This document shows positions 1-64,000 of a DNA stretch of 64,000 nucleotides, one piece after another. The stretch's first letter is position 1; each line of letters begins with the position of its first letter. The position numbers and the translations under genes were made by a program. Origin of the DNA: Euborellia annulipes (Eukaryota; Arthropoda; Insecta; Dermaptera; Anisolabididae); the NCBI GenBank assembly GCA_023213315.1, contig JAKCPI010004338.1, positions 29,407-93,406 on the forward strand, written 5' to 3'. The notes under the pieces were generated by a model that ran no database searches, was not told the DNA's origin, and saw only the letters and a program-made list of their open reading frames with translations.

Positions 1-391
1 TTTTAATTTTCCGAATTTTTTTAATTGGATAGATAAAGGTAGTTAAAAAAAAAAGTTGAACAGACCTAGTAGTCTCCTAATAAATGTTGTTCTAGTAAAC
101 ATTTTACTCGCTCCTTTGCCCTTGTTCAACGGAAATGCTAAACATTTTCACAGTGAGTAAGACAAAGTCGTAAATGGAGAGAAAGAGAGGAAAAATACAT
201 TTATATAAACTAACTAGTAATAGGACTTAGATGAGATTGTCTAGTAATTTTAATAATTTGTTTTAAAATTTATAATTAGATTTGCAAATTGTATCACATT
301 GTATCAAATTTAATATCTATTTATAAAAAGTAAAAAGAAAATTAAATTTCTCTCTAATAGAGTTTTTTTTTTTTTTTTTTTAATCCTAGAT
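1..391. other. AT-rich intergenic DNA
   Basis: No ORF with recognisable similarity and no RNA gene is visible. The stretch holds A/T homopolymers, including a run of about 20 T near 361-381, just before the hAT element. The last 8 bases (384-391, tcctagat) are the left target duplication of that element. Confidence 0.6.
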
Positions 392-614
392 CAGTGATTC
401 TCAACATTTTTTTTGTCGTGGCATACTTTTAACGCTTTTAAAATTTGGCGGCACACAAGTTTAAAAGTTGTTATATATATATATATATATAAGTACTTTT
501 CTTTAATTTAAACTTTACTCGTAATAAAAAAAAAGCATTATAATTTTTACTATAGGCACTTTAAGTATTTGGCTGCACACAAAAATGCCGCGGTACAGTG
601 TTTGAGAATCACTG
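392..614. mobile_element. short non-autonomous hAT element
   Basis: The ends are CAGTGATTCTCAAC on the left and its near-exact inverse on the right (13 of 14 positions). The element is flanked by a perfect 8 bp target duplication, tcctagat, at 384-391 and 615-622. An 8 bp duplication together with CAG..CTG termini is the hallmark of the hAT superfamily. At 223 bp with no ORF it can only move using a transposase made elsewhere. The interior carries a (AT)n run near 470-492 and paired GGCGGCACACAA/GGCTGCACACAA segments. Confidence 0.9.
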
Positions 615-622
615 TCCTAGAT

Positions 623-2400
623 ATATGCAAATTTTTGCACTAAAATATTTAGAATCTAAAATCAGTATTTAAAAAAACTTAGGGAAAATTTACTATGCTA
701 TTTTATATAAAATTTTTTAGTTTCTCTTAACACTGTTTAATACAGTTGAGAAAAATTTCAAACAAATTAATTTCTATAAAAGAAGGAAGAATATTTTAGG
801 TATTTATTCAAAGATATGCAATCCTGGACCGCCACCAGTATCGCTGATGTTAAACAAGAAGTGCGTGTTAAAGAACCGTTCAGTCAAAAAAAAAAAAAAT
901 ATCGAACATTGTAATGTTTAAGACATAAAAAAATACAGCGATTTTCAAAAGGTAATTTTCAAATGTTTATTTAGGCTATATAAATTTCAACTACAAGTGT
1001 TTTAAGAGATTAACCAAAACTATAATTAAATGCTAAAAAAAAAAATTACTTTCCCTTTCTTTCCCTGTGATCGTACATCTTTCATGCTCAAAAATGATTC
1101 TAATGTTAATCAAACACGCACAAGATAAGGGGATGACACGGCTTAGAGCAAATTATCTCCTTGATGAATCATGGGGGACTTTTATTTCAACAGGGAAAAT
1201 TTCGAATTTGACAAATTTCACTTTACTTTTTCGCCTCACTCGCTGATCTAATCTAAGACCTCGAAATAGAGACACTTTATACATGCTCTGTTCGAATATC
1301 AAACAAATGGGCCACCCGCTGTTTCGTAACATTCGGTAACACAACACAAAGGTGAGAATCTATTCGGGTTATAAATAAATATACATTTGCGAATGCGAAA
1401 ATAACTTGTTTCAATCAGTTGCTCTCTTTGTTTCCGGTTCGTGACACTCTACTTTTGCTTTTCTTATAACAACAGAAGATCTAAATCTTGTGTTAAAGAA
1501 AACTTCTGGAAATGAGACAAAAAAAAAAATATGCATTTAATTTTATGTTCACCTTGTTGTTGTTATGCTTTTACATTTTATGCGATTCTTCTTCTTTCAA
1601 AATTATATAATAATATTTAAATAAAGGATGATAATAAAGATTATTTACAAAACAACAGGCTTTTTTATTTTTTTTTTTTACACGATTCATATCTTCCTTA
1701 ATAATTACAAACTTCCATCTCCATGTTCTGAGGGGATTTCTTTCTCTTTATAAATTTATTTCTTTTTTTTTTTTCAAATTAGAAATTTATTTTGAATTTA
1801 AGAAGAGTACAATTAATCCGAGTAAAAATGATTAAAAATGAACTTATTGTGCAGGGATGTTAGTTAACAAAAAATAAAACTCCTTTTATCTGACTTTAAT
1901 ACTGTAGCTACTTTCAAATTGTTGGGTCAGTTTTGACCAAGATTTTATATTCATCAGACCTATAAATATAACACTTGGTACAGTATAGAGTGAAACATTG
2001 TTCTGTTATGGTTTATTGTTAAATTTGTATACCTGATAATGGTAAAATCTTGTTCGAAACTGTAACAACCATTTGCGTGAAAGAATCCTAAAAAAAAGGT
2101 ATTTTTCGTAATTAATCAGCATACAAAATATTTTTACACAATGAATAACTTCCCAAGATACAATGCTTTATAGAGGTAACGAATATTTATTAGTTGTTTA
2201 AAAAAAATAAATCTCGGAGATAGACCTTTTTCCTCCCTTGTATCCACCCTTACTCCCAATATAATTTTACCCTTGAGCACAATATAAGTATAATAAGTCA
2301 TCGTTAGACGTGATGAGCCGATTAATTGTTGAATATCGATTTTTTAAATAACAATAATCGGTTAAACAAAAATTAATTTTTTATAAAAGAACTTAAAATT
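623..2400. other. AT-rich intergenic DNA, no gene seen
   Basis: No credible coding region, RNA gene or terminal-repeat element was recognised. A 64-codon minus-strand ORF at 1153-1347 has no recognisable features and is of a length expected by chance. There are several poly-A/T runs. Confidence 0.5.
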
Positions 2401-2575
2401 TTTAAAGAATTTAATTAATTATAAGCTTATTAACTCAGATAGCCGAAAAAAGTAGGTATTGCCGGGTACCGAACCACGGGTCCGCCGATTTGTACTCAGC
2501 ATGCCCTGGCACTAGACCACAACACCGCACTCGGCTAATTTTTAAATTAATATTAGTTATATTTATCTATTTCAT
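2401..2575 (-). mobile_element. tRNA-like element related to the 41.1 kb MITE/SINE
   Basis: On the minus strand the core reads like a degenerate tRNA gene. It has an A-box-like TGGTCTAGTGCC and a B box GGTTCGGTACC, followed by a partly complementary AT-rich flank containing AGCCGA. The motifs 'accacgg', 'tttgtactc' and 'tgccc..act' also occur in the element at 41121-41280, so the two look like copies of one family. Terminal repeats here are weak and no clear target duplication was found. Confidence 0.5.
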
Positions 2576-3628
2576 ATATAGATTATTATTTATTTTTTTA
2601 ATATTGTATAACTGAAGAAATAGGTTGATACTTGTCATTTTAATTAGATTTTGTCAAGTTTAATATTGTTTATAGGTATCTATGATATTAAAGAATAAAA
2701 TCATATAATTAACTAGATGAGCATTATAAATATCAAATTAAAAATTATTCAGAAAAACAACTTCAATTTATTTACAATCGTATTTTTTTTTTGTTTTTGT
2801 TTTCTTACTCTTAAAGTTCCCCCAAAGCGTTTAATAATATTAATTAGTACTTTGGTTGGGATTGGGAGCAAAACGGCGGCTCTCTCGTTCGCTCCCTTTG
2901 TCAATATTTATTGTATTTTTTCTTTTTTATTTCTGCTAATAAAATTATTTAAATTAAATTAATTATAATAAAAACCAGATGGTCATCTGAAGATGGAAAT
3001 TTATAATAATTATTCTACTTTCGAAATATTTTCAATAAAAAAAAAAAAAAAATAATTAAATCTACTTTAAATAAATAAATAAAATTAAAAGGCATTTATT
3101 ACTTTTGTTTAAAAAAAAAAATATATATAAAAATCAAAGAAAAAAGTTCATTTGGATTAATAAAATAACTAAAGATCTATTAAAAAATATTTGGTCTTAT
3201 TTCTCTTTTTTTTTGTTGTTGTTTTTGTCAATGTATTTAAACAAAATAGGCCCAAGAAGAATAAAGGAACGTTTTCAAAAATGAGGTAGGCTATCATAAA
3301 TTCAGAGAGAGAGTTGTAACTATCGTTGTTTTTTCAACAAATTTTATAAATTGCCTTTTAATAAATCTTAAACCTTTAAGTACTAATTGAAAAATTATTG
3401 TAGAGCGTATACTGAGGTTTAATTGTCCCCAAGAGGCTGAGCCAAAGCTAAAGAAAATTTCCAAATTGAATTTCGTAAAAGGTTGCCTCATTAAATGACA
3501 AAATCGAGAAACAAATTTGGTTAGAAAATTTTTTAATCTATTATATCTATGAAACAAGAACAAAATTCATTGAAGGTCTTTTTCTACTAGATACAAATTT
3601 TAGCTTCTCTTAATAAAAGTGGAATATG
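2576..3628. other. AT-rich intergenic DNA
   Basis: Extremely AT-rich with long A runs near 3037-3052. ORFs at 2717-2962 (+) and 3294-3563 (-) show low-complexity translations with no domain I recognise and are probably chance. No element ends were identified. Confidence 0.5.
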
Positions 3629-3630
3629 TA

Positions 3631-3859
3631 CAGTAAACGCCACAATTAAGACCCCCCTGGGAGCTATAGCCTTAAGTATATGGTATATAGTGAAATAATT
3701 TTAATGACCGAAAAGGTAAAAATCAAATCTGGTACAGATGATTTTATTTTACTTTTTCAATCTAAAATTATTTCATTATATATTTATTATATACCATATG
3801 CTATACCATATACTTAAGGCACTAACTGCCAAGTGGGGACTTAAATGTGGCGCTCACTG
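3631..3859. mobile_element. Tc1/mariner-type MITE with long imperfect TIRs
   Basis: The ends read CAGTAAACGCCACAATTAAG on the left and the inverse of CAGTGAGCGCCACATTTAAG on the right. A TA dinucleotide flanks each side (3629-3630 and 3860-3861). The inverted similarity continues inward through CCTTAAGTATATGGTATA, so most of the 229 bp element can fold back. TA duplication and a CAGT start are typical of Tc1/mariner MITEs. There is no coding capacity. Confidence 0.85.
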
Positions 3860-3861
3860 TA

Positions 3862-3963
3862 CAGTGAGTGCCAAAGTTGCATCCTATCCATGCGTTTTCT
3901 ATATGTAATTATTGCATTGTTTTTCTTTTAAATATGGGGATAGGTCTCAACTTTGACACTCTG
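3862..3963. mobile_element. 102 bp Tc1/mariner-type MITE adjoining the previous one
   Basis: The left end CAGTGAGTGCCAAAGTTG and the right end (inverse: CAGAGTGTCAAAGTTG), followed inward by CCTATCC on both arms, form imperfect terminal repeats. It shares its left TA (3860-3861) with the right TA of the preceding MITE. Its other TA is at 3964-3965. The two elements therefore abut on one TA. Confidence 0.75.
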
Positions 3964-4004
3964 TACCAATATTACTGATCCATATACTAAAAAAGTATAT
4001 CAGC

Positions 4005-4125
4005 AATTTTTTTTTTTTATTTAAGGTCTTTTTCGGCAACGGAGGCATTAGACGGGATGCGAACCAGCGACCCTTGGTACAGAAGGCCAGCACACTAACC
4101 ACTGTACCAAGGCCCAAGGGTATCA
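4005..4125 (-). mobile_element. tRNA-derived SINE, short form (family B head and tail)
   Basis: The minus strand begins GGCCTTGGTACAGTGGTTAG, with an A-box-like TACAGTGGTTAGTG, and has a B box GGTTCGCATCCC. It then runs into the tail TGCCGAAAAAGACCTTAAAT and an A-rich stretch, seen on the plus strand as a T run at 4009-4020. The same tail ends the family B copies near 17.7, 20.8 and 55.6 kb, but the palindromic middle of those copies is missing here. Confidence 0.7.
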
Positions 4126-4134
4126 CCAATGGTA

Positions 4135-6272
4135 ATATTAAATAATAATAATTTAAGAACTAATGATATTAAAATCAGCCTACAAAAGACATATTTAGAA
4201 TTTTATAATAAATTTTAGTTTAATTTCCATCTAATTATTATTCTCTTTTTTGCAAGATAGAAAAAATTTAGAAATGGTTAAAATTCTATATTTGAAATTT
4301 CGAATCGTCTCCCAGAAAAAAAGGTCAATCAAAAATTCAACCCGAGAAATACTGTATTATAAACAACAATAGTTTATTTAAATAAACATCATAAATAAAA
4401 ATAAAAAATTCCAGAAAATATTAATCTGAAAAATCTTACATTTTAATTACAGTCTAAAGTGTTTCAAACAATTGCTTACTTAATGCTCAAGTTCCGCTGT
4501 CTTTTTTTATTATTAAATTACCTAGACAGTGGTTCAAGTAATTCTTAAAAATAATAATGAAAAATAATTAAGAAGGCTCATGTAATTTTTTTTTCGTTAG
4601 ATCCTCGAACCCGGAATTAGTTGTTAGGACATTAGAAAATAAATGCTCTAAACATTTATTTATACGTGGGTTAATTAAATTAGTAATTAAAAAAAGGAAG
4701 TTTATACTTATAGTCAAAATAGTAAAAACATGGATAGAGATAGAAATCTATTAAGAAGGAAATGTATACTTGACAATATAAAAAATATACTCTATTATGC
4801 TATAGAGAATAATAATTTTTGTCCGGTAATTTTTACCTAATTCTACGAAAACACAACTTGCAAATGATATAACAAAATAAATATTATATTTTAAATGGAC
4901 CAGGAAATTTTGTTATTAAAATTTTTTTCTTAATCCCATTTCTCTGAGGAAAGTTGTGCCAAATTTCAACCACGATATTTTAGAAAATTCCACAACCCGG
5001 TATTTAGAAACAAAACTTTGTTCAGGATTTCTTGATTTAAAATTTTTATATGTAATATCTTTGCATTCAATTGTTAAGAAAAATTTTACTTTTTTTTTTA
5101 ATTATTTATTTATGCCTTTAATTAAAAAATTCTAGATAAATATTTTTTTTATAAATTTTTGGAAATACTTAGCAGAGTTTTCGCACTCTGTCTTGAGTTT
5201 TCTCAAGAAATATTGCTCGGATTTCAATTAAAAAGATCTTTTAGTAGTATTTATTAGATCAGATATTAGAAGAATTTTATAAAAACCCCTAACACAAAAT
5301 TTTAGACAAGTTATTTAAGAGAAGTTTGATTTTGATATAATAAAAGGAAGAAAAGTAATAAAATTTCATCTGTCAACGTTCCTTAGCATATCTATTTTAT
5401 TTCATTCGCAAATTTATGGAAATCTGACAACCAATAACAATTAGCATTTAAAAACTCTTAGAAATCGCTAAAAAAAAATTTTGCCTCTGTGGAAAATAGA
5501 ATTTCATAATCAAATAATACAAAATTTTCTAATTTTTAATTGATATGTACCAAAATTGAAAAAAATTTATGATTCTCCTTGTTACAAACGTTAGTATAAT
5601 CATATTTCAATTTTGTATAAAATTCAAAAAAAGCACCTATCAGATTCAGAGGTGACTGATGATAAAAATTCACTAAAAAATTTTTAATATTCACTTTTTT
5701 TATAGACTATATTATTGAATAATTTTTTTTTTTATGATTATTTGATAAAATTTTTTATTAATAAATCCATGGAATATAGGATATATGTTTTAGATCGCTA
5801 TCATACTATCATTCAATCTTTTATAATGAATTTTCTCATCCTGTTAAAATTTAAATAAAAATAGTCTCAATTATATCAAAAAATTCAATATTTTTTTTTA
5901 ATTTAGTTGAATAGAAAGTGATTTTTTTTTTTTCAAAAAAATAAAACAGTGCTATTGTCTTTGTTTTCAATAAATAGCTTCTGGATTGAACTACAGTAGT
6001 ATCAATACACAGGTAAACAACTTTAGATTACAAACAAGAAAAAAAATGGAATAATTTGTAACCCTTGGCTCTGTTTGAAACATTATAAAATTTAGAAAAA
6101 TAGTTCTGGCCAATAATAAAATTAAATTTTGTTTATTTTAATAGAAGCAAAAGCCAAAATAGCGATCAAGAATATTGAAATAAATTTAAAATCTAGGAAA
6201 CAAACCCTTAGTTACAAATGTCAAAGGCTTTATTTTAATAAATAAATTTGACAAAAATGTATCTCTTCGATA
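4135..6272. other. AT-rich intergenic DNA, no gene seen
   Basis: About 2.1 kb with no credible ORF, RNA gene or bounded element. Local A/T runs only. Confidence 0.5.
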
Positions 6273-6357
6273 TTTCAAATCTTTGAATTTTTCTTTTGAT
6301 TATTTCAATTAATTTTTTAGAGATGTTATTGAAACAAAAATATTTTAAATTAGCTTA
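6273..6357 (+). repeat. direct repeat flanking fold-back region, left copy
   Basis: An approximately 80 bp segment containing CTTTTGATTATTTCAATTAA and ATATTTTAAATTAGCTTA recurs at 7600-7679 in the same orientation with small differences. The two copies bracket the large inverted repeat at about 6773-7570. Confidence 0.7.
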
Positions 6358-6628
6358 AAAAAATATCTTAAGAAAACTTTAATTTTTAATGAGTTTAAAA
6401 AAAAAAAAAATTTTCATGAAAATTTGTTTAAAAAAAACATATTTGTACAGTATAATATATATATAATATTTATATAAAGTATAATAAAATTCATAATTTT
6501 TTTAACCTCTTCAGGTTTACATACACAAATTTCTCCTCTATCGGTGGAGAATTTTTATGAAAGAAAAATTGAAAATTTTATCATGATGATAAGGAATTAA
6601 ATAGATGGTTAAATTAAAATACGACAAA

Positions 6629-6658
6629 AATTAATTTCAATTGGATTGGTAATCCAAG
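6629..6658. repeat. fragment matching the SINE family B palindrome
   Basis: CAATTGGATTGGTAATCCAA matches the palindromic middle of the family B SINEs at 17.7, 20.8 and 22.3 kb. Only this short piece is recognisable. Confidence 0.45.
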
Positions 6659-6772
6659 ATATTATATATAATCATGTACAAATCCATGAAGAAGAATTTA
6701 TTTTTTTGTAGCTAAAGCAACGGGGTTAAAATTTTTAGAAACTTTCAAAAAATTCTGACAAAAATGTATCTA

Positions 6773-7570
6773 GAAGTAATTACATTAGTCGACAAGGTTT
6801 TCTTCACAAGAAATCTGATTAGTGGATCTAGTAGTGCATTTTTTCATTCTGAATTTTCAGATATGTAGTTAGAATTTTTCCATCATGCACAGTTTTAGAG
6901 ATATAAAAAAAAAATAGATTTTAATAGAAGAAATGCTCTAAAAAGGCTCTTATTTAGAATGTACAAATAAATTATTTTTAACGCGACACTTCGTAGAAAT
7001 ATGCAGATATTTAGAATACATACAAATTTTAAGTTTCAGCCCAATCGGAGGTCATTTAGACGTGCCGCAAACGGCTTAAGTTTTAAAAAATCGAAATTTT
7101 TTAAGATTTCTTTTGCTTTGGTTACCCCTAATACAATTTTAGATATCTCTGAATGCAAAAAACATATATTTACGATAGGGGGGGGGTTCGATAGTTCTTT
7201 GGCTTTCTAAAAATCATTCATTCGTAAAAATCTGTTAATTATTAACGAAATGACCTCCGATTGGGCTGAAACTTAAAATTTATATGTATTATAAATATCT
7301 TCATATTTTTTAGGGGTGGCGCGTTAAAAATAATTTGAACATTCTAAATAAGAGCCGTTTTTGAGCACACTTTCTATTAAAACCTATTTTTCTCTATACC
7401 TCTAAAACTGTGCCTGATGGGGAAAAACTGAAATGATATTTCAATTCAGCATGGAAAATACCTCTAGAATTTCATACTACCGGTACATACATAAAAAAAA
7501 CTTCTAGAATTTCAAATTTGTATTCTTGTGAAAGAAAAAAAGTTCATTTTTGTCGACTAGTGTTATTAAG
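6773..7570. mobile_element. fold-back element or long inverted repeat
   Basis: The left arm (about 6773-7057) and right arm (about 7247-7570) are imperfect reverse complements. Matching landmarks are GTCGACAA against TTGTCGAC at the outer ends, CACAAG against CTTGTG, TGCACAGTTTTAGAG against CTCTAAAACTGTGC, and CAGCCCAATCGGAGGTCATT against its inverse at the inner ends. A spacer of about 190 bp lies between them. Arms near 300 bp with no transposase suggest a fold-back or MITE-like DNA transposon. No unambiguous target duplication was found. The 69-codon ORF at 7001-7210 spans the inner arm and is probably chance. Confidence 0.75.
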
Positions 7571-7599
7571 GAATATTTTCAATTTTCTTCGGTATTTTA

Positions 7600-7679
7600 T
7601 TCAAATCTTCTTTTGATTATTTCAATTAATTTTTCAACGTAGTTATAGAAAAGAAACAAAAATATTTTAAATTAGCTTA
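7600..7679 (+). repeat. direct repeat flanking fold-back region, right copy
   Basis: This is the second copy of the segment at 6273-6357. The offset between the copies is about 1.32 kb. Confidence 0.7.
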
Positions 7680-7684
7680 TTCAT

Positions 7685-7985
7685 TAGGCGGTAAAAGGTT
7701 ACAACTTACAACCACCCCTGGCTATTTGTAAGAACCTCTCGCAGCAATCGATAGCGTCGAGGGGTTTGGGTGCCAATCTCAATCTCAATTCCAAATCTCA
7801 ACCCCTGATTGATATTCATATCACGGCACGTGGTTTGTGGCCGTGCTAATCAATCATCGCCGCTGGGGCGGAGCCCCCTTTTGCTTACAACAACCTCCGC
7901 CCCCCGCCCCCCCCCCCAAACACCCAACAACCTCCCACGACACTTCCTTTATGGCTTTTGTCGTTTCCTTAAATTCAAAGGGTTC
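7685..7985. other. GC-richer unique block
   Basis: A non-repetitive island of higher GC content in AT-rich DNA, with an AATCAATCAT motif, ACGTGG and a C run at 7906-7916. The overlapping 82-codon ORF (7809-8057) is proline/arginine-rich because of the C runs and shows no domain. It could be a conserved regulatory element, but this is only inferred from composition. Confidence 0.25.
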
Positions 7986-8657
7986 GCCAAATTTGTCATC
8001 CGGGAAATAATAAAGAAAATTTGTTTGTATTTGAATTCGTCATTTTTATACGCGTAGCTATAAAAAAATCAAATGTTTATGAAATATTTAAAAATCAAAT
8101 TAATTACTTTCATGCCTAAAAAATTCTTTATCATCATGAAGAACATGAAGACAATAGCTAGAGGAAGTCTTCGCTTTTTTAAATACATAATAAATTAACA
8201 ATTATACGTTAATAAAATTACAATTTCAAATTTTTTCATATACTTAATTTAATTTTCATAGAAGAAAAATTTATTGTAATACTCTTTTATATAGCATTTA
8301 GTAGTGCGTTGAGTATTTAATCTTGGAGGAAATAGAAATAGAAGATACAACATTACATAAATAAAAAATTAATTTTTCTTTCTTCTTATCTTTGGGGACG
8401 TCAAAGCTCGCTTAACTACAAGTATTTTTACAATATATTTTTCATTATGTAAATTAAATTAAGTGTGCGGAAACAAATTTGAAATTTCCTTTTCTAAACG
8501 ATATCTGAGACGATATAAGAGTGTGTTCATTAATTATAGAATTACAATATAATTTATTTTGTCTTTTGGATGAATATCCTCCTTTATAAAAGAAAAAATT
8601 ATCAATTGGGCTTGTTAAATTTTGATTTTCTGTGAATTTTATAATTTGTTCTAGTTT

Positions 8658-8772
8658 ACTTGTCAGGGATCCATTTAAAATCACTGACATGCTAACGAAA
8701 TGTTTCCATAAAGCTACTTGCAAAGTAAAGTTGATTTATGAAATTCGCTCGTTTTTAATAGTTTTTAAACAC
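8658..8772 (+). repeat. local direct duplication, copy 1
   Basis: A segment with GGATCCATTTAAAATCACTG and CTGACATGCTAACGAAAT, then GATTTATGAAATTCGCTCGT, recurs at 9003-9124 with few changes and an offset of about 345 bp. Confidence 0.85.
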
Positions 8773-9002
8773 ACTTGGTATTTTAAATCAACTTGAGAAG
8801 TCAATAAATTCGGAATTCAAGTTTTTTAGGGACTTTCCTTAAAAAATATTAAAAATAATAAAAAATATTCTAAAAAAGGTTTTAAAATTTAATTAAGCTT
8901 TATTAAATCAAAACAGATAATTTTTGATTTTTAAATTTTACTTTTCATTTATTTAGCCTGAAAATATCTCGTTAGTTTGACAATGAGCAAAGGAATGATT
9001 TT

Positions 9003-9124
9003 ACTTGTCAAGGATCCATTTAAAATCACTGACATGCTAACGAAATTTTCCTAAACCACTGCAAAGTAAAGTTGATTTATGAAATTCGCTCGTTTTTAAA
9101 TTTCTTTTTCGCGTTTTTAAACAT
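9003..9124 (+). repeat. local direct duplication, copy 2
   Basis: This is the second copy of the 8658-8772 segment. It differs by small indels around the AACGAAAT-GCAAAGTAAAG part and by an insertion before GCGTTTTTAAACA. Confidence 0.85.
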
Positions 9125-10200
9125 ATTCATTTATAGGCCTAATTTTATTGAAAATTTTATTAAAAAATTAAACGACGGAGTAATCAAATAAAAACGTTTA
9201 CTACTTGCAAATCTTTATTTTCAATAAATTTTACAAACATGATTTTTTGATGAAACATGGAATTTTTTTTCTTTTTTTCAAATCATTTTTATATCTCTTT
9301 AAAATTTATAAAAACTGAATTAGCAAGTAGTCCATCGATATTTTAATAGTTATAGGCCTAACAAATCTGTTTCTAAAATTTTTTTTTTTTAGAATTTTTA
9401 TTATAAGAAAATCAGGAAAAATCTTAATAATAATTATTAACGTTAGGCAGCCAGAGAATTATTAAAATGATTAACAATCTTTATGCTTTTAATAATTAAT
9501 ATGTTAAAAAAAAAGAGAACAACCTTATATTAAACTAAATAAACATGCAAATATTAAAAACATAAGCTTTTATATATACAAAAAATTTTTTTTAATGCTA
9601 TTCATTTTTAGTATAAAACATATTTAAGTGGAAATATTGATCTCGTGTGTATACCGAAATGAATAACTTCATATTTATAAAAAATTACACGGGTGTCGAT
9701 AATTCGAATTTCCAAAGCCGTAAGTTACATCAACTAAAGCCTTGTTCGTTCAATTGAAGAGGATATAAAAAATATAAAAGGATATGCGTCAGGTTTTAAT
9801 ATATTCATATACGAATATATATTTAATAATAAAAGGAAATGTTTTCTAATTCCAAATTATTTGAATAATATACCGGAAGTTTTAAAAGTTCAATTATAAA
9901 TATTGTGTTTTATATTTATTAAAAATGACCCTTGTCTAACAACAATATTTGATTTAATCTGATGAGAACTGGTTATAGATCTGAATAACTCGAAACAAAT
10001 AAAAAAAAATTCCATCTGCGATATTAACGATTGCGTCGAGAGATACGAGAGCCCCGTTTTTTTTTTTTTTTTTTTTTTTGAGCTTCCTCTGTGAAAGTCT
10101 CATGCAGAACGTTGTTTCGTTGTTCGTCCCATGGAGAATCGAAGACTTATTTTTTTTTTTTAGATTTATCATCGCCGAAATAAACTTGTTGTAGTGTATA
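9125..10200. other. AT-rich intergenic DNA
   Basis: No gene or element was recognised. There is a T run of about 23 at 10057-10079. The 72-codon minus ORF at 9954-10172 runs through poly-lysine from homopolymers and is not credible. Confidence 0.5.
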
Positions 10201-10658
10201 CATAGTTTTAATTATGTCCCTGGATAAATGAGTTGCCAATAATGATAGGTTTGGTTCCGAGGCGCGCGTGTTCCGACACGATCGTGTGTATAAGCGGTAC
10301 ACGACCAAAACACACAATATAAACACGCAAACGAAATTTCCTTCTACATAGTTTGTTAAATTTACTTCAAAAATCGGGAAAAATTATTTTGACAAGATAT
10401 TAGAGTTTTAATGCAATTAAAAACTTTTTTCAGAGTATTTTGGAGTATTTATAAGAAATATGAAATAATTTGTGAATTGGTCCATGTTTTCACATTTTTT
10501 AAAATTAATTGTCACATCCGTTTGCCGTTCTTAACACTTCCGGAAGCCATTTGAATTTTATTTCTATCGCTAAGAAAGAAAAGAAGTTGGCCTATAATCT
10601 TAGGATTTGAAAAGAGTTAACGACTCTGTTTGTCCGGTTACAAGGTAGACGAGCCAAC

Positions 10659-10811
10659 ATGGCTGACAATAGTGATAGCGTGTTTGTGTTGGTGTGTGAG
10701 TTGACCACCGGCCAAGGCAGGTCGTCACGAACACTAAGACATGCAGATGTAATCTCGAGGGGACCGGTCTTATTAATATTTCCGGTGGGCCAGCTAAGCA
10801 ACGAGCCATAG
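10659..10811 (+). CDS. hypothetical 50-codon ORF or possible first exon
   Basis: The ATG sits in a favourable context (GCCAACATGGCTGAC). The reading frame begins MADNSDSVFVLVCELTTGQG and ends at TAG after 50 residues. It overlaps minus-strand ORFs (10592-10849) that are equally long or longer, so the strand is uncertain. I recognise no domain, signal peptide or membrane segment. Its place at the left edge of the GC-rich island makes a 5' exon conceivable, but chance is the simpler reading. Confidence 0.15.
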   Translation: MADNSDSVFVLVCELTTGQGRSSRTLRHADVISRGPVLLIFPVGQLSNEP

Positions 10812-11069
10812 GCCAGCAAGGACTTGACTTCTCTCACACGCGATCGCATCTTGCCTGATTTCTCCTGAGATTAACACCCAACCACTGTATCATTATAGCA
10901 CCCTTCGCCCACACATCTACTACTCGAATTTCATTAGCCCGGACACGGTTATAATTCATCAGTCAAGATTAAGAAAAAAAAACGGTCCTTTCGCGATTTA
11001 AAAAACAACTCGTCGCGTGATTAAAAGTCTTTTTGGGAAACAAACCATGAGAAGAAATGTAGTGGCAGA

Positions 11070-11354
11070 GTGGCTTCCTGTCACACCATTAAATTTTTTT
11101 TTAATAAATCCAATAAAATTGGCAATGTCATTAAGGAAACCAAAAAAGTCAAGGTGTTGGTTGAGTATCTGACAATAAATCTAATGCTTAAGGGATTGTC
11201 AGAGGGATATGAATATTTATTAACCGAAACGGAAGTATGTGTGTTCGAACTGGACAAACAAACTAAACACATGTCGCTTGAACAGCTGCTGAACCAATTA
11301 GAGCGCCGCGACGCCGCGTGGCCTCTACCGCCCAAGCGGGCAACCAAATTTTGA
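11070..11354 (+). pseudogene. 94-codon ORF, faintly Copia-gag-like
   Basis: The translation contains LMLKGLSEGYEYLLTETE followed by SLEQLLNQLERRDA. This loosely resembles the 'LPESYE... L..E.L...L...E' layout of Copia-type gag (UBN2-like) proteins. There is no zinc knuckle, protease or reverse transcriptase around it and no LTR. If real it is an isolated relic; it may equally be a chance match. A minus-strand ORF (11081-11473) overlaps it. Confidence 0.2.
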
Positions 11355-12599
11355 CAGTTCAACAATAGAAAGTAAAAGACATACCTGTATACTGGCGGAG
11401 CTACCGAAAGCAAATTGTGACATGTTGTTGGGTAGTTTATGTCTGGCACTGGCACACATTCACAGGGGGCCACGCATGGTCACTGATCATAAAGGGACAA
11501 CAACAACAATAATAACAACACGGGGTGTTTAAGGTGGCATGTTGTTGGCAAAGCACTAAAGCAAGGCAAAAGCAACCGGCGCGTTGCCGATGGTGTCGGT
11601 ACTGCTCTAACTCAGCAGGACGCGACACGCGCCTTCGCGGACCCGAGGAAAAAAAAACACGACTCGTTTGGCCGAACACAGCACACGCTGCTGAGGCCGC
11701 GGCGCGCGTTCGCGCAACCAACGCACGACGCACACACCCCCCACAACGCCCTGGGGGTGGGGAGGCCGCCGGCGGGGAAAAAAGATCGCTGTCAGATCGA
11801 GGGGGGCCTTCTTGTTATAGTTTGTACGATATAAATGCCCCCTCCGGGAGGGAACCCCCCCTCTCCGGTTACCCCCACCAGGAAAAAAATCCGCCAGAAG
11901 GGGTTGCAAACATCACGCCACACATACACATAGACACACACACATGCACTCTCTGTGGACACTCGGGGCGCTCGCTGGCGTTTGTAAAAGTAAAAGCCGA
12001 GTGTCGTTTGGGTGCCCCTCTTGGCTGGAGTAGGGGAAGGGGGGACTCCGGGGAGTGGGGGAGGCGTTGCGATTCTTTCAGAGCCTCGTTCCCTCTCCCG
12101 CGTGAGATTATTTAAAAGGGTGGGGATATGCCGGTTTTTCCCCCTATTTTTTCCCCACCCAGTGGTTCTTTTGCCTCCCCGCTTTTTTCCCCTCTTTTTC
12201 GCAGGGAGAGCCCTGATAGGTTACATGATGGGATCTCGCCCCGCCCCTTGACGCGCCGAGACCGACATCTCGGCCAATCATGTTACTTGATACACACAGA
12301 GCATGATAGATCGGTTATAGTACAACTGTAGAAACATGTATTCCCTCCTTGTCAGACAATATCCCTTCCCCGAGTGTTGGCACCTCGACGGGGACTCCCC
12401 TCGAGGTTACCCCCTCTACACTCCCACCTCAATCGCCAACAAACACTTGCTATCAGAGACATCTTGTGCCGTGAGATGACGACTTGCACAACTTACGGGT
12501 CACCAGCTCTCTGACCCCTGACCCCCTTCGCCTTCATCTTATGTGGGACACAGACCGAGTCTTTAAAGAAACCACAAAAACAAACAACCCATGCATTCA

Positions 12600-13600
12600 T
12601 TATTGGGGAACTCAACCTTACTTAAAAAATCAATAGATTTGCTATCACTACTTTACTATCTCTACTACTACTACTACTACTTCTACTATATTTAAATTAT
12701 TATTTTAAAATAAAGTAACCAATATAATCACAAAATCAATAATCTTATAAAAATATTTTTTTACTTTTCTTATTTGATTATTAAATAAATCAAATAATGA
12801 ATTAAAATTTTTTTAAGCTACTAATAAAATAAAAATTCATATATATAATTTGTTTTGAAAAGGTATGACCAAGTGTTTTTTTTTTTTTTTTTTTTTTTTC
12901 ATTTAATGTTTGACTTCAAGGCCATACTTCTTAACCAAGAAGTTAAACCTGAAATAAAAAAGAAATTATATATACTTCTAATTTTTCTAATCTTCTTTTA
13001 AAAAGGGGTTGTTATTTATTAATTTTAATTTTTTTTAAAATAAAATACAAATAATAGATTAATAACAAGAACTAAATAATAAATAGAATTTTAATTCACT
13101 TTAAGAATTAATAAAGATTCTTGGTTCGAATCGCGGTGAGGGCGTATTTTTTTTTTTTTTAATAATAATAGGCGACTCAGCAAATTTATTTACTAATTTA
13201 ATTAAAATTATGAATTTATAATTTGGTTTATTTATTTATTTATTTATTGTCTTGATCTTTATTTGTCTAGAAATAAATACTGATTCTTTATGTGAAAAAA
13301 AGAAAAAAAAAATTTTTTTAAATCAATAATAAAATATTTTTTCAATCTCTTCTACCCTTTAAAGGCGCTGTTAAATAAAATCGATATTTATTTTTCTAAT
13401 ATATTTAAAAAAAAAAGAATTCAAACTCAAAAAAGTTTTCTCAGATTTTATTAATTAACAATTAGATCGATAATTTTAATAAGTAATAAATAACTAAGAG
13501 TCTATTAATCATTTTTTAATTAATTAATTTTTTAAAATAAACTATCAACAAAGTATCATTTAGATTTGATTATGGTGTGAGAATAAATGACAAGGTAAAC
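12600..13600. other. AT-rich DNA with homopolymers
   Basis: A (CTA)n/(TAC)n patch occurs near 12659-12690, a T run of about 23 at 12877-12899 and (TTTA)n at 13229-13248. Near 13121-13145 the text GGTTCGAATCGCGG looks like an isolated tRNA B box, but no A box precedes it at the right distance. No gene is seen. Confidence 0.45.
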
Positions 13601-14660
13601 TAGTTGAAAAGCACGAGTGATCAATCACAAAGTCCATATTCGCATGTATTAACTCTAATGACTGGTTGTCATTGGAAGCCTAGCTCATGTTATTTTGATC
13701 TAGGCCCGATTACCATTGTGGTTGCAAACCATCTGTAGAGCGCCTGGGATAGAGAGCCGGGGGGTGGGGGTGGCGTGGGGTGGGGGTGGGGGGAGTTGAG
13801 TGTGTGAGTGTGCGTAGTTTGAATATAAAGCCCCATTTGCACACGAGCCTCTTGTGTGCTGCTTTCAATGGGCATTGCCGTCGGTCGGTCGGTTCATCAT
13901 TGACTAATTAATTGAATCAAAGCTTGTTTACAATTTGTAGGTCCCCATATCAAAACCCTATTATAGTGTGCATTCGTCATTTAATCACTATTACATGTCT
14001 CTTTTAAGTGAATTCAAATTCTATTATTAACTACATAATAATAAAAAATAGCTACTCTAGAGAGAGAGATAGAGAAAGAAAGGATAAACAAGATAAAGGA
14101 AGCGTTTTATTTAGAAATTTACTTAATCGATTGTTGAAGAGAAGAAGTTCAGAGAAGAAGTTTTTTGTGACTTGACTCGGTGTCGCTTGCAACTGAATGC
14201 TTTGGAGTCCACGATACAACTGCCTCGTGGAAAAAGGGCCGGAGGGGCGGCGGCCCCTGTCACGTGACATGTGACGGAAAGGAGAGGGGGGCGAATCCAA
14301 CGCCCCGGGGAGGGGCGTTTGACGGAGGGGAGGGGCTCTGTATAGTGGGGAAGAGAGACAAGGAGGGCGCCGACAGAGATAGAACGATCCGTTGATTCAC
14401 GAGTGGGAAAGAGAGAGAGTCAACGTGATTCCCCCCCCACTGCCACCCCCCAAATCCCCCGCCGCCATAGGTATGAAAAAGAGAGCATATTTCCCCGCGA
14501 CTCGTTTGTTAACGACTTTTCTCTCTTTTTCCAAGCTTATCTACATTTTTAACTGGTCCCTAGATGGCAGCACGATGCCGCAAACCTTCCAGGTTGTGAG
14601 TGGCGGAAAATTTGCGAAAAAAAATCTCCTTTTTTTGAACAATTATAATTGTACAAAATA
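13600..14660. other. GC-richer unique block
   Basis: Moderately GC-rich with G-rich and C-rich tracts. It includes a GGTCGGTCGGTC run at 13883-13894, CACGTGAC at 14262 and a C run near 14431. ORFs at 14052-14395 on either strand look compositional. It may be regulatory DNA; no gene was recognised. Confidence 0.3.
13757..13796 (+). other. potential G-quadruplex tract
   Basis: About 35 bases contain six runs of four or more G separated by short loops (T, TGGC or GT). This satisfies the usual G3+N1-7 quadruplex pattern several times over. Function is unknown. Confidence 0.7.
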
Positions 14661-16050
14661 GAAACGTTTAATTAATAATGAAATATCATGAATCCGATCA
14701 AAAATTCAAAGCCATAAAGCATGTCCATTCTAATGAAATTGAATAGGGTATTGTAGTAATTGAATATTCATGTTAAACTGTTCAAATTGTTATCTTATTA
14801 ACTTTATCTCTTTCTCAAATTATACAAATGTATGTTCACTAATTCTTTACTAGGCCTACTATCACCTTAAATTTATGACCGATCCAAAAAGCAAAGATTA
14901 AATATTTTTTTGATAAAAAAAAATTATTATATTAAACAATAACAATTAATTAATCACATAATCAATATCTGAGAGTACATTGATAGTTTGGAGTACAAAT
15001 TCATTAATCCGTGGTTGAGACGATTTTTTTTTTCAAATACAGTGGAACGTAATTCTTTCCAGAATCATACTCGTAAAGCGAAACACTCTTTATGCGAAAC
15101 AATAACATTCTCCCCATAGAGCTGTCCACTCATGGCACAGACTGATGTAACATGCGGTCAATTCGGGACTTCCCCCTCTCCTCGCACCTCGTTATGCGAA
15201 ACGTCGCTCGTTAAGCAAGTCAATCTTTTACAATTTGTTTTGCTCATTATACGAATTACTCGTTATGAGAGATGCTCGCTAAGCTATAGGAGTTTAATAA
15301 ATATTAATTATGTTTTCAAAATATTTCTCTTAACCTATAGATGATAAATAATAAATTATTAAAAACAATACTTTCTCTCTATATATAGGCCTATTTCATT
15401 TATAGGTAAAAATGTATTTAAATTACAAAAGTTTTTTTTTTTTTTTGTTCTTTGCTCTAATTCGGAGTCGATAGAGAAAATTATTTGTTACATTTGAGAG
15501 AAGTTCCTGGCGCTTCATAAAATAAGTAAGTGCTTACATTTTTAAATTTATTATTTTTGTTGTATATTTAAGCATTTAATAAATAAATAAATAAGAAAAG
15601 TCACAATCGAAAAAATATCATGTTTTGTCATAAAAAAAGAGAAATAAGAAGACTGTCAATCACCAGTCTTAGCTCAGTTGTGGTCGCCATTCCAAGTGTT
15701 AAAATTTCAAAATTAAATGAAAAATTTTTGAATATTTTACAAGATTAAATTTTCAAAAATAAAGCTTCTAATTCAAATTTAGAAAGTGAAAAATCTTTAA
15801 AAACCCTATTATTTAGAGATCCCTGCTTTAAAGAGCCCGGCCCTGAAATACAATACGGGAAAGAGCCTTCTATTCAGAGAGAGCACCTTTAAAAGACTTA
15901 ACCCTTCAATTAATTAAAAAATCTCTGGATCAACTGTATTAACATAAAATGGAAATGGTAAATTAATCTTGACAATATAGTAGGCGATATATAGGCTTCC
16001 TGTCTGACTAATTTATAATTTGTTTTGACCTGGGAAATAACTGAAATAAG
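14661..16050. other. AT-rich DNA with a possible pogo/Tc1-like relic
   Basis: Between about 15041 and 15290 the text starts ACAGTGGAACGTAATTC and repeats motifs such as CGTTATGCGAAACG, CTCGTTAAGC and ACTCGTTATGAGAG. This resembles the ends of pogo/Tigger-like MITEs, but no clean inverted end or TA pair was found. The rest shows no gene or bounded element. Confidence 0.3.
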
Positions 16051-16058
16051 GCCTAGAC

Positions 16059-17620
16059 CAGTGGTTCCCAACCTGGGGGCGATTTGGGTTTTCAGGGGGG
16101 CGATAAATAAGCGGGGGGCGATTGGGGGGCGATGAGTATTCGAAGGGAGAAAAATTATTAGTTTACTAAAATTTAAAAAAATAAAAATCAAAGAGAAAAA
16201 TCTATTTACAGGATGGTCAGGATAGAAGAGGACAAAATATTATCATAAAAATAAAATAGTCTGAAGATAATTCCAATCTAGAATTGAAACGTCACTTTTA
16301 GCTCAAATCTTAAATTTCAATTAAAAAAAAAAATCATTTTCTTGAATTTTTTTCCTCAGGGGGCCCGGGCCCTTTAAGCTCAAATCAAGTTTGATCTTTT
16401 TCACGACTCAGGATAGCTAAAAACGTAGATTTCAGTGGGTAATTTTCAAAAAATTTTCCATATCCCCAGATTCCCCCGAAAATTCTCTGTCCGACTTTGG
16501 CCTCGATTAATTAAAACTTTGTAACTCTTTGTTTAGGACATTTTGAAAAAAATTTATATAACTTTATTTAAATAAATATTGTAAGCTATGTATATACCTA
16601 TAACTATTTCAAAAGTTGTGTCAAAAACTGTGTAAAAAAATCTGGTGTGACTGGCGCACAGCACACAACTTTCTCTTACCTTCGGTAATCGAAAGTTGTG
16701 CACTGTGCTTGTCACACCAGATTTTTTGTGTCGACATGTATTTAGTTCCCGGCAGTAGGGAATATTTGAATTCAGATGTAAAATTTATAAGTATGGGAAA
16801 ATATTTATATTTTGTTACCATGGCAACCATTTCTCCTATCTTTCCTATGAAGCACAAGAGTAAAGTGTGCTTCAAACAATTTTGTGGGCAAAACGAGAAT
16901 ATACATTTGAAAGAGCATCTAAAAAATAATTGATTTTTGAATTTTAATCAAAATCGTTAGAGCGAATTTTGAGAAAATCGAAAAAAACTGAAAAAGTACA
17001 TCAGTAAAGTACTAGTACTCTTTGGCCGATTTTGATTAAAAGCTTATTTTTCCGGTCCCGGGGGTGTTTAACTTAAATATAAAATTTCAGCCTCGTAGCT
17101 CAATTCCTTCATCCTTAAAATTGAACACACACACACCCACCCACACACACACACACCCACCCACACACACACAGACAGACCATGTCGCGAAAACCACTTT
17201 TTTGGATTCAGGGGACCTCAAAACGTGAAGATCCATCAAAATCTCGACATCGAATTTTTGACATGAATCCAATACTTTCTCTCTCTATATATATTACATA
17301 TACACATAGGTAAGAGAAAGTAAAAGTGTTGGCATATGAAGGCCACAATAGCCTTTTACATACTAAAAAAAGAAAACTTTAAGTTTTTTTTTGGGGGTGG
17401 GGGCCGTATTATTAAGTAGCCCCGGGGCCCGTCAAGTCTGTCTGCGGCCCTGTATATAGACCTACGGTAATAAAATTGTTTAAAATAATAAAACTGCTTT
17501 ATTATTTACACTTTACTTCAAATTAAAATTAGGCATACATTGAAAATGTAAAGGGGGGGCGATAAGTGTTAGTCAATCTCCAGAAAGGGGCGATGGGTCA
17601 AAAAAGGTTGGGAACCACTG
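16059..17620. mobile_element. non-autonomous hAT element carrying a family X copy
   Basis: The terminal repeats CAGTGGTTCCCAACCT on the left and its exact inverse on the right (16 bp) are flanked by a perfect 8 bp target duplication, gcctagac, at 16051-16058 and 17621-17628. The subterminal DNA is G-rich with repeated GGGGGCGAT motifs on both sides. The 1562 bp body includes a complete-looking family X copy at 16641-17320, which probably inserted later. No transposase ORF is present. Confidence 0.95.
16641..17320 (+). mobile_element. family X repeat, full-length-like copy
   Basis: This copy begins with a hairpin whose arms run TCTGGTGTGACTGG... and ...TTGTCACACCAGA. It continues through landmarks GTTACCATGGCAACCATTTC, GTAAAGTACTAGTACT, a (CA)n/(CAGA)n patch at 17127-17176 and CCATCAAAATCTCGACATCG. 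It ends in a second hairpin AATACTTTCTCTC...GTAAGAGAAAGTA. It lies inside the 16059-17620 hAT. ORFs over this copy (16616-16933 +, 16621-16875 -) recur only as parts of the repeat and show no domain. Confidence 0.85.
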
Positions 17621-17639
17621 GCCTAGACGAAAAACAATC

Positions 17640-17760
17640 CCTTTAGTTTTTTTTTTTTTTTTTTTTTATTAAGGTCTTTTTCGGCATTGAAGGCCATTTA
17701 GACCCCGTCTCTATTTATTTCGATTGGATTGGTAGCCAATCCAATTGAATAAATTGTTGT
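17640..17760 (-). mobile_element. SINE family B, 3' fragment
   Basis: After a T run (17648-17667), the minus-strand tail of the SINE is visible as TCTTTTTCGGCATTGAAGGC, GACCCCGTCT and the palindrome TTCGATTGGATTGGTAGCCA with its complement. The tRNA-like head is missing. Confidence 0.75.
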
Positions 17761-17989
17761 ATAATTTTTAAATTTAAATATTGTCCAAATAAATAAATAA
17801 TGAAAGCAAGGTATTAGAAAGACAAGAAACCTATTTAAAATTAATTGAATTTTTTTTTCTTTTTGAGAGCCTTCGTAGCTACGCAACCCATGTATAACAA
17901 ATCTGTCAACTAACTGGATTGATTGAGAAGGCTCTCATGAATGAGCACAAGTGGTAACAAAGAGAGAGGCAAGGGAGAAATGGGAATTA

Positions 17990-18090
17990 AAAAATTGTGT
18001 GTGGCACTTTTCTTACCTTTGGTAGAGTTGTTGGTCCAGATTTTTGTGTCGAGATATATTTAGTTTCGATAGCTAGTTTCAAACTTGATT
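17990..18090 (+). mobile_element. family X repeat, degenerate left part
   Basis: The segment has AATTGTGTGTGGCACTTTTC, TTACCTTTGGTA, TCCAGATTTTTGTGTCGAGA and TATATTTAGTTTCGATAG, corresponding to the first hairpin and the following stretch of family X. About 390 bp of unrelated sequence separates it from the rest of the copy at 18475. Confidence 0.6.
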
Positions 18091-18474
18091 TTAAATGTTG
18101 ACTGCTTCAAATAAACTATGGTTATTTTTCAAAATTTTAATCTCATATTTGGACATTTTATACACAATATAGAATCGTAAATAAATACAAAATTTCATAA
18201 GAATTGGAAAAAAAAATTTTAAATGCCTAAAAAGTTCTAAAGGGGACCCCCTTTTGAATCGAAATTAACATACAAATCCCTATAGGAAATTAACATTAGG
18301 CCTATGCGAAGATAAGGTGGAAAGGGAATTTAAAAGAGTAGAGACAGACGATAATGTTTGCAAGTGAGAGAGAGAATATATGTTTTCTTTGAAACAATTA
18401 AAGACACAAATAAATTTAAAATAAATGGGAATTTAAATAATAATTGATTTTTAATCTAATAAAAAAGAAAAAGA

Positions 18475-18938
18475 TTTAAATTCCGTTACCATGCAACCAT
18501 TTCTATCTTTCCTATGAAGAACAAGAGTAAAGTGGTCTTCAGAAGATTTCAACGGCAAAATGAGAATATACATTTTAAAGAGCATCTAAAAAATAGTTCA
18601 TTTATGAATTTTAAAAAAAAATCCTTAGGAGGGAATTTTGAGAAAATCGAAAAAAACTGAAAAAGTACATCAGTAAAGTACTAGTACTTTTTGGGTTTTG
18701 TTCAAAAGTTATTTTGAGATTCTTCAAAGGTACCTAAGTTAAATATAAAATTTCAATCCGGTAGTCAATTCCTTCATGTAAAAAAATGGTTCCAATAAGA
18801 CACACATACATAACACATAACACATAACACAAAGAAATTTGGGGTTTTTGGTGGGCTAAAACATGTTATCATCAAAATTCGACATGAATTTTGATGATAA
18901 TTTTTTTCTATATATTTTATATAGGGTAAGAGAAAGTA
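18475..18938 (+). mobile_element. family X repeat, right part
   Basis: It resumes at CCGTTACCATGCAACCATTTC and runs through AGTAAAGTACTAGTACTTTT to a degenerate terminal hairpin ending GGGTAAGAGAAAGTAAAAA. With 17990-18090 it probably represents one old copy with an insertion. Confidence 0.75.
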
Positions 18939-19079
18939 AAAATGATGCCGACCATATTAAGTTCATCTTCTATTTTAATGTTAAATCTAAATCATTAAAC
19001 ATAAAATCAATGGAATTGTGAATGATTTTGATGAATGCGTATGGATTTGTTACATGATTTGGCTATTCTTATGCTCTAG

Positions 19080-19140
19080 AGTAGGGATTCTCAACCACTG
19101 TGCCTCGACTCGTTTGTGTGCCCCCAAATTCTTAAATTTT
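19080..19140 (+). mobile_element. possible hAT left end
   Basis: TAGGGATTCTCAACCACTGTGCC resembles the CAG(T/G)GATTCTCAACC ends of the hAT element at 392-614 and carries the same 'TTTGTGTGCCCCC' kind of subterminal sequence. No matching right end was found. Confidence 0.35.
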
Positions 19141-19542
19141 AGAAATGTCAAGTTCAAAAATTTCTCATTCAAAGTATTCTTTAAAAAATGTAAATAACAC
19201 CTAAATAAACGTCCTGTTGTTTTTGTAGTAGGCCTACATATTATTTTATTTTACAATATTAGCCCGAATTCCTATTTTAACAAAATACACAAATAACAAA
19301 ATCCCCGTCGAAAACACGCAGAGGAAAAAATTTTTCTACAATTAGACCATTTGAGAAAATTAAATCCCAAATGGTGAAAAAAATTCATTTTTAGTTTTTT
19401 GAAAACAACTTGAATAAAAATAATTATATTAGAGTGAGGTGGATATGAGTAGATATTGTGTAAGGAAAAAAAAGCGATTGAGTTTATTCGTTTTTTGTAA
19501 GGTGTATCGACTTTCAGGGCACAATCAATAACAGAAAGGAGC

Positions 19543-19806
19543 GAGTGATTCAGTAAAAATGAAATTTGTTTTACATATGACACAATTGCAATTATAGTGA
19601 AATTAATGATAAATTAAAAAAGTACAAGTTCATAAGGTATGAATAAAAAATAAAAATATATAATATTCAGGTTGTTATATATTATATATTTTTATTTTTT
19701 ATTCATATACCTTGTATGTAACTGTTTTTTTTTATCATTAATTTCACTATAATTGTCAATTGTGTGATGTGATGTAAGAAAACAAAATTTCATTTTAAAT
19801 GTAAAT
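19543..19806. repeat. long palindrome with arms of about 120 bp
   Basis: The left arm carries AAATGAAATTTGTTTTACAT, ACACAATTGCAATTATAGTG, AAATTAATGATAAA and GGTATGAATAAAAAATAAAA. The right arm carries the inverses in opposite order, ending AAACAAAATTTCATTTTAAA. The centre near 19672-19682 is only about 10 bp. It could be a MITE or a cruciform-prone palindrome. The 103-codon minus ORF at 19272-19583 runs into the left arm and is not credible as a gene. Confidence 0.75.
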
Positions 19807-20104
19807 CATCCTGTTGATTGTAGCCCTGAGATGGTCGTATATCTGGATCGGGAACCTAAATAAACGAAATAAATAGTGCAATCCTCTTTCCTACACAAAA
19901 ATAATTATTAAACTACATGTAGGCCTATAAGTAGATTTGTTAACGATAGGCTGCTCTAGTGGTATGATTGCTTCCACTAAAATAAATATCAATCACGAAA
20001 TTACCCTAAATAAATTTCATTAGACAATTGTCTTTTTTTTTGAGAAAAAAAAAAAACTATTATTTTCTTTTCTTTTTATTTCTTCTATTGTCAACAGCAC
20101 ATGT

Positions 20105-20620
20105 CTCATTTAAACATATAAAATTTGCAAAGCTATCCCGGGCGACGGAACAAATTCCCCGAGCCCCACACTCACTCACTTAATGTGATTTCCCAAGCAG
20201 CGATTGCGCAGCAGCAGCAGCCCTTTTGCATTCCCTTCCTTTAAGAAGAAGAGGTCCTTCCTCCTCCAGTCAGCATCGCCTTGCCTATTCATCTTGTATG
20301 AAGATTGATGGCTCTTCTCGAGTATGCCTTCCATCCGATGACACTTGACGTCTCGGCCCTTAAAGCCCTGATTCGATATGCTCGCAACGTCTCTCGTTAG
20401 ACTTGGATTTCGATTAGGTTCGCATCTTTATACATCTATACATCTTCTCTCCTACCCCTTTTGGAGTGGTGCTAAAAAGCCACCCCCTCAAAAGGCCTGT
20501 GATCCCCTTTAACCCCCTGAAATTGCACTCGCCCTCGTCTGTTTAGCCCTTTGCTCAACATTCTATGGACAGATTTGATACGATCGAACCTTACCTTCTT
20601 TTATGGGGCAACAGCTTGAA
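20105..20620. other. GC-richer unique block
   Basis: Higher GC, non-repetitive DNA in an AT-rich setting. It has a CAG trinucleotide run at 20205-20220 and CT-rich pieces, and no overlapping ORF longer than about 60 codons. It lacks the families seen elsewhere in the window, so it is a candidate conserved non-coding element or untranslated exon. Confidence 0.3.
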
Positions 20621-20768
20621 ACTAATATATTCATATTCACTAAAATGTTTTATAATAATTCAATAAACCCCTCGACATTTATTTACATAAACCTTAAAAT
20701 GTTCCAATTTTATTATTTTCTCAATTGAAAAAGAAAGCAAAAGAATAAATTAAATTAGTGTAATTATT

Positions 20769-20968
20769 ATTTATTTATTTATTTTTGGTAATTTTATTTA
20801 ATGTCTTTTTCGGCATCGAACTGCCATTTAGACCCCCGTCTATATTTATTTCAATTGGATTGGTAGGCAATCCAATTGAAATAAATTTTTGTCACATGAG
20901 ACGGGATATGAACCCTTGACCCCCGGTACAAGAGGCAGAAATCTACCACTGAGCTATGGTCCAAGGCC
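20769..20968 (-). mobile_element. SINE family B, complete copy
   Basis: On the minus strand a tRNA-like head has an A box TAGCTCAGTGGTAGA and a B box GGTTCATATCC. Next come CCGTCTCATGTGACAAAAAT, a 40 bp palindrome (TTTATTTCAATTGGATTG and its inverse), the tail GATGCCGAAAAAGACATTAA and an A-rich end (TTTATTTATTTA on the plus strand). The words taattatt at 20761-20768 and 20969-20976 may be the target duplication. This is the reference copy of the family in the window. Transcription would be by RNA polymerase III from the internal boxes. Confidence 0.85.
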
Positions 20969-21115
20969 TAATTATTTTAAAATTATTTTTCTAATTTTGT
21001 ATTTGTTTTTATAACATTAACAAAAATTGATACGAAGTCGTACTTCATTTTAAGTTCAAACGGAGAAAACTAAAATTTTAGAAAATTGTAAGCCTATCTG
21101 GCTAAAGGGCTCAGA

Positions 21116-21366
21116 CTAAATAATCATCATACTATAAAATAAAGCGCTAGCGGCTGACTTCCTGTCCCTGTGTGTATGTGCCTGTTCTCTCGTTGATTGG
21201 CTAGAGTAACAGGAAATCGAGCGGGAGAGGGAAATTTAAAACTTTAAAATTTTGCAATTCCTTCCAAACAGTAAGCAAGAATAAATCTGATGAATTTGCT
21301 CGCCAAAGGCAAAGCAAGGGGATCCAGGGGGCGTAGCGGGCTTACCACTTGTATTATAATACAGGA
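21116..21366 (+). mobile_element. family Z repeat (CTAGCGGCTGACTTCCTG type)
   Basis: It starts near ATCATACTATAAAATAAAGC and has GCGCTAGCGGCTGACTTCCT, GTATGTGCCTGTTCTCTCG, TTGATTGGC, GGGAAATTTAAAACTTTAAA and ends around GGGGGCGTAGCGGGC...CACTTGTATTATAATAC. Copies occur at 34525-34765 (+) and, interrupted, at about 24240-24790 (-). The GC-hairpin-like 3' end and lack of TIRs are loosely Helitron-like, but the canonical TC...CTRR ends are not clear. Confidence 0.7.
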
Positions 21367-21416
21367 TTAATAAAAAAAAATAAATAAATAAATAAAAGTG
21401 GTGTATCACAGCCAAG

Positions 21417-21694
21417 CAAGGGCGGATACAAGGGAGGGATAAAGGGGGTAATTACCCCCCCCCCCCCGCCCGAGATTTGAAAAAAATAATACTTTTTTTC
21501 GAAAAAAAATTATTTTTAATGTAAAATTTTAAAAATTAAAACTTTAAAATTTGATTTGTATTTATATTCTGGCAAACAAGTACAGAATGCGCCTTTAAAT
21601 TACCGAAATTAAGAAAAAAATAGTGTGCTGTGCGACGAGTCACACCGGATTACCCCCCTCCCTCCCTCGAGAAACACCTCTGGATCCGACTTTG
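21417..21694. mobile_element. non-autonomous hAT element (CAAGGGCGGAT type)
   Basis: The left end CAAGGGCGGATACAAGGGAGG and a degenerate right end (inverse CAAAGTCGGATCCAGAGG) are flanked by cagccaag (21409-21416) and caggcaag (21695-21702). These are 8 bp duplications matching at 7 positions. A C run occurs at 21455-21467. Inside, 21622-21651 carries GTGTGCTGTGCGACGAGTCACACCGG-like sequence, which is half of the family X left hairpin. Related truncated copies lie at 31305-31554 and 35446-35567. The two ORFs across its right end (21609-21825) are chance. Confidence 0.8.
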
Positions 21695-21743
21695 CAGGCA
21701 AGGGAAAATTAGAAAATTTTCTCTCTAGATATAAGTCCAGGGT

Positions 21744-22009
21744 GCCCTCGGGGCTTGGTGTAGGGGTTAGAGTGCTAACCACGTATACCAAACGTCGCGG
21801 GTTCGGACCCCAGGCAGTCCGATGATTTTATTTAAGCCATTTGGATACCAAATGGCTTAAATAAGAATGCCTGGGCCCCAATAAATATATTTATATAATA
21901 ACGGTTATCGTAAAAAGTCTTATATGGCCTAAGTTGCCGAGAAGACTGTGTGTATGTGTGTGTGAATGTGAGTGTGAATAGACAAAAAGTGTGAGTGTTA
22001 AAAAAAAAA
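21744..22009 (+). mobile_element. SINE family A, complete copy
   Basis: A tRNA-like head has an A-box-like GTGTAGGGGTTAGAGTG and a B box GGTTCGGACCC. Next is a palindrome (AAGCCATTTGG-ATA-CCAAATGGCTT), then CGGTTATCGTAAAAAGTCTT, a GT-rich part (GTGTGTATGTGTGTGTG) and a 3' A run. It is flanked by a perfect 10 bp target duplication agtccagggt (21734-21743 and 22010-22019), as expected for LINE-driven retroposition. It is the best-preserved of four family A copies. Confidence 0.92.
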
Positions 22010-22297
22010 AGTCCAGGGTTTATTAGTTTTTTGTCTATGTTAGCATTAAGTTAAATTAATTGATAGCAAAAATAATTAAAATAAATTTTATCTCTCGAGA
22101 TTGCAAGTAAATCATTGAATTTCTAATCATGAAACAAAAGCTTTCTTTGTCTCTGTGCTAACATGGCAATTTTTTTATTCACTTCATTTCGATTGGAACC
22201 TGATTATAAGCCGAGTAAAAAGTCTGAAGAATATTCTTAGGAATATTATTATCAGGGGTTGCTTAAATTCGTTAGTTCCTGGAAGGTAGGCATCTCA

Positions 22298-22366
22298 AAT
22301 AACCAATCCAATTGAAATAAATTTTTGTCACATGGACGGGATATGAACCCTTGACCCCCGGTACAA
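22298..22366 (-). mobile_element. SINE family B, internal fragment
   Basis: AACCAATCCAATTGAAATAA followed by GTCACATGGACGGGATATGA and CCCTTGACCCCCGGTACAA matches the palindrome arm and B-box region of the complete copy at 20769-20968. Head and tail are missing. Confidence 0.75.
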
Positions 22367-22461
22367 CCAACTCTTGAATAGATTTTTAAAATAATTAGTA
22401 TGACAGTTGTCAAGTTGTCAAGTGATTTAACACTTATAATGGGTGTATAACGAAAAACTTT

Positions 22462-23097
22462 TCTTTTTTTACTTTCTCTTACCTCTACATATATGTTAAT
22501 ATATATAGAGAGAAAGTATTGGATTCATGTCCAAAATTCGATGTCGAGATTTTGATGGATATACACGTTTTGAGGTCCCCTGAATCCAAAAAAGGTCTGT
22601 GTGTGTGTGTGTCTATGAACAAAATATCTCAAGAACGAAAAGAGCTAGCAAGTTGAAATTTTATATTTAAGTTAGGTACCCTCCTGGGACGTGACACGAA
22701 GCTTTTGAACAGAATCGACCAAAGAGTACTAGTACTTTACTGATGCACTTTTTCAGTTTTTTTAGATTTTCTCCAAATTCGCTCCAACGATTTTTTTTTT
22801 TTTAATTCAAAAATCAATTATTTTTTAGATTCTCTTTAAAATGTGTATTCTCATTTTGTCATTGAAATCTTCAGAAGACCACTTTACTCTTGTACTCCAT
22901 AGAAAAGATAGGAGAAATGGTTGCCATCGTAACAAAATATAAATATTTTCCCATACTTATAAATTTTACATCTGAATTCAAATGTTCCATCGGGAACTAA
23001 ATACATGTCGACACAAAAAATCTGGTGTGACAAGCACAGAACACAACTTTCGATTACCGAAGTTAAGGAAACGTTGTGCACCAGTCACACCAGATTT
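22462..23097 (-). mobile_element. family X repeat, full-length-like copy
   Basis: Read on the plus strand it opens with the hairpin TTTACTTTCTCTTACC...GAGAGAAAGTATTGG. It then passes GGTCCCCTGAATCCAAAAAA, (GT)n, TCAAGAACGAAAAGAGCTAG and CAAAGAGTACTAGTACTTTA, and closes with the GTGTGACAAGCACAGAACAC...CAGTCACACCAGATTTTT hairpin. Overlapping ORFs (22884-23193) are parts of the repeat. Confidence 0.85.
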
Positions 23098-23194
23098 TTC
23101 ATATATTTATTAACTATATTTTTTTCAGTTACGATCCAAAAAGAATTTTTCCTTGCATCGTGGTTTCATAACAATACAATTTATTTTATTTAAT

Positions 23195-23215
23195 GTCTGT
23201 TTCGGCATTCTGGGA
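23195..23215 (-). repeat. possible SINE family B tail scrap
   Basis: TAATGTCTGTTTCGGCATTC matches the 3' tail of the family B SINEs (complement of GATGCCGAAAAAGACATTA) with one difference. No other part of the SINE is adjacent. Confidence 0.35.
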
Positions 23216-24078
23216 CAATTAATCGAAAAAAACTATTAATCATATGGATGCTAAATACAAACGAATTTATGCACTCTATAAAATGACATTTTAACTTAAA
23301 CTTTAAAAAGATCTTTTAACGTTCAATTAGACTTAAAATGATGCAGATTATTAGAGGCTAGTAAATTAAGTAAAATAAATAGGAATACGGTAGAACTTGA
23401 ATCTTGTTCGGCTTTTAATTTAAGTCTTTCAACGTTGAATGAAATCAAGTATAGTAAATGGATAGAGAGAAGTGAAATTTTCTTTTTTCCCAGCCACTAA
23501 ACAATCTATTCAAATATGTTGAAGACGTGGCTCTCATTGCCCAGGCTTATTTAAGCAAGCGACATGTGACAGAGGCTGCCAATCAGTGTCGCAGCCGTAT
23601 AAGAGCCCCGCAGCGCCACTCCGACTGCCTAATAGGCCTAATGTTTCAATCACGTTTGCTCAAAAGAGCTCGAGATTCACTTCGCTTTGGAATTTTTACA
23701 GTCAATGTCCGGAAATTTATTTATCTCCTACTCTCTTCTCTTAGTTAAAAAGAACTCAATCATCAACTAACTCTTCTTGTTGTTAGAAGGTTTTAAGGTC
23801 AAATAACTTGGCGTACTTTGTCAAGTGTTCTCAGAATTTTTTTTTTTTGTTTTGTAAACAATAATTATATAAAATAAATAACAACAAATTGCACCGGAGT
23901 AATTAAGAGAAAGTTTACTCTAACGTTTAATGTTTTAATTTTAAAATTGACGTTAAAAAAAAAATGAGACAAACTTACAAAAACTTTTTATTTGACAATC
24001 AAATTGATAAGTCAAATCACAAAAATTTTTCGATGTGAATGATGTTTTCAATTGATATAAAAGACAGGAGTAAGTAGC
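23216..24078. other. unique DNA with a GC-richer core at 23.50-23.72 kb
   Basis: The core contains GCCAATCAG (a CCAAT-type box, 23578) and CGTATAAGAGCCC (a TATA-like box, about 23597-23606) about 20 bp apart, followed by GC-rich DNA. A 73-codon ORF (23527-23748 +) overlaps and starts with GTG/ATG-poor context; I recognise no domain. It could be a core promoter, but no downstream gene is visible in this window. Confidence 0.25.
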
Positions 24079-24239
24079 CTTTAGAGCAGTGGCTCCCAAC
24101 CAGTGTGCCCCGGCACCCAAGAGTGCCGCATGATTGGCTAATGGGTGCCGCGTGATATTGAGATAAACCAAAAAAAATTTCAAAAGCTAACAAAACTATT
24201 GATGTATTTTTTCTCAATGACTGTAGTAAAGTTTACTAT

Positions 24240-24790
24240 ATTATGTTATGATCCACGCTGCGCCCCCTGGACTCCCTTTAAAAGTTCCTCTCTGACAAAG
24301 TTTTAAATTTCCCTCTCTAATTCCGCTTCCTCTTCCTCTCACCCTAACCAATCAGCGAGAGTTTTTAGGCATCGTCCACATATTACGTCACGCCTTTTTT
24401 GAAGATATTCTAGTCCCCCGCTTACCCCTGTCACTGTTAGTCATATACAAACAAACCCCCCTACAAATATTATGTCACATCATAGAATTACCTCCCACCC
24501 CCATAATATCGCAGCATAATCTATACAAACTCTTTAAACTTTTAATTATCATATCATTTTAATTTTTTTTTTTAGTATACATTTTAGTTTTATAAATAAA
24601 TGTTTGAATTGAGATGTCACACTTAAAAAAACCCGGGATTCCCCATGTAACAATTAGCAACGTTTTGTCCAGACCTCTACCCCCTCCCCCTTATGCGTAA
24701 CGTAATATGTGGACGACCCCTAAACAGGAACATAAAACGGAAGTCAGTGGCTAGCGCTTTATATAACTTATATATTAGTATGATATTAAT
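24240..24790 (-). mobile_element. family Z repeat, interrupted copy
   Basis: On the minus strand it reads AATATCATACTA...TATAAAGCGCTAGCCACTGA, CTTCCGTTTTATGTTCCTGT, then after the inserted MITE CTCTCGCTGATTGG, GGGAAATTTAAAACTTTG and TCCAGGGGGCGCAGCG. These blocks match 21116-21366 in order. It sits inside the 24087-24956 hAT. Confidence 0.75.
24368..24720. mobile_element. MITE with TCGTCCACATATTACGT terminal repeats
   Basis: The left end GGCATCGTCCACATATTACG and the right end (inverse GGGGTCGTCCACATATTACG) are long terminal repeats, extended by TCACGCC/TTACGC. TA flanks both sides, so the duplication is TA or TTA. Similar GTCGTCC-ATA-ATTACGT ends are familiar from widespread arthropod MITEs. 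I think of PIF/Harbinger-ISL2EU relatives but cannot confirm that. It is 353 bp with no ORF. Confidence 0.8.
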
Positions 24791-24964
24791 TATTAAAAAA
24801 ATATTATAATAATTAATTTTTTTAATAATAATTAGTATGATATTTCAATAAAGGCACATATTAAACTTAATTGTTTTTCAATTCAAGGAAGGTTGCCCCT
24901 AGTATATAATCTTATTCACAACGGTGCCCTGAACTTCAAAAGGTTGGGAAACCCTGCTTTAGAG

Positions 24965-26465
24965 AAATAAAAGCTCTATAGGGTATAACAAGCATTCGAT
25001 CTGGAGCAATTAATCAAAAAATCCATTAATTGTCTATATGTCTATTCTACTAACCAAACACGAAATAATTTGGTCAATCTCTAAATTATAAATAAGACCG
25101 AGGGATTTTAAAAAGTATACCAGACTTAGATCGGGAATCATGTTGTCATCACCCACATACTTATTAGAAGTTAATTTAATATTCTACATAAATACAAAAA
25201 GGAATTTTCTAACAATCAGATATTATAGAAATATATATTTATCGAATATAAAATTATATGAATGTTATTTGGCTGCTTTCAAAAGAAGTTATGCCAAGAC
25301 GCCGGGGGACACACAAAGCCCGAGATATCAAAGTTGGCGATCTTAAAGAAGAGAGATCCGACCGAGGAGGTGGCTCGAATATTTATTTCCTCTCTCCTCT
25401 CTAAATTAAATCAAAATATTATTTTGTATTTTTACAGTGTCCTCAGGCTTAATGTTATTCTCAATTTATTACCGCTAATAACAATAATTAATTGATGGTG
25501 TTATTATAGTTTTATTAACTAGACAAACATTTAAACAGTTATTAATTAGTAACTAAAAAAGTTCAACGGGATTTGTGCGGAATAAAAATTGTGAGCTATG
25601 TGTTTGTCAAAAAAAAATCCAAGACATATGGTGCCAAAATTAATTTCTTTTATTGTTGCCGTTCCAGCCTGGAACGGCAACAATAAAACAATTTAGAATT
25701 AAAATTTTCAATTGTTAAAAAGATTAATTTTCTTCTATTTTATTTTATTAGACACAAATTTTTTGAACTTTATCTCAAACACACGAGGAAATTAGTAAAA
25801 TTTCTATTTAGAAATTTCAAATCACACATTATTTAGCTGTCATACAATAGAAAATTAATAAAAATAAATTCTTGAGGCAACAACACCTGCTTTATAAAAT
25901 TTATCCTCTTTCACTTTTTTCTTAGAAGAAATAAAGATTTTAAAAATTTTTAAAATTAATTTAAAACATAAATATCAGTTGTTTTTTTTACAATTTTACA
26001 GAGAAAATTAAAATGTAAGTATAAATTTATTGAAATTCCCACCTCTCATTGACGATAGAAGTATAATAACAAGAGAATGATTTATATTTAACATAAAATA
26101 TTGATTTAAATTTGTCTGATTTTTAAAGCGATTGTCGTTTACGCCTACAGACTATGCAAGACATCCAACACATCTTAATTCAGCCCACGTCGATTCCTCT
26201 CTCCCTCAGCCCCTCTCTCAAAATATATATATATATATACTTGAAGTCACTTTGATTTAGTTACGAAAAAAATGATTAATGGCCCTTTTTTTACAAAGAA
26301 ACTGATCGGTTAGAGGGTTCATTTCATCCCAAGTTTTCACCAAATGTCTTCTTCCCTTATCAAGGAAGACAAATGAGGGACTCGAATTGAACTCAAGAAT
26401 TTTTTTTTTACTTTGTTATTTCCTTTAACTTAGTTTAAAATATAAATTATTTTGATTAGTAAGTT
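24965..26465. other. AT-rich unique DNA
   Basis: No gene was recognised. Overlapping ORFs at 25140-25495 (+) include a short GC-richer patch (25290-25380) but show no domain. An (AT)n run lies at 26223-26239. Confidence 0.4.
25648..25688. repeat. 41 bp almost perfect palindrome
   Basis: The arms TTTTATTGTTGCCGTTCCAG and its exact inverse are separated by a single C. All 20 positions pair. Such a perfect palindrome in unconstrained AT-rich DNA is either very recent or maintained. Confidence 0.95.
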
Positions 26466-26468
26466 AAT

Positions 26469-27367
26469 TTTTACTTTCTCTTACCTCTATATATGTTAAT
26501 AATAGAGAGAGAAAGTATTGGATTCATGTGAAAAATTCGATGTCGAGATTTTGAGGGATACCACATAGATGTAATGACATTGACGGAGGGATGTTTGGAT
26601 GTCCAAAGTGAGAGTGATAATGGGGTTAGATGTGGGTATACACGTTTTGAGGTCCCCTGAATCCAAAAAAGTGGTTTTCGTGACATGGTCTGTGTGTGTT
26701 CAATTTAAAGCATGAATGAATTGAGCTAGGAGGTTTAAATTTTATATATAAGTTAAACACCCCCCCGGGAGCGTGAAAATAAGCTTTTAATCAAAATCGG
26801 CCAAAAAGTACTACTACTTTACTGATGTAGTTTTTCAGTTTTTTTCGATTTTCTCAAAATTTACTCCATCGATTTTGATTAAAATTCAAAAAACAATTAT
26901 TTTTTAGATGCTCTTTAAAATGTATATTCTTATTTTGCCATTGAAATCTTTTGAAGAACACTTTACTCTTGTACACTTCATAGGATGGAGAGGAGAAATG
27001 TTTGGTAACAAAATAGAAATATTTCCCATACTAATAAATTTTACCCTCGGACTTTGCGTAGTTGGTAGCGCGCCTGCCTTGTATACCAAGGGTCGAGGGT
27101 TCGGATCCCAGGCAGTCAGATGATTTTATTTAAGCCATTTAGATACCAAATAGATAATATCATATATAACGGTTATCGTCAAAGTCTGATATGGTTGCCG
27201 AAAATACTGTGTGTATGTGTGTGTGTGTGAATGTGAGGGTGAGTGGGAAAAAAGTGTGAGTGTTTGTTTAAAAAAAAAAATACTAATAAATTTTACATCT
27301 TGAATTTTAATATATCGGCGGAAACTAAATATATATCGACATGAAAAATCTGTCACACCAGATTTTT
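26469..27367 (-). mobile_element. family X repeat interrupted by a SINE
   Basis: The plus-strand text opens TTTTTACTTTCTCTTACCTC and closes GTCACACCAGATTTTT, with the usual internal landmarks (GGTCCCCTGAATCCAAAAAA; the CTTTACTGATGTAG and CTCTTTAAAATGTATATTCT blocks). There is an extra block of about 80 bp at 26560-26640 not seen in other copies. The family A SINE at 27045-27279 splits it. Confidence 0.85.
27045..27279 (+). mobile_element. SINE family A inside a family X copy
   Basis: The tRNA-like head has GCGTAGTTGGTAGCGCGCC (A box) and GGTTCGGATCCC (B box), then AAGCCATTTAGATACCAAAT, a GT-rich segment and an A run. It is flanked by a perfect 17 bp target duplication, atactaataaattttac (27028-27044 and 27280-27296). 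The insertion point lies in family X, so it is younger than that copy. Confidence 0.95.
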
Positions 27368-27369
27368 GA

Positions 27370-28855
27370 ATTTTTTCTGACAAAGAAAAACTTTTTTTAT
27401 AATTAATTTTGAAGATCAAATGTCCTAGGGTTAAATTTAATAAAAATAATTATTTATACTGTATGGTTGTTTTAACGATTAATTTTAAATCAGTTTTAAT
27501 TTAAAATTTAATAGTATCAAGGTTAGTAGGTTAAATGATTAATTTATTTTAATTTATCAAAGGAAGAACGTTTTATATACCTTGAAGAAAGAATACGATT
27601 AAGTTTTTTTTTTTTTTGTCTTTTCTTTTTTGTTCTTAACGTAATTTAAAAGTTATATTATTTGAATAGAAGAGAGAATTAAATGTTTCCTTGAATTAAG
27701 GGTTAAGGTCGCAGTTGAAATAATAAAAAGTAAAAAATTCGTTGAAGGATTAAAATAATAAAACTTGATGTTCTGAGGGAATATTTAAATTAAAAGTTTT
27801 TTAAGAAATGGATAAGTAAATTTGATAAATGCCTAAATAAGTAAAGTAGTTATTTTTGAGAACTGTTTATTTGAATCAAATATTAATATACAATGCCTCG
27901 CAGAAATTCAATGCCGGGGAAACGAACATACAGTCACAATTGACTTAATTTGTGAAAATAAAGATTTTATAATTGAAAATAAATGCCTCGATTCGGACTT
28001 AACGTTAGAGGAATATTTAACAAAAAATTGTGATTGTGAGTATCCTATAAGTAGGGCTCGGATTTTGCATATAATGCATGTTTGTTTTCTTAATTACTAT
28101 TCCTTCAAATGTTTTTATCTAGCCGTTTTAGGGTATCAGGACCCACCCAGAGAAATCTTATTTTTTGCATATAAATGCATATTTTGAGTTTAAGTGCATA
28201 TTTAGCGATTTAAGCTATATTTTGCATATTTGTGGGATTTTTATTCCTCGTTTAGTGGTAAGATCAGAAAAATAATTTAAGAAAATTTTAAAGACAGAGA
28301 AGCAACAAATCATTATTTGAGTTTAAATGATTGACATTTTTCTTCTTTCTACATTAACGAATATCAATTTAGTTGAATTTTGTTAAATTTATTCTTTTTA
28401 CTGTAAATATGCAGAAGCATCCTCTTCGAAATGGCACTGCTGGGTATTTTAATGAGCTCAGACTGTTTGCATAAGTTGGCACGAGCTAACTGGCCAGTGC
28501 TTAGGGAAGCTGGAGCTAGCTGGACGAGGAGGTGCACAAAGAGAGACAGAGAGAGAGTTCTACTCTGATTGATATTTGCCAAGCTCTTGGACCAGCGAGA
28601 GATTATTAGTATTTGTTGTTCAATGCAGGAAATTTCAAGCAACAGTTGATTGACTCTCCTTTTTAAGTTGACAGTGTGCTGACTCGAATAGGTATAAATT
28701 GAGTTTAATTATTCCTTCTTCAGCTACTGAATTTGCGCTCTTAAATGCGTTGAGGAATTTAATAAATTATTTTATTAAATAAATAAACAAAATATCAAAT
28801 TGGTAGTTGTGCTGAAAACTTAAAGCACTCAATTCGAGGTAGACAAAATAGTTGT
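27370..28855. other. AT-rich unique DNA
   Basis: No gene was recognised. At 28050-28070 TAGGGCTCGGATTTTGCATA looks like a hAT-type end, but no partner was found. A GC-richer patch at 28420-28660 overlaps a 92-codon minus ORF (28364-28642) without recognisable domain. Confidence 0.4.
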
Positions 28856-28860
28856 TATGC

Positions 28861-29316
28861 CCCCGGGCTTGGAGTAGTTGGTAGCGTGCCTACCTTCTAT
28901 ACCGAACGTCGCGAGTTCGGACCCCAGGCAGTCCATTTGGATACCAAATGGCTTAAATAAGAATGCCTGAACCCCCAATAGATATTATCATATATGGACC
29001 CTGTTACGCATTAGTGTGTCAAGCGCCAGCTACCGAGTTTTGAGAAAATTAACATTAAAGTTTTTTGTTTTCATTGGATTATATATAATTTTTTTTGTCA
29101 ATTGTGCAAGTAACATTAAATATAAATTTTTTTAGTACATATTTCATAAAAAATACTATTAAATATAGGATTTGAAACAATATTCCGTGCTTGACTCAAT
29201 TTTTAATTTTTTTTGGCGCTTGACACACTAATGCATAACAGGGTTCATATAACGGTTATCGTCAAAGTCTTAAATGGCCTGTTGCCGAAAAGACTGTGTA
29301 TGTGTGTGATAATAAA

Positions 29317-29349
<33 letters not shown>

Positions 29350-29350
29350 T
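28861..29350 (+). mobile_element. SINE family A interrupted by a MITE
   Basis: The head GGAGTAGTTGGTAGCGTGCC with B box GTTCGGACCCC and the palindrome CCATTTGGATACCAAATGG lie left of the MITE (28996-29246). ATAACGGTTATCGTCAAAGT, a short GT part and (AAT)n at 29313-29349 lie to its right. The unsplit sequence is known from the copies at 21.7 and 27.0 kb, so the insertion site is exact. No clear target duplication for the SINE itself was seen. Confidence 0.88.
28996..29246. mobile_element. MITE family M (GGACCCTGTTACGCATTAGT ends)
   Basis: Terminal repeats of about 33 bp run from GGACCCTGTTACGCATTAGT to AGCGCCA, with the inverse at the right end. The duplication is 4 bp, ATAT (28992-28995 and 29247-29250), checked against the uninterrupted SINE. 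Copies occur at 35257-35579 and 60768-61017, flanked by ATTT and ATAT. A 4 bp AT-rich duplication fits Chapaev or Sola-like families better than hAT or Tc1, but the superfamily is not settled. Confidence 0.92.
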
Positions 29351-30515
29351 GTTGTCATATAATTACGGTCTTTCTCCACATTGTCTCAAAATGACTAATT
29401 TTCAAAAATCTAAAAAGAGTATCCTATACAGAACTTTGTAGAAGTAAAATTAAAATGAGCCAGTTAAACAAATAAAATAATCTATTAAATTTATTTCTAC
29501 AGTATTCTATAGTAGGCTATATCCTACCGACTCAAATGTTGAAAAGGCAAAAAAAAAGTAATCAGAATCAATAAATAACACGAATATATAATTGTATTTT
29601 TTTTATTCTTCATCAAAGGATCGGCTTTATTTATTAGTCTATTTTTTTCTATTTTCATGTAATTCTCTTTCATTAACATAATTTACATTTAAATTCAAAA
29701 GAATTATTTTTATTTAATTTAATTAGCATAGGATAAACATTTTGATGTTAAATTCCCTTAAAAAAAAGAAAGAAAGAGAGATTTACAATAAATTGAAAAC
29801 GAGAAGGACTCACCTTGAGCGAATTCCGTATTCACATACCACATACTACAGTACCCAAGGAAAGGATGTTGCTAACGGGTGTGGGTGGGTGTTTCGGGAC
29901 CAACTGTGTTCCTGGCTATTCCCTTGCTCATTTATGTATTGTGCCTCTCCCCCACCATAAGCGGACAGACATCACAAACATTAAACACACGTTTATGAAT
30001 TAAGCAAGCTTGCTTCTTGATTCAAGCACGAGGCACGTGCCACGAATCGAGGCTCGAATTACCACCACGGACCACGACGGACAATGAATGCTATTGTCTT
30101 CGGGGATATTTTATGTTCTGCCACGGACAGCCAGCCCTTCTGGAGAGGGAGGCTTTTTACCACCACGGGCACCGAATTAATTAATCCCTACTTCCTTCAA
30201 TACGAATAAATCAAATTGGAAAAATTTTACTAAACCGAAAGAAATTATTAATTTATATTTAAAATATGGCTGCTGATTGTTAATGAAATATAAATTGGTG
30301 GGGCCAACTCAAAACCAAACATCGTTCTAATTGATAGGCCTACTACAATAAAAGTTTTTAGTACGCTAATTACTTTTGTTGAATTTTTCAAAATATTTCT
30401 CTGGCTGTAAATCTTAATTAACTAAGTTGAGACCAGAGTTCAAAACGTAGAACATTGTTTCCTAATTCATATTGAAACAGTTTTGTATAAAATTTTGATT
30501 TTATACGATAATTTC
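29351..30515. other. AT-rich DNA with a GC-richer patch at 29.80-30.18 kb
   Basis: Two overlapping plus-strand ORFs (29742-29960, 29815-30003) cover the patch but show no recognised domain. ACCACCACGG occurs twice near 30061-30170. It may be a regulatory block; no gene can be supported. Confidence 0.35.
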
Positions 30516-31304
30516 GTATTTCATTCACCATGGTAGAGGAAATATTTTTTTTTACATCTATATTGAGATTGTAAGACATCCTTTTTAATCAAAATGTAGT
30601 TTAATTATATGGTTTAGCAGTCAGACAGGACGCGATCCTTACGATTATGTTAACAATGGCTATCAAAACTATTCCCTTGATAATTTTTTAATCAAGAGCT
30701 TATAGGGAACGATATAAACAAAAAATGTTGCCTCTTCAAGAGTGAAGTGGATTTTGAAAATATATTAACTTCCAGGGGAAAAATATCTCAACGAATTGGC
30801 TTCTTTCATCAATTTGAAAAAGTTTTTTTTCTCCCTCTTTATCTTAATTAAAAGTATAAAAGAGGAATTGATTAAATTTCAATTATTTACGTAAATTTAA
30901 CTTTCGATGTCATCAGTTTTAAATAGTTCATATACTGTATGTGTATTGAATAAATAAACTTTTTTAAAAATCTGATGTGACCACACAGGCATACACAACT
31001 TCCTCAGTATTCGAAAGTCGTGCTGTCACACAAAATTTGTTTTTGTGTTCATATATACAGGAGATAGACAAAATAATATGAACACCGGACATATAGACAA
31101 TATTTATTAATTAATAATGTGTTGAGCCACCATTTGCTTGTAGAAATTTTAAAAGGTTATTTGAGGGTACTCTAGGATGTCTATTTTAAGTTTTCGACCT
31201 CGAGGACCCTGTGCTAACTAGGAGTGCGGGGGGGGGGGGACAAAAATCTCAAATTTTTGAACTTTTTTCAATTTTTATTTTGTTTTATATCTCGTAAACT
31301 AAGC
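30516..31304 (+). repeat. segmental duplication, copy 1
   Basis: Starting at GTATTTCATTCACCATGGTA, about 790 bp recurs from 31554 onward at high identity with small indels. It covers GCAGTCAGACAGGA, a family X hairpin relic (30970-31056) and a Tc1/mariner-like stretch (GACAAAATAATATGAACACC, GTGTTGAGCCACCATTTGC). The copies are separated by a truncated hAT-like piece (31305-31554). Confidence 0.9.
30970..31056 (+). repeat. family X terminal hairpin relic
   Basis: AAATCTGATGTGACCACACA and GTCGTGCTGTCACACAAAAT are degenerate arms of the family X left hairpin followed by TTTTTGTGTTCATATATAC. The rest of the repeat is absent. Confidence 0.6.
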
Positions 31305-31554
31305 CTGGTGTGACTGGTCGCACAGCACACTATTGGGGGGGGTTTTTTTAATTTCGGAAATTTAAAGGCGCATTCTGTACTAGTTTGTTAGTTTGGTAGT
31401 AGAATATAAATAGACTACATACATAAATTAAGTATTAATTTTTAAAATTTTACATTAAAAATAAATTTTTTTCGAAAAAAAAGTATTTTTTTTCAAATCT
31501 TTGGGGGGGGAGTAATGGGTAATTACCCCCTTTATCCCCCTGTATCCGCCCTTG
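31305..31554 (-). mobile_element. truncated hAT element (CAAGGGCGGAT type)
   Basis: It ends with TGTATCCGCCCTTG, the inverse of the CAAGGGCGGATACA end of the 21417-21694 element. Going left it matches that element through GGTAATTACCCCC, the TTTTTTTCGAAAAAAA region and GGCGCATTCTGTAC to CACAGCACAC. The other terminus is missing. It stops at the family X-like CTGGTGTGACTGGTCGCACA. Confidence 0.75.
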
Positions 31555-32337
31555 TATTTCATTCACCATGGTAGAGGAAATATTTTTTTTTTACATCTAT
31601 ATTGAGATTGTAAGATATCCTTTTTAATCAAAATGTAGTTTAATTATATGGTTTAGCAGTCAGACAGGACCGATCCTTACGATTATGTTAACAATGGCTA
31701 TCAAACCTATTCCCTTGATAATTTTTTAATCAAGAACAATATAAACAAAAAATGTTGCCTCTTCAAGAGTGAAGTGGATTTAAAAATATATTAACTTCCA
31801 GGTGAAAAATATCTCAACGAATTGGCTTCTTTCATCAATTTGAAAAAGTTTTTTTTTCTCCCTCTTTATCTTAATTAAAAGTATAAAAGAGGAATTGATT
31901 AAATTTCAATTATTTACGTAAATTTAACTTTCGATGTCATCAGTTTTAAATAGTTCATATACTGTATGTGTATTGAATAAATAAACTTTTTTTAAAATCT
32001 GATGTGACCACACAGGCATACACAACTTCCTCAGTATTCGAAAATGGTGCTGTCACACAAAATTTGTTTTTTGGTGTTCATATATACAGTGGATAGACAA
32101 AATAATATGAACACCGGACATATAGACAATATTTATTAATTAATAATGTGTTGGCCACCATTTGCTTGTAGAAATTTGTAAGGTTATTTGGGGGGTACTC
32201 TAGGATGTCTATTATAAGTTTTCGACCTCGAGAACTCTGTGCTAACTTGAAGTGAGGGGAGGGGGGGAGGGACATAAATCTCAAATTTTAGAACTTTTTT
32301 CAATTTATATTTTGTTTTATATCTCATAAACTAAGCA
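31554..32337 (+). repeat. segmental duplication, copy 2
   Basis: This is the second copy of 30516-31304, offset 1038 bp. It continues past the point where copy 1 meets the hAT piece, into an imperfect inverted repeat. A family X hairpin relic lies at about 31994-32082. The 68-codon minus ORF at 32078-32284 is not conserved in copy 1. Confidence 0.9.
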
Positions 32338-32640
32338 TATTTTGTGCACCATAGCACTATACAAAGTTGTAGAGCATTAAATTTGCTAAAATTTGGTTGT
32401 TAAAACGAATTTAAAGAACCAATATTAACCGAGATAAGGCCAATCAAAGTTAGACAAAGGAATAAAAACAAAAAAATTCGTTCGGCCGTATCTCGGTTAA
32501 TATTGGGTCTACACATTCGATTTATGGACCAGATTTTAATACTCTACAATTTTGTATTGTAGTTTGGTTCACAAAATATGCTTAGTTTATGAGGTATAAG
32601 CAAAAAACTGAAAATAAGTTAAAAGATATTGTGGTTTATT
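32083..32640. mobile_element. Tc1/mariner-like relic with inverted arms
   Basis: ATACAGTGGATAGACAAAAT and TAATATGAACACCGG resemble the first bases of Tc1-like elements, and TGTGTTGGCCACCATTTGC resembles their conserved 5' region. Further on, TTTATATCTCATAAACTAAG and ATATTTTGTGCACCATAG are matched in inverse by CTTAGTTTATGAGGTATAAG and GGTTCACAAAATAT, with GTATCTCGGTTAATATTGG against CCAATATTAACCGAGATAAG nearer the centre. No transposase ORF remains. Confidence 0.55.
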
Positions 32641-32654
32641 ATTTATTATAAAAA

Positions 32655-33048
32655 ATAAATACTCTTAGCAAGAGTAAATTGTGCTTCAAACAATTTTTGA
32701 GTCGAATATGAGAGAAGCTAAAAATAATTGATTTATGAATTTTAATCAAAATCGTTGGAGCGAATTTTAAGAAAATTGAAAAAAAAAAAAACAAAAAAAA
32801 ACTGAAAAACTACAACAGTAAAGTACTAGTACTTTTTAGCCGATTTTGATTCTTGATAGGACACCAAACTTAAATATCAAATTTAAACTTCGTAGCTCTT
32901 TTCGTTCTTGAGATATTTTGTTAACAGTCAGGCATTTTGCAAGGTCCACTTATTTGGATTAGGAGGTGCCAAAACGTGTATTTCCACTATAATCTCGTCA
33001 AGCAATACTTTATATATTAACACATAGACCTATAGGTAAGTAAAAATA
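32655..33048 (+). mobile_element. family X repeat, left-truncated copy
   Basis: It has AAGAGTAAATTGTGCTTC, AATCAAAATCGTTGGAGCGA, TAAAGTACTAGTACTTTTTA, GCTCTTTTCGTTCTTGAGAT and the terminal GGTAAGTAAAAATAGG. The first hairpin is missing. Confidence 0.8.
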
Positions 33049-33239
33049 GGCTGTTTTATAAATCCTATTTCAACTTGTTAGTCTTGATTCTTGTACTAAT
33101 AAACGAAAATAAAAAAAAAAAACATCTTTTATATAATTTATTCATCGAAAATGAATCCAGAAATTTATTGAGCAAAGAATGTTAAACATCCAACGTCCGG
33201 TGTGAAAACAATTTCTTTATTAATATGTACAATTATCGA

Positions 33240-33350
33240 GGAGCTGAGAACAGAACAAATCCAATCAAAATCTCGACACGAATATTTTAAATGAACCAAT
33301 ACTCCTCAATATATATATTACATATTTACATAGGTAATTGAGAAAATAAA
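33240..33350 (+). repeat. family X repeat, 3' fragment
   Basis: AATCAAAATCTCGACACGAA, TGAACCAATACTCCTCAATA and CATAGGTAATTGAGAAA correspond to the right end of family X, degenerate. Confidence 0.6.
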
Positions 33351-34524
33351 AAAAATAATAATAAAACAAATTTAATTGAAATTCAAATGAGTTGAACACA
33401 AATAAAAGTTTTTATTGATTAATTATTCAAATTCGAATAGAATATTCATTCAAGATATAATTACAAATCAAAAATGCTCTTGAAAATATATTTAACATAT
33501 TCAAAGAGCTTAAAATACGAAATAAATTTTGTTTTGCTATTAATTAAAATTTTCCTTTCTATCATATCAAAAAATAACAAAGTAAGGCGATCAACTTCTC
33601 CCACCACAAACAAAATTCTCTTTTATTATAACAAAGTTTTTATTTATTTTTAGCAAATCCTTGACTAATAATAGATTTTGATTTGTAAAATAACGATAAT
33701 TTTATCATGTAGAACATGACGATCAAATTGTTTACATCTAAAAAGACATAGACATTTCATATTTGTCAAACATCCAAACAATTCACCGAACATATATAAC
33801 ATGCAATGCAAGTTCATTGCCCCCTCCCCCCTCCCCCTCTCCTGATGATTATGCACAGACTATTATTTTAATTATACGCTATAAATGAGTAATATGAATT
33901 TATTGATTTGTCACTCGTTTTATTGATTACAGGAAGTGATATTAAACGGCTCTCTCTCTGTCTCTCTTCTTAAACGATACATAAATATTTATATTTTCTT
34001 TATGACTTGATAAATAGTAATTAAGTTCATTTACTAGCTTCTTTTTAATTTTAATGATTGAATAAATTCTGGATCAATTAATAGGTTATAAATTTTCTAC
34101 TAAATTTTCCCTCTGAATTCATTATTTTTTTTTTCTAATTGTGATTGTTTTAATTTAAATTTGAAGAGTTGTATTTAAACAACAGATGAAAGGAGCAGGC
34201 AGCCAGTTATTCTTAACAGAGAGTTTTATTTCGTGGAGACTAAAAACCTCCTTTCATCTAGTGTTTATTTTAATTTAAATCATTTGATATTAAAACTAAA
34301 ACATTTTAGGTTTTGATATTTTTTATCATAATCATAATAAATTTGATTTTTGAATATTTTTATAGATAAGCGTGAATGAAATATTTTCACCACTGTCTGT
34401 CCTTCTCTCGGCGGCCTTGTTTAGGGTCGTTAGGGTTTTTTAATTTTAGAGATCTCAGGAATTTTTTTTTCTTACTTTATACATAAGAATTTATAAAAAA
34501 AAAATATTGTAGCCTGTTAATTAT
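33351..34524. other. AT-rich intergenic DNA
   Basis: No gene or bounded element seen. There are (TC)n at 33950-33968 and a C-rich patch at 33820-33841 within a non-credible minus ORF (33665-33856). Confidence 0.5.
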
Positions 34525-34765
34525 TATCATCATACTCATACTATAATATAAAGCTCTAGCGGTTGACTTCCTGTCCCTATGTGTATGTGCCTATCAGTGC
34601 GCTGATTGGCCAGAATAATAGGAAGTTGAGTCAAAGAAGGAAATTTAAAAGTTTAAAATTCGGACTTCGGAGAGTAATTGCAAAATTTCCAAACAGTAAT
34701 CAAGAATAAATTTAATGCATTTGCTCACCGAACGGGGACGCAGCCCACTTGTAATAATTATGCTT
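34525..34765 (+). mobile_element. family Z repeat, third copy
   Basis: CATACTATAATATAAAGCTC, TAGCGGTTGACTTCCTGTCC, GTGTATGTGCC, TGATTGGCC and CGAACGGGGACGCAGCCCAC match 21116-21366 in order. Confidence 0.75.
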
Positions 34766-35256
34766 GTTATTTAGTAATTTCTGGATTTGTAAATTCCTTA
34801 TAAGAGGAGTCCCCTTCCTCTAATTTGAAATAATGATAGCCTCAAGCCACCACGGAATATTTTCGATTTATTAAAAAAAAAAACTTCATGAAAATCCGTC
34901 CTGTCTAAGCGGACAGATATCTAGACAGACAGACTGCCTTTTACATAATATTAATAGTAGAAATTGAAAGCAAATGACATTAATTGATTAAGATTATAGT
35001 TATAAATAAATTTAGGGCCCAAGTGGACTTCCATGAGTTTACTCATGTAATTATTGTTTATGAAAAATTTTATTGGAAGTAGAAATGGAATAAAGATTTG
35101 GAATTCTTCTAAAAAATGTTGATACTTATTTAAAAAATAAACAATGAAATAATTACATAAGTTATAGGCTCTACTAATATCATGTGGGTTCACTTAATAG
35201 CGTAAACTAAACATGTATCTTGCTTGCATTTCAATAACTAACTCTGGGTATTATTT
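34766..35256. other. AT-rich intergenic DNA
   Basis: No gene seen. The 80-codon minus ORF at 34951-35193 is asparagine/phenylalanine-rich as expected from AT composition. Confidence 0.5.
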
Positions 35257-35579
35257 GGAACCTGTTACGCATTAGTGTGTCAAGCGCCAGCAACCGAGTT
35301 TAACATTAAAGTTTTTTGTTTTCATTGGATTATATAAGATAAGATAATTTTTTTGTCAATTTTGCAAGTAACATTATACCGGTATATAAATTTTTTTACG
35401 ATATATTTCATAAAAAATCTATTAATTATAGCATTTAAAACAATATTATTAATTTTTAAAATTTTACATTAAAAATAAATTTTTTTTCGAAAAAAAGTAG
35501 GTATTTTTTTTCAAATCACGGGAGGGGGTAATTACCCCCTTTACCCCTCCTCTTGTATCCGCCCTTGATAACAGGGTCC
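35257..35579. mobile_element. MITE family M copy with a hAT piece replacing its 3' part
   Basis: It starts GGAACCTGTTACGCATTAGT and ends ATAACAGGGTCC, flanked by ATTT on both sides (35253-35256 and 35580-35583). After CAATATT the expected right third, known from 28996-29246, is replaced at 35446-35567 by a fragment of the CAAGGGCGGAT-type hAT element. The MITE end then resumes. Confidence 0.8.
35446..35567 (-). mobile_element. hAT fragment (CAAGGGCGGAT type)
   Basis: ATTAATTTTTAAAATTTTAC, TTTTTTTTCGAAAAAAAGTA, GGTAATTACCCCCTTTACCC and the terminus TTGTATCCGCCCTTG match the element at 31305-31554. Only one end is present. Confidence 0.75.
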
Positions 35580-36185
35580 ATTTAATGTATGAAAGTCAAA
35601 ATATCTCTTGTATATGTACATTATATCGCTTGCTGAGAATCATAGGTGCGAATGTCCGAAATTCAACAATTCAAGAAAAGGCGTTTGAAATTTTTAAATG
35701 TAAACTGCTGCTGTTGTATATCATTGGAAAGAGCATCTAAAAAGCTGTAAAATGAGACCTCATTCATCTTTCCGTGAGAGATTTTATAGCAATTTAAATA
35801 GATGTGGATAGGTCGATTTTAAATTTGGTCCGAAACGTCTCAAAATTCAATAAGCAAGCAGATGTTTTATTTTTGGCAGCTTCCTGTCTTCCTTTTCTTT
35901 ATTAATTAGAGCTACAGACACTCCTTCAATAATTGAATTAGATAAAAAAAAAAAAAAAAAAAAATATTACACAAAAGGCTTTCATGCCAGATAAGGATCT
36001 TTTGTTGACTGAAGACTCTCTCGACGAATGAGTCAAACAAAAGTATTTACCTATCCAATTTCAATACAACAATTGGAATCATTAATCTTAAAGAAAGAGA
36101 GGTGAAAAAAAAATCAATTACAATTTCTAATAAGAAGATATGATCAAGTGACAAATTGATATTTATTGAAAAAAAAAAAACATCC
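35580..36185. other. intergenic DNA, nothing recognised
   Basis: No ORF, RNA gene or element ends noted. A runs occur at 35944-35963 and 36169-36180. Confidence 0.45.
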
Positions 36186-36189
36186 GTCC

Positions 36190-36780
36190 ACAAAAATGTT
36201 TATTGATAAATGTGCCGCCCCTTTTAATTACATCTCCCCTTGTTGTTGTTTTTTTTATTTATGCATACGTGACAACATCCTCCGCCTCTACAGTTAAAGC
36301 AATCATGTCCAGCCTATAGGCCAATCAGCATCTCAACTTTACCAATGGACCAATCACATACACTCTACATTTGAATCGAGCAACTCCCTCTTTTTTTTTT
36401 TTTTTTTTGAAAAACCTGAAACTACTACAACAAGCTCGGCTTAAATATTTCAGTCCAGTTTGAGTGATTTAACATTCGGTGGAGGTGAAACACGGCGCTC
36501 TGTGCCCTCATTGTCTTAACCGTCGTCGTTTGCAGAGACCTTATCTCCTCGTTAGTATGCTCCTCCTGCATCCTGCATGCAGACATCCACCTTGTCCAAC
36601 CAGAACTCCTTTTTTTTATCTCTCTCTCTTGTCCATCAGATGAATCTCTCTCTCTCTCTCTCTGATCAGCCCCGGCATTTCCATATCACCGCCATCTAAC
36701 ACTGTTATTATGGTCATTAGTCGGGGTCTCTTATCTTTGGAGACAATTTATTAATCTGATTGTCATTTTTATTGAGTATC
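36190..36780 (+). promoter_or_regulatory. candidate regulatory/promoter-like block
   Basis: A GC-richer, non-repetitive block with three CCAAT boxes in about 30 bp (GGCCAATCAG at 36320, ACCAATGGACCAATCACA at 36340-36357). It has a T run, an AT-rich TTAAATATTTCAGTCC whose TCAGTCC fits the arthropod initiator consensus, then GC-rich DNA and (TC)n at 36635-36664. The spacing of the AT-rich box to the initiator is too short for a classical TATA promoter. No coding exon is visible downstream. This is a composition and motif argument only. Confidence 0.25.
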
Positions 36781-37570
36781 GATTGGGGTAAGTTTATAAT
36801 ATACAATATAATCTTTTATTTATTCACTCCCGATATGTAACCACGCCTAGAATAAATTATGATTATTTCCTGGAGAGATTAATTCAATGATCGTGAGGGG
36901 AGTGATATTTCGATGTCTCACATTAAATATTCAATTAAAAAAAAAAAAATTATATACTTAAATTTTTTTGTGGTCCGTCTATTAAAAAAAAGACAGTTAT
37001 TGTAATGTATTTGATTTTAGAACCGATAAGCAAAAATTTGTAAAGTGTTCTTATGTACGTAATCGATCAGTCAGTTAATCCAAGAACAAGTGGATTTTTT
37101 GAAAGATTTATTGGGAATCAGTAAAAAAAAATGTTTTGACACACAAATGGCCCCCGTATTGGTGCAAAATAAGAGAAAGTAAATTAATATGTTCCCTTTC
37201 TCTTGAAAATATTCTCTCAAAATTTACAATTAAATAGATTGGCGCTTATTTAGGGGGGGTAAGAAATTATAGCGGTTTTAATATTGTGTTAAGTTCGACT
37301 CAATCAGAAAGATTGTTTTGTTCACTGTCAGATCTGTCATTGGAATATTTTTATAAAAGTTTATTTTATAAAAACCAATTTCTTTTCGAATTTACCAGTT
37401 TTAAAAATAATTAACTTTTTAATTAGTAGGAAGCAATAAAAAACAATAATATTTTGGATTTTTATTGCTTCATGTTTGAGGACCAACTCAAAGACAAGTC
37501 ACCACTCAAATATTTTCAAGAATGATAATCTTGTCCTGATCAAATAAAATTAACTATTAATTTTTAATTG
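36781..37570. other. AT-rich intergenic DNA
   Basis: No gene or bounded element was recognised. Confidence 0.45.
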
Positions 37571-37584
37571 GTAAAGAAAAGAAT

Positions 37585-37738
37585 TGCAGCTAGATATATT
37601 TCTTTTATTGGCCCCCCTCTATACTGACGTTTCGTTTTTGGTCAAGACCATTCTCAGAGCTTGAGGTCAAGACCGAAACGTCAGCATAGAGGACCCAATA
37701 AAAGAAAAATACTGCAATTCTTTTCTTTACCAATTAAC
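37585..37738. repeat. inverted repeat with degenerate hammerhead-like cores
   Basis: The arms (TTCTTTTATTGG...CTGACGTTTCG and CCGAAACGTCAG...CCAATAAAAGAA) meet near 37660. Each carries the GAAACGTC side of a hammerhead core, but the CTGANGA side is altered (CTGAGAA on one strand, TTGAGG on the other). It is related to the better-preserved palindrome at 61.1-61.5 kb. Confidence 0.65.
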
Positions 37739-37739
37739 G

Positions 37740-38685
37740 ATTGATTATCCAGCTATAAAATACACATCTTGTAAAATCTATTAATTTTTTTTATTTTCTT
37801 ATAGAATTTTTAATGATTTTGATTCATTTAAAAAACGGAGAATTCCTTAAAATGTCCAACTTATATAAAAAGTAATTTTAAAGGCCGCCCTTCTCCCCAA
37901 TAATGTGAAGTGATTGGATGAATGAATGAATACTCACAAGTAAGTATTCACTACCAATCAATATTTCATCAAATTTATTTATTAAACTTTAATTTAATTT
38001 TAAAATTTCAATAGAAATTTAAAGTAAAACTAGCCTGTATATAAATTTATTAATATTTCTATTAACTTGTCTGTTTTCTGCACAAAAGGGTTGCTTTGCT
38101 GGATGAGTGGATTCGCCACACCAACGCGCACATGTTTAATATAAATTCATCCTCATGGAAAATATAGCCTAGGCTCGATTTTCATTTCGGAAAATATATC
38201 GCATATAATGAGAACACATGATGTGGGCTTTAAGCGGCAATTTGTAAACAGCAAGCAGTCCAAGCACCATAATGCTCAGGGCTCTTAAATATCATATTAT
38301 ATACAGAGATTCCATTAGCAAATTTAATTGGATATGTTGAAGATGAAACGAGCACTCAAATCCATATAAATTGCATATTTAGGAATTTAGAAAAAAATTT
38401 AATATAAAATGAAATACCGGTATGAAATAGGCCTATACTTTAAATTTATAAGCCAGGGCGTTTGTAGAAATTTATCCAGGATGGAGGGGAAATATTTTTT
38501 GAAGTGAAACTTCTTTATGCAAAGTAGAATTAGGTCAGTTTATGTCAGTTTGCCTCTTTACTCTAGTGAAGTAGGGTTAAGAGTCAACACATTTGCATTT
38601 CCGTAAGCAATGACGTCAATCGGGTGCAAGAAAAAGGTGGATGTTTATGCGACTACACAACACATTTATACCCCAACAATAAATA
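37740..38685. other. AT-rich intergenic DNA
   Basis: A modestly GC-richer patch occurs at 38085-38300. No gene or element ends were recognised. Confidence 0.4.
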
Positions 38686-38687
38686 AA

Positions 38688-39142
38688 AATCTGGTGTTAC
38701 TGGTCGCATCAGATTTTTTGTGTCGACATATATTTAGTTTCCGACAGTACGGTACATTCGAATTTCAAAATGTACAATTTATAATTATGGAAAAATATTT
38801 ATATTTTGTTACCATGGCAACCATTTCTCCTATCTTTCCTATGAAGTACAAGAGTAAAGTGGTCTTCAAAAGATTTCAATGGCAAAATGAGAATATACAT
38901 TTTAAAGAGCATCTAAAAAAATAATTGATTTTTGAATTTTAATCAAAATGGTTGGAGCGAATTTTGAGAAAATCGAAAAAAAATTGAAAAAGTACATCAG
39001 CAAAGTACTAGTACTTTTTGACAGATTTTGTTTAAAAGCTTATTTTCACGCTGTAGGTGGGTGCCTAACTTAAATATAAAATTTCAATCTCCTAGCTCAA
39101 TTCCTTCATACTTTAAATTGTATACACAGACAGACACACCGA
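38688..39142 (+). mobile_element. family X repeat, right-truncated copy
   Basis: It begins with AATCTGGTGTTACTGGTCGC and a shortened first hairpin. It then follows the family through GTTACCATGGCAACCATTTC and GCAAAGTACTAGTACTTTTT to CAATTCCTTCATACTTTAAA and stops in the CAGA patch. The 104-codon ORF 38610-38924 runs through it; its C-terminal part recurs in other copies only because the DNA is repeated. Confidence 0.8.
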
Positions 39143-39607
39143 GAAACTTGTAAATGAATGCATAAGGTCATAGATCCAGGATAAAACAAAATCACCCCGA
39201 AAACTATTTCTAGCCTCACTCCATGTTAAAATTAAGGAATTAATTTTTTGGAGGGTGAATTAGTTTATTAAATATCACCATCAAATTTGGAAATAATGTC
39301 TTGAATTTTTTGTATAAACAGAATAAATGTTTCGATGCTTAAATCAAAATAAAAAAAAGATTTTCAATTAAATTTTGTAAAAATTTATTTGTCAACTATA
39401 AAGATAATAAAAATTTTACAAATACGAAGGCCTATATTCATTTTAATTGTAAATTTTGATGAGTAATAGTCGCAAGGTTAAATTACTAAACTTATGCATA
39501 CCAATATAGGCATGTAGTGAACTAATAAATTTATTCAATTCACGAATTCGGAAAAATATTAGTCAAGTACTTGTAAACAAAACGCCCCCGCCCCGCTTCT
39601 CAACAAT
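39143..39607. other. AT-rich intergenic DNA
   Basis: Nothing recognised. Confidence 0.4.
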
Positions 39608-40057
39608 TTTTACTTTCTCTTACCCTATACATGAAATATATAGAGAGAGAAAGTATTGCGATCATGTCAAAAATTCGATGTCGAGATTTTGATGGATATA
39701 CATGTTTTGAGGTCCCCTGAGTCCAAAAAAGTGGGTCCCGCAAATTGGTCTGTGTGTCTGTGTGTGTGTCTGGGTTCAATTTAAAGCATGAAGGATTTGA
39801 GCTAGGAGATTGAAATTTTATATTTAAGTTAGGCACCCATCTAGGGCGTGAAAATATGCTTTTAAACAAAATCTGTCAAAAAGTACTACTACTTTGTTGA
39901 TGTACTTTTTCAATTTTTTTCGATTTTCTCAAAATTTGCTCCAACAATTTTGATTAAAATTCAAAAATCAATTATTTTTTAGATGCTCTTTAAAATGTAT
40001 ATTCTCATTTTGCCATTGAAATCTGGTGTGCTGGGCGTCAGTCACACCAGATTTTTA
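39608..40057 (-). mobile_element. family X repeat, internally deleted copy
   Basis: It starts TTTTACTTTCTCTTACCC and ends GTCAGTCACACCAGATTTTT. Just after CATTTTGCCATTGAAATC it jumps to TGGTGTGCTGGGCG, so the roughly 140 bp between these points in other copies is deleted. Confidence 0.82.
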
Positions 40058-40059
40058 TA

Positions 40060-41120
40060 ATACTGTTTGTTATGAATCCTTCGACAAAATATATTTTTTT
40101 GCTGAGGTTAGTAGAAATGGCCACAGATAAAATATGAGAAATCAGCTGATCTTTTGAGAAATAATTATAGATTAATTTATATAGCACTGTATCTTGAATT
40201 TTCATTATTCTTCACATTTAGCTATTATTACCTTTTTACAAAGAATTCATTTCATTCAAATTGAAATTACCTATTTAAACAAACGACACTAATGTTTCTC
40301 CAAATCGCCATAACATAATTTTATTTAAATTGCCCGCAGTTTCTTTTAACATGAATATCGTTCTTTTTTTTTATAAAAATCCATGATGTCTAGTAACAAA
40401 GGAAAAAAAAACATGATATCTACATAAAATATAATAAGAAATGCGATTAAAAGTCCAATGAAAATGACAAGTGGAATTAAATAAGTATGAGACAATGAAT
40501 TAAACAAGGTCAACTTGTTAAAAGCACTTTGGCTTGTAAAGCGTAGAGGTAGACGTAATAAAGAATTATACACTATACTCTATAAGAACAGAGCACACTC
40601 GTTAGAAAAATTCAAATTATACATGAATATAAAATTTACTGAAATTGTGATCTTATTTTAAAACCTATTTTATTATAAGTTTAACAAATAGAATCAAGAA
40701 GAAAAAAATTAATATAGAATAAAATAAGTGAATCATTAATTTTAATTAAGAATACATACAAGTAGAAATTTTTTTTTCAAGTTTATTAATAGGCCAAAAT
40801 AGATTTTTCAAGTTGGTAGCTTCAGTTTTTTTTTTTTTGGGTAGGGCGTCTCGGCCACCCCTCACAATATAAAATTTCAAAATATCAATACAAAATAAAA
40901 ACAATCTGGTGTGGGGCACAACAAAGTGGGGGTTTTTTTTTTTTTTATTTTAGGGATTTTTCAAATAAAAATAAGAATAAAAAAAATCAAAGAGAGCTTT
41001 AGAATAATTTGTCGAATAATTTGACTATTTTATGAAAAACTCTTAATAAATAAGAAATTATATATAATAAATATTTAAGATATAAAATATATCAAGAGTA
41101 TGTGAGCCGCCAAATGGAAA
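40060..41120. other. AT-rich DNA with a small hAT-type scrap
   Basis: Near 40904-40970 CAATCTGGTGTGGGGCACA followed by a G run and T run resembles the inner end of the 31.3 kb hAT copy. The 75-codon ORF 40346-40573 (-) shows a hydrophobic, AT-driven translation. No gene is supported. Confidence 0.4.
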
Positions 41121-41280
41121 TTTATATAATTAAATATTTATTAATTCATATAGCGAAAAAATAAGGGTGTGCCCGGGAGTTGAACCACGGATCCTCCAAT
41201 TTGTACTCGATGCCCTTACTATTAGACCTGTGGTCTCCTTATTTTCGGGTATGAATTAATAAATATTTAATTATATAAAA
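41121..41280. mobile_element. MITE-like element with a tRNA-like core
   Basis: Nearly perfect terminal inverted repeats of about 45 bp (TTTATATAATTAAATATTTA...CGAAAAAATAAGG on the left, inverse on the right) enclose about 70 bp. Read on the minus strand, that core has an A-box-like TAATAGTAAGGGCAT, GAGTACAAATTGGAGGATCC and a B-box-like GTGGTTCAACTCC. A related copy is at 2401-2575. A tRNA-type core between MITE-like arms is unusual. Confidence 0.8.
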
Positions 41281-41324
41281 ACTCTTAGCGAAACTATTTG
41301 TACTTTAGTAGCTAATATTTACAC

Positions 41325-41748
41325 CAACTATTCTCAACCTCTGACTCTGGTCCGGCGGACCCCCAGTGGTCCGCGGAGAAATTTTACTGGTCCGCTGACA
41401 ATTGTATTTATTTATTAAAGTTGAGCCCATGAATGGCCTCATTTGCCGAGAAGGGTAAAAAAAAACAACATAACCTATGTCTATGAGTTTGTGATTTTTT
41501 TTCTATAATTTTCTGTGATTTTTGTTAAATGTTTATTTATATAGTTAATTATTATATGTATATATAATTACATATCTTTACATTTAAATATTATTGTAAG
41601 TAAATGATAATAAAAATGTTACAATTAATTTATGTAGTAGTTCTTTAATACATAGTGAAATTTTGTTGATAAAAAAATATCACTGGTCCGCGAATTTTTT
41701 TTTATAAATTTTACTGGTCCGTGGGCCATAAAAGGTTGAGAAACGCTG
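41325..41748. mobile_element. degenerate non-autonomous hAT element
   Basis: The left end CAACTATTCTCAACCT and right end (inverse CAGCGTTTCTCAACCT) match at 12 of the first 15 positions. Subterminal ACTGGTCCGC/ACTGGTCCGTGG motifs occur on both sides. The flanks atttacac and gtctacgc match at only 5 of 8 positions, so the target duplication has decayed. Confidence 0.65.
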
Positions 41749-42955
41749 GTCTACGCCACTCAAAATTAATAAAATTAACTCTCTATTCTTAATAAATAAT
41801 CTTACAAGATTTCTCTAGCAAGAGATGTCAATAAAGAATAGAATGTTACAAATGTAGGCCTACTTGTATCACGGTATGGCCGTTTGAAGGCAAATAGTGG
41901 CCTCTAATCTCAAAGACATTTTTAGGATTTATTTTAAATGAATTAAATTGATTTTCTTAATAGGATTAATTTAAATTAAAAAATCCAAATACCAAAAAAA
42001 AATTACTTTTAATATTATTTATCAAATTAAGAAAAATTTTTTAACAAATATCGGTAAAAAATAGACCAATATCAGATGTGGTGGTCCAAAACAAGCTTTC
42101 TAATTGGCTAGAGTAGATCTTAACGCCATCTTTCTTAGTCATAATAAGCGAATAATTTCTTCTTTCAGTTAAGGATCAGATATTTATATTTTTTTTTATA
42201 GAGCAAATAAAAAATTTCACATATATTAAATATGATTATGTCATTTTTTGTGCCTTAACACCTCCTAAAATAAATCCCTTCTCTCTTTTCATCTCATTGG
42301 TGGACAAACCTGAAAAAAAAAAAAACACCTGAAGATTTATATTAATTCGATTTTTGGTTCAGGCGATCGACACCAGCCAGCCAGCCAGCCAGCCCTGGCT
42401 TAATTTACTTGGACAGCGGCATTTCTTTGTGCTCAATTCGAGAATAAAAAAAAATTAATTTCATATTCAATGCATCCCGTTTTCGATTTCTAGAAATGTA
42501 AAACAAACGACAGATGATATTTTGAAAATAATAAATCTTCCACTTCTGTTCTGACAGTTGGCGAGAAAAAAAATCGCCTTTTAACACTTACTCGAGGCTA
42601 ATTAATTACTTCTATCAAAGGATTCTAATATATTTAAAGAAATAAAAAAATAAAATAAAAGTCTAGTGGGATTAGAAAAGTAGCCCGAAGAATGAAAAAA
42701 AAATTATAAACAATAGAAGTAATCTAAATTCAAAAAAAAATAAATCAGAAACGACGTTTCAAGCTTTCATCAGGATAAGTTTAATCTTTCTCAAACTGTT
42801 TATAATCTTAAGGTAAGCGCCATTTATTTTTTATGTATGACATCCACCGATATCGAAAAAAAAAAAAAATATTTTTTCAAAAAGTGTATTAGCTTCTGGT
42901 GCCAAAGTTCGAGGGTTTCACAGTATATTACACACCGAAAAGACTCTAGATATTA
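41749..42955. other. intergenic DNA with a (CAGC)n microsatellite
   Basis: A CAGC/CCAG run lies at 42373-42395. Near 42745-42775 the minus strand reads CCTGATGAAAGCTTGAAACG then TC, which has both hammerhead core boxes but an almost absent stem II. ORF 42405-42587 (-) is not credible. Confidence 0.4.
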
Positions 42956-43789
42956 ATAAAGTGAAATCCAGTTAATTCGTAGCCCGGTTATTCGTATTTC
43001 CCGATAATTTGTACAAACTTGCCGGCCCCCAGAAAAATCCAGATAACTTATATAAAAACAATATATGTCAGTTCCCTCGGTATTTGAATTAAATTTTACT
43101 AATGTGATCTTCAAGCACGGATAAATAAAACCGGGCATATCTCAACTTGTTAGATTAAATAAATACGAGAGGATGTGCAGTGCCAAGTAGTATAAATGAG
43201 GATACCCGAGTCAATACATAAATTCCTATTTAAACCTCAAAATTTTCAGTGAGGTTTTCGAGGGTCAGTTTAATTTTTTGGAGATTGGATTCAACATAGA
43301 AAGTAATCCCAGTTTGTACCTCAAAATCTTACTTTCGGACGGTTTTACAACTTTGAGGTTTAAACCAGAACTGCAGAATCTATGATTGACCCTCAAAAAC
43401 TTCAAAGCATATATAAATTATTCTATACTGATTTGAACCTCAAAAACTTCAAATTTTGTAATCCCCATAAAATTTACCCCCACTCCTTTTATGTATAGAA
43501 ATATTCTATTATATTCTAAACAATTTCAAGTTTTTAATTTTTAAACTCAACCAATTTTGCATTAGTATAAAGTATATAAATAATAATAAATATGATTTTA
43601 TTAATAATATTGTTTGTTTTTAAAACTAAAATAAAAAAAGCTAAAATGTCCCCCTCAAATGGTAACTTATAAAGAGCACATAAATTTTTTTTCCCCTCAA
43701 CCATACATTTTCTAAGTCCTAACTACAACTTTTTTTCAAAGTCCCAACTAAAAATTTTTTTCTAAGTTCCAGCTACAACTTTCCGATAC
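42956..43789. repeat. region of degenerate internal inverted repeats
   Basis: At 42965-43040 GTTAATTCGTAGCCCGGTTA and TATTCGTATTTCCCGATAAT resemble pogo-like MITE ends. Between 43210 and 43450 TTTAAACCTCAAAATTTT, GAGGTTTTCGAGGGTCA and inverse forms (TGAGGTTTAAACC, TGACCCTCAAAAACTTC) recur. The boundaries are unclear. Confidence 0.35.
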
Positions 43790-44045
43790 ATGAGAGTCAC
43801 ACGTCCCAGGAGGGTGCCTAACTTAAATATAAAATTTCAACCTCCTAGCTCCTAGCTGTTTTCGTTCTTGAGATATTTTGTAAACACACACACCCACAGA
43901 CAGACAGACCATATCGCGAAAACCACTTGGATCCAGGAGACCTCAAACCTGTATATCCATCAAAATCTCGACATCGAATTTTTGTCATGAATCCAATACT
44001 TTCTCTATACTATATTAACATATATAGAGTTAAGAGAAAGTAAAA
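43790..44045 (+). mobile_element. family X repeat, left-truncated copy
   Basis: It starts within the family at GTCACACGTCCCAGGAGGGT. It includes a duplicated CTCCTAGCTCCTAGCTGTTT, TCGTTCTTGAGATATTTTGT and the CAGACAGACAGA patch, and ends GTTAAGAGAAAGTAAAAAT. Confidence 0.82.
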
Positions 44046-44457
44046 ATATGCAGCTATTTATGATAATAGGCCTACTACTTTTTTAGTGCAATAACGGCAA
44101 AGCCCGGTAGGTAGGCAACACAATAGCTAGGAATGAGAGTGAGTAGTGGGGGTGTGTGTGGAAGCTTTCCCCTCGTAGGCCACGCTCTCTTTAGTTTCCA
44201 ATGGACTAGAAGTGATTAGAGAGAGAGAAGCTGAGTGTTTTTACTCCCCACCATGCCTCCATTCTACTACTATGATTTAAATAAATTTTCACCTGACTAT
44301 CTAATATGTTAAATAACAATCCCATCCCTGAATGTGTGTTTAGGAAGGAATAAAGCCAAATCGGAATTAAAACTAAAATGAAAATTTTATATCAAATAAC
44401 TTTCTGAATCCCTCGACTAACTAAAGAGGAAAATCAATAGGCCTTTCTCATAAATAA
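44046..44457. other. unique DNA, nothing recognised
   Basis: Slightly GC-richer around 44100-44270. No ORF of interest. Confidence 0.4.
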
Positions 44458-44986
44458 CTCTGTTCTGTAAAATGGAATTTTTTTTCGAATTCCTTTTGAT
44501 TTCCATGAATCCCCCTCCTGAATCCGAATATGACCTCCATTTTCGGAGTAGAACCATCCACTTATTTCCATAACTTTTCGCTAGTTTTATCGCCATGAAT
44601 TAAATTTAGAGGAATGGAATGGGATATTTTAGCCTTAAAATTTCTTCTAAAGGTCTAGAAAAATATATGACATGTTAAAAAATATATTTTTGCATATATG
44701 CACGAAGTTAGATTTGGGAGAGAATTTTGCCACTTAAATTGTAAAATAATCATTAAATGATCGATTTTTTCTGTTTTTTCCCTCAATTTTTCCACTTATT
44801 CAGAGCTAGGGCTAAAATATTCCTTTTCATAAATGAATGGCCATAAAATTAACGAAATGTAATGGAAATGAGTGATGAGTTCTTCTCCGAAGAGAGTGGT
44901 AATGTGGGAAAACGGAAGGCAAGTTTGAATTCAGGATAAGAATACAGAAGGAATTATGTCAGGACTGATTTTCATGCAGAACAGTA
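44458..44986. mobile_element. MITE-like element with arms of about 170 bp
   Basis: The outer ends CTGTTCTG and CAGAACAG, then GAATTCCTT/AAGGAATT, CCTCCTGAATCC against GAATTCAGGATAAG, TTTTCGGAG/CTCCGAAGAG, TTATTTCCATAACTTTTCG against CGAAATGTAATGGAAATGAG and ATATTTTAGCC/GGCTAAAATAT, form imperfect inverted arms. They run 44458-44633 and 44808-44986. The spacer of about 175 bp has no ORF. The target duplication is uncertain. Confidence 0.75.
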
Positions 44987-46660
44987 TAATTGATTTTAGC
45001 AAAATATCGATAATACCCAGATGATATAATTAATTGAATTAAAAACACGAGTTGATATGTTTCAAAATATTATTTAATGGTATAAACACTAAATAGGTAT
45101 TTCGCCATTTGGTGTGAAATCTTTAGAAGTGAAACGAATACTAATCAAAATTCACACTTAAATACTCGTACTATCTGAGTCTAAAAAGATAGCTCATCTA
45201 AATAAAATTAATATTTTTGTTTCCTAATCCCATTTTTGACTCGTATGTTTCTTTGCTGTAACAGGCGCATTAATTGAGTACCAATGTAAGATCTCCGGTA
45301 TATAGGTCCCGGGCCGCCGAGAGCATTGCCGAGGCCTGATGCCCTATTAACCCGCCCTCTCCAGAAATTTTTTTTTAATATTTATAAGGCTATATGATAT
45401 TGGAATCGGGAGGAATAAAACCAGCGAGTGAGTGGAACACCTTTAAACTTTATTCAACTCCAAATATAATTTGTTTGGTAAACAAATGTTTTTTCATAAG
45501 GTAGGTCTCGAAATTTTTTTTTCTTTATTTCTCGAAAAATTTCGTATCGGACCTCGGTAAAAATTTTCGGAAACGCTGGTATAGGGAATAAAAATATATA
45601 GACATAATTTCTTTCTATGAAATAATGCTTCTAAAATTTGAAATTTAGGCTATTTTTCAGTCAAATGACAAAGATATTTCCAAAAATGCATAATCAAATT
45701 CCATGGGAACGTTAGACAAGTTTTAAATTAAAAAACCGTTATGCACCGGAATTCAAATGTCACACCTCCTTTAACATGTGCATTGATAAGACAAAGTACA
45801 AAATCGAATTAAACAGAAGCAATTCTTTTGATCATCAACACGTCATCATAGATGTTTAAAATAAAAAAATATTTAATTGTTTTTAATCATTCGTTTTTGA
45901 TTTGCATATAATGATGATTTTCAATTATTTCAAAAGTCGAGGTTAAATTGTTCTTGATAGGCAGGTTTATTAAAAATTTGACTTTTAATTTCCTTCATTA
46001 ATAAAACTTTAATATTAATTTAAACTTTGAGGATACAAATTTTTTATTGTATTTGAATTTTTGGATTGTTCTATAATAAAACTTGATAATAATGAAATTA
46101 AATTTACATTTGGAAATTATAATTCATGAATTTGATAAACTATGGTTTATTTGTGTTTTGTTCATCAATTAAAAAAAAAATAAATAAATTTTTTTTTCGC
46201 ATATTTAAATAAATAGAATGGATAGGAAATCGAAAAAATGCCTGTAGCCTCTTAAATCTAGATTCAGCGAGTCAATTAGGCCTAATTAAAATCCGAGATG
46301 CTAAGGGACGATTTCAAAATAACACAATGACCAAACTCTTCGATCGTTAATTCTCAACTTTGCAAAGTCTTAGCTTGTCCGAGCAAATAAAAAAAAAAAT
46401 TAACAAGTTTCCCAAGGACTGCCTTCCTTCCTCTTATGGATGAATACAAGTGGAATTATTATCAGTTTCTTAGAATCATCCAAGATGAATGAAACAACAC
46501 AAAAAGAGACAAATGATGTGAGAGAGAAATTTGTTGCAAAAACAAATCAAATGTCAATTCATAATTTTCTTCTTTATAATTGAGCAAAATGATGTGATTT
46601 AGAATTGTTTAATTTTGATCAATCATATTTATTAATCTTAGCTTTTAATAAATGAATTAT
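44987..46660. other. AT-rich intergenic DNA
   Basis: At 45563-45578 GGAAACGCTGGTATAGGG looks like a right hAT end without a convincing partner. A small GC-rich patch lies at 45300-45360. No gene was recognised. Confidence 0.4.
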
Positions 46661-46668
46661 TTAAAAAA

Positions 46669-47613
46669 AATCTGGTGTGACTGGTCGCACAGCACACAAC
46701 TTTCTCTTACCTTCGGTAATCGAAAGTTGTATTCTGTGCTTGTCACACCAGATTTTTTTGTGTTGACATATTTAGGTCAGTACGGTACATTCGAATTTCA
46801 AGATTTTTTTTTTTTTAAACATTCACACTTTTTTACTTTATCTTACCCTATATATGAAATATATATAGAGAGAAAGTATTGTTCTCATTCAGACTCACAC
46901 TACACACACATTCACAGAGTCTTCTCGGCAACTCAGGCCATATAAGACTTTTGACGATAACCGTTGTATTGAAAATATCTATTGGGGGGTCAGGCATTTC
47001 TATTTAAGCCAAATGGCTTAAATAAAATCATCGGACTGCCTGGGATCCGAACCCGCCACGTTTGGTATAGGAGGTAAGCACGCTAGAATTTCAAGATGTA
47101 AATTGTATAAATATGGGAACATATATTTAGTTACCATGGCAACCATTTCTTCTCTTTCCTATGAAATACAAGAGTAAAGTGGTCTTCAGAAAATTTCAAT
47201 GGCAAAATGAGAATATACATTATAAAGAGCATCTAAAATATAATTGATTATAAAAAAATCGTTGAGGCGAATTTTGAGAAAATCGAAAAAAACTGAAAAA
47301 GTGCATCAGTAAAGTACTAGTAATCTTTGGCCGATTTTGATTAAAAGCTTAGTGTCACGTGCCAGAGGGGTACTACTAACTTAAATATAAAATTTCAACC
47401 TCCTAACTCAATTCTTTCATGCTTTATATTGAACCCAGACACACACATAGACAGACAGACCAGACAGACCATGTCGGGAAAACCACTTTTTTGGACTCAG
47501 GGGATCTCAAAACGTGTATATCCATCAAAATCTCGACATTTTTTATATGAATCCAATACTTTCTCTCTAAATATATGTATATTAACATATACATTTAGGT
47601 AAGAGAAAGAAAA
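46669..47613 (+). mobile_element. family X repeat interrupted by a SINE
   Basis: It has a complete first hairpin (arms TCTGGTGTGACTGGTCGCAC and GCTTGTCACACCAGA, 46670-46755), then AAGTACTAGTAATCTTTGG, the CAGA patch and the end GGTAAGAGAAAG. The family A SINE at 46805-47085 splits it. Confidence 0.88.
46805..47085 (-). mobile_element. SINE family A inside family X, with a family X scrap in its tail
   Basis: Minus-strand copy: B box on the plus strand as GGGATCCGAACCC, palindrome AAGCCAAATGGCTT, GACGATAACCGTT, then the CA-rich part and a T run. The perfect 12 bp target duplication is gaatttcaagat (46793-46804 and 47086-47097). At about 46830-46880 the SINE tail includes TTTACTTTATCTTACCC and GAGAGAAAGTATTG, which is the family X right-terminal hairpin. 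The ORF 46652-46945 is an artefact of the two repeats. Confidence 0.93.
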
Positions 47614-49204
47614 AAAAGAAAATATTTTTTGTACTGGTGTCTGATATTGATTGAAAAAAAGTCTTCTATTTTATTTTGTCAAATAAATTTCTTTGAATTT
47701 TGCAATTCTCTAAAATCTCGTTACCCACGGTTTGAAATCAATCGCAAATAGAATAATTAAAAATGTCTACTTTATCTACAAATGATAATGATAATAGAAA
47801 ATCTTTTAATGATATTTTAATTAAAGGTTGAGCTTATGTTTGTAAAAAATGAGAGTCAAGCGAAGAGAGAACAAAAAAAAAAAAAACTTTTTTTTTTAGT
47901 CTACATGTTGTCAAATTTTTCATCTCATTTCACACCATTATTTAAACAATATTGTAATCTTTGAATGCTCTCATAAAAGAATCTGTAGCTTTTTACTTAA
48001 CCAACTGTTGCGGAAAGAGATATGTCTCAAGGCTTATTTATACTTAACTGAAGTTCAGAATTACGTCGAGAGCATCGTCTTAAGAGTATGGAGAGAAGAA
48101 GAAGAAGAGGAAGAGGCCCGAGGGTGTTTTCCTGTGTGTGCGGGAAGGGGGAGGATGTTGAACCTCCAATGTGTAATGCAGATAGGTTGCTTGTTCTCTA
48201 AACAGGGGCGTGAAGAGGAGGCTCGGGAATTTAATAAGTACGCCGCGGCGTCGGTACCCGAGAGCGTGTTTCTAAGACCGCAAAAGCTACTTGCATATTT
48301 CTATAGGAATGTTTAGTTGTGTTAGATGAGCGCCACAGGCACTATATATATATAAATCTACCCCTCACTCTTCTCCCACCCTAAAACGGAACGTGCATTA
48401 ATAAACCTGCGAGGGGGTGAAAAGATGCCAGGGGGTTGAGACCCGCGAGTTTCGGGCTACAACTAAGGTTTATCAACTGGAGAGAAACTCCTCCTAAGTG
48501 GTGGCTGAGTGTTGATATCTTCCTACTTTCTCTCTCTCTTTCCTCGTATATATATATACATACTCGTTCGTTCACTTGCGCTGTTTGAAACTTTGGAATT
48601 ATTTGTGCCTTGGCGAAAACATCCCTTTTGCTGCCATGAACTGAACAAAAGTTGGAATTAATATAAATTAATTTCAGAAACCACGCGGTGTCTTCGTAAA
48701 TGTGGGTGTGTGTGTGTGTTCCCTTGGTTTACTTGCTTGAAACCGTTCATGTGAATACATGAATTCATAAAAACTTGGATATATATTTTTGCCGACTAAG
48801 AAAAAAATCGCGAGGAAAACTCTCACTTTACGCTAACTAGATGCAATTTAATTTTTAAGCCGCATTCGTGTTTGTTTAAGTTGGAAAATGTCAAAATTTA
48901 AATTAGACATGGCCGAAAATTTCATTTGAATGCTAAAATATTTATATGAATATTTGTTTAATTAAATTTAAAGAGAAAAAAAAATAAAACGAGATAATTT
49001 ATTAGTAAGATTAAATCACAAAAGATCTCTTATTTTCACTAAAAAAAAAAAAAACAAAAAAAAACTTCTAAATGATCTCTCAATTTTTTCTCTGATCACA
49101 AAAACAATTTCAAATAAAAAAAAAATTCAAGAACAGGAAGGAACTGTTTAAAATCATGCCTAATCAGAGAGGATTAAGTAAATTATAAGTCATTTGGTAT
49201 CTTT
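47614..49204. other. unique DNA with a GC-richer core at 48.00-48.60 kb
   Basis: Mostly AT-rich, with one GC-richer unique block. (AT)n/(TATA) tracts occur at 48345-48352 and 48548-48558. A GT run occurs at 48706-48719. No element ends were recognised. Confidence 0.4.
48008..48316 (+). CDS. hypothetical 102-codon ORF, possible exon
   Basis: The frame lies in non-repetitive DNA with balanced codon use for this window. It contains a run of seven glutamates (EEEEEEE) and four cysteines. No signal peptide, membrane segment or domain is recognised. The nominal start codon is TTG, so an ATG start is not supported and it would have to be an internal exon or chance. The composition of the block makes it the better of the weak protein candidates. 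Confidence 0.15.
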   Translation: MRKEICLKAYLYLTEVQNYVESIVLRVWREEEEEEEARGCFPVCAGRGRMLNLQCVMQIGCLFSKQGREEEAREFNKYAAASVPESVFLRPQKLLAYFYRNV

Positions 49205-49207
49205 TTA

Positions 49208-49723
49208 CTTTCTCTTAGCTATGTATATATGTAATATATATATATATAGAGAGAAGAGAAAGTATTGGATTAATGTCAAGAATTCGATGTCGAGATTTTG
49301 ATGGATATACACGTTTTGAGGTTTGAATCCAAAAAAGTAGTTTTCGCAAAATGGTCTATCTGTCTGTGTGTGTGTCTGTGAACAAAATATCTCAAGAACC
49401 AAAAGAGCTATGAGGTTGGAATTTCACATTTAAGTTAGGTACCTCACTGGCACGTGACACGAAGCTTTTGGCCAAAGAGTATTAGTACTTTACTGATGTA
49501 ATTTTTCAGTTTTTTTTTTTCGATTTTCTCAAAATTTGCTTTAATTTGATTAAAATTCAAAAATCACTTATTTTTTAGAAGCTCTTTAAAATGTATATTC
49601 TCATTTTGCCATTGATATCTTCTGAAGACCACTTTACTCTTGTACTCCATAGAAAAGATAGGAGAAATGGTTGCCATGGTAACAAAATATAAATATTTTC
49701 CCATGTTTATAAATTTAACATCT
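49208..49723 (-). mobile_element. family X repeat, left part of a copy split by the hAT
   Basis: It opens TTTACTTTCTCTTAGC, followed by an AT-rich hairpin loop and GAGAAAGTATTGGATTAATG. It runs in family order to GGTTGCCATGGTAACAAAAT and CATGTTTATAAATTTAACATCT, where the 4.3 kb element is inserted. The remainder resumes at 54034. ORF 49205-49402 (-) is part of the repeat. Confidence 0.92.
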
Positions 49724-49825
49724 CAGTGGCGTACCGAGGGGGGGCGAGGGGGGCGGTCCGCCCCAGGCCCCGAGCCGGCATAGGCCCCCATATATTTATA
49801 AAAAAAAAATTTAATGAAAATTTCC

Positions 49826-50108
49826 CTTTGAAAGGCCCCGGGGCCCTCAGGGCTCAAGTAAAAATGGAAAATTTAGATAAAAAAAAAACAAAATTTAATG
49901 AAAATTTCTCTTTGAGAGGCCCCGGGGCCCTTGGGGCTCAAGTAAAAATGGGAAAATTTAGATAAAAAAAAAACAAAATTTAATGAAAATTTCTCTTTGA
50001 GAGGCCCCGGGGCCCTTGGGGCTCAAGTAAAAATGGGAAAATTTAGATAAAAAAAAACAAAATTTAATGAAAATTTCTCTTTGAGAGGCCCCAGGGCCCT
50101 TGGGGCTC
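49826..50108. repeat. 85 bp satellite, left segment (4 GC cores)
   Basis: Four copies of a unit of about 85 bp: GAGGCCCC(A/G)GGGCCC, TTGGGGCTCAAGTAAAAATG, GGAAAATTTAGATA, A8-11, CAAAATTTAATGAAAATTTC, TCTTT. The first core reads CCCTCAGGGC rather than CCCTTGGGGC, a variant otherwise found only at the far right end of the array. Minus-strand ORFs across the units (49958-50209, 51901-52221, 52238-52474) and the plus-strand ORF 49726-49965 are repeat artefacts. Confidence 0.97.
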
Positions 50109-50121
50109 AAGTAAAAATGGG

Positions 50122-51372
50122 GATGGATGGATGGATTAGATATAGGCGCGGTCTCCTCGCTTTTGAGGATCCAGGCACTTAGGCCACCAATGTGGGCCCC
50201 TTGTGCCATTTCGCCGGATCGCTACTCGATCCTTATACGCCCCCCCTCAACCAGCCCAGCCTCGCAAAGAAATCTAAAAGCCTATTGGGGGGGGATCGCA
50301 TGAATATCCTTGGGTTCCAAAATTGAACTTCCCAATGTGGATAATCTAGTTAATGTCACCGCCTGACAACTACAAATAATATGTGTTGGGGTTTCATCTT
50401 CTAATTCGCAGCCCCTACATAAGGGGCTGTCCTTTATACCTATTATTTTTAGGTGTCTATTTAGCCTACAGTGTCCTGTAATAAGTCCTACGTAGGTTGA
50501 TAACTTCTCTCTAGTTTGTTGCAGGCAAAAGCGAGCCCTCCTAGGTTCAGGCCGGAGTATGAACTCCTTGGCCTGTCTGCACCCCAAAGAGCTTCTCCAG
50601 CGCTCTGTCTGTTCTTTTATGACCAATTTGTTGGTCATATCTCTAATGGTTGAGTTTGCCAGCGGGATCGAGGGCTCAGGACCGTAGAAAGCAGTCCCCG
50701 ATCCCATCCTAGCCAGCAAATCAGCCATTTCATTGCCCTTATTGCCCTCGTGCCCTTTGACCCAAAACAGACTGACACTGTTATTTCCAACATTGGCCAG
50801 ATCGTCTAGTGCCTTGTGGCACTCAAGTGTTATTTTGGAAGAGAATTTAGCCCTTCCTATTGCTTGAATAGCAGCTCTGCTATCCGTGAAAATAAATATC
50901 GTTTTGTTTACGTATTTCCTATCGATCAGTTCCCTGGCAGCCACCTGAATACCCATTACCTCAGCCTGAAAGACTGTGGCATGCGCTCCCAGAGGCAAAC
51001 TAATGCTAAGCATTTCGCTTTCAGAGTATATACCTGATCCTGTGCCCTGTTGAGTCTTAGAGCCATCAGTGTAGACAACCACATCCCCCTCTCGGGGGTG
51101 CCCTTGGCCACTTTCTGAGGCTGTTCTGTACGTTTTCCCGAAAATATATCGCGGGGACATATAGTCGGCTTGTGCTTCTAATGAGGGACACCCCATGAAA
51201 CCTTCCCTTAGGATAATTCCGTGTCCCTTCATCATACTTTTGGACCGCCATAGCCCTAAATTTTTAAGTCTAATTGCTGTGCTCAAAGCTTCCCCTCCTG
51301 ATATGAATATCTAGAGGAGGTAGGCAGAGCACTGTTTCTATAGCTGCAGTGGGAGTCGTTTTCATTGATCCC
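50122..51372 (-). mobile_element. 5'-truncated non-LTR retrotransposon (LINE) inserted in the satellite
   Basis: The insert is flanked by a perfect 13 bp target duplication, aagtaaaaatggg (50109-50121 and 51373-51385), made from satellite sequence. On the minus strand it begins in the tail of the reverse transcriptase region (the PTAAIETVLCLPPLDIHI-like stretch, 51312-51370), continues into an RNase H domain and ends with a short 3' UTR and an (ATCC)3 tail at 50122-50136. The truncated 5' end, microsatellite 3' tail and duplication are the signature of target-primed reverse transcription. Confidence 0.93.
50282..51286 (-). pseudogene. RNase H and C-terminal zinc-knuckle-like region of a non-LTR retrotransposon ORF2 protein
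   Basis: This 334-residue frame is the C-terminal part of a LINE polyprotein whose RNase H would remove RNA from the RNA:DNA hybrid. Catalytic motifs are all present: D74 in YTDGSK, E109 in FQAEVMG, D135 in FTDSRAA, and H179/D189 in WVKGHEGNKGNEMADLLA. A C-x2-C-x8-H-x4-C cluster at C290, C293, H302, C307 follows, as in RNase H-bearing clades such as I, LOA and R1-like elements of arthropods. The nominal start is TTG, not ATG. Upstream in this frame lies a TAG at 51311-51313, while the conserved reverse transcriptase tail continues in another frame, so a small indel has broken the ORF. The reverse transcriptase and endonuclease are missing through 5' truncation. The fragment is therefore dead as an element, though the RNase H frame itself is open. 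Confidence 0.92.
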
Positions 51373-53885
51373 AAGTAAAAATGGGAAAATTTAGATAAAA
51401 AAAAAACAAAATTTAATGAAAATTTCTCTTTGAGAGGCCCCAGGACCCTTGGGGCTCAAGTAAAAATGGGAAAATTTAGATAAAAAAAAAACAAAATTTA
51501 ATGAAAATTTCTCTTTGAGAGTCCCCGGGGCCCTTGGGGCTCAAGTAAAAATGGGAAAATTTAGATAAAAAAAAACAAAATTTAATGAAAATTTCTCTTT
51601 GAGAGGCCCCGGGGCCCTTGGGGCTCAAGTAAAAATGGGAAAATTTAGATAAAAAAAAAACAAAATTTAATGAAAATTTCTCTTTGAGAGGCCCCAGGGC
51701 CCTTGGGGCTCAAGTAAAAATGGGAAAATTTAGATAAAAAAAAAAACAAAATTTAATGAAAATTTCTCTTTGAGAGGCCCCAGGGCCCTTGGGGCTCAAG
51801 TAAAAATGGGAAAATTTAGATAAAAAAAAAACAAAATTTAATGAAAATTTCTCTTTGAGAGGCCCCAGGGCCCTTGGGGCTCAAGTAAAAATGGGAAAAT
51901 TTAGATAAAAAAAAAACAAAATTTAATGAAAATTTCTCTTTGAGAGGCCCCAGGGCCCTTGGGGCTCAAGTAAAAATGGGAAAATTTAGATAAAAAAAAA
52001 CAAAATTTAATGAAAATTTCTCTTTGAGAGGCCCCAGGGCCCTTGGGGCTCAAGTAAAAATGGGAAAATTTAGATAAAAAAAAACAAAATTTAATGAAAA
52101 TTTCTCTTTGAGAGGCCCCAGGGCCCTTGGGGCTCAAGTAAAAATGGGAAAATTTAGATAAAAAAAAACAAAATTTAATGAAAATTTCTCTTTGAGAGGC
52201 CCCGGGGCCCTTGGGGCTCAAGTAAAAATGGGAAAATTTAGATAAAAAAAAAACAAAATTTAATGAAAATTTCTCTTTGAGAGGCCCCGGGGCCCTTGGG
52301 GCTCAAGTAAAAATGGGAAAATTTAGATAAAAAAAAACAAAATTTAATGAAAATTTCTCTTTGAGAGGCCCCAGGGCCCTTGGGGCTCAAGTAAAAATGG
52401 GAAAATTTAGATAAAAAAAAACAAAATTTAATGAAAATTTCTCTTTGAGAGGCCCCAGGGCCCTTGGGGCTCAAGTAAAAATGGGAAAATTTAGATAAAA
52501 AAAAAACAAAATTTAATGAAAATTTCTCTTTGAGAGGCCCCGGGGCCCTTGGGGCTCAAGTAAAAATGGGAAAATTTAGATAAAAAAAAACAAAATTTAA
52601 TGAAAATTTCTCTTTGAGAGGCCCCGGGGCCCTTGGGGCTCAAGTAAAAATGGGAAAATTTAGATAAAAAAAAAACAAAATTTAATGAAAATTTCTCTTT
52701 GAGAGGCCCCAGGGCCCTTGGGGCTCAAGTAAAAATGGGAAAATTTAGATAAAAAAAAAAACAAAATTTAATGAAAATTTCTCTTTGAGAGGCCCCAGGG
52801 CCCTTGGGGCTCAAGTAAAAATGGGAAAATTTAGATAAAAAAAAAACAAAATTTAATGAAAATTTCTCTTTGAGAGGCCCCAGGGCCCTTGGGGCTCAAG
52901 TAAAAATGGGAAAATTTAGATAAAAAAAAAACAAAATTTAATGAAAATTTCTCTTTGAGAGGCCCCAGGGCCCTTGGGGCTCAAGTAAAAATGGGAAAAT
53001 TTAGATAAAAAAAAAACAAAATTTAATGAAAATTTCTCTTTGAGAGGCCCCGGGGCCCTTGGGGCTCAAGTAAAAATGGGAAAATTTAGATAAAAAAAAA
53101 ACAAAATTTAATGAAAATTTCTCTTTGAGAGGCCCCAGGGCCCTTGGGGCTCAAGTAAAAATGGGAAAATTTAGATAAAAAAAAAACAAAATTTAATGAA
53201 AATTTCTCTTTGAGAGGCCCCGGGGCCCTTGGGGCTCAAGTAAAAATGGGAAAATTTAGATAAAAAAAAACAAAATTTAATGAAAATTTCTCTTTGAGAG
53301 GCCCCGGGGCCCTTGGGGCTCAAGTAAAAATGGGAAAATTTAGATAAAAAAAAAACAAAATTTAATGAAAATTTCTCTTTGAGAGGCCCCAGGGCCCTTG
53401 GGGCTCAAGTAAAAATGGGAAAATTTAGATAAAAAAAAAACAAAATTTAATGAAAATTTCTCTTTGAGAGGCCCCAGGGCCCTTGGGGCTCAAGTAAAAA
53501 TGGGAAAATTTAGATAAAAAAAAAACAAAATTTAATGAAAATTTCTCTTTGAGAGGCCCCAGGGCCCTTGGGGCTCAAGTAAAAATGGGAAAATTTAGAT
53601 AAAAAAAAAACAAAATTTAATGAAAATTTCTCTTTGAGAGGCCCCGGGGCCCTTGGGGCTCAAGTAAAAATGGGAAAATTTAGATAAAAAAAAAAACAAA
53701 ATTTAATGAAAATTTCTCTTTGAGAGGCCCCGGGGCCCTTGGGGCTCAAGTAAAAATGGGAAAATTTAGATAAAAAAAAAACAAAATTTAATGAAAATTT
53801 CTCTTTGAGAGGCCCCGGGGCCCTCAGGGCTCAAGTAAAAACAAAATTTAATGAAAATTTCTCTTTGAGGCCCCGGGGCCCTTGG
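51373..53885. repeat. 85 bp satellite, right segment (about 30 GC cores)
   Basis: About 30 tandem units of 83-86 bp continue the array after the LINE. Length differences are mostly in the A tract. Units differ mainly at one site (GGCCCCAGGG or GGCCCCGGGG). The last two units are shorter or aberrant: one has CCCTCAGGGC and lacks the GGGAAAATTTAGATA part, and the last runs into TTGGGGTTCAGGGATATACG. The GC core is close to a palindrome. Confidence 0.97.
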
Positions 53886-54033
53886 GGTTCAGGGATATAC
53901 GGTATTTTAAAAATATTTTTGTGTATAGAGGAGAGGGATATTTAAAGATGAGGCCCCCCCAAAAAAAAAATTCAATATAAGGCCCCCTCTTCTAGTTCCG
54001 CCCCAGGCCCCCAACTGCCTCGGTACGCCTCTG

Positions 54034-54190
54034 TAACATCTTGAAATTCGAATGTACCGAACTGTCGGAAACTAATCATATGTGGACACAAAAAATCTGG
54101 TGTGTCAAGCACAGAACACAACTTTCGATTACCCAAGGTACGAGTAAGAGAAAGTTGTATGCTGTGCGACCAGTCACACCAGATTTTTCT
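54034..54190 (-). mobile_element. family X repeat, right part of the split copy
   Basis: It continues from the duplication taacatct into TGAAATTCGAATGTACCG, AACTGTCGGAAACTAAT and the first hairpin (AATCTGGTGTGTCAAGCACA...GACCAGTCACACCAGATTTTT). It joins 49208-49723 to make one full-length copy. Both small ORFs here (53972-54226 -, 54041-54229 +) are repeat-derived. Confidence 0.92.
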
Positions 54191-55010
54191 TCTATTTATT
54201 TTAGGCAAAGGATGGGAATTTTTCAATAGAGGATAGCAACAAATAACTGGTTAGATAGGTTCTAATTTTTATTATTAGAGCTTTATAATATGGTTAAGTG
54301 GGTTTATTATTAATACTATTTTTGTTGAGAAAAATTTGTTTGCATTGAGCGCTTTATATATATTTAATTAAACGAATGAATAAAGTCTGGCTGATGGCCA
54401 AGAGTAACCTTTATTTATTTATTATCTGTTCATAAGTATTGTTTATTATTAGTCATTTAGGATGAACGAGTTGGGCAGAGGGGAGGGGGGTTATTTTAAA
54501 CATCACTATTTAATTTAATACCTCTCTCTCTCTCTCATCATTTAGCATCTGGCATATTAATTGATTAATATCGTTTATATTTACTGACTGATCCATCACT
54601 GTCCGATAGTTAAGCTCATTTATCGAATGCATTATATTATAATCCCCCCCTCCCACGACTTTACTATAGATTTAGTTTCACTAGAGGTCTATAATCGATG
54701 CCTAGATTTCTTGGACCCTTGTTTTCAGGCCAGGCTTACATGCATCACGAAGCATATACTCTGGATTAACAATAGGGCATAATACAATCAGTGTAGGCCT
54801 TGTGAATGCCCTCTGGGATTGTTTACAAACAATAACAATCGGATATGTTATTACCGGTCATCTTAAACGGCAACCAAGGTGAGGGGAGTGTTACGTTTTA
54901 AGCTAATTAATTAATAGTATATAATTTCTATAAATAACAGATTATTTTAGCGAATTTATTGAAAAAACTCACAATGATAAATATTTTGTGTCTCTATTGA
55001 AAAAAGAAAA
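54191..55010. other. unique DNA, nothing recognised
   Basis: (TC)n at 54522-54537 and a slightly GC-richer part at 54690-54900. No ORF of interest. Confidence 0.4.
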
Positions 55011-55011
55011 A

Positions 55012-55505
55012 ATCTGGTGTGACTGGCGCACAGCACACAACCTTCGGTAATCAAAAGTTGTGTTCTGGGCTTGTCACATCAGATTTTTTGTGTCGGCATG
55101 TATTTAGTTTCCGACAGTAAAGAACATTCGATTTTCAAGATGTAAAATTTATAAGTATGGGAGAATATTTATGTTTTGTTACCATGGCAATCATTTTTCC
55201 TATCTTTCTTATGGAGTACAAGAGTAAAGTGGTCTTCAGAAGATTTCAATGTCAAAATGAGAATATACATTTTAAAGAGCATCTAAAAAAATAATTGATT
55301 TTTGAATTTTAATCAAAATCGTTTGAGCGAATTTTGAGAAAATCGAAAAAAAGTGAAAACGTATTATACATCACTAAAGCACTAGTATTCTTTGGCTGAT
55401 TTTGTTCAAAAGCTTCGAAATATATGTCGACACGAAAAATCTGGTGTGACAGTCCCGCCAACGACACGAAAAATCTGGTGTGACAGTCACATCAGATTTT
55501 TTGTT
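55012..55505 (+). mobile_element. family X repeat, right-truncated copy with extra hairpin ends
   Basis: It starts AATCTGGTGTGACTGGCGCA and runs to AGCACTAGTATTCTTTGGC, then TTTGTTCAAAAGCTTCG. It then jumps to ATATATGTCGACACGAAAAA followed by two copies of the ACACGAAAAATCTGGTGTGA terminus and GTCACATCAGATTTTTTG. This looks like a join between one copy and the inverted left end of another. Confidence 0.8.
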
Positions 55506-55564
55506 TTATGATCTTATCACATTAAAAAAAACTAACTCTCTCACGGATTTGCATACCGTCCATG

Positions 55565-55668
55565 GGGCAAAAATTTATTTCAGTGGAATTAGTTACCAAT
55601 TCAATTGAAATAAATAGAGGCGGGGTCTAAATGGCCTTCGATGCCGAAAAAGAACGAAATAAAAAAAA
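55565..55668 (+). mobile_element. SINE family B, 3' half
   Basis: AAAAATTTATTTCAGTGGAA, ACCAATTCAATTGAAATAAA, AGGCGGGGTCTAAATGGCCT and GATGCCGAAAAAGAACGAAA match the palindrome and tail of the family B copy at 20769-20968, here on the plus strand. It merges with an ORF (55631-55867) that is therefore not a gene. Confidence 0.78.
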
Positions 55669-56181
55669 AATTCCTTTTTCATTATTTTACCATTTTGGAA
55701 ATGAATTTTTTATTACAAAGAAAAATTTATGCACTTCAAAGGGTTTCTTTTTTCTCAATTGCATGATTGGTATTTTTATTTTCACCTATCATTTTAATTA
55801 TCGCCTTAAACTCTTTTATTATTTTATTTATTTATTACAATGGGAATCCTTTGCTGATTTGTTTTAGAGAGAGAGAATTTAAAAAGGCTAGGACTGAGCC
55901 TTAATTATGAGTCTATCCATCTCTATTTAAATATTGAGGCATTAAAGCGGCTGGCTCTTTGTAATCATTTAATCGTAATCGACAATGGTTAACAAATCAA
56001 CGTTTCCAATAACCAATTTATGAGAGGTAATTAACCAAACAAGAGAGGGCTAATAAATTTAGGACGGGGACGGGTATATTTTCAATTGGAGGGGAAGATG
56101 AGGAAACTCCTAGAGAAATCTCTGGCACCCAAATTAAAAAGATTTTTGTTTTTTGAAAAATATTCAAAAGCAACCCTGGGA
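55669..56181. other. AT-rich intergenic DNA
   Basis: Nothing recognised. It ends with ccctggga (56174-56181), the left flank of the next element. Confidence 0.4.
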
Positions 56182-56402
56182 TAGAAAAGTCGACCTGACT
56201 TTAGTCAAAAATCGATCTTTTACTGAAAATAATCGACTATTTACTGAGTATCTCCTAAGCACGAGTTTTAAAGTTTTTAAAAAGTCGACTTGAAAATCGA
56301 AAAGTCGACTTTCAGAAATGATTAATCGATTCTAAGAATAAAAAAATATCAAGTCGATTTCAAAATTGAAAATCGACTTTTCGAGCGCGTTTTCCATCTC
56401 TA
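56182..56402. mobile_element. short non-autonomous hAT element (AAAAGTCGA type)
   Basis: The left end TAGAAAAGTCGACC and right end (inverse TAGAGATGGAAAACGCG) are rich in repeated AAAAGTCGACTT/AAATCGACTTTTCG motifs on both sides. The flanks ccctggga (56174-56181) and ccctggtg (56403-56410) agree at 6 of 8 positions, fitting an old 8 bp duplication. It is 221 bp with no ORF. Confidence 0.65.
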
Positions 56403-58689
56403 CCCTGGTGGTAGACTTTTTGTATTATTTAATTAATTATTACGTACTAATATGATAAAAACATGTTATAATTATTTAATTTATATCTTGAATCTTAAAA
56501 GATGTTAATTACAATGTTTGGTATACATATTTAGTCATCTCTTAGAAAGGAAATACATGTTCTCCTTGCTCATCTAATTAAATTATCTTGTTAGAAGAGA
56601 ATGTGACTGCAATGTGCTCTAACCAACGAAAAAAAAATTTTTTTTTTTTAATTTAAATATTTAAAATCTCATTTTGATAAGGAACAAACGAAAACATGCG
56701 ACAAGAGACTAAAAATACACAATGGGGATAAATGAATTTTTCAAATTGCCGCAACAAGCTGTCCTCTCCCCTGGATATATAGGAGGAGAGGGGGGGGGGG
56801 GTGGAGGATTAGATCCACACACACACATAGAGGAGAGGAGGTGTTCTGTTCCCTGTTCCCTGGCCAAATGAAATGTCACCGGGGCTGACACGGGGACATC
56901 GTCGGTCACATCAGCATCAATCACAGTTAGGTCCAACGACCAGCCAACCCTCACCTCTCGCACACGATAATATATTAAATTTCGGCCGATGCACAATCGA
57001 AAATGAACTCTCTACGAATGTATAATTTTTAAAAAGCTATTCGATGCCCCCGATAAGTTGCTAAGTTTGGAAAATGCATTTTTGCAACGTGGCCGCCTCG
57101 CTTGAGCTTTTAAATAAACATGTCCCGAACTTGTTCAACCCTCGTTCGTCACATTTCCAAAAAGCCTATTATTATTATTTCTACTTCACTACTCTACTCT
57201 ATGTTCATTTTTTTTTTAAATCTAATTTTAGAGGAAAATTTATTTTGACATTTGCTTTTTGATTTTTTAATTCGCTCAAATTCGATTATCGAAAGATGAA
57301 AAATTTTATATCAAAATGAAATTGAATTAAAAATGAAAAAAAAGTTAACAAAAAATTAATTTCTTTTTTAAAGACTGTAGAGTCAGCAATTATATTTAAC
57401 TAATAGAGAGATCTTTAAATTAAGCCAAGAAAATTTTTAATTTAAGAATTTCACTGTCAAATTCTCCTTAAGTTATTTTAGGGTTGCATTTAAATAAGAC
57501 CCTTAAAATGGGAAGAGTTTTAAGGAATTCCTATAAGGAGATGTCTTTTCATTTCAATATTTGAAGGCTTGTGTTTATATATTACAAGATGTAGGTAGAA
57601 AAAAAATGCAGGTAATAATATTGTTTACCCCTACCCTCCTGATGACGTTTCTGTTCCGATTCGGACCATCTCTAGAGCAAAAGAACAATAAATCGCAAAT
57701 CATACATTTAACCAAATCACAATTACTAATTATAAAGAATTATTTAAAATAACATTTCAATCTTTCCATTTTGTAAGAATTAGAAATAAAGGGCGTCTAT
57801 AATAGAATAATAATAATAATAGTTGTTGAAATATATAGAATTAGGCGAGAGTGCAATGCTATTCATAAATTGCGACTAGCTTGTTTCGAGTTCAGTATTC
57901 GAATGACGAGAAGAGGCACCTCCACGGCTAGCCAACTCGACTCACTCCCCCCTCCACTCCTTTAATTAAATTATTTGCAACTATTTTATTTCTATAAAGA
58001 AACACGGTGGAATGATAGTCCCTTTTAAAATTCACGCTGTCAATAAGAAAGATCTAGGGCCGATGGCCTCTGGCTGATGGCCGAATAAATGAAAAAAAAA
58101 ATCTAAAGTTTTAAAATAGTTACATTCTCTTTCGAGAACTATAGTATCATCAAAATTAAATAGATGTCTGCCCATAAAAGATTGCATGAGCCGTGAATAT
58201 TTTTAAGATAGCAAATTTGCGAGATGTGTTAAATTGCGCCCTCTGAGTCGAACCAGACTCTATTGACTGGCTAATGAAGTCTATTTGAGTGTTGATTGAA
58301 AAAACTCCATCTTTTTCAAACAAAGCTCTACCTAGTTAATGAATATTTTTAACAGTTTATTGTATTTGTGATGGCACGGAACAAATATTGTCCTGTTTGT
58401 CCAATGTGTTCTCTTCCTCATTGAGCTCGAAACAAGAATATTATGTATTTATTTATATAGAGATTAAAATATAATTGATTATTGCCTGATTGTACATATT
58501 TCAACAAATATGGTGTATTATTATTATTTCTATCAAAATGGAAAAAGTTGAAATGTTATTTCTTACACTGACAGCTTTTATTCTTTAAACAGTTGTTCTT
58601 TTACTCTGTGTTATCAACTCTCAATCGGGACGGAAACGTCAAAAGGGAGGGGCAATAAATAAATGTAAATATTTTTAGCAGCACTTTTT
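56403..58689. other. intergenic DNA with GC-richer patches
   Basis: Unique patches at 56740-57000 (with a G run at 56789-56800) and 57840-58060. ORFs 56709-56996 (-) and 57074-57262 (+) show no domain and the former is G-run driven. No element ends were recognised. Confidence 0.4.
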
Positions 58690-59327
58690 TTTTTACTTTC
58701 TCTTACCTCTATATATATGTTAATATATATATAGAGAGAAAGTATTGGATTCATGTCAAAAATTCGATGTCGAGATTTTTGATGGATATACACGTTTTGA
58801 GGTCCCCTGAATCCAAAAAAGTGGTATTCGCGACATTGTCTGTCTGTGTGTCTGTGAACAAAATATCTCAAGAACGAAACGAGCTAGGAAGTTGAAATTT
58901 TATATTTAAGTTAGGCACCCCCATGGGACGTGACACAAAACTTTTGAACAAAATCGACCAAAGAGTACTAGTACTTTACTGATGAACTTTTTCAGTTTTT
59001 TTTTATTTTCTCTAAATTCGCTCCAACGATTTTTTTTTTTAATTCATAAATCAATTATTTTTTAGCTCTTTAAAATGTATATTCTCATTTTGCCATTGAA
59101 ATCTTCTGAAGACCAATTTACTCTTGTACTCCATAGAAAAGATAGGAGAAATGGTTCCCATTGTAACAAAATATAAATATTTTCCCACGTTTATAAATTT
59201 TACATCTTGATTTAATTGTACCCTACTGTCGGAAACTAAATACATGTCGACACAAAAATCTGGTGTGACAAGCACTGAACACAACTTTCGATTATCGAAG
59301 GTACCGAAGGTCACACCAGATTTTTTC
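58690..59327 (-). mobile_element. family X repeat, full-length-like copy
   Basis: It opens TTTTACTTTCTCTTACCTC with hairpin TATATATATGTTAATATATATA and GAGAGAAAGTATTGG. It passes TCAAGAACGAAACGAGCTAG and CAAAGAGTACTAGTACTTTA and ends GTGTGACAAGCACTGAACAC...GGTCACACCAGATTTTTT. ORFs 58614-58871 and 59051-59314 (-) follow the repeat. Confidence 0.87.
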
Positions 59328-60767
59328 TATTATATCTTGAAATTTAAAAAAAATGTTCGAAATCAATCTTTTTAACTCTTTCATAAACTTAATTTAACAT
59401 CGAGATTATATTAATACAATAATGAATTTTGGAAAGATTTTAAAATAATTTCGTGAACATGAATTTAGATATTTTTCCGGTTTACTCCTACCACGATATA
59501 TCGTGCTGATAATAAGAATGTCTAAAAAAAACGTGCTCCCAACTCCATAAATTCTGTTTCCTCTCTGTGAAATATTTGAAATTTTTTTACTTAATTTATT
59601 AGAGCTTTTTATGTTGACTAATGCAATGAAAAATTTACTTTTAATTTTATTATAACGTGTGACATTCACTTGAAGGAAGATTATAAAATAAATAAATAAT
59701 TTACTTTGTATTAAATTTTTTAGGGTTTAGTCCCAAACCCTATCACTTTCTTTTGCCTGCATTCCAATATTTTTTTTTTAATAAAAAAAATTCCTGACAG
59801 GATTGTTTCCCATGGTGAAAAGATACGCCCTATTTTTTGAGAGCCGCCATCAATAATTAATTAAAAAAATATTTTTTTTTTTCGAATGCCAGCTGCCAGG
59901 ATAGAATGGTCACTTGTTGTGACATATGCTTATATATCAGTGACGAGCAGAGGGGGCCTATAGACGGGGCGCCCCGCTGACCAAACACACAACCCAAGCA
60001 TTGTAAGCAAATGTAGCAACCAACATACTACAACAACTACAATGAGACTACACCCCAAGTATCCCCTTTCTGCTCCAGGACATCCTATAACTCTTCCTCT
60101 TAAATGAGATGCCAGCCAGAGAGCATGTTCCAATAATATGAACAAAAAGCCAATATTTAGACATCCATTCAAAACTCAATGAATGTTTTATTGGTTTGAA
60201 GTCGGACCTCGGTTAATAAGCCAAGCCAATTGTTATTTTTATTTTTCAATAAGGCAGTCAAATATAAATTAGACGAAGATGACAAATTACTAAAGTGGTT
60301 ATTCTTTAAATCAATATGAGAATGAGAAAGTTTCCTTTCCTAAAAACAATTCTTAAAGGTGGAAATATCCGCATTGATACCGCAATATCATTTAGAAATT
60401 GTGTGATGACTTTGTGTTGAGACGGAGTCAAAATAAAATTCAAGACATTTGTATTTTATTAAAGCGTATCAGGCTGACGTTTCGACCCCCTTGTCTATGC
60501 CATCTTCAGAAACGGTTGGCGAGAATAAATGAAATTATAATATCAGCGACACATATTCGCATGAAGGGAGCGATCAAGAGGACAACGAAATTAATTATAA
60601 TAATTAGAAAATAAAAAAAAATCTCTGAAATAAAAAATAATAAGAAATAAATGGAAATATTTAATTTATTTGAGATTTTACATTATCTTTTTATTACCGA
60701 AGGAGGATTGCGCGGCTAGTATTAATATGTTTTATATATTCAAAAATTCAAAACACTTGTAATATAT
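59328..60767. other. intergenic DNA with a degenerate hammerhead-like motif
   Basis: At about 60472-60520 the minus strand reads TTCTGAAGATGGCATAGAC...GGGTCGAAACGTCAG. It has both core boxes (CTGAAGA and GAAAC-GTC) with a weak stem II. A 60-bp patch near 59940-60000 is GC-richer. No gene is supported. Confidence 0.35.
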
Positions 60768-61017
60768 GGACCCTGTTACGCAATAGTGTGTCAAGTGCCA
60801 TCTACCGAGTTTTGAGAAAATTACCATTAAAGTTTTTTGTTTTGATTGGATTATATATAATTTTTTTTGTTAATTGTGCAAGTAATATTAAATATAAATT
60901 TTTTTAGGACATATTTCATAAAAAATACTATTAATTAAAGCATTTGAAACAATATTCCGTGCTTAACTCAATTTTTAATTTTTTTGGCGCTTGACACATT
61001 AATGCATAACAGGGTTC
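60768..61017. mobile_element. MITE family M, complete copy
   Basis: GGACCCTGTTACGCAATAGT at the left and ATGCATAACAGGGTTC at the right are inverted ends. The flanking ATAT (60764-60767 and 61018-61021) is the 4 bp duplication. It is closely similar to 28996-29246 along its length. Confidence 0.92.
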
Positions 61018-61213
61018 ATATAATATGTCAATTTGAGTATCCAGATAAAAAATGAGCGAAAAGTTCTCGAAATTTCATCAAAAATAAAATAAATAAATAA
61101 ATATATTTTTGGTATAATTGAGATTAATCAAAAACACTTGGTGATATGATCAGGAAGCCGAAGGAACTGTGCAGCCAGGAGATTAAATAAAAAAAATCTT
61201 TTATTTAATTTTT

Positions 61214-61260
61214 ATTTGCCGACGTTTCGGTCGTCTATCACGACCTTCATCAGGGCAAAT
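61214..61260 (-). ncRNA. hammerhead ribozyme motif, minus strand
   Basis: On the minus strand stem I is ATTTGCC/GGCAAAT (7 bp, perfect). The core CTGATGA is followed by stem II GGTCGT-loop-ACGACC, then GAAAC and GTC, with cleavage expected after GTC. Stem III is reduced to about one base pair, as in the minimal type I hammerheads described in Penelope-like elements, which may cleave as dimers. Confidence 0.75.
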
Positions 61261-61389
61261 AATTGTCAACAATACACGATCTTAGGTATTTTAATGTTTA
61301 CTGTAATCATATACAATTTCTTTTTTAATTTTATATGTAATGCTATATGTAAACATTAAAATACCTAAGACCGTGTATTGTTGACAATT

Positions 61390-61436
61390 ATTTGCCCTGA
61401 TGAAGGTCGTGATAAACGACCGAAACGTCGGCAAAT
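61390..61436 (+). ncRNA. hammerhead ribozyme motif, plus strand
   Basis: Stem I is ATTTGCC (61390-61396)/GGCAAAT (61430-61436). The core CTGATGA is at 61397-61403, stem II GGTCGT-GATAA-ACGACC, then GAAAC and GTC ending at 61429. All invariant core residues are present. It mirrors the minus-strand copy 130 bp away with a single loop difference (GATAA against GATAG). Confidence 0.78.
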
Positions 61437-61485
61437 AAAAAATTAAATAAAAGATTTTTTATTTAATCTCCTGGCTGCAAAGTTC

Positions 61486-63820
61486 GCTTCGGCTTCCTGA
61501 TTAAATCTCCACAGCCATAAGACATTAACTTGGTGATATGTTTCGATATATATTTATTCTACGAAATACTTGAGACATATCACCTAGAGTTTTTAATTTT
61601 TAGTGTTTTAGGGTTTTAATTTTACCTGCTTATAATGTTTTAATGAGCCATGACAAAATCTAATATTCGATCAAGGAAAAAACTACTGAATATTCAAAAA
61701 TTTGAATTATAATTAATATTTTAGTACTGATGATGACAGAAAAACTTGATTGTAAAAAAATCAATTTATATTTTTTTTTAATATGGTATTTTTTATTCCC
61801 AATAAAAGATGTTTTCAGTCTAACGATTTGATGAATATTTTAATATATGAATGGAAGAGTGAATGGCAACCCAGGCCCGGGCCTCCCAGGCCGGAAGACA
61901 TAACTGGTGCCTCTAAAAAAAGAAAAAAAACAAGTCGCATAGAGCCCGAAGCCAAAATGGACAAGGCACGCACACGCAAACTGACAAATATGCTAGAGAA
62001 TACCTGGCCAATTCTAACCCTAATCAAAAGTACAAAATGTACGAACAAACGAACCCCGTTGGGAATGTGTTTGTATGTGTGCACGTCTGGCTGACTGTTT
62101 GTCCTAATGAATTAAACATGAACCATGTCTGAATCGGCAAATAATTAAACACTTTGTGCTGCTCTCTATCCAAATTTATTTAAATTTTTTTTTTTTGGAA
62201 TCAAATAAATGATGCTGACCCCGGGGGTTTTCACACGTTTGTACAAAGATAAAAAAAAAAAAAAAAAAAATTATTCTATACTCGGTCGATGGATTGGATG
62301 GGCTTGAGTGGCTTACAAGCAATTTGCTATCAAGATCTCACCTATTAGAAACGATCATAAAAATGGCCATTAGCTTTAGCCACTTAGCCGGTTTTATGTC
62401 TGCTAATTCTCCTTTCTATTAATATGATGAATTTTATTTATTTATAAGTGATACACACACTCTCATTTCATATGATAAATAAGTGACGTGTTCGTAATAT
62501 CATAAATTAAATTTAATTTAGCAGTGCTTTTTTTTTATTTTCATTCATTTAGTGTTAAATCGTGTTCATGTTAATAGAGAAACATTGTAATAACAGAAAT
62601 ACGCGGAGTCACGAGAGAGAGAAAATCTAATGAATTGAATCTCGTTAAGATCATATGCTATGATTATTTACCAATAGGTGATATATATATATATATATTG
62701 ACTAACCGTTTTCCGCGAGCATTAATGGACATTCCCTGTCGATTCATTTAGACAATGAGTAAATCGCTTATTTGCTGTCCGATTTGAAACAAACATAGTT
62801 CTAGTTTGTTAGTCTGATTGGCCTAAAAGGGTAAAAGGGGCCGTCGTAAATTGGAAAATGCAGCACAAATCAAAGCTTAAGCTACTACGATTTGAAATCA
62901 ATTTAGATCTTGAATCAAACATTATCCTATTAAAAGCGTTTTGTTTATAATTGATGATGCATCGCAATTAGGCTTACCAGAAACGGCCGATAGATAGGAT
63001 AATGAAAAGATTCTCCTCGGCATTGCATGGCGTTATAAACACATCACTGAACATCACTGAATTGAGACCAATGTCAGACTGAATGTCTTCAGCCGGACAC
63101 GGAAACGATACATTCAACAAATGGATTTGCACACCTTCTAGGGTGTCGACACGTAAGGCATCCTCGGGCACGTCCTCTGAGCGTGCTTGTTTGTGCTTGG
63201 ATATATATTATCATACTGAGGATATGCGAACATGTCCAGTTGGCATTCGACTTATTCAGGGGGAATGGGGGGGGGGGGGAGGTAAAAGAAGAGAGCTTGC
63301 AAAATAAAACCAATGAAGAAAGAGAGTTCAATATCGGATTTGTATTATATTGTACATATGTGATGATGAAATTGACGAATTTACAGTTTGTACGAACAAT
63401 GAAAATTAAAATGTAACAGAAATGACGGTTTGATGAAGTTGAGAAGAAGTTTTTCTTACTAAACAATCAACATATTCTAATTATATAAAATCCCTTAAAC
63501 AAAATATCAGAAATTCGTACAATACTTCAAATACCCCAACGAAAACATGGTAAGGTCATAAAGGGATAATTTTGAAATTCTAGAAATACGCAGTTTTTAT
63601 CTAAATAATCGTGTGGAAATAATTTTTGCATTTTTTTCCCCTATGAAAGGTTGCTCATTCAAAATTTAATTTAGATTGGAAGTTCGATGGAAGGATAAGA
63701 ATTCAAAGAAGAGGACTTCATTGAATAAGCAAGAAATTCTTCCGAATTAAATAAAGATGTAATTTAAATAAGAAATAGGTCCATATTTTTTATTTTATAT
63801 AATAGTGTTAGGCTGGCGCA
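61486..63820. other. intergenic DNA with small GC-richer patches
   Basis: Unique patches at 61860-62090 and 63010-63300 are covered by ORFs on both strands (61783-62094 +, 61815-62084 -, 63083-63307 +, 63089-63466 -) with no recognised domain. (AT)n lies at 62682-62698 and a G run at 63269-63280. Nothing can be called a gene. Confidence 0.4.
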
Positions 63821-64000
63821 CACGGTCGATTTTTAGTCGAGCGATAATTTGGTCGATGGTATAAATGCATTAAAAATCGGTTGATCTTGCAGTTGTCGTG
63901 CTGCGCACCTACCATTTTCAAAACTCGATGCGTTTATGATCCATCATTTAACTATCGCTCTCGACTCAAAAATCGACTCTATTTTAAAAGTTTTTCTTCT
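63821..64000. mobile_element. inverted-repeat element cut by the window end
   Basis: TAGGCTGGCGCACACGGTCG and CGATTTTTAGTCGAGCGATA on the left are answered by TATCGCTCTCGACTCAAAAA-TCGACT near 63952-63980. This indicates a MITE whose right terminus lies beyond the window. Confidence 0.5.

Follow-up and report, generated by a model that had tools for sequence, protein, structure and literature searches.

Structure of the nested locus

The origin and spread of satellite DNA are usually inferred from static arrays. A locus in Euborellia annulipes (Dermaptera), in which an 85-bp satellite fills most of a DNA transposon, raises the question of where such an array comes from and whether it travels with the element that holds it. 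The locus lies in a stretch of 64,000 nucleotides of contig JAKCPI010004338.1, here called the window, and all positions count from its first letter.

The initial annotation had proposed that a 4310-bp element splits a copy of a repeat, family X, and that this element has hAT-type ends and is flanked by a perfect duplication of 8 bp; the proposal holds. The hAT-like non-autonomous element (a satellite-bearing MITE), assigned from its matching ends and its genomic family, occupies 49724..54033 on the plus strand. Its ends are 16-bp terminal repeats, CAGTGGCGTACCGAGG at 49724..49739 on the plus strand and, at 54018..54033, a repeat that reads CAGAGGCGTACCGAGG on the minus strand. These short, hAT-type inverted repeats are alike at 15 of 16 bases (one mismatch), and the end motif of the family is CAGWGGCGTACCGAGG. 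Ends of such type mark hAT elements, the superfamily to which hobo belongs. Past the terminal 16 bp, no clear inverted repeat was found between the two ends of the window element. The target-site duplication TAACATCT is perfect over 8 bp (49716..49723 and 54034..54041) and is present just once in each of six aligned uninterrupted X copies, where the empty site is visible.

The host is a genuine repeat of about 650 bp, and several of its uninterrupted copies with an empty site lie in the window itself, one of them at 58712..59304 (plus strand). Its left part, including the first 8-bp duplication, covers 49207..49723 (plus strand), with coverage by other copies climbing between 49200 and 49220, and its right part, with a sub-terminal inverted repeat and a 3' hairpin, covers 54034..54190 (plus strand), with coverage dropping between 54174 and 54214. 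Judged from its sequence, family X is DINE-1/HINE-like, that is, of non-autonomous Helentron-like type: the 5' motif ACTTTCTCTTA at 49207 pairs with TAAGAGAAAGT close to the 3' end at 11 of 11 bases and the 3' hairpin is present, while excerpts of PMC4067079 list for this group a 3' palindrome together with sub-terminal inverted repeats no shorter than 11 bp. Insertion of X at TT without an ordinary duplication is seen in one locus pair (L054 filled, L078 empty), within a T run.

Between its ends the element is mostly satellite, as had been read initially at about 34 units: the array has 34 unit cores at a period of 85. Part one of the array (49800..50121, plus strand) holds 3.8 units by TRF. 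Part two (51372..53889, plus strand) holds 29.1 units up to 53841, head to tail and near-identical (98% matches), followed by a short, diverged last unit. The right body of the element, of which each element has one, follows at 53890..54017 (plus strand).

The two parts are separated by a 1250-bp LINE fragment (50122..51371, minus strand) with its 3' end facing low coordinates. It contains an open frame (50285..51310, minus strand) with an RNase H domain (PF00075, E 8.7e-16); the best relatives of the frame are about 40% identical, and named ones include 'loa-3' (31%) and 'R1' (37% over half the frame). The fragment, a candidate member of the R1/Loa-like clade, contains no reverse transcriptase. 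The split of the array by a LINE thus stands as first described, and its supposedly perfect 13-bp duplication has to be revised: the two copies (50108..50121 and 51372..51385) can be read as 13 or, at longest, 14 bp, CAAGTAAAAATGGG. The perfection of this duplication weighs little because the same string recurs within the satellite units, and only the matching phase carries weight.

The nesting records the order proposed at the outset, with X inserted first, an array-bearing hAT copy then entering X and a LINE fragment finally entering the array. In agreement with this order, X is intact elsewhere, and L079, a close relative of the window element at another site, has the array without the LINE.

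A genome-wide family of elements

A search for further copies with these ends had been proposed as a test, and exact element ends were found 4760 times in the 903-Mb genome, compared with none for the reversed control, so that the end pattern is not due to chance. A 37-base piece of the right body, with up to two mismatches, gave 2445 matches and its control none. The family is therefore present in thousands of copies, 50 of which were read completely. They range from 269 to 4310 bp and from 0 to 53 units (median 5), and many are devoid of coding capacity, gene absence being judged by reading short copies. Copy length rises by 67.5 bp per unit over a base of 300 bp (r = 0.98, 48 copies; the window copy, WIN, and L039 were left out because of their inserts).

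The initial annotation had also suggested comparing array lengths and flanking duplications. A perfect 8-bp duplication, as in hAT elements, flanks 35 of the 50 copies, and 41 have one with at most one mismatch; when each insertion is counted once, the figures are 29/43 and 34/43. Shifted controls gave 0/392 (49 of the 50 copies). The nine copies outside the one-mismatch limit comprise five with a perfect 7-bp duplication, one with 6 bp, L079 with 5 bp and two with none.

These counts bear on the possibility that the array and its flanks were misjoined in the assembly, or that units were collapsed or inflated. The assembly consists of 25,949 contigs, unit numbers and array lengths are those of this assembly, and the number of units at 98% identity is hard to assemble. 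Nevertheless, an artefact is scarcely credible: 29 of the 43 distinct insertions have perfect duplications, X copies without an interruption exist, the window element has a close relative elsewhere in the genome (L079), and the series of copy lengths is consistent with whole units. The number of units may still be wrong.

Origin of the satellite unit

The locus is very probably explained by a non-autonomous hAT MITE of which an internal segment was tandemised, the resulting array being moved whole, resized between moves and carried by host elements. The first step would have been the conversion of an internal MITE segment of some 60-85 bp into a tandem array. The 'satellite' looks like such an internal expansion, not a separate satellite, because the shortest unit-bearing copies are complete elements of about 270 bp with one unit.

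The element might instead have captured a pre-existing genomic satellite, as in the model that Scalvenzi and Pollet put forward for a MITE of the Tc1/mariner type (described in excerpts of PMC12628747). The array fills the element and its unit is unlike the ends, as capture would predict. This origin is nonetheless unlikely. The one-unit copies are complete, though they could be deletion products; two relatives without units (L018 and L026) have the same ends and retain the stretch CCCTTTGAGAGGCCCCGG of the unit; and, by the author's reading of the listings, 98 of the 100 first-listed exact unit cores are no more than 3 kb away from an exact end. The ratio of exact unit cores to right bodies is 2.6 genome-wide versus 1.15 in 20 loci, and therefore some satellite may lie outside intact elements.

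Folding of the single-stranded unit is unremarkable (z -1.1, -0.8 and -0.1), and hairpin-driven expansion was rejected as a route to the array.

Movement and resizing of the arrays

Under the internal-expansion reading, a hAT transposase acting in trans would recognise the two short ends and move everything between them, the array included. Movement itself is directly supported by two 2.4-kb elements, L010 and L012, each with 28 units, which align with 2392 identical and 3 mismatched positions and 2 + 7 unpaired bases. Their duplications are both perfect and differ (CTGTGATT and GTGATTGG), and their 300-bp flanks do not match each other. Both duplications contain GTGATT in a different register, which is taken for chance. 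Arrays thus move whole. The dispersal of satellite arrays by the element, as first suggested, is also backed, less strongly, by L079: it has 17 units with the array variant of the window, and the two elements are identical at 196/197 aligned bases over the left 200 and at 227/228 over the right 230.

Exact 40-base markers from the L010 array occur at 5 places (middle) and 8 places (left), both together only in C18 and C20, so that a third whole copy was not shown by exact markers. With one mismatch allowed, the markers match at 52 and at 350 places. Among the matches listed (at most 100 for the second marker), both are present in C669, C1422 and C2430; these three were rejected as further copies, since their marker forms look like ordinary unit variants.

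Arrays also grow and shrink in place after insertion. In four of five same-insertion groups, defined by a common duplication and common flanks, the unit number differs (53/15, 14/9, 6/3 and 5/2). The ends stay fixed while the array changes in length between moves, probably through slippage or through unequal exchange among units, and long arrays would therefore gain variants of their own. Mean unit distance is 0.050 within elements compared with 0.086 between unrelated insertions, and the nearest neighbour of a unit lies in the same element in 164.9 of 346 cases, with 20.2 expected. Homogenisation is local and has exceptions: of the 31 elements with at least two measured units, seven (L017, L021, L023, L024, L032, L034 and L068) show unit distances within the element that are no smaller than those to other insertions. 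As an age test, unit number was compared with right-body divergence and no correlation was found (Spearman -0.13, p 0.39, 45 of 48 copies).

Could all long arrays have grown where they now lie, with only short one- or two-unit forms transposing? The greater average likeness of units within elements, the length differences in four of the five groups and the median of just 5 units agree with such growth. As the sole process it is refuted by the near-identical 28-unit arrays of L010 and L012 at two sites without common flanks, unless this pair is an assembly error, and the window element and L079 likewise have edge units and an array variant in common at two sites; it is accordingly rated as highly unlikely.

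Copies nested in other mobile elements would travel with these hosts to new sites. Two same-insertion groups seem to be passengers of other transposons. For two host elements the left borders support such hitchhiking, and the case for a third is weaker. Three points go beyond the earlier reading of the locus, namely that the satellite looks transposon-internal, that arrays resize after insertion and that some seem to travel inside other transposons.

Candidate transposase partners

At a first look, 150 of 843 and 150 of 375 hAT candidates were scored and few were read. Among nine hAT candidates, no transposase gene with the ends of the element was found. The abundant 756-aa DUF4371 hAT L069, inspected on both sides, was rejected as autonomous partner: its ends, CATAGGCGCCGGAACT and CAGGGGCGCCGGAACG with an 8-bp duplication, differ from those of the element and resemble them only in parts of CANNGGCG. 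The other eight (L070-L077) were inspected downstream of the transposase domain, over about 1 kb, and rejected for want of a convincing end in that stretch; the sole likeness, a 12-base match with three mismatches in L073 and L077, is taken for chance.

Relation to known systems and implications

The principle of a satellite-bearing MITE is known from earlier publications, and the finding is less surprising for that reason. The miDNA4 element of Xenopus tropicalis is a Tc1/mariner MITE with a satellite (Scalvenzi and Pollet 2014, via excerpts of PMC12628747 and PMC9659126). As here, it holds either a single monomer or a tandem array that varies, and homogenisation has been proposed for its arrays; the element described here is hAT-like, however, and a unit made from its own sequence looks likely where capture was proposed for miDNA4. 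The Xenopus Xstir/Xmix MITE (Hikosaka and Kawahara 2004, via the same excerpts) occurs in MITE, array and composite forms and its tandem repeats are likewise thought to be internal MITE sequence, but it belongs to another element family and a stem-loop mechanism has been proposed for it. According to excerpts of PMC4079207, Tetris of Drosophila virilis is also a DNA transposon that appears to be non-autonomous, and satellite arrays were built from the tandem repeats in its interior; in contrast, it is foldback-like, with repeats of about 220 bp inside its inverted repeats and longer arrays in beta-heterochromatin. Helentrons of Crassostrea gigas (PMC7492417, in part) similarly disperse short satellite-like arrays by a non-autonomous mobile element, the carrier there being of the rolling-circle and not of the hAT-like type, and MITEs of the clam Donax trunculus contain tandem repeats, by the title of Satovic and Plohl (2013, cited in PMC12628747). 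In D. melanogaster, hobo has likewise been linked to tandem arrays (McGurk and Barbash, via excerpts of PMC12628747); there, up to 16 copies of the element itself stand in tandem, whereas the unit of the present family is internal to each element.

The same array at two sites with separate duplications, together with the same insertion at different lengths, makes movement and length change separable, and a single family provides many copies on which to measure both. It appears rather probable that arrays of at least 28 units are active cargo, moved intact by cut-and-paste hAT transposition and carried further by other transposons, each landing starting an independent, datable course of growth and homogenisation. 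If this is true, satellite birth would have been replicated naturally and in parallel thousands of times in this genome, with a target-site duplication marking each replicate. Copies that move with their whole array, which then grows or shrinks, show how satellite DNA can spread through a genome.

Architecture and nesting of the element

The hAT-like element at 49724-54033 of the window (31.5% GC) spans 4310 bp, with ends CAGTGGCGTACCGAGG and CAGAGGCGTACCGAGG and a perfect flanking duplication, TAACATCT. Inverted similarity of the two ends is evident over 16 bases, and further in they are not clear inverted copies. Tandem Repeats Finder (TRF) places the array at 49800-50121 (3.8 copies, 96% matches) and 51372-53841 (29.1 copies, 98% matches); with its 85-bp period and 34 counted unit cores, it bears out the initial annotation of an element consisting almost wholly of an 85-bp satellite of about 34 units. 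The array is interrupted by a minus-strand LINE fragment with an RNase H domain (50122-51371), whose frame has best relatives of about 40% identity; those with names, including one loa-3 and one R1, are mostly from insects, with three from a spider. That the LINE splits the satellite was read correctly, but the 13-bp duplication ascribed to it measures up to 14 bp and its string also recurs within the satellite units, so that any insertion in the right phase would show a perfect duplication. The two copies are indeed in phase, in support of an ordinary LINE insertion.

Family X, the host, is a repeat some 650 bp long. Coverage by its other copies steps up between 49200 and 49220 and drops off between 54174 and 54214, and the six uninterrupted copies aligned (three from the window) have a single TACATCT-like site at the position of the element. 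Family X carries an 11-bp 5' motif with an inverted counterpart near the 3' end and a 3' hairpin, and in one pair of loci, L054 (filled) and L078 (empty), the insertion point lies inside a T run. These features are among those listed for DINE-1/HINE elements in a published description (PMC4067079), and the host is therefore called HINE-like. The nesting is thus that of a LINE in a satellite in a hAT-like MITE in a HINE-like element, the four levels originally proposed. The X copy at L054:1780-2478 is missing from L078, with surroundings otherwise 98-100% identical, a difference that reveals recent movement of X. A second difference nearby consists of about 1.25 kb in L054, bordered by a 12-13-bp duplication.

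The family in the genome

The exact end occurs at 4760 places in the genome assembly (903 Mb in 25,949 contigs), and a 37-base segment from the right body, the stretch between array and right end that each element has once (53890-54017 in the window), at 2445 places with at most two mismatches; the reversed control of the former and the control of the latter gave none. Other copies with the same ends, as anticipated from the window, are therefore abundant, and 50 complete ones were examined: the window element, 28 exact-end pairs from the first 100 listed places (L009-L036), five of 12 loci at places without an exact partner end (L037-L048), 15 of 20 loci picked by an exact right-body match (L049-L068), and L079. 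Sampling by exact ends is biased toward young copies. Twelve loci in which no second end was found even with two mismatches allowed (L038, L040, L042, L044, L045, L047, L048, L051, L059, L060, L062 and L067) were excluded from the copy counts; L047 alone holds 32 unit cores.

The complete copies range from 269 to 4310 bp and from 0 to 53 units (median 5), and length increases by 67.5 bp per unit on a 300-bp base (r = 0.98, 48 copies). Unit-core counts are zero in L018, L026 and L029, the last a composite of two elements. The 50 copies represent 43 distinct insertions. An 8-bp duplication is perfect in 35 copies and has at most one mismatch in 41 (29 and 34 of the distinct insertions, respectively), compared with 0/392 at shifted control positions. 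The remaining nine comprise five perfect 7-bp duplications (L014, L015, L018, L025 and L041), one of 6 bp, one of 5 bp (L079), and L020 and L029, where none was found.

Movement of whole arrays

The proposal that the element disperses satellite arrays gains its clearest support from L010 (C18, 2397 bp) and L012 (C20, 2402 bp), which carry nearly the same 28-unit array at two sites. Their alignment contains 2392 identical and three mismatched positions, with 2 and 7 bases unpaired; the duplications, CTGTGATT and GTGATTGG respectively, are both perfect, and a comparison of the 300-bp flanks found no similarity at E 1e-5. GTGATT is common to the two duplications, but in another register, and is taken for chance. 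Near-identical arrays, different duplications and unmatched flanks together are the outcome expected from transposition of a 28-unit array. No third whole copy was found among the matches listed in an array-marker search of the genome. Both arrays also display a higher-order pattern, with spacings of about 81-82-81-85 recurring at a period of about 329 bp.

A 40-base variant of the window array, absent from all loci fetched before its genome search, occurs 17 times on the window contig, 11 times on C19639, three times on C18841 and once on each of eight other contigs. The C19639 copy, L079 (1616 bp, 17 units), is the closest of 49 copies to the window element over the right 230 bases (227/228 aligned positions identical; next 0.976), and over the left 200 bases (196/197) it ties with L033. 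It lacks the LINE, its surroundings are unlike those of the window element, and its insertion is less cleanly marked because the duplication is just 5 bp. The simplest reading is that the window lineage had the array variant before it split from L079 and that the LINE arrived afterwards, in agreement with the earlier view that the array was present when the LINE landed.

Array change after insertion

Copies with both duplication and flanks in common were assigned to one insertion, which gave five groups. Unit counts are 5, 5, 2 and 5 in L039/L043/L053/L068, 14 and 9 in L033/L054, 6 and 3 in L037/L046, 53 and 15 in L009/L011, and an unchanged 1 and 1 in L027/L028; arrays thus change length after landing. 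L033 and L054 may be alleles; their neighbouring sequence consists of blocks 98-100% identical that differ by insertions, and the match ends after about 0.9 kb. A further representative of the CACAGGCT insertion, at L039:1065-2231, has its array interrupted by unrelated sequence with a tandem repeat of its own (3.5 copies of 337 bp).

Mean unit distance is 0.050 within elements versus 0.086 between unrelated insertions, and of 346 units 164.9 have their nearest neighbour inside their own element, compared with 20.2 expected. This similarity is driven by the longer arrays; units are no closer within than between in seven of the 31 elements with at least two measured units (L017, L021, L023, L024, L032, L034 and L068). 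In the window array, departures from the consensus number 5 and 4 in the first and last measured units and 0-2 in the inner ones, the pattern of divergent edges predicted by unequal exchange.

Some arrays appear to have travelled inside other transposons. The stretch common to L037 and L046 starts at CAGTGGCGTAACC (442 and 438 bases upstream, respectively), and that common to L053 and L068 at CATGGGCGTAACT (639 and 637 bases upstream); in both pairs the outside sequence differs. These left borders look like the left ends of two other transposon-like families that carried the nested array. The case of L009/L011, where the common stretch stops at GGTTGCGCCACTG, is weaker because the left border does not form a clear end.

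Origin of the satellite

Four otherwise complete elements of 269-280 bp (L027, L028, L036 and L063) have one unit core each. Unit spacing (346 units) peaks at about 60 bp and at 81-86 bp, the short unit being the long one minus about 23-25 bases, and the stretch CCCTTTGAGAGGCCCCGG is retained in L018 and L026, unit-less copies with the ends of the family. The satellite is thus likely, though not proven, to consist of tandemly copied sequence from the element itself, as opposed to a captured repeat. Of 6359 exact unit cores in the genome, the first 100 listed include 98 that have an exact end no more than 3 kb away and two, on C81 and C239, that do not. Exact cores per right body number 2.6 genome-wide versus 1.15 in 20 sampled loci, so some satellite may lie outside intact elements.

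Transposase candidates

A hAT transposase is the mover suggested by the ends and the 8-bp duplication. Genes of this kind are numerous in the genome: of 843 first-look candidates for the hAT dimerisation domain and 375 for DUF4371, 150 each were scored, and 24 of the 150 scored for DUF4371 show a 756-aa open frame. An apparently complete 3.5-kb DUF4371 hAT with this 756-aa frame, L069 (124-3618, G000:C1667), has an 8-bp duplication and is of the same general type, yet, with ends CATAGGCGCC... and CAGGGGCGCC..., it was rejected as the autonomous partner. Nothing convincing resembling the element's end was found in the stretch of roughly 1 kb read beyond the downstream side of the domain in eight further hAT candidates. 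About ten contigs, among the matches listed, start 508-600 bases past an L069-type dimerisation domain, near the element's end, as if the assembly were broken at this repeat.

Relation to known systems

Earlier reports describe the satellite-carrying MITEs miDNA4 and Xstir and hobo tandems (PMC12628747, PMC9659126), as well as Tetris (PMC4079207). No hAT MITE with such an architecture appeared among the titles and abstract openings listed in searches of mostly open literature, and no priority is claimed. A hAT-like MITE with an internal array that moved whole and then changed in length very probably accounts for the observations, a confidence slightly reduced because homogenisation is not general and the L079 insertion is not cleanly marked. 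The principle of a satellite-bearing MITE is already known; the element joins this kind of system, with unusually direct evidence for whole-array movement and later length change.
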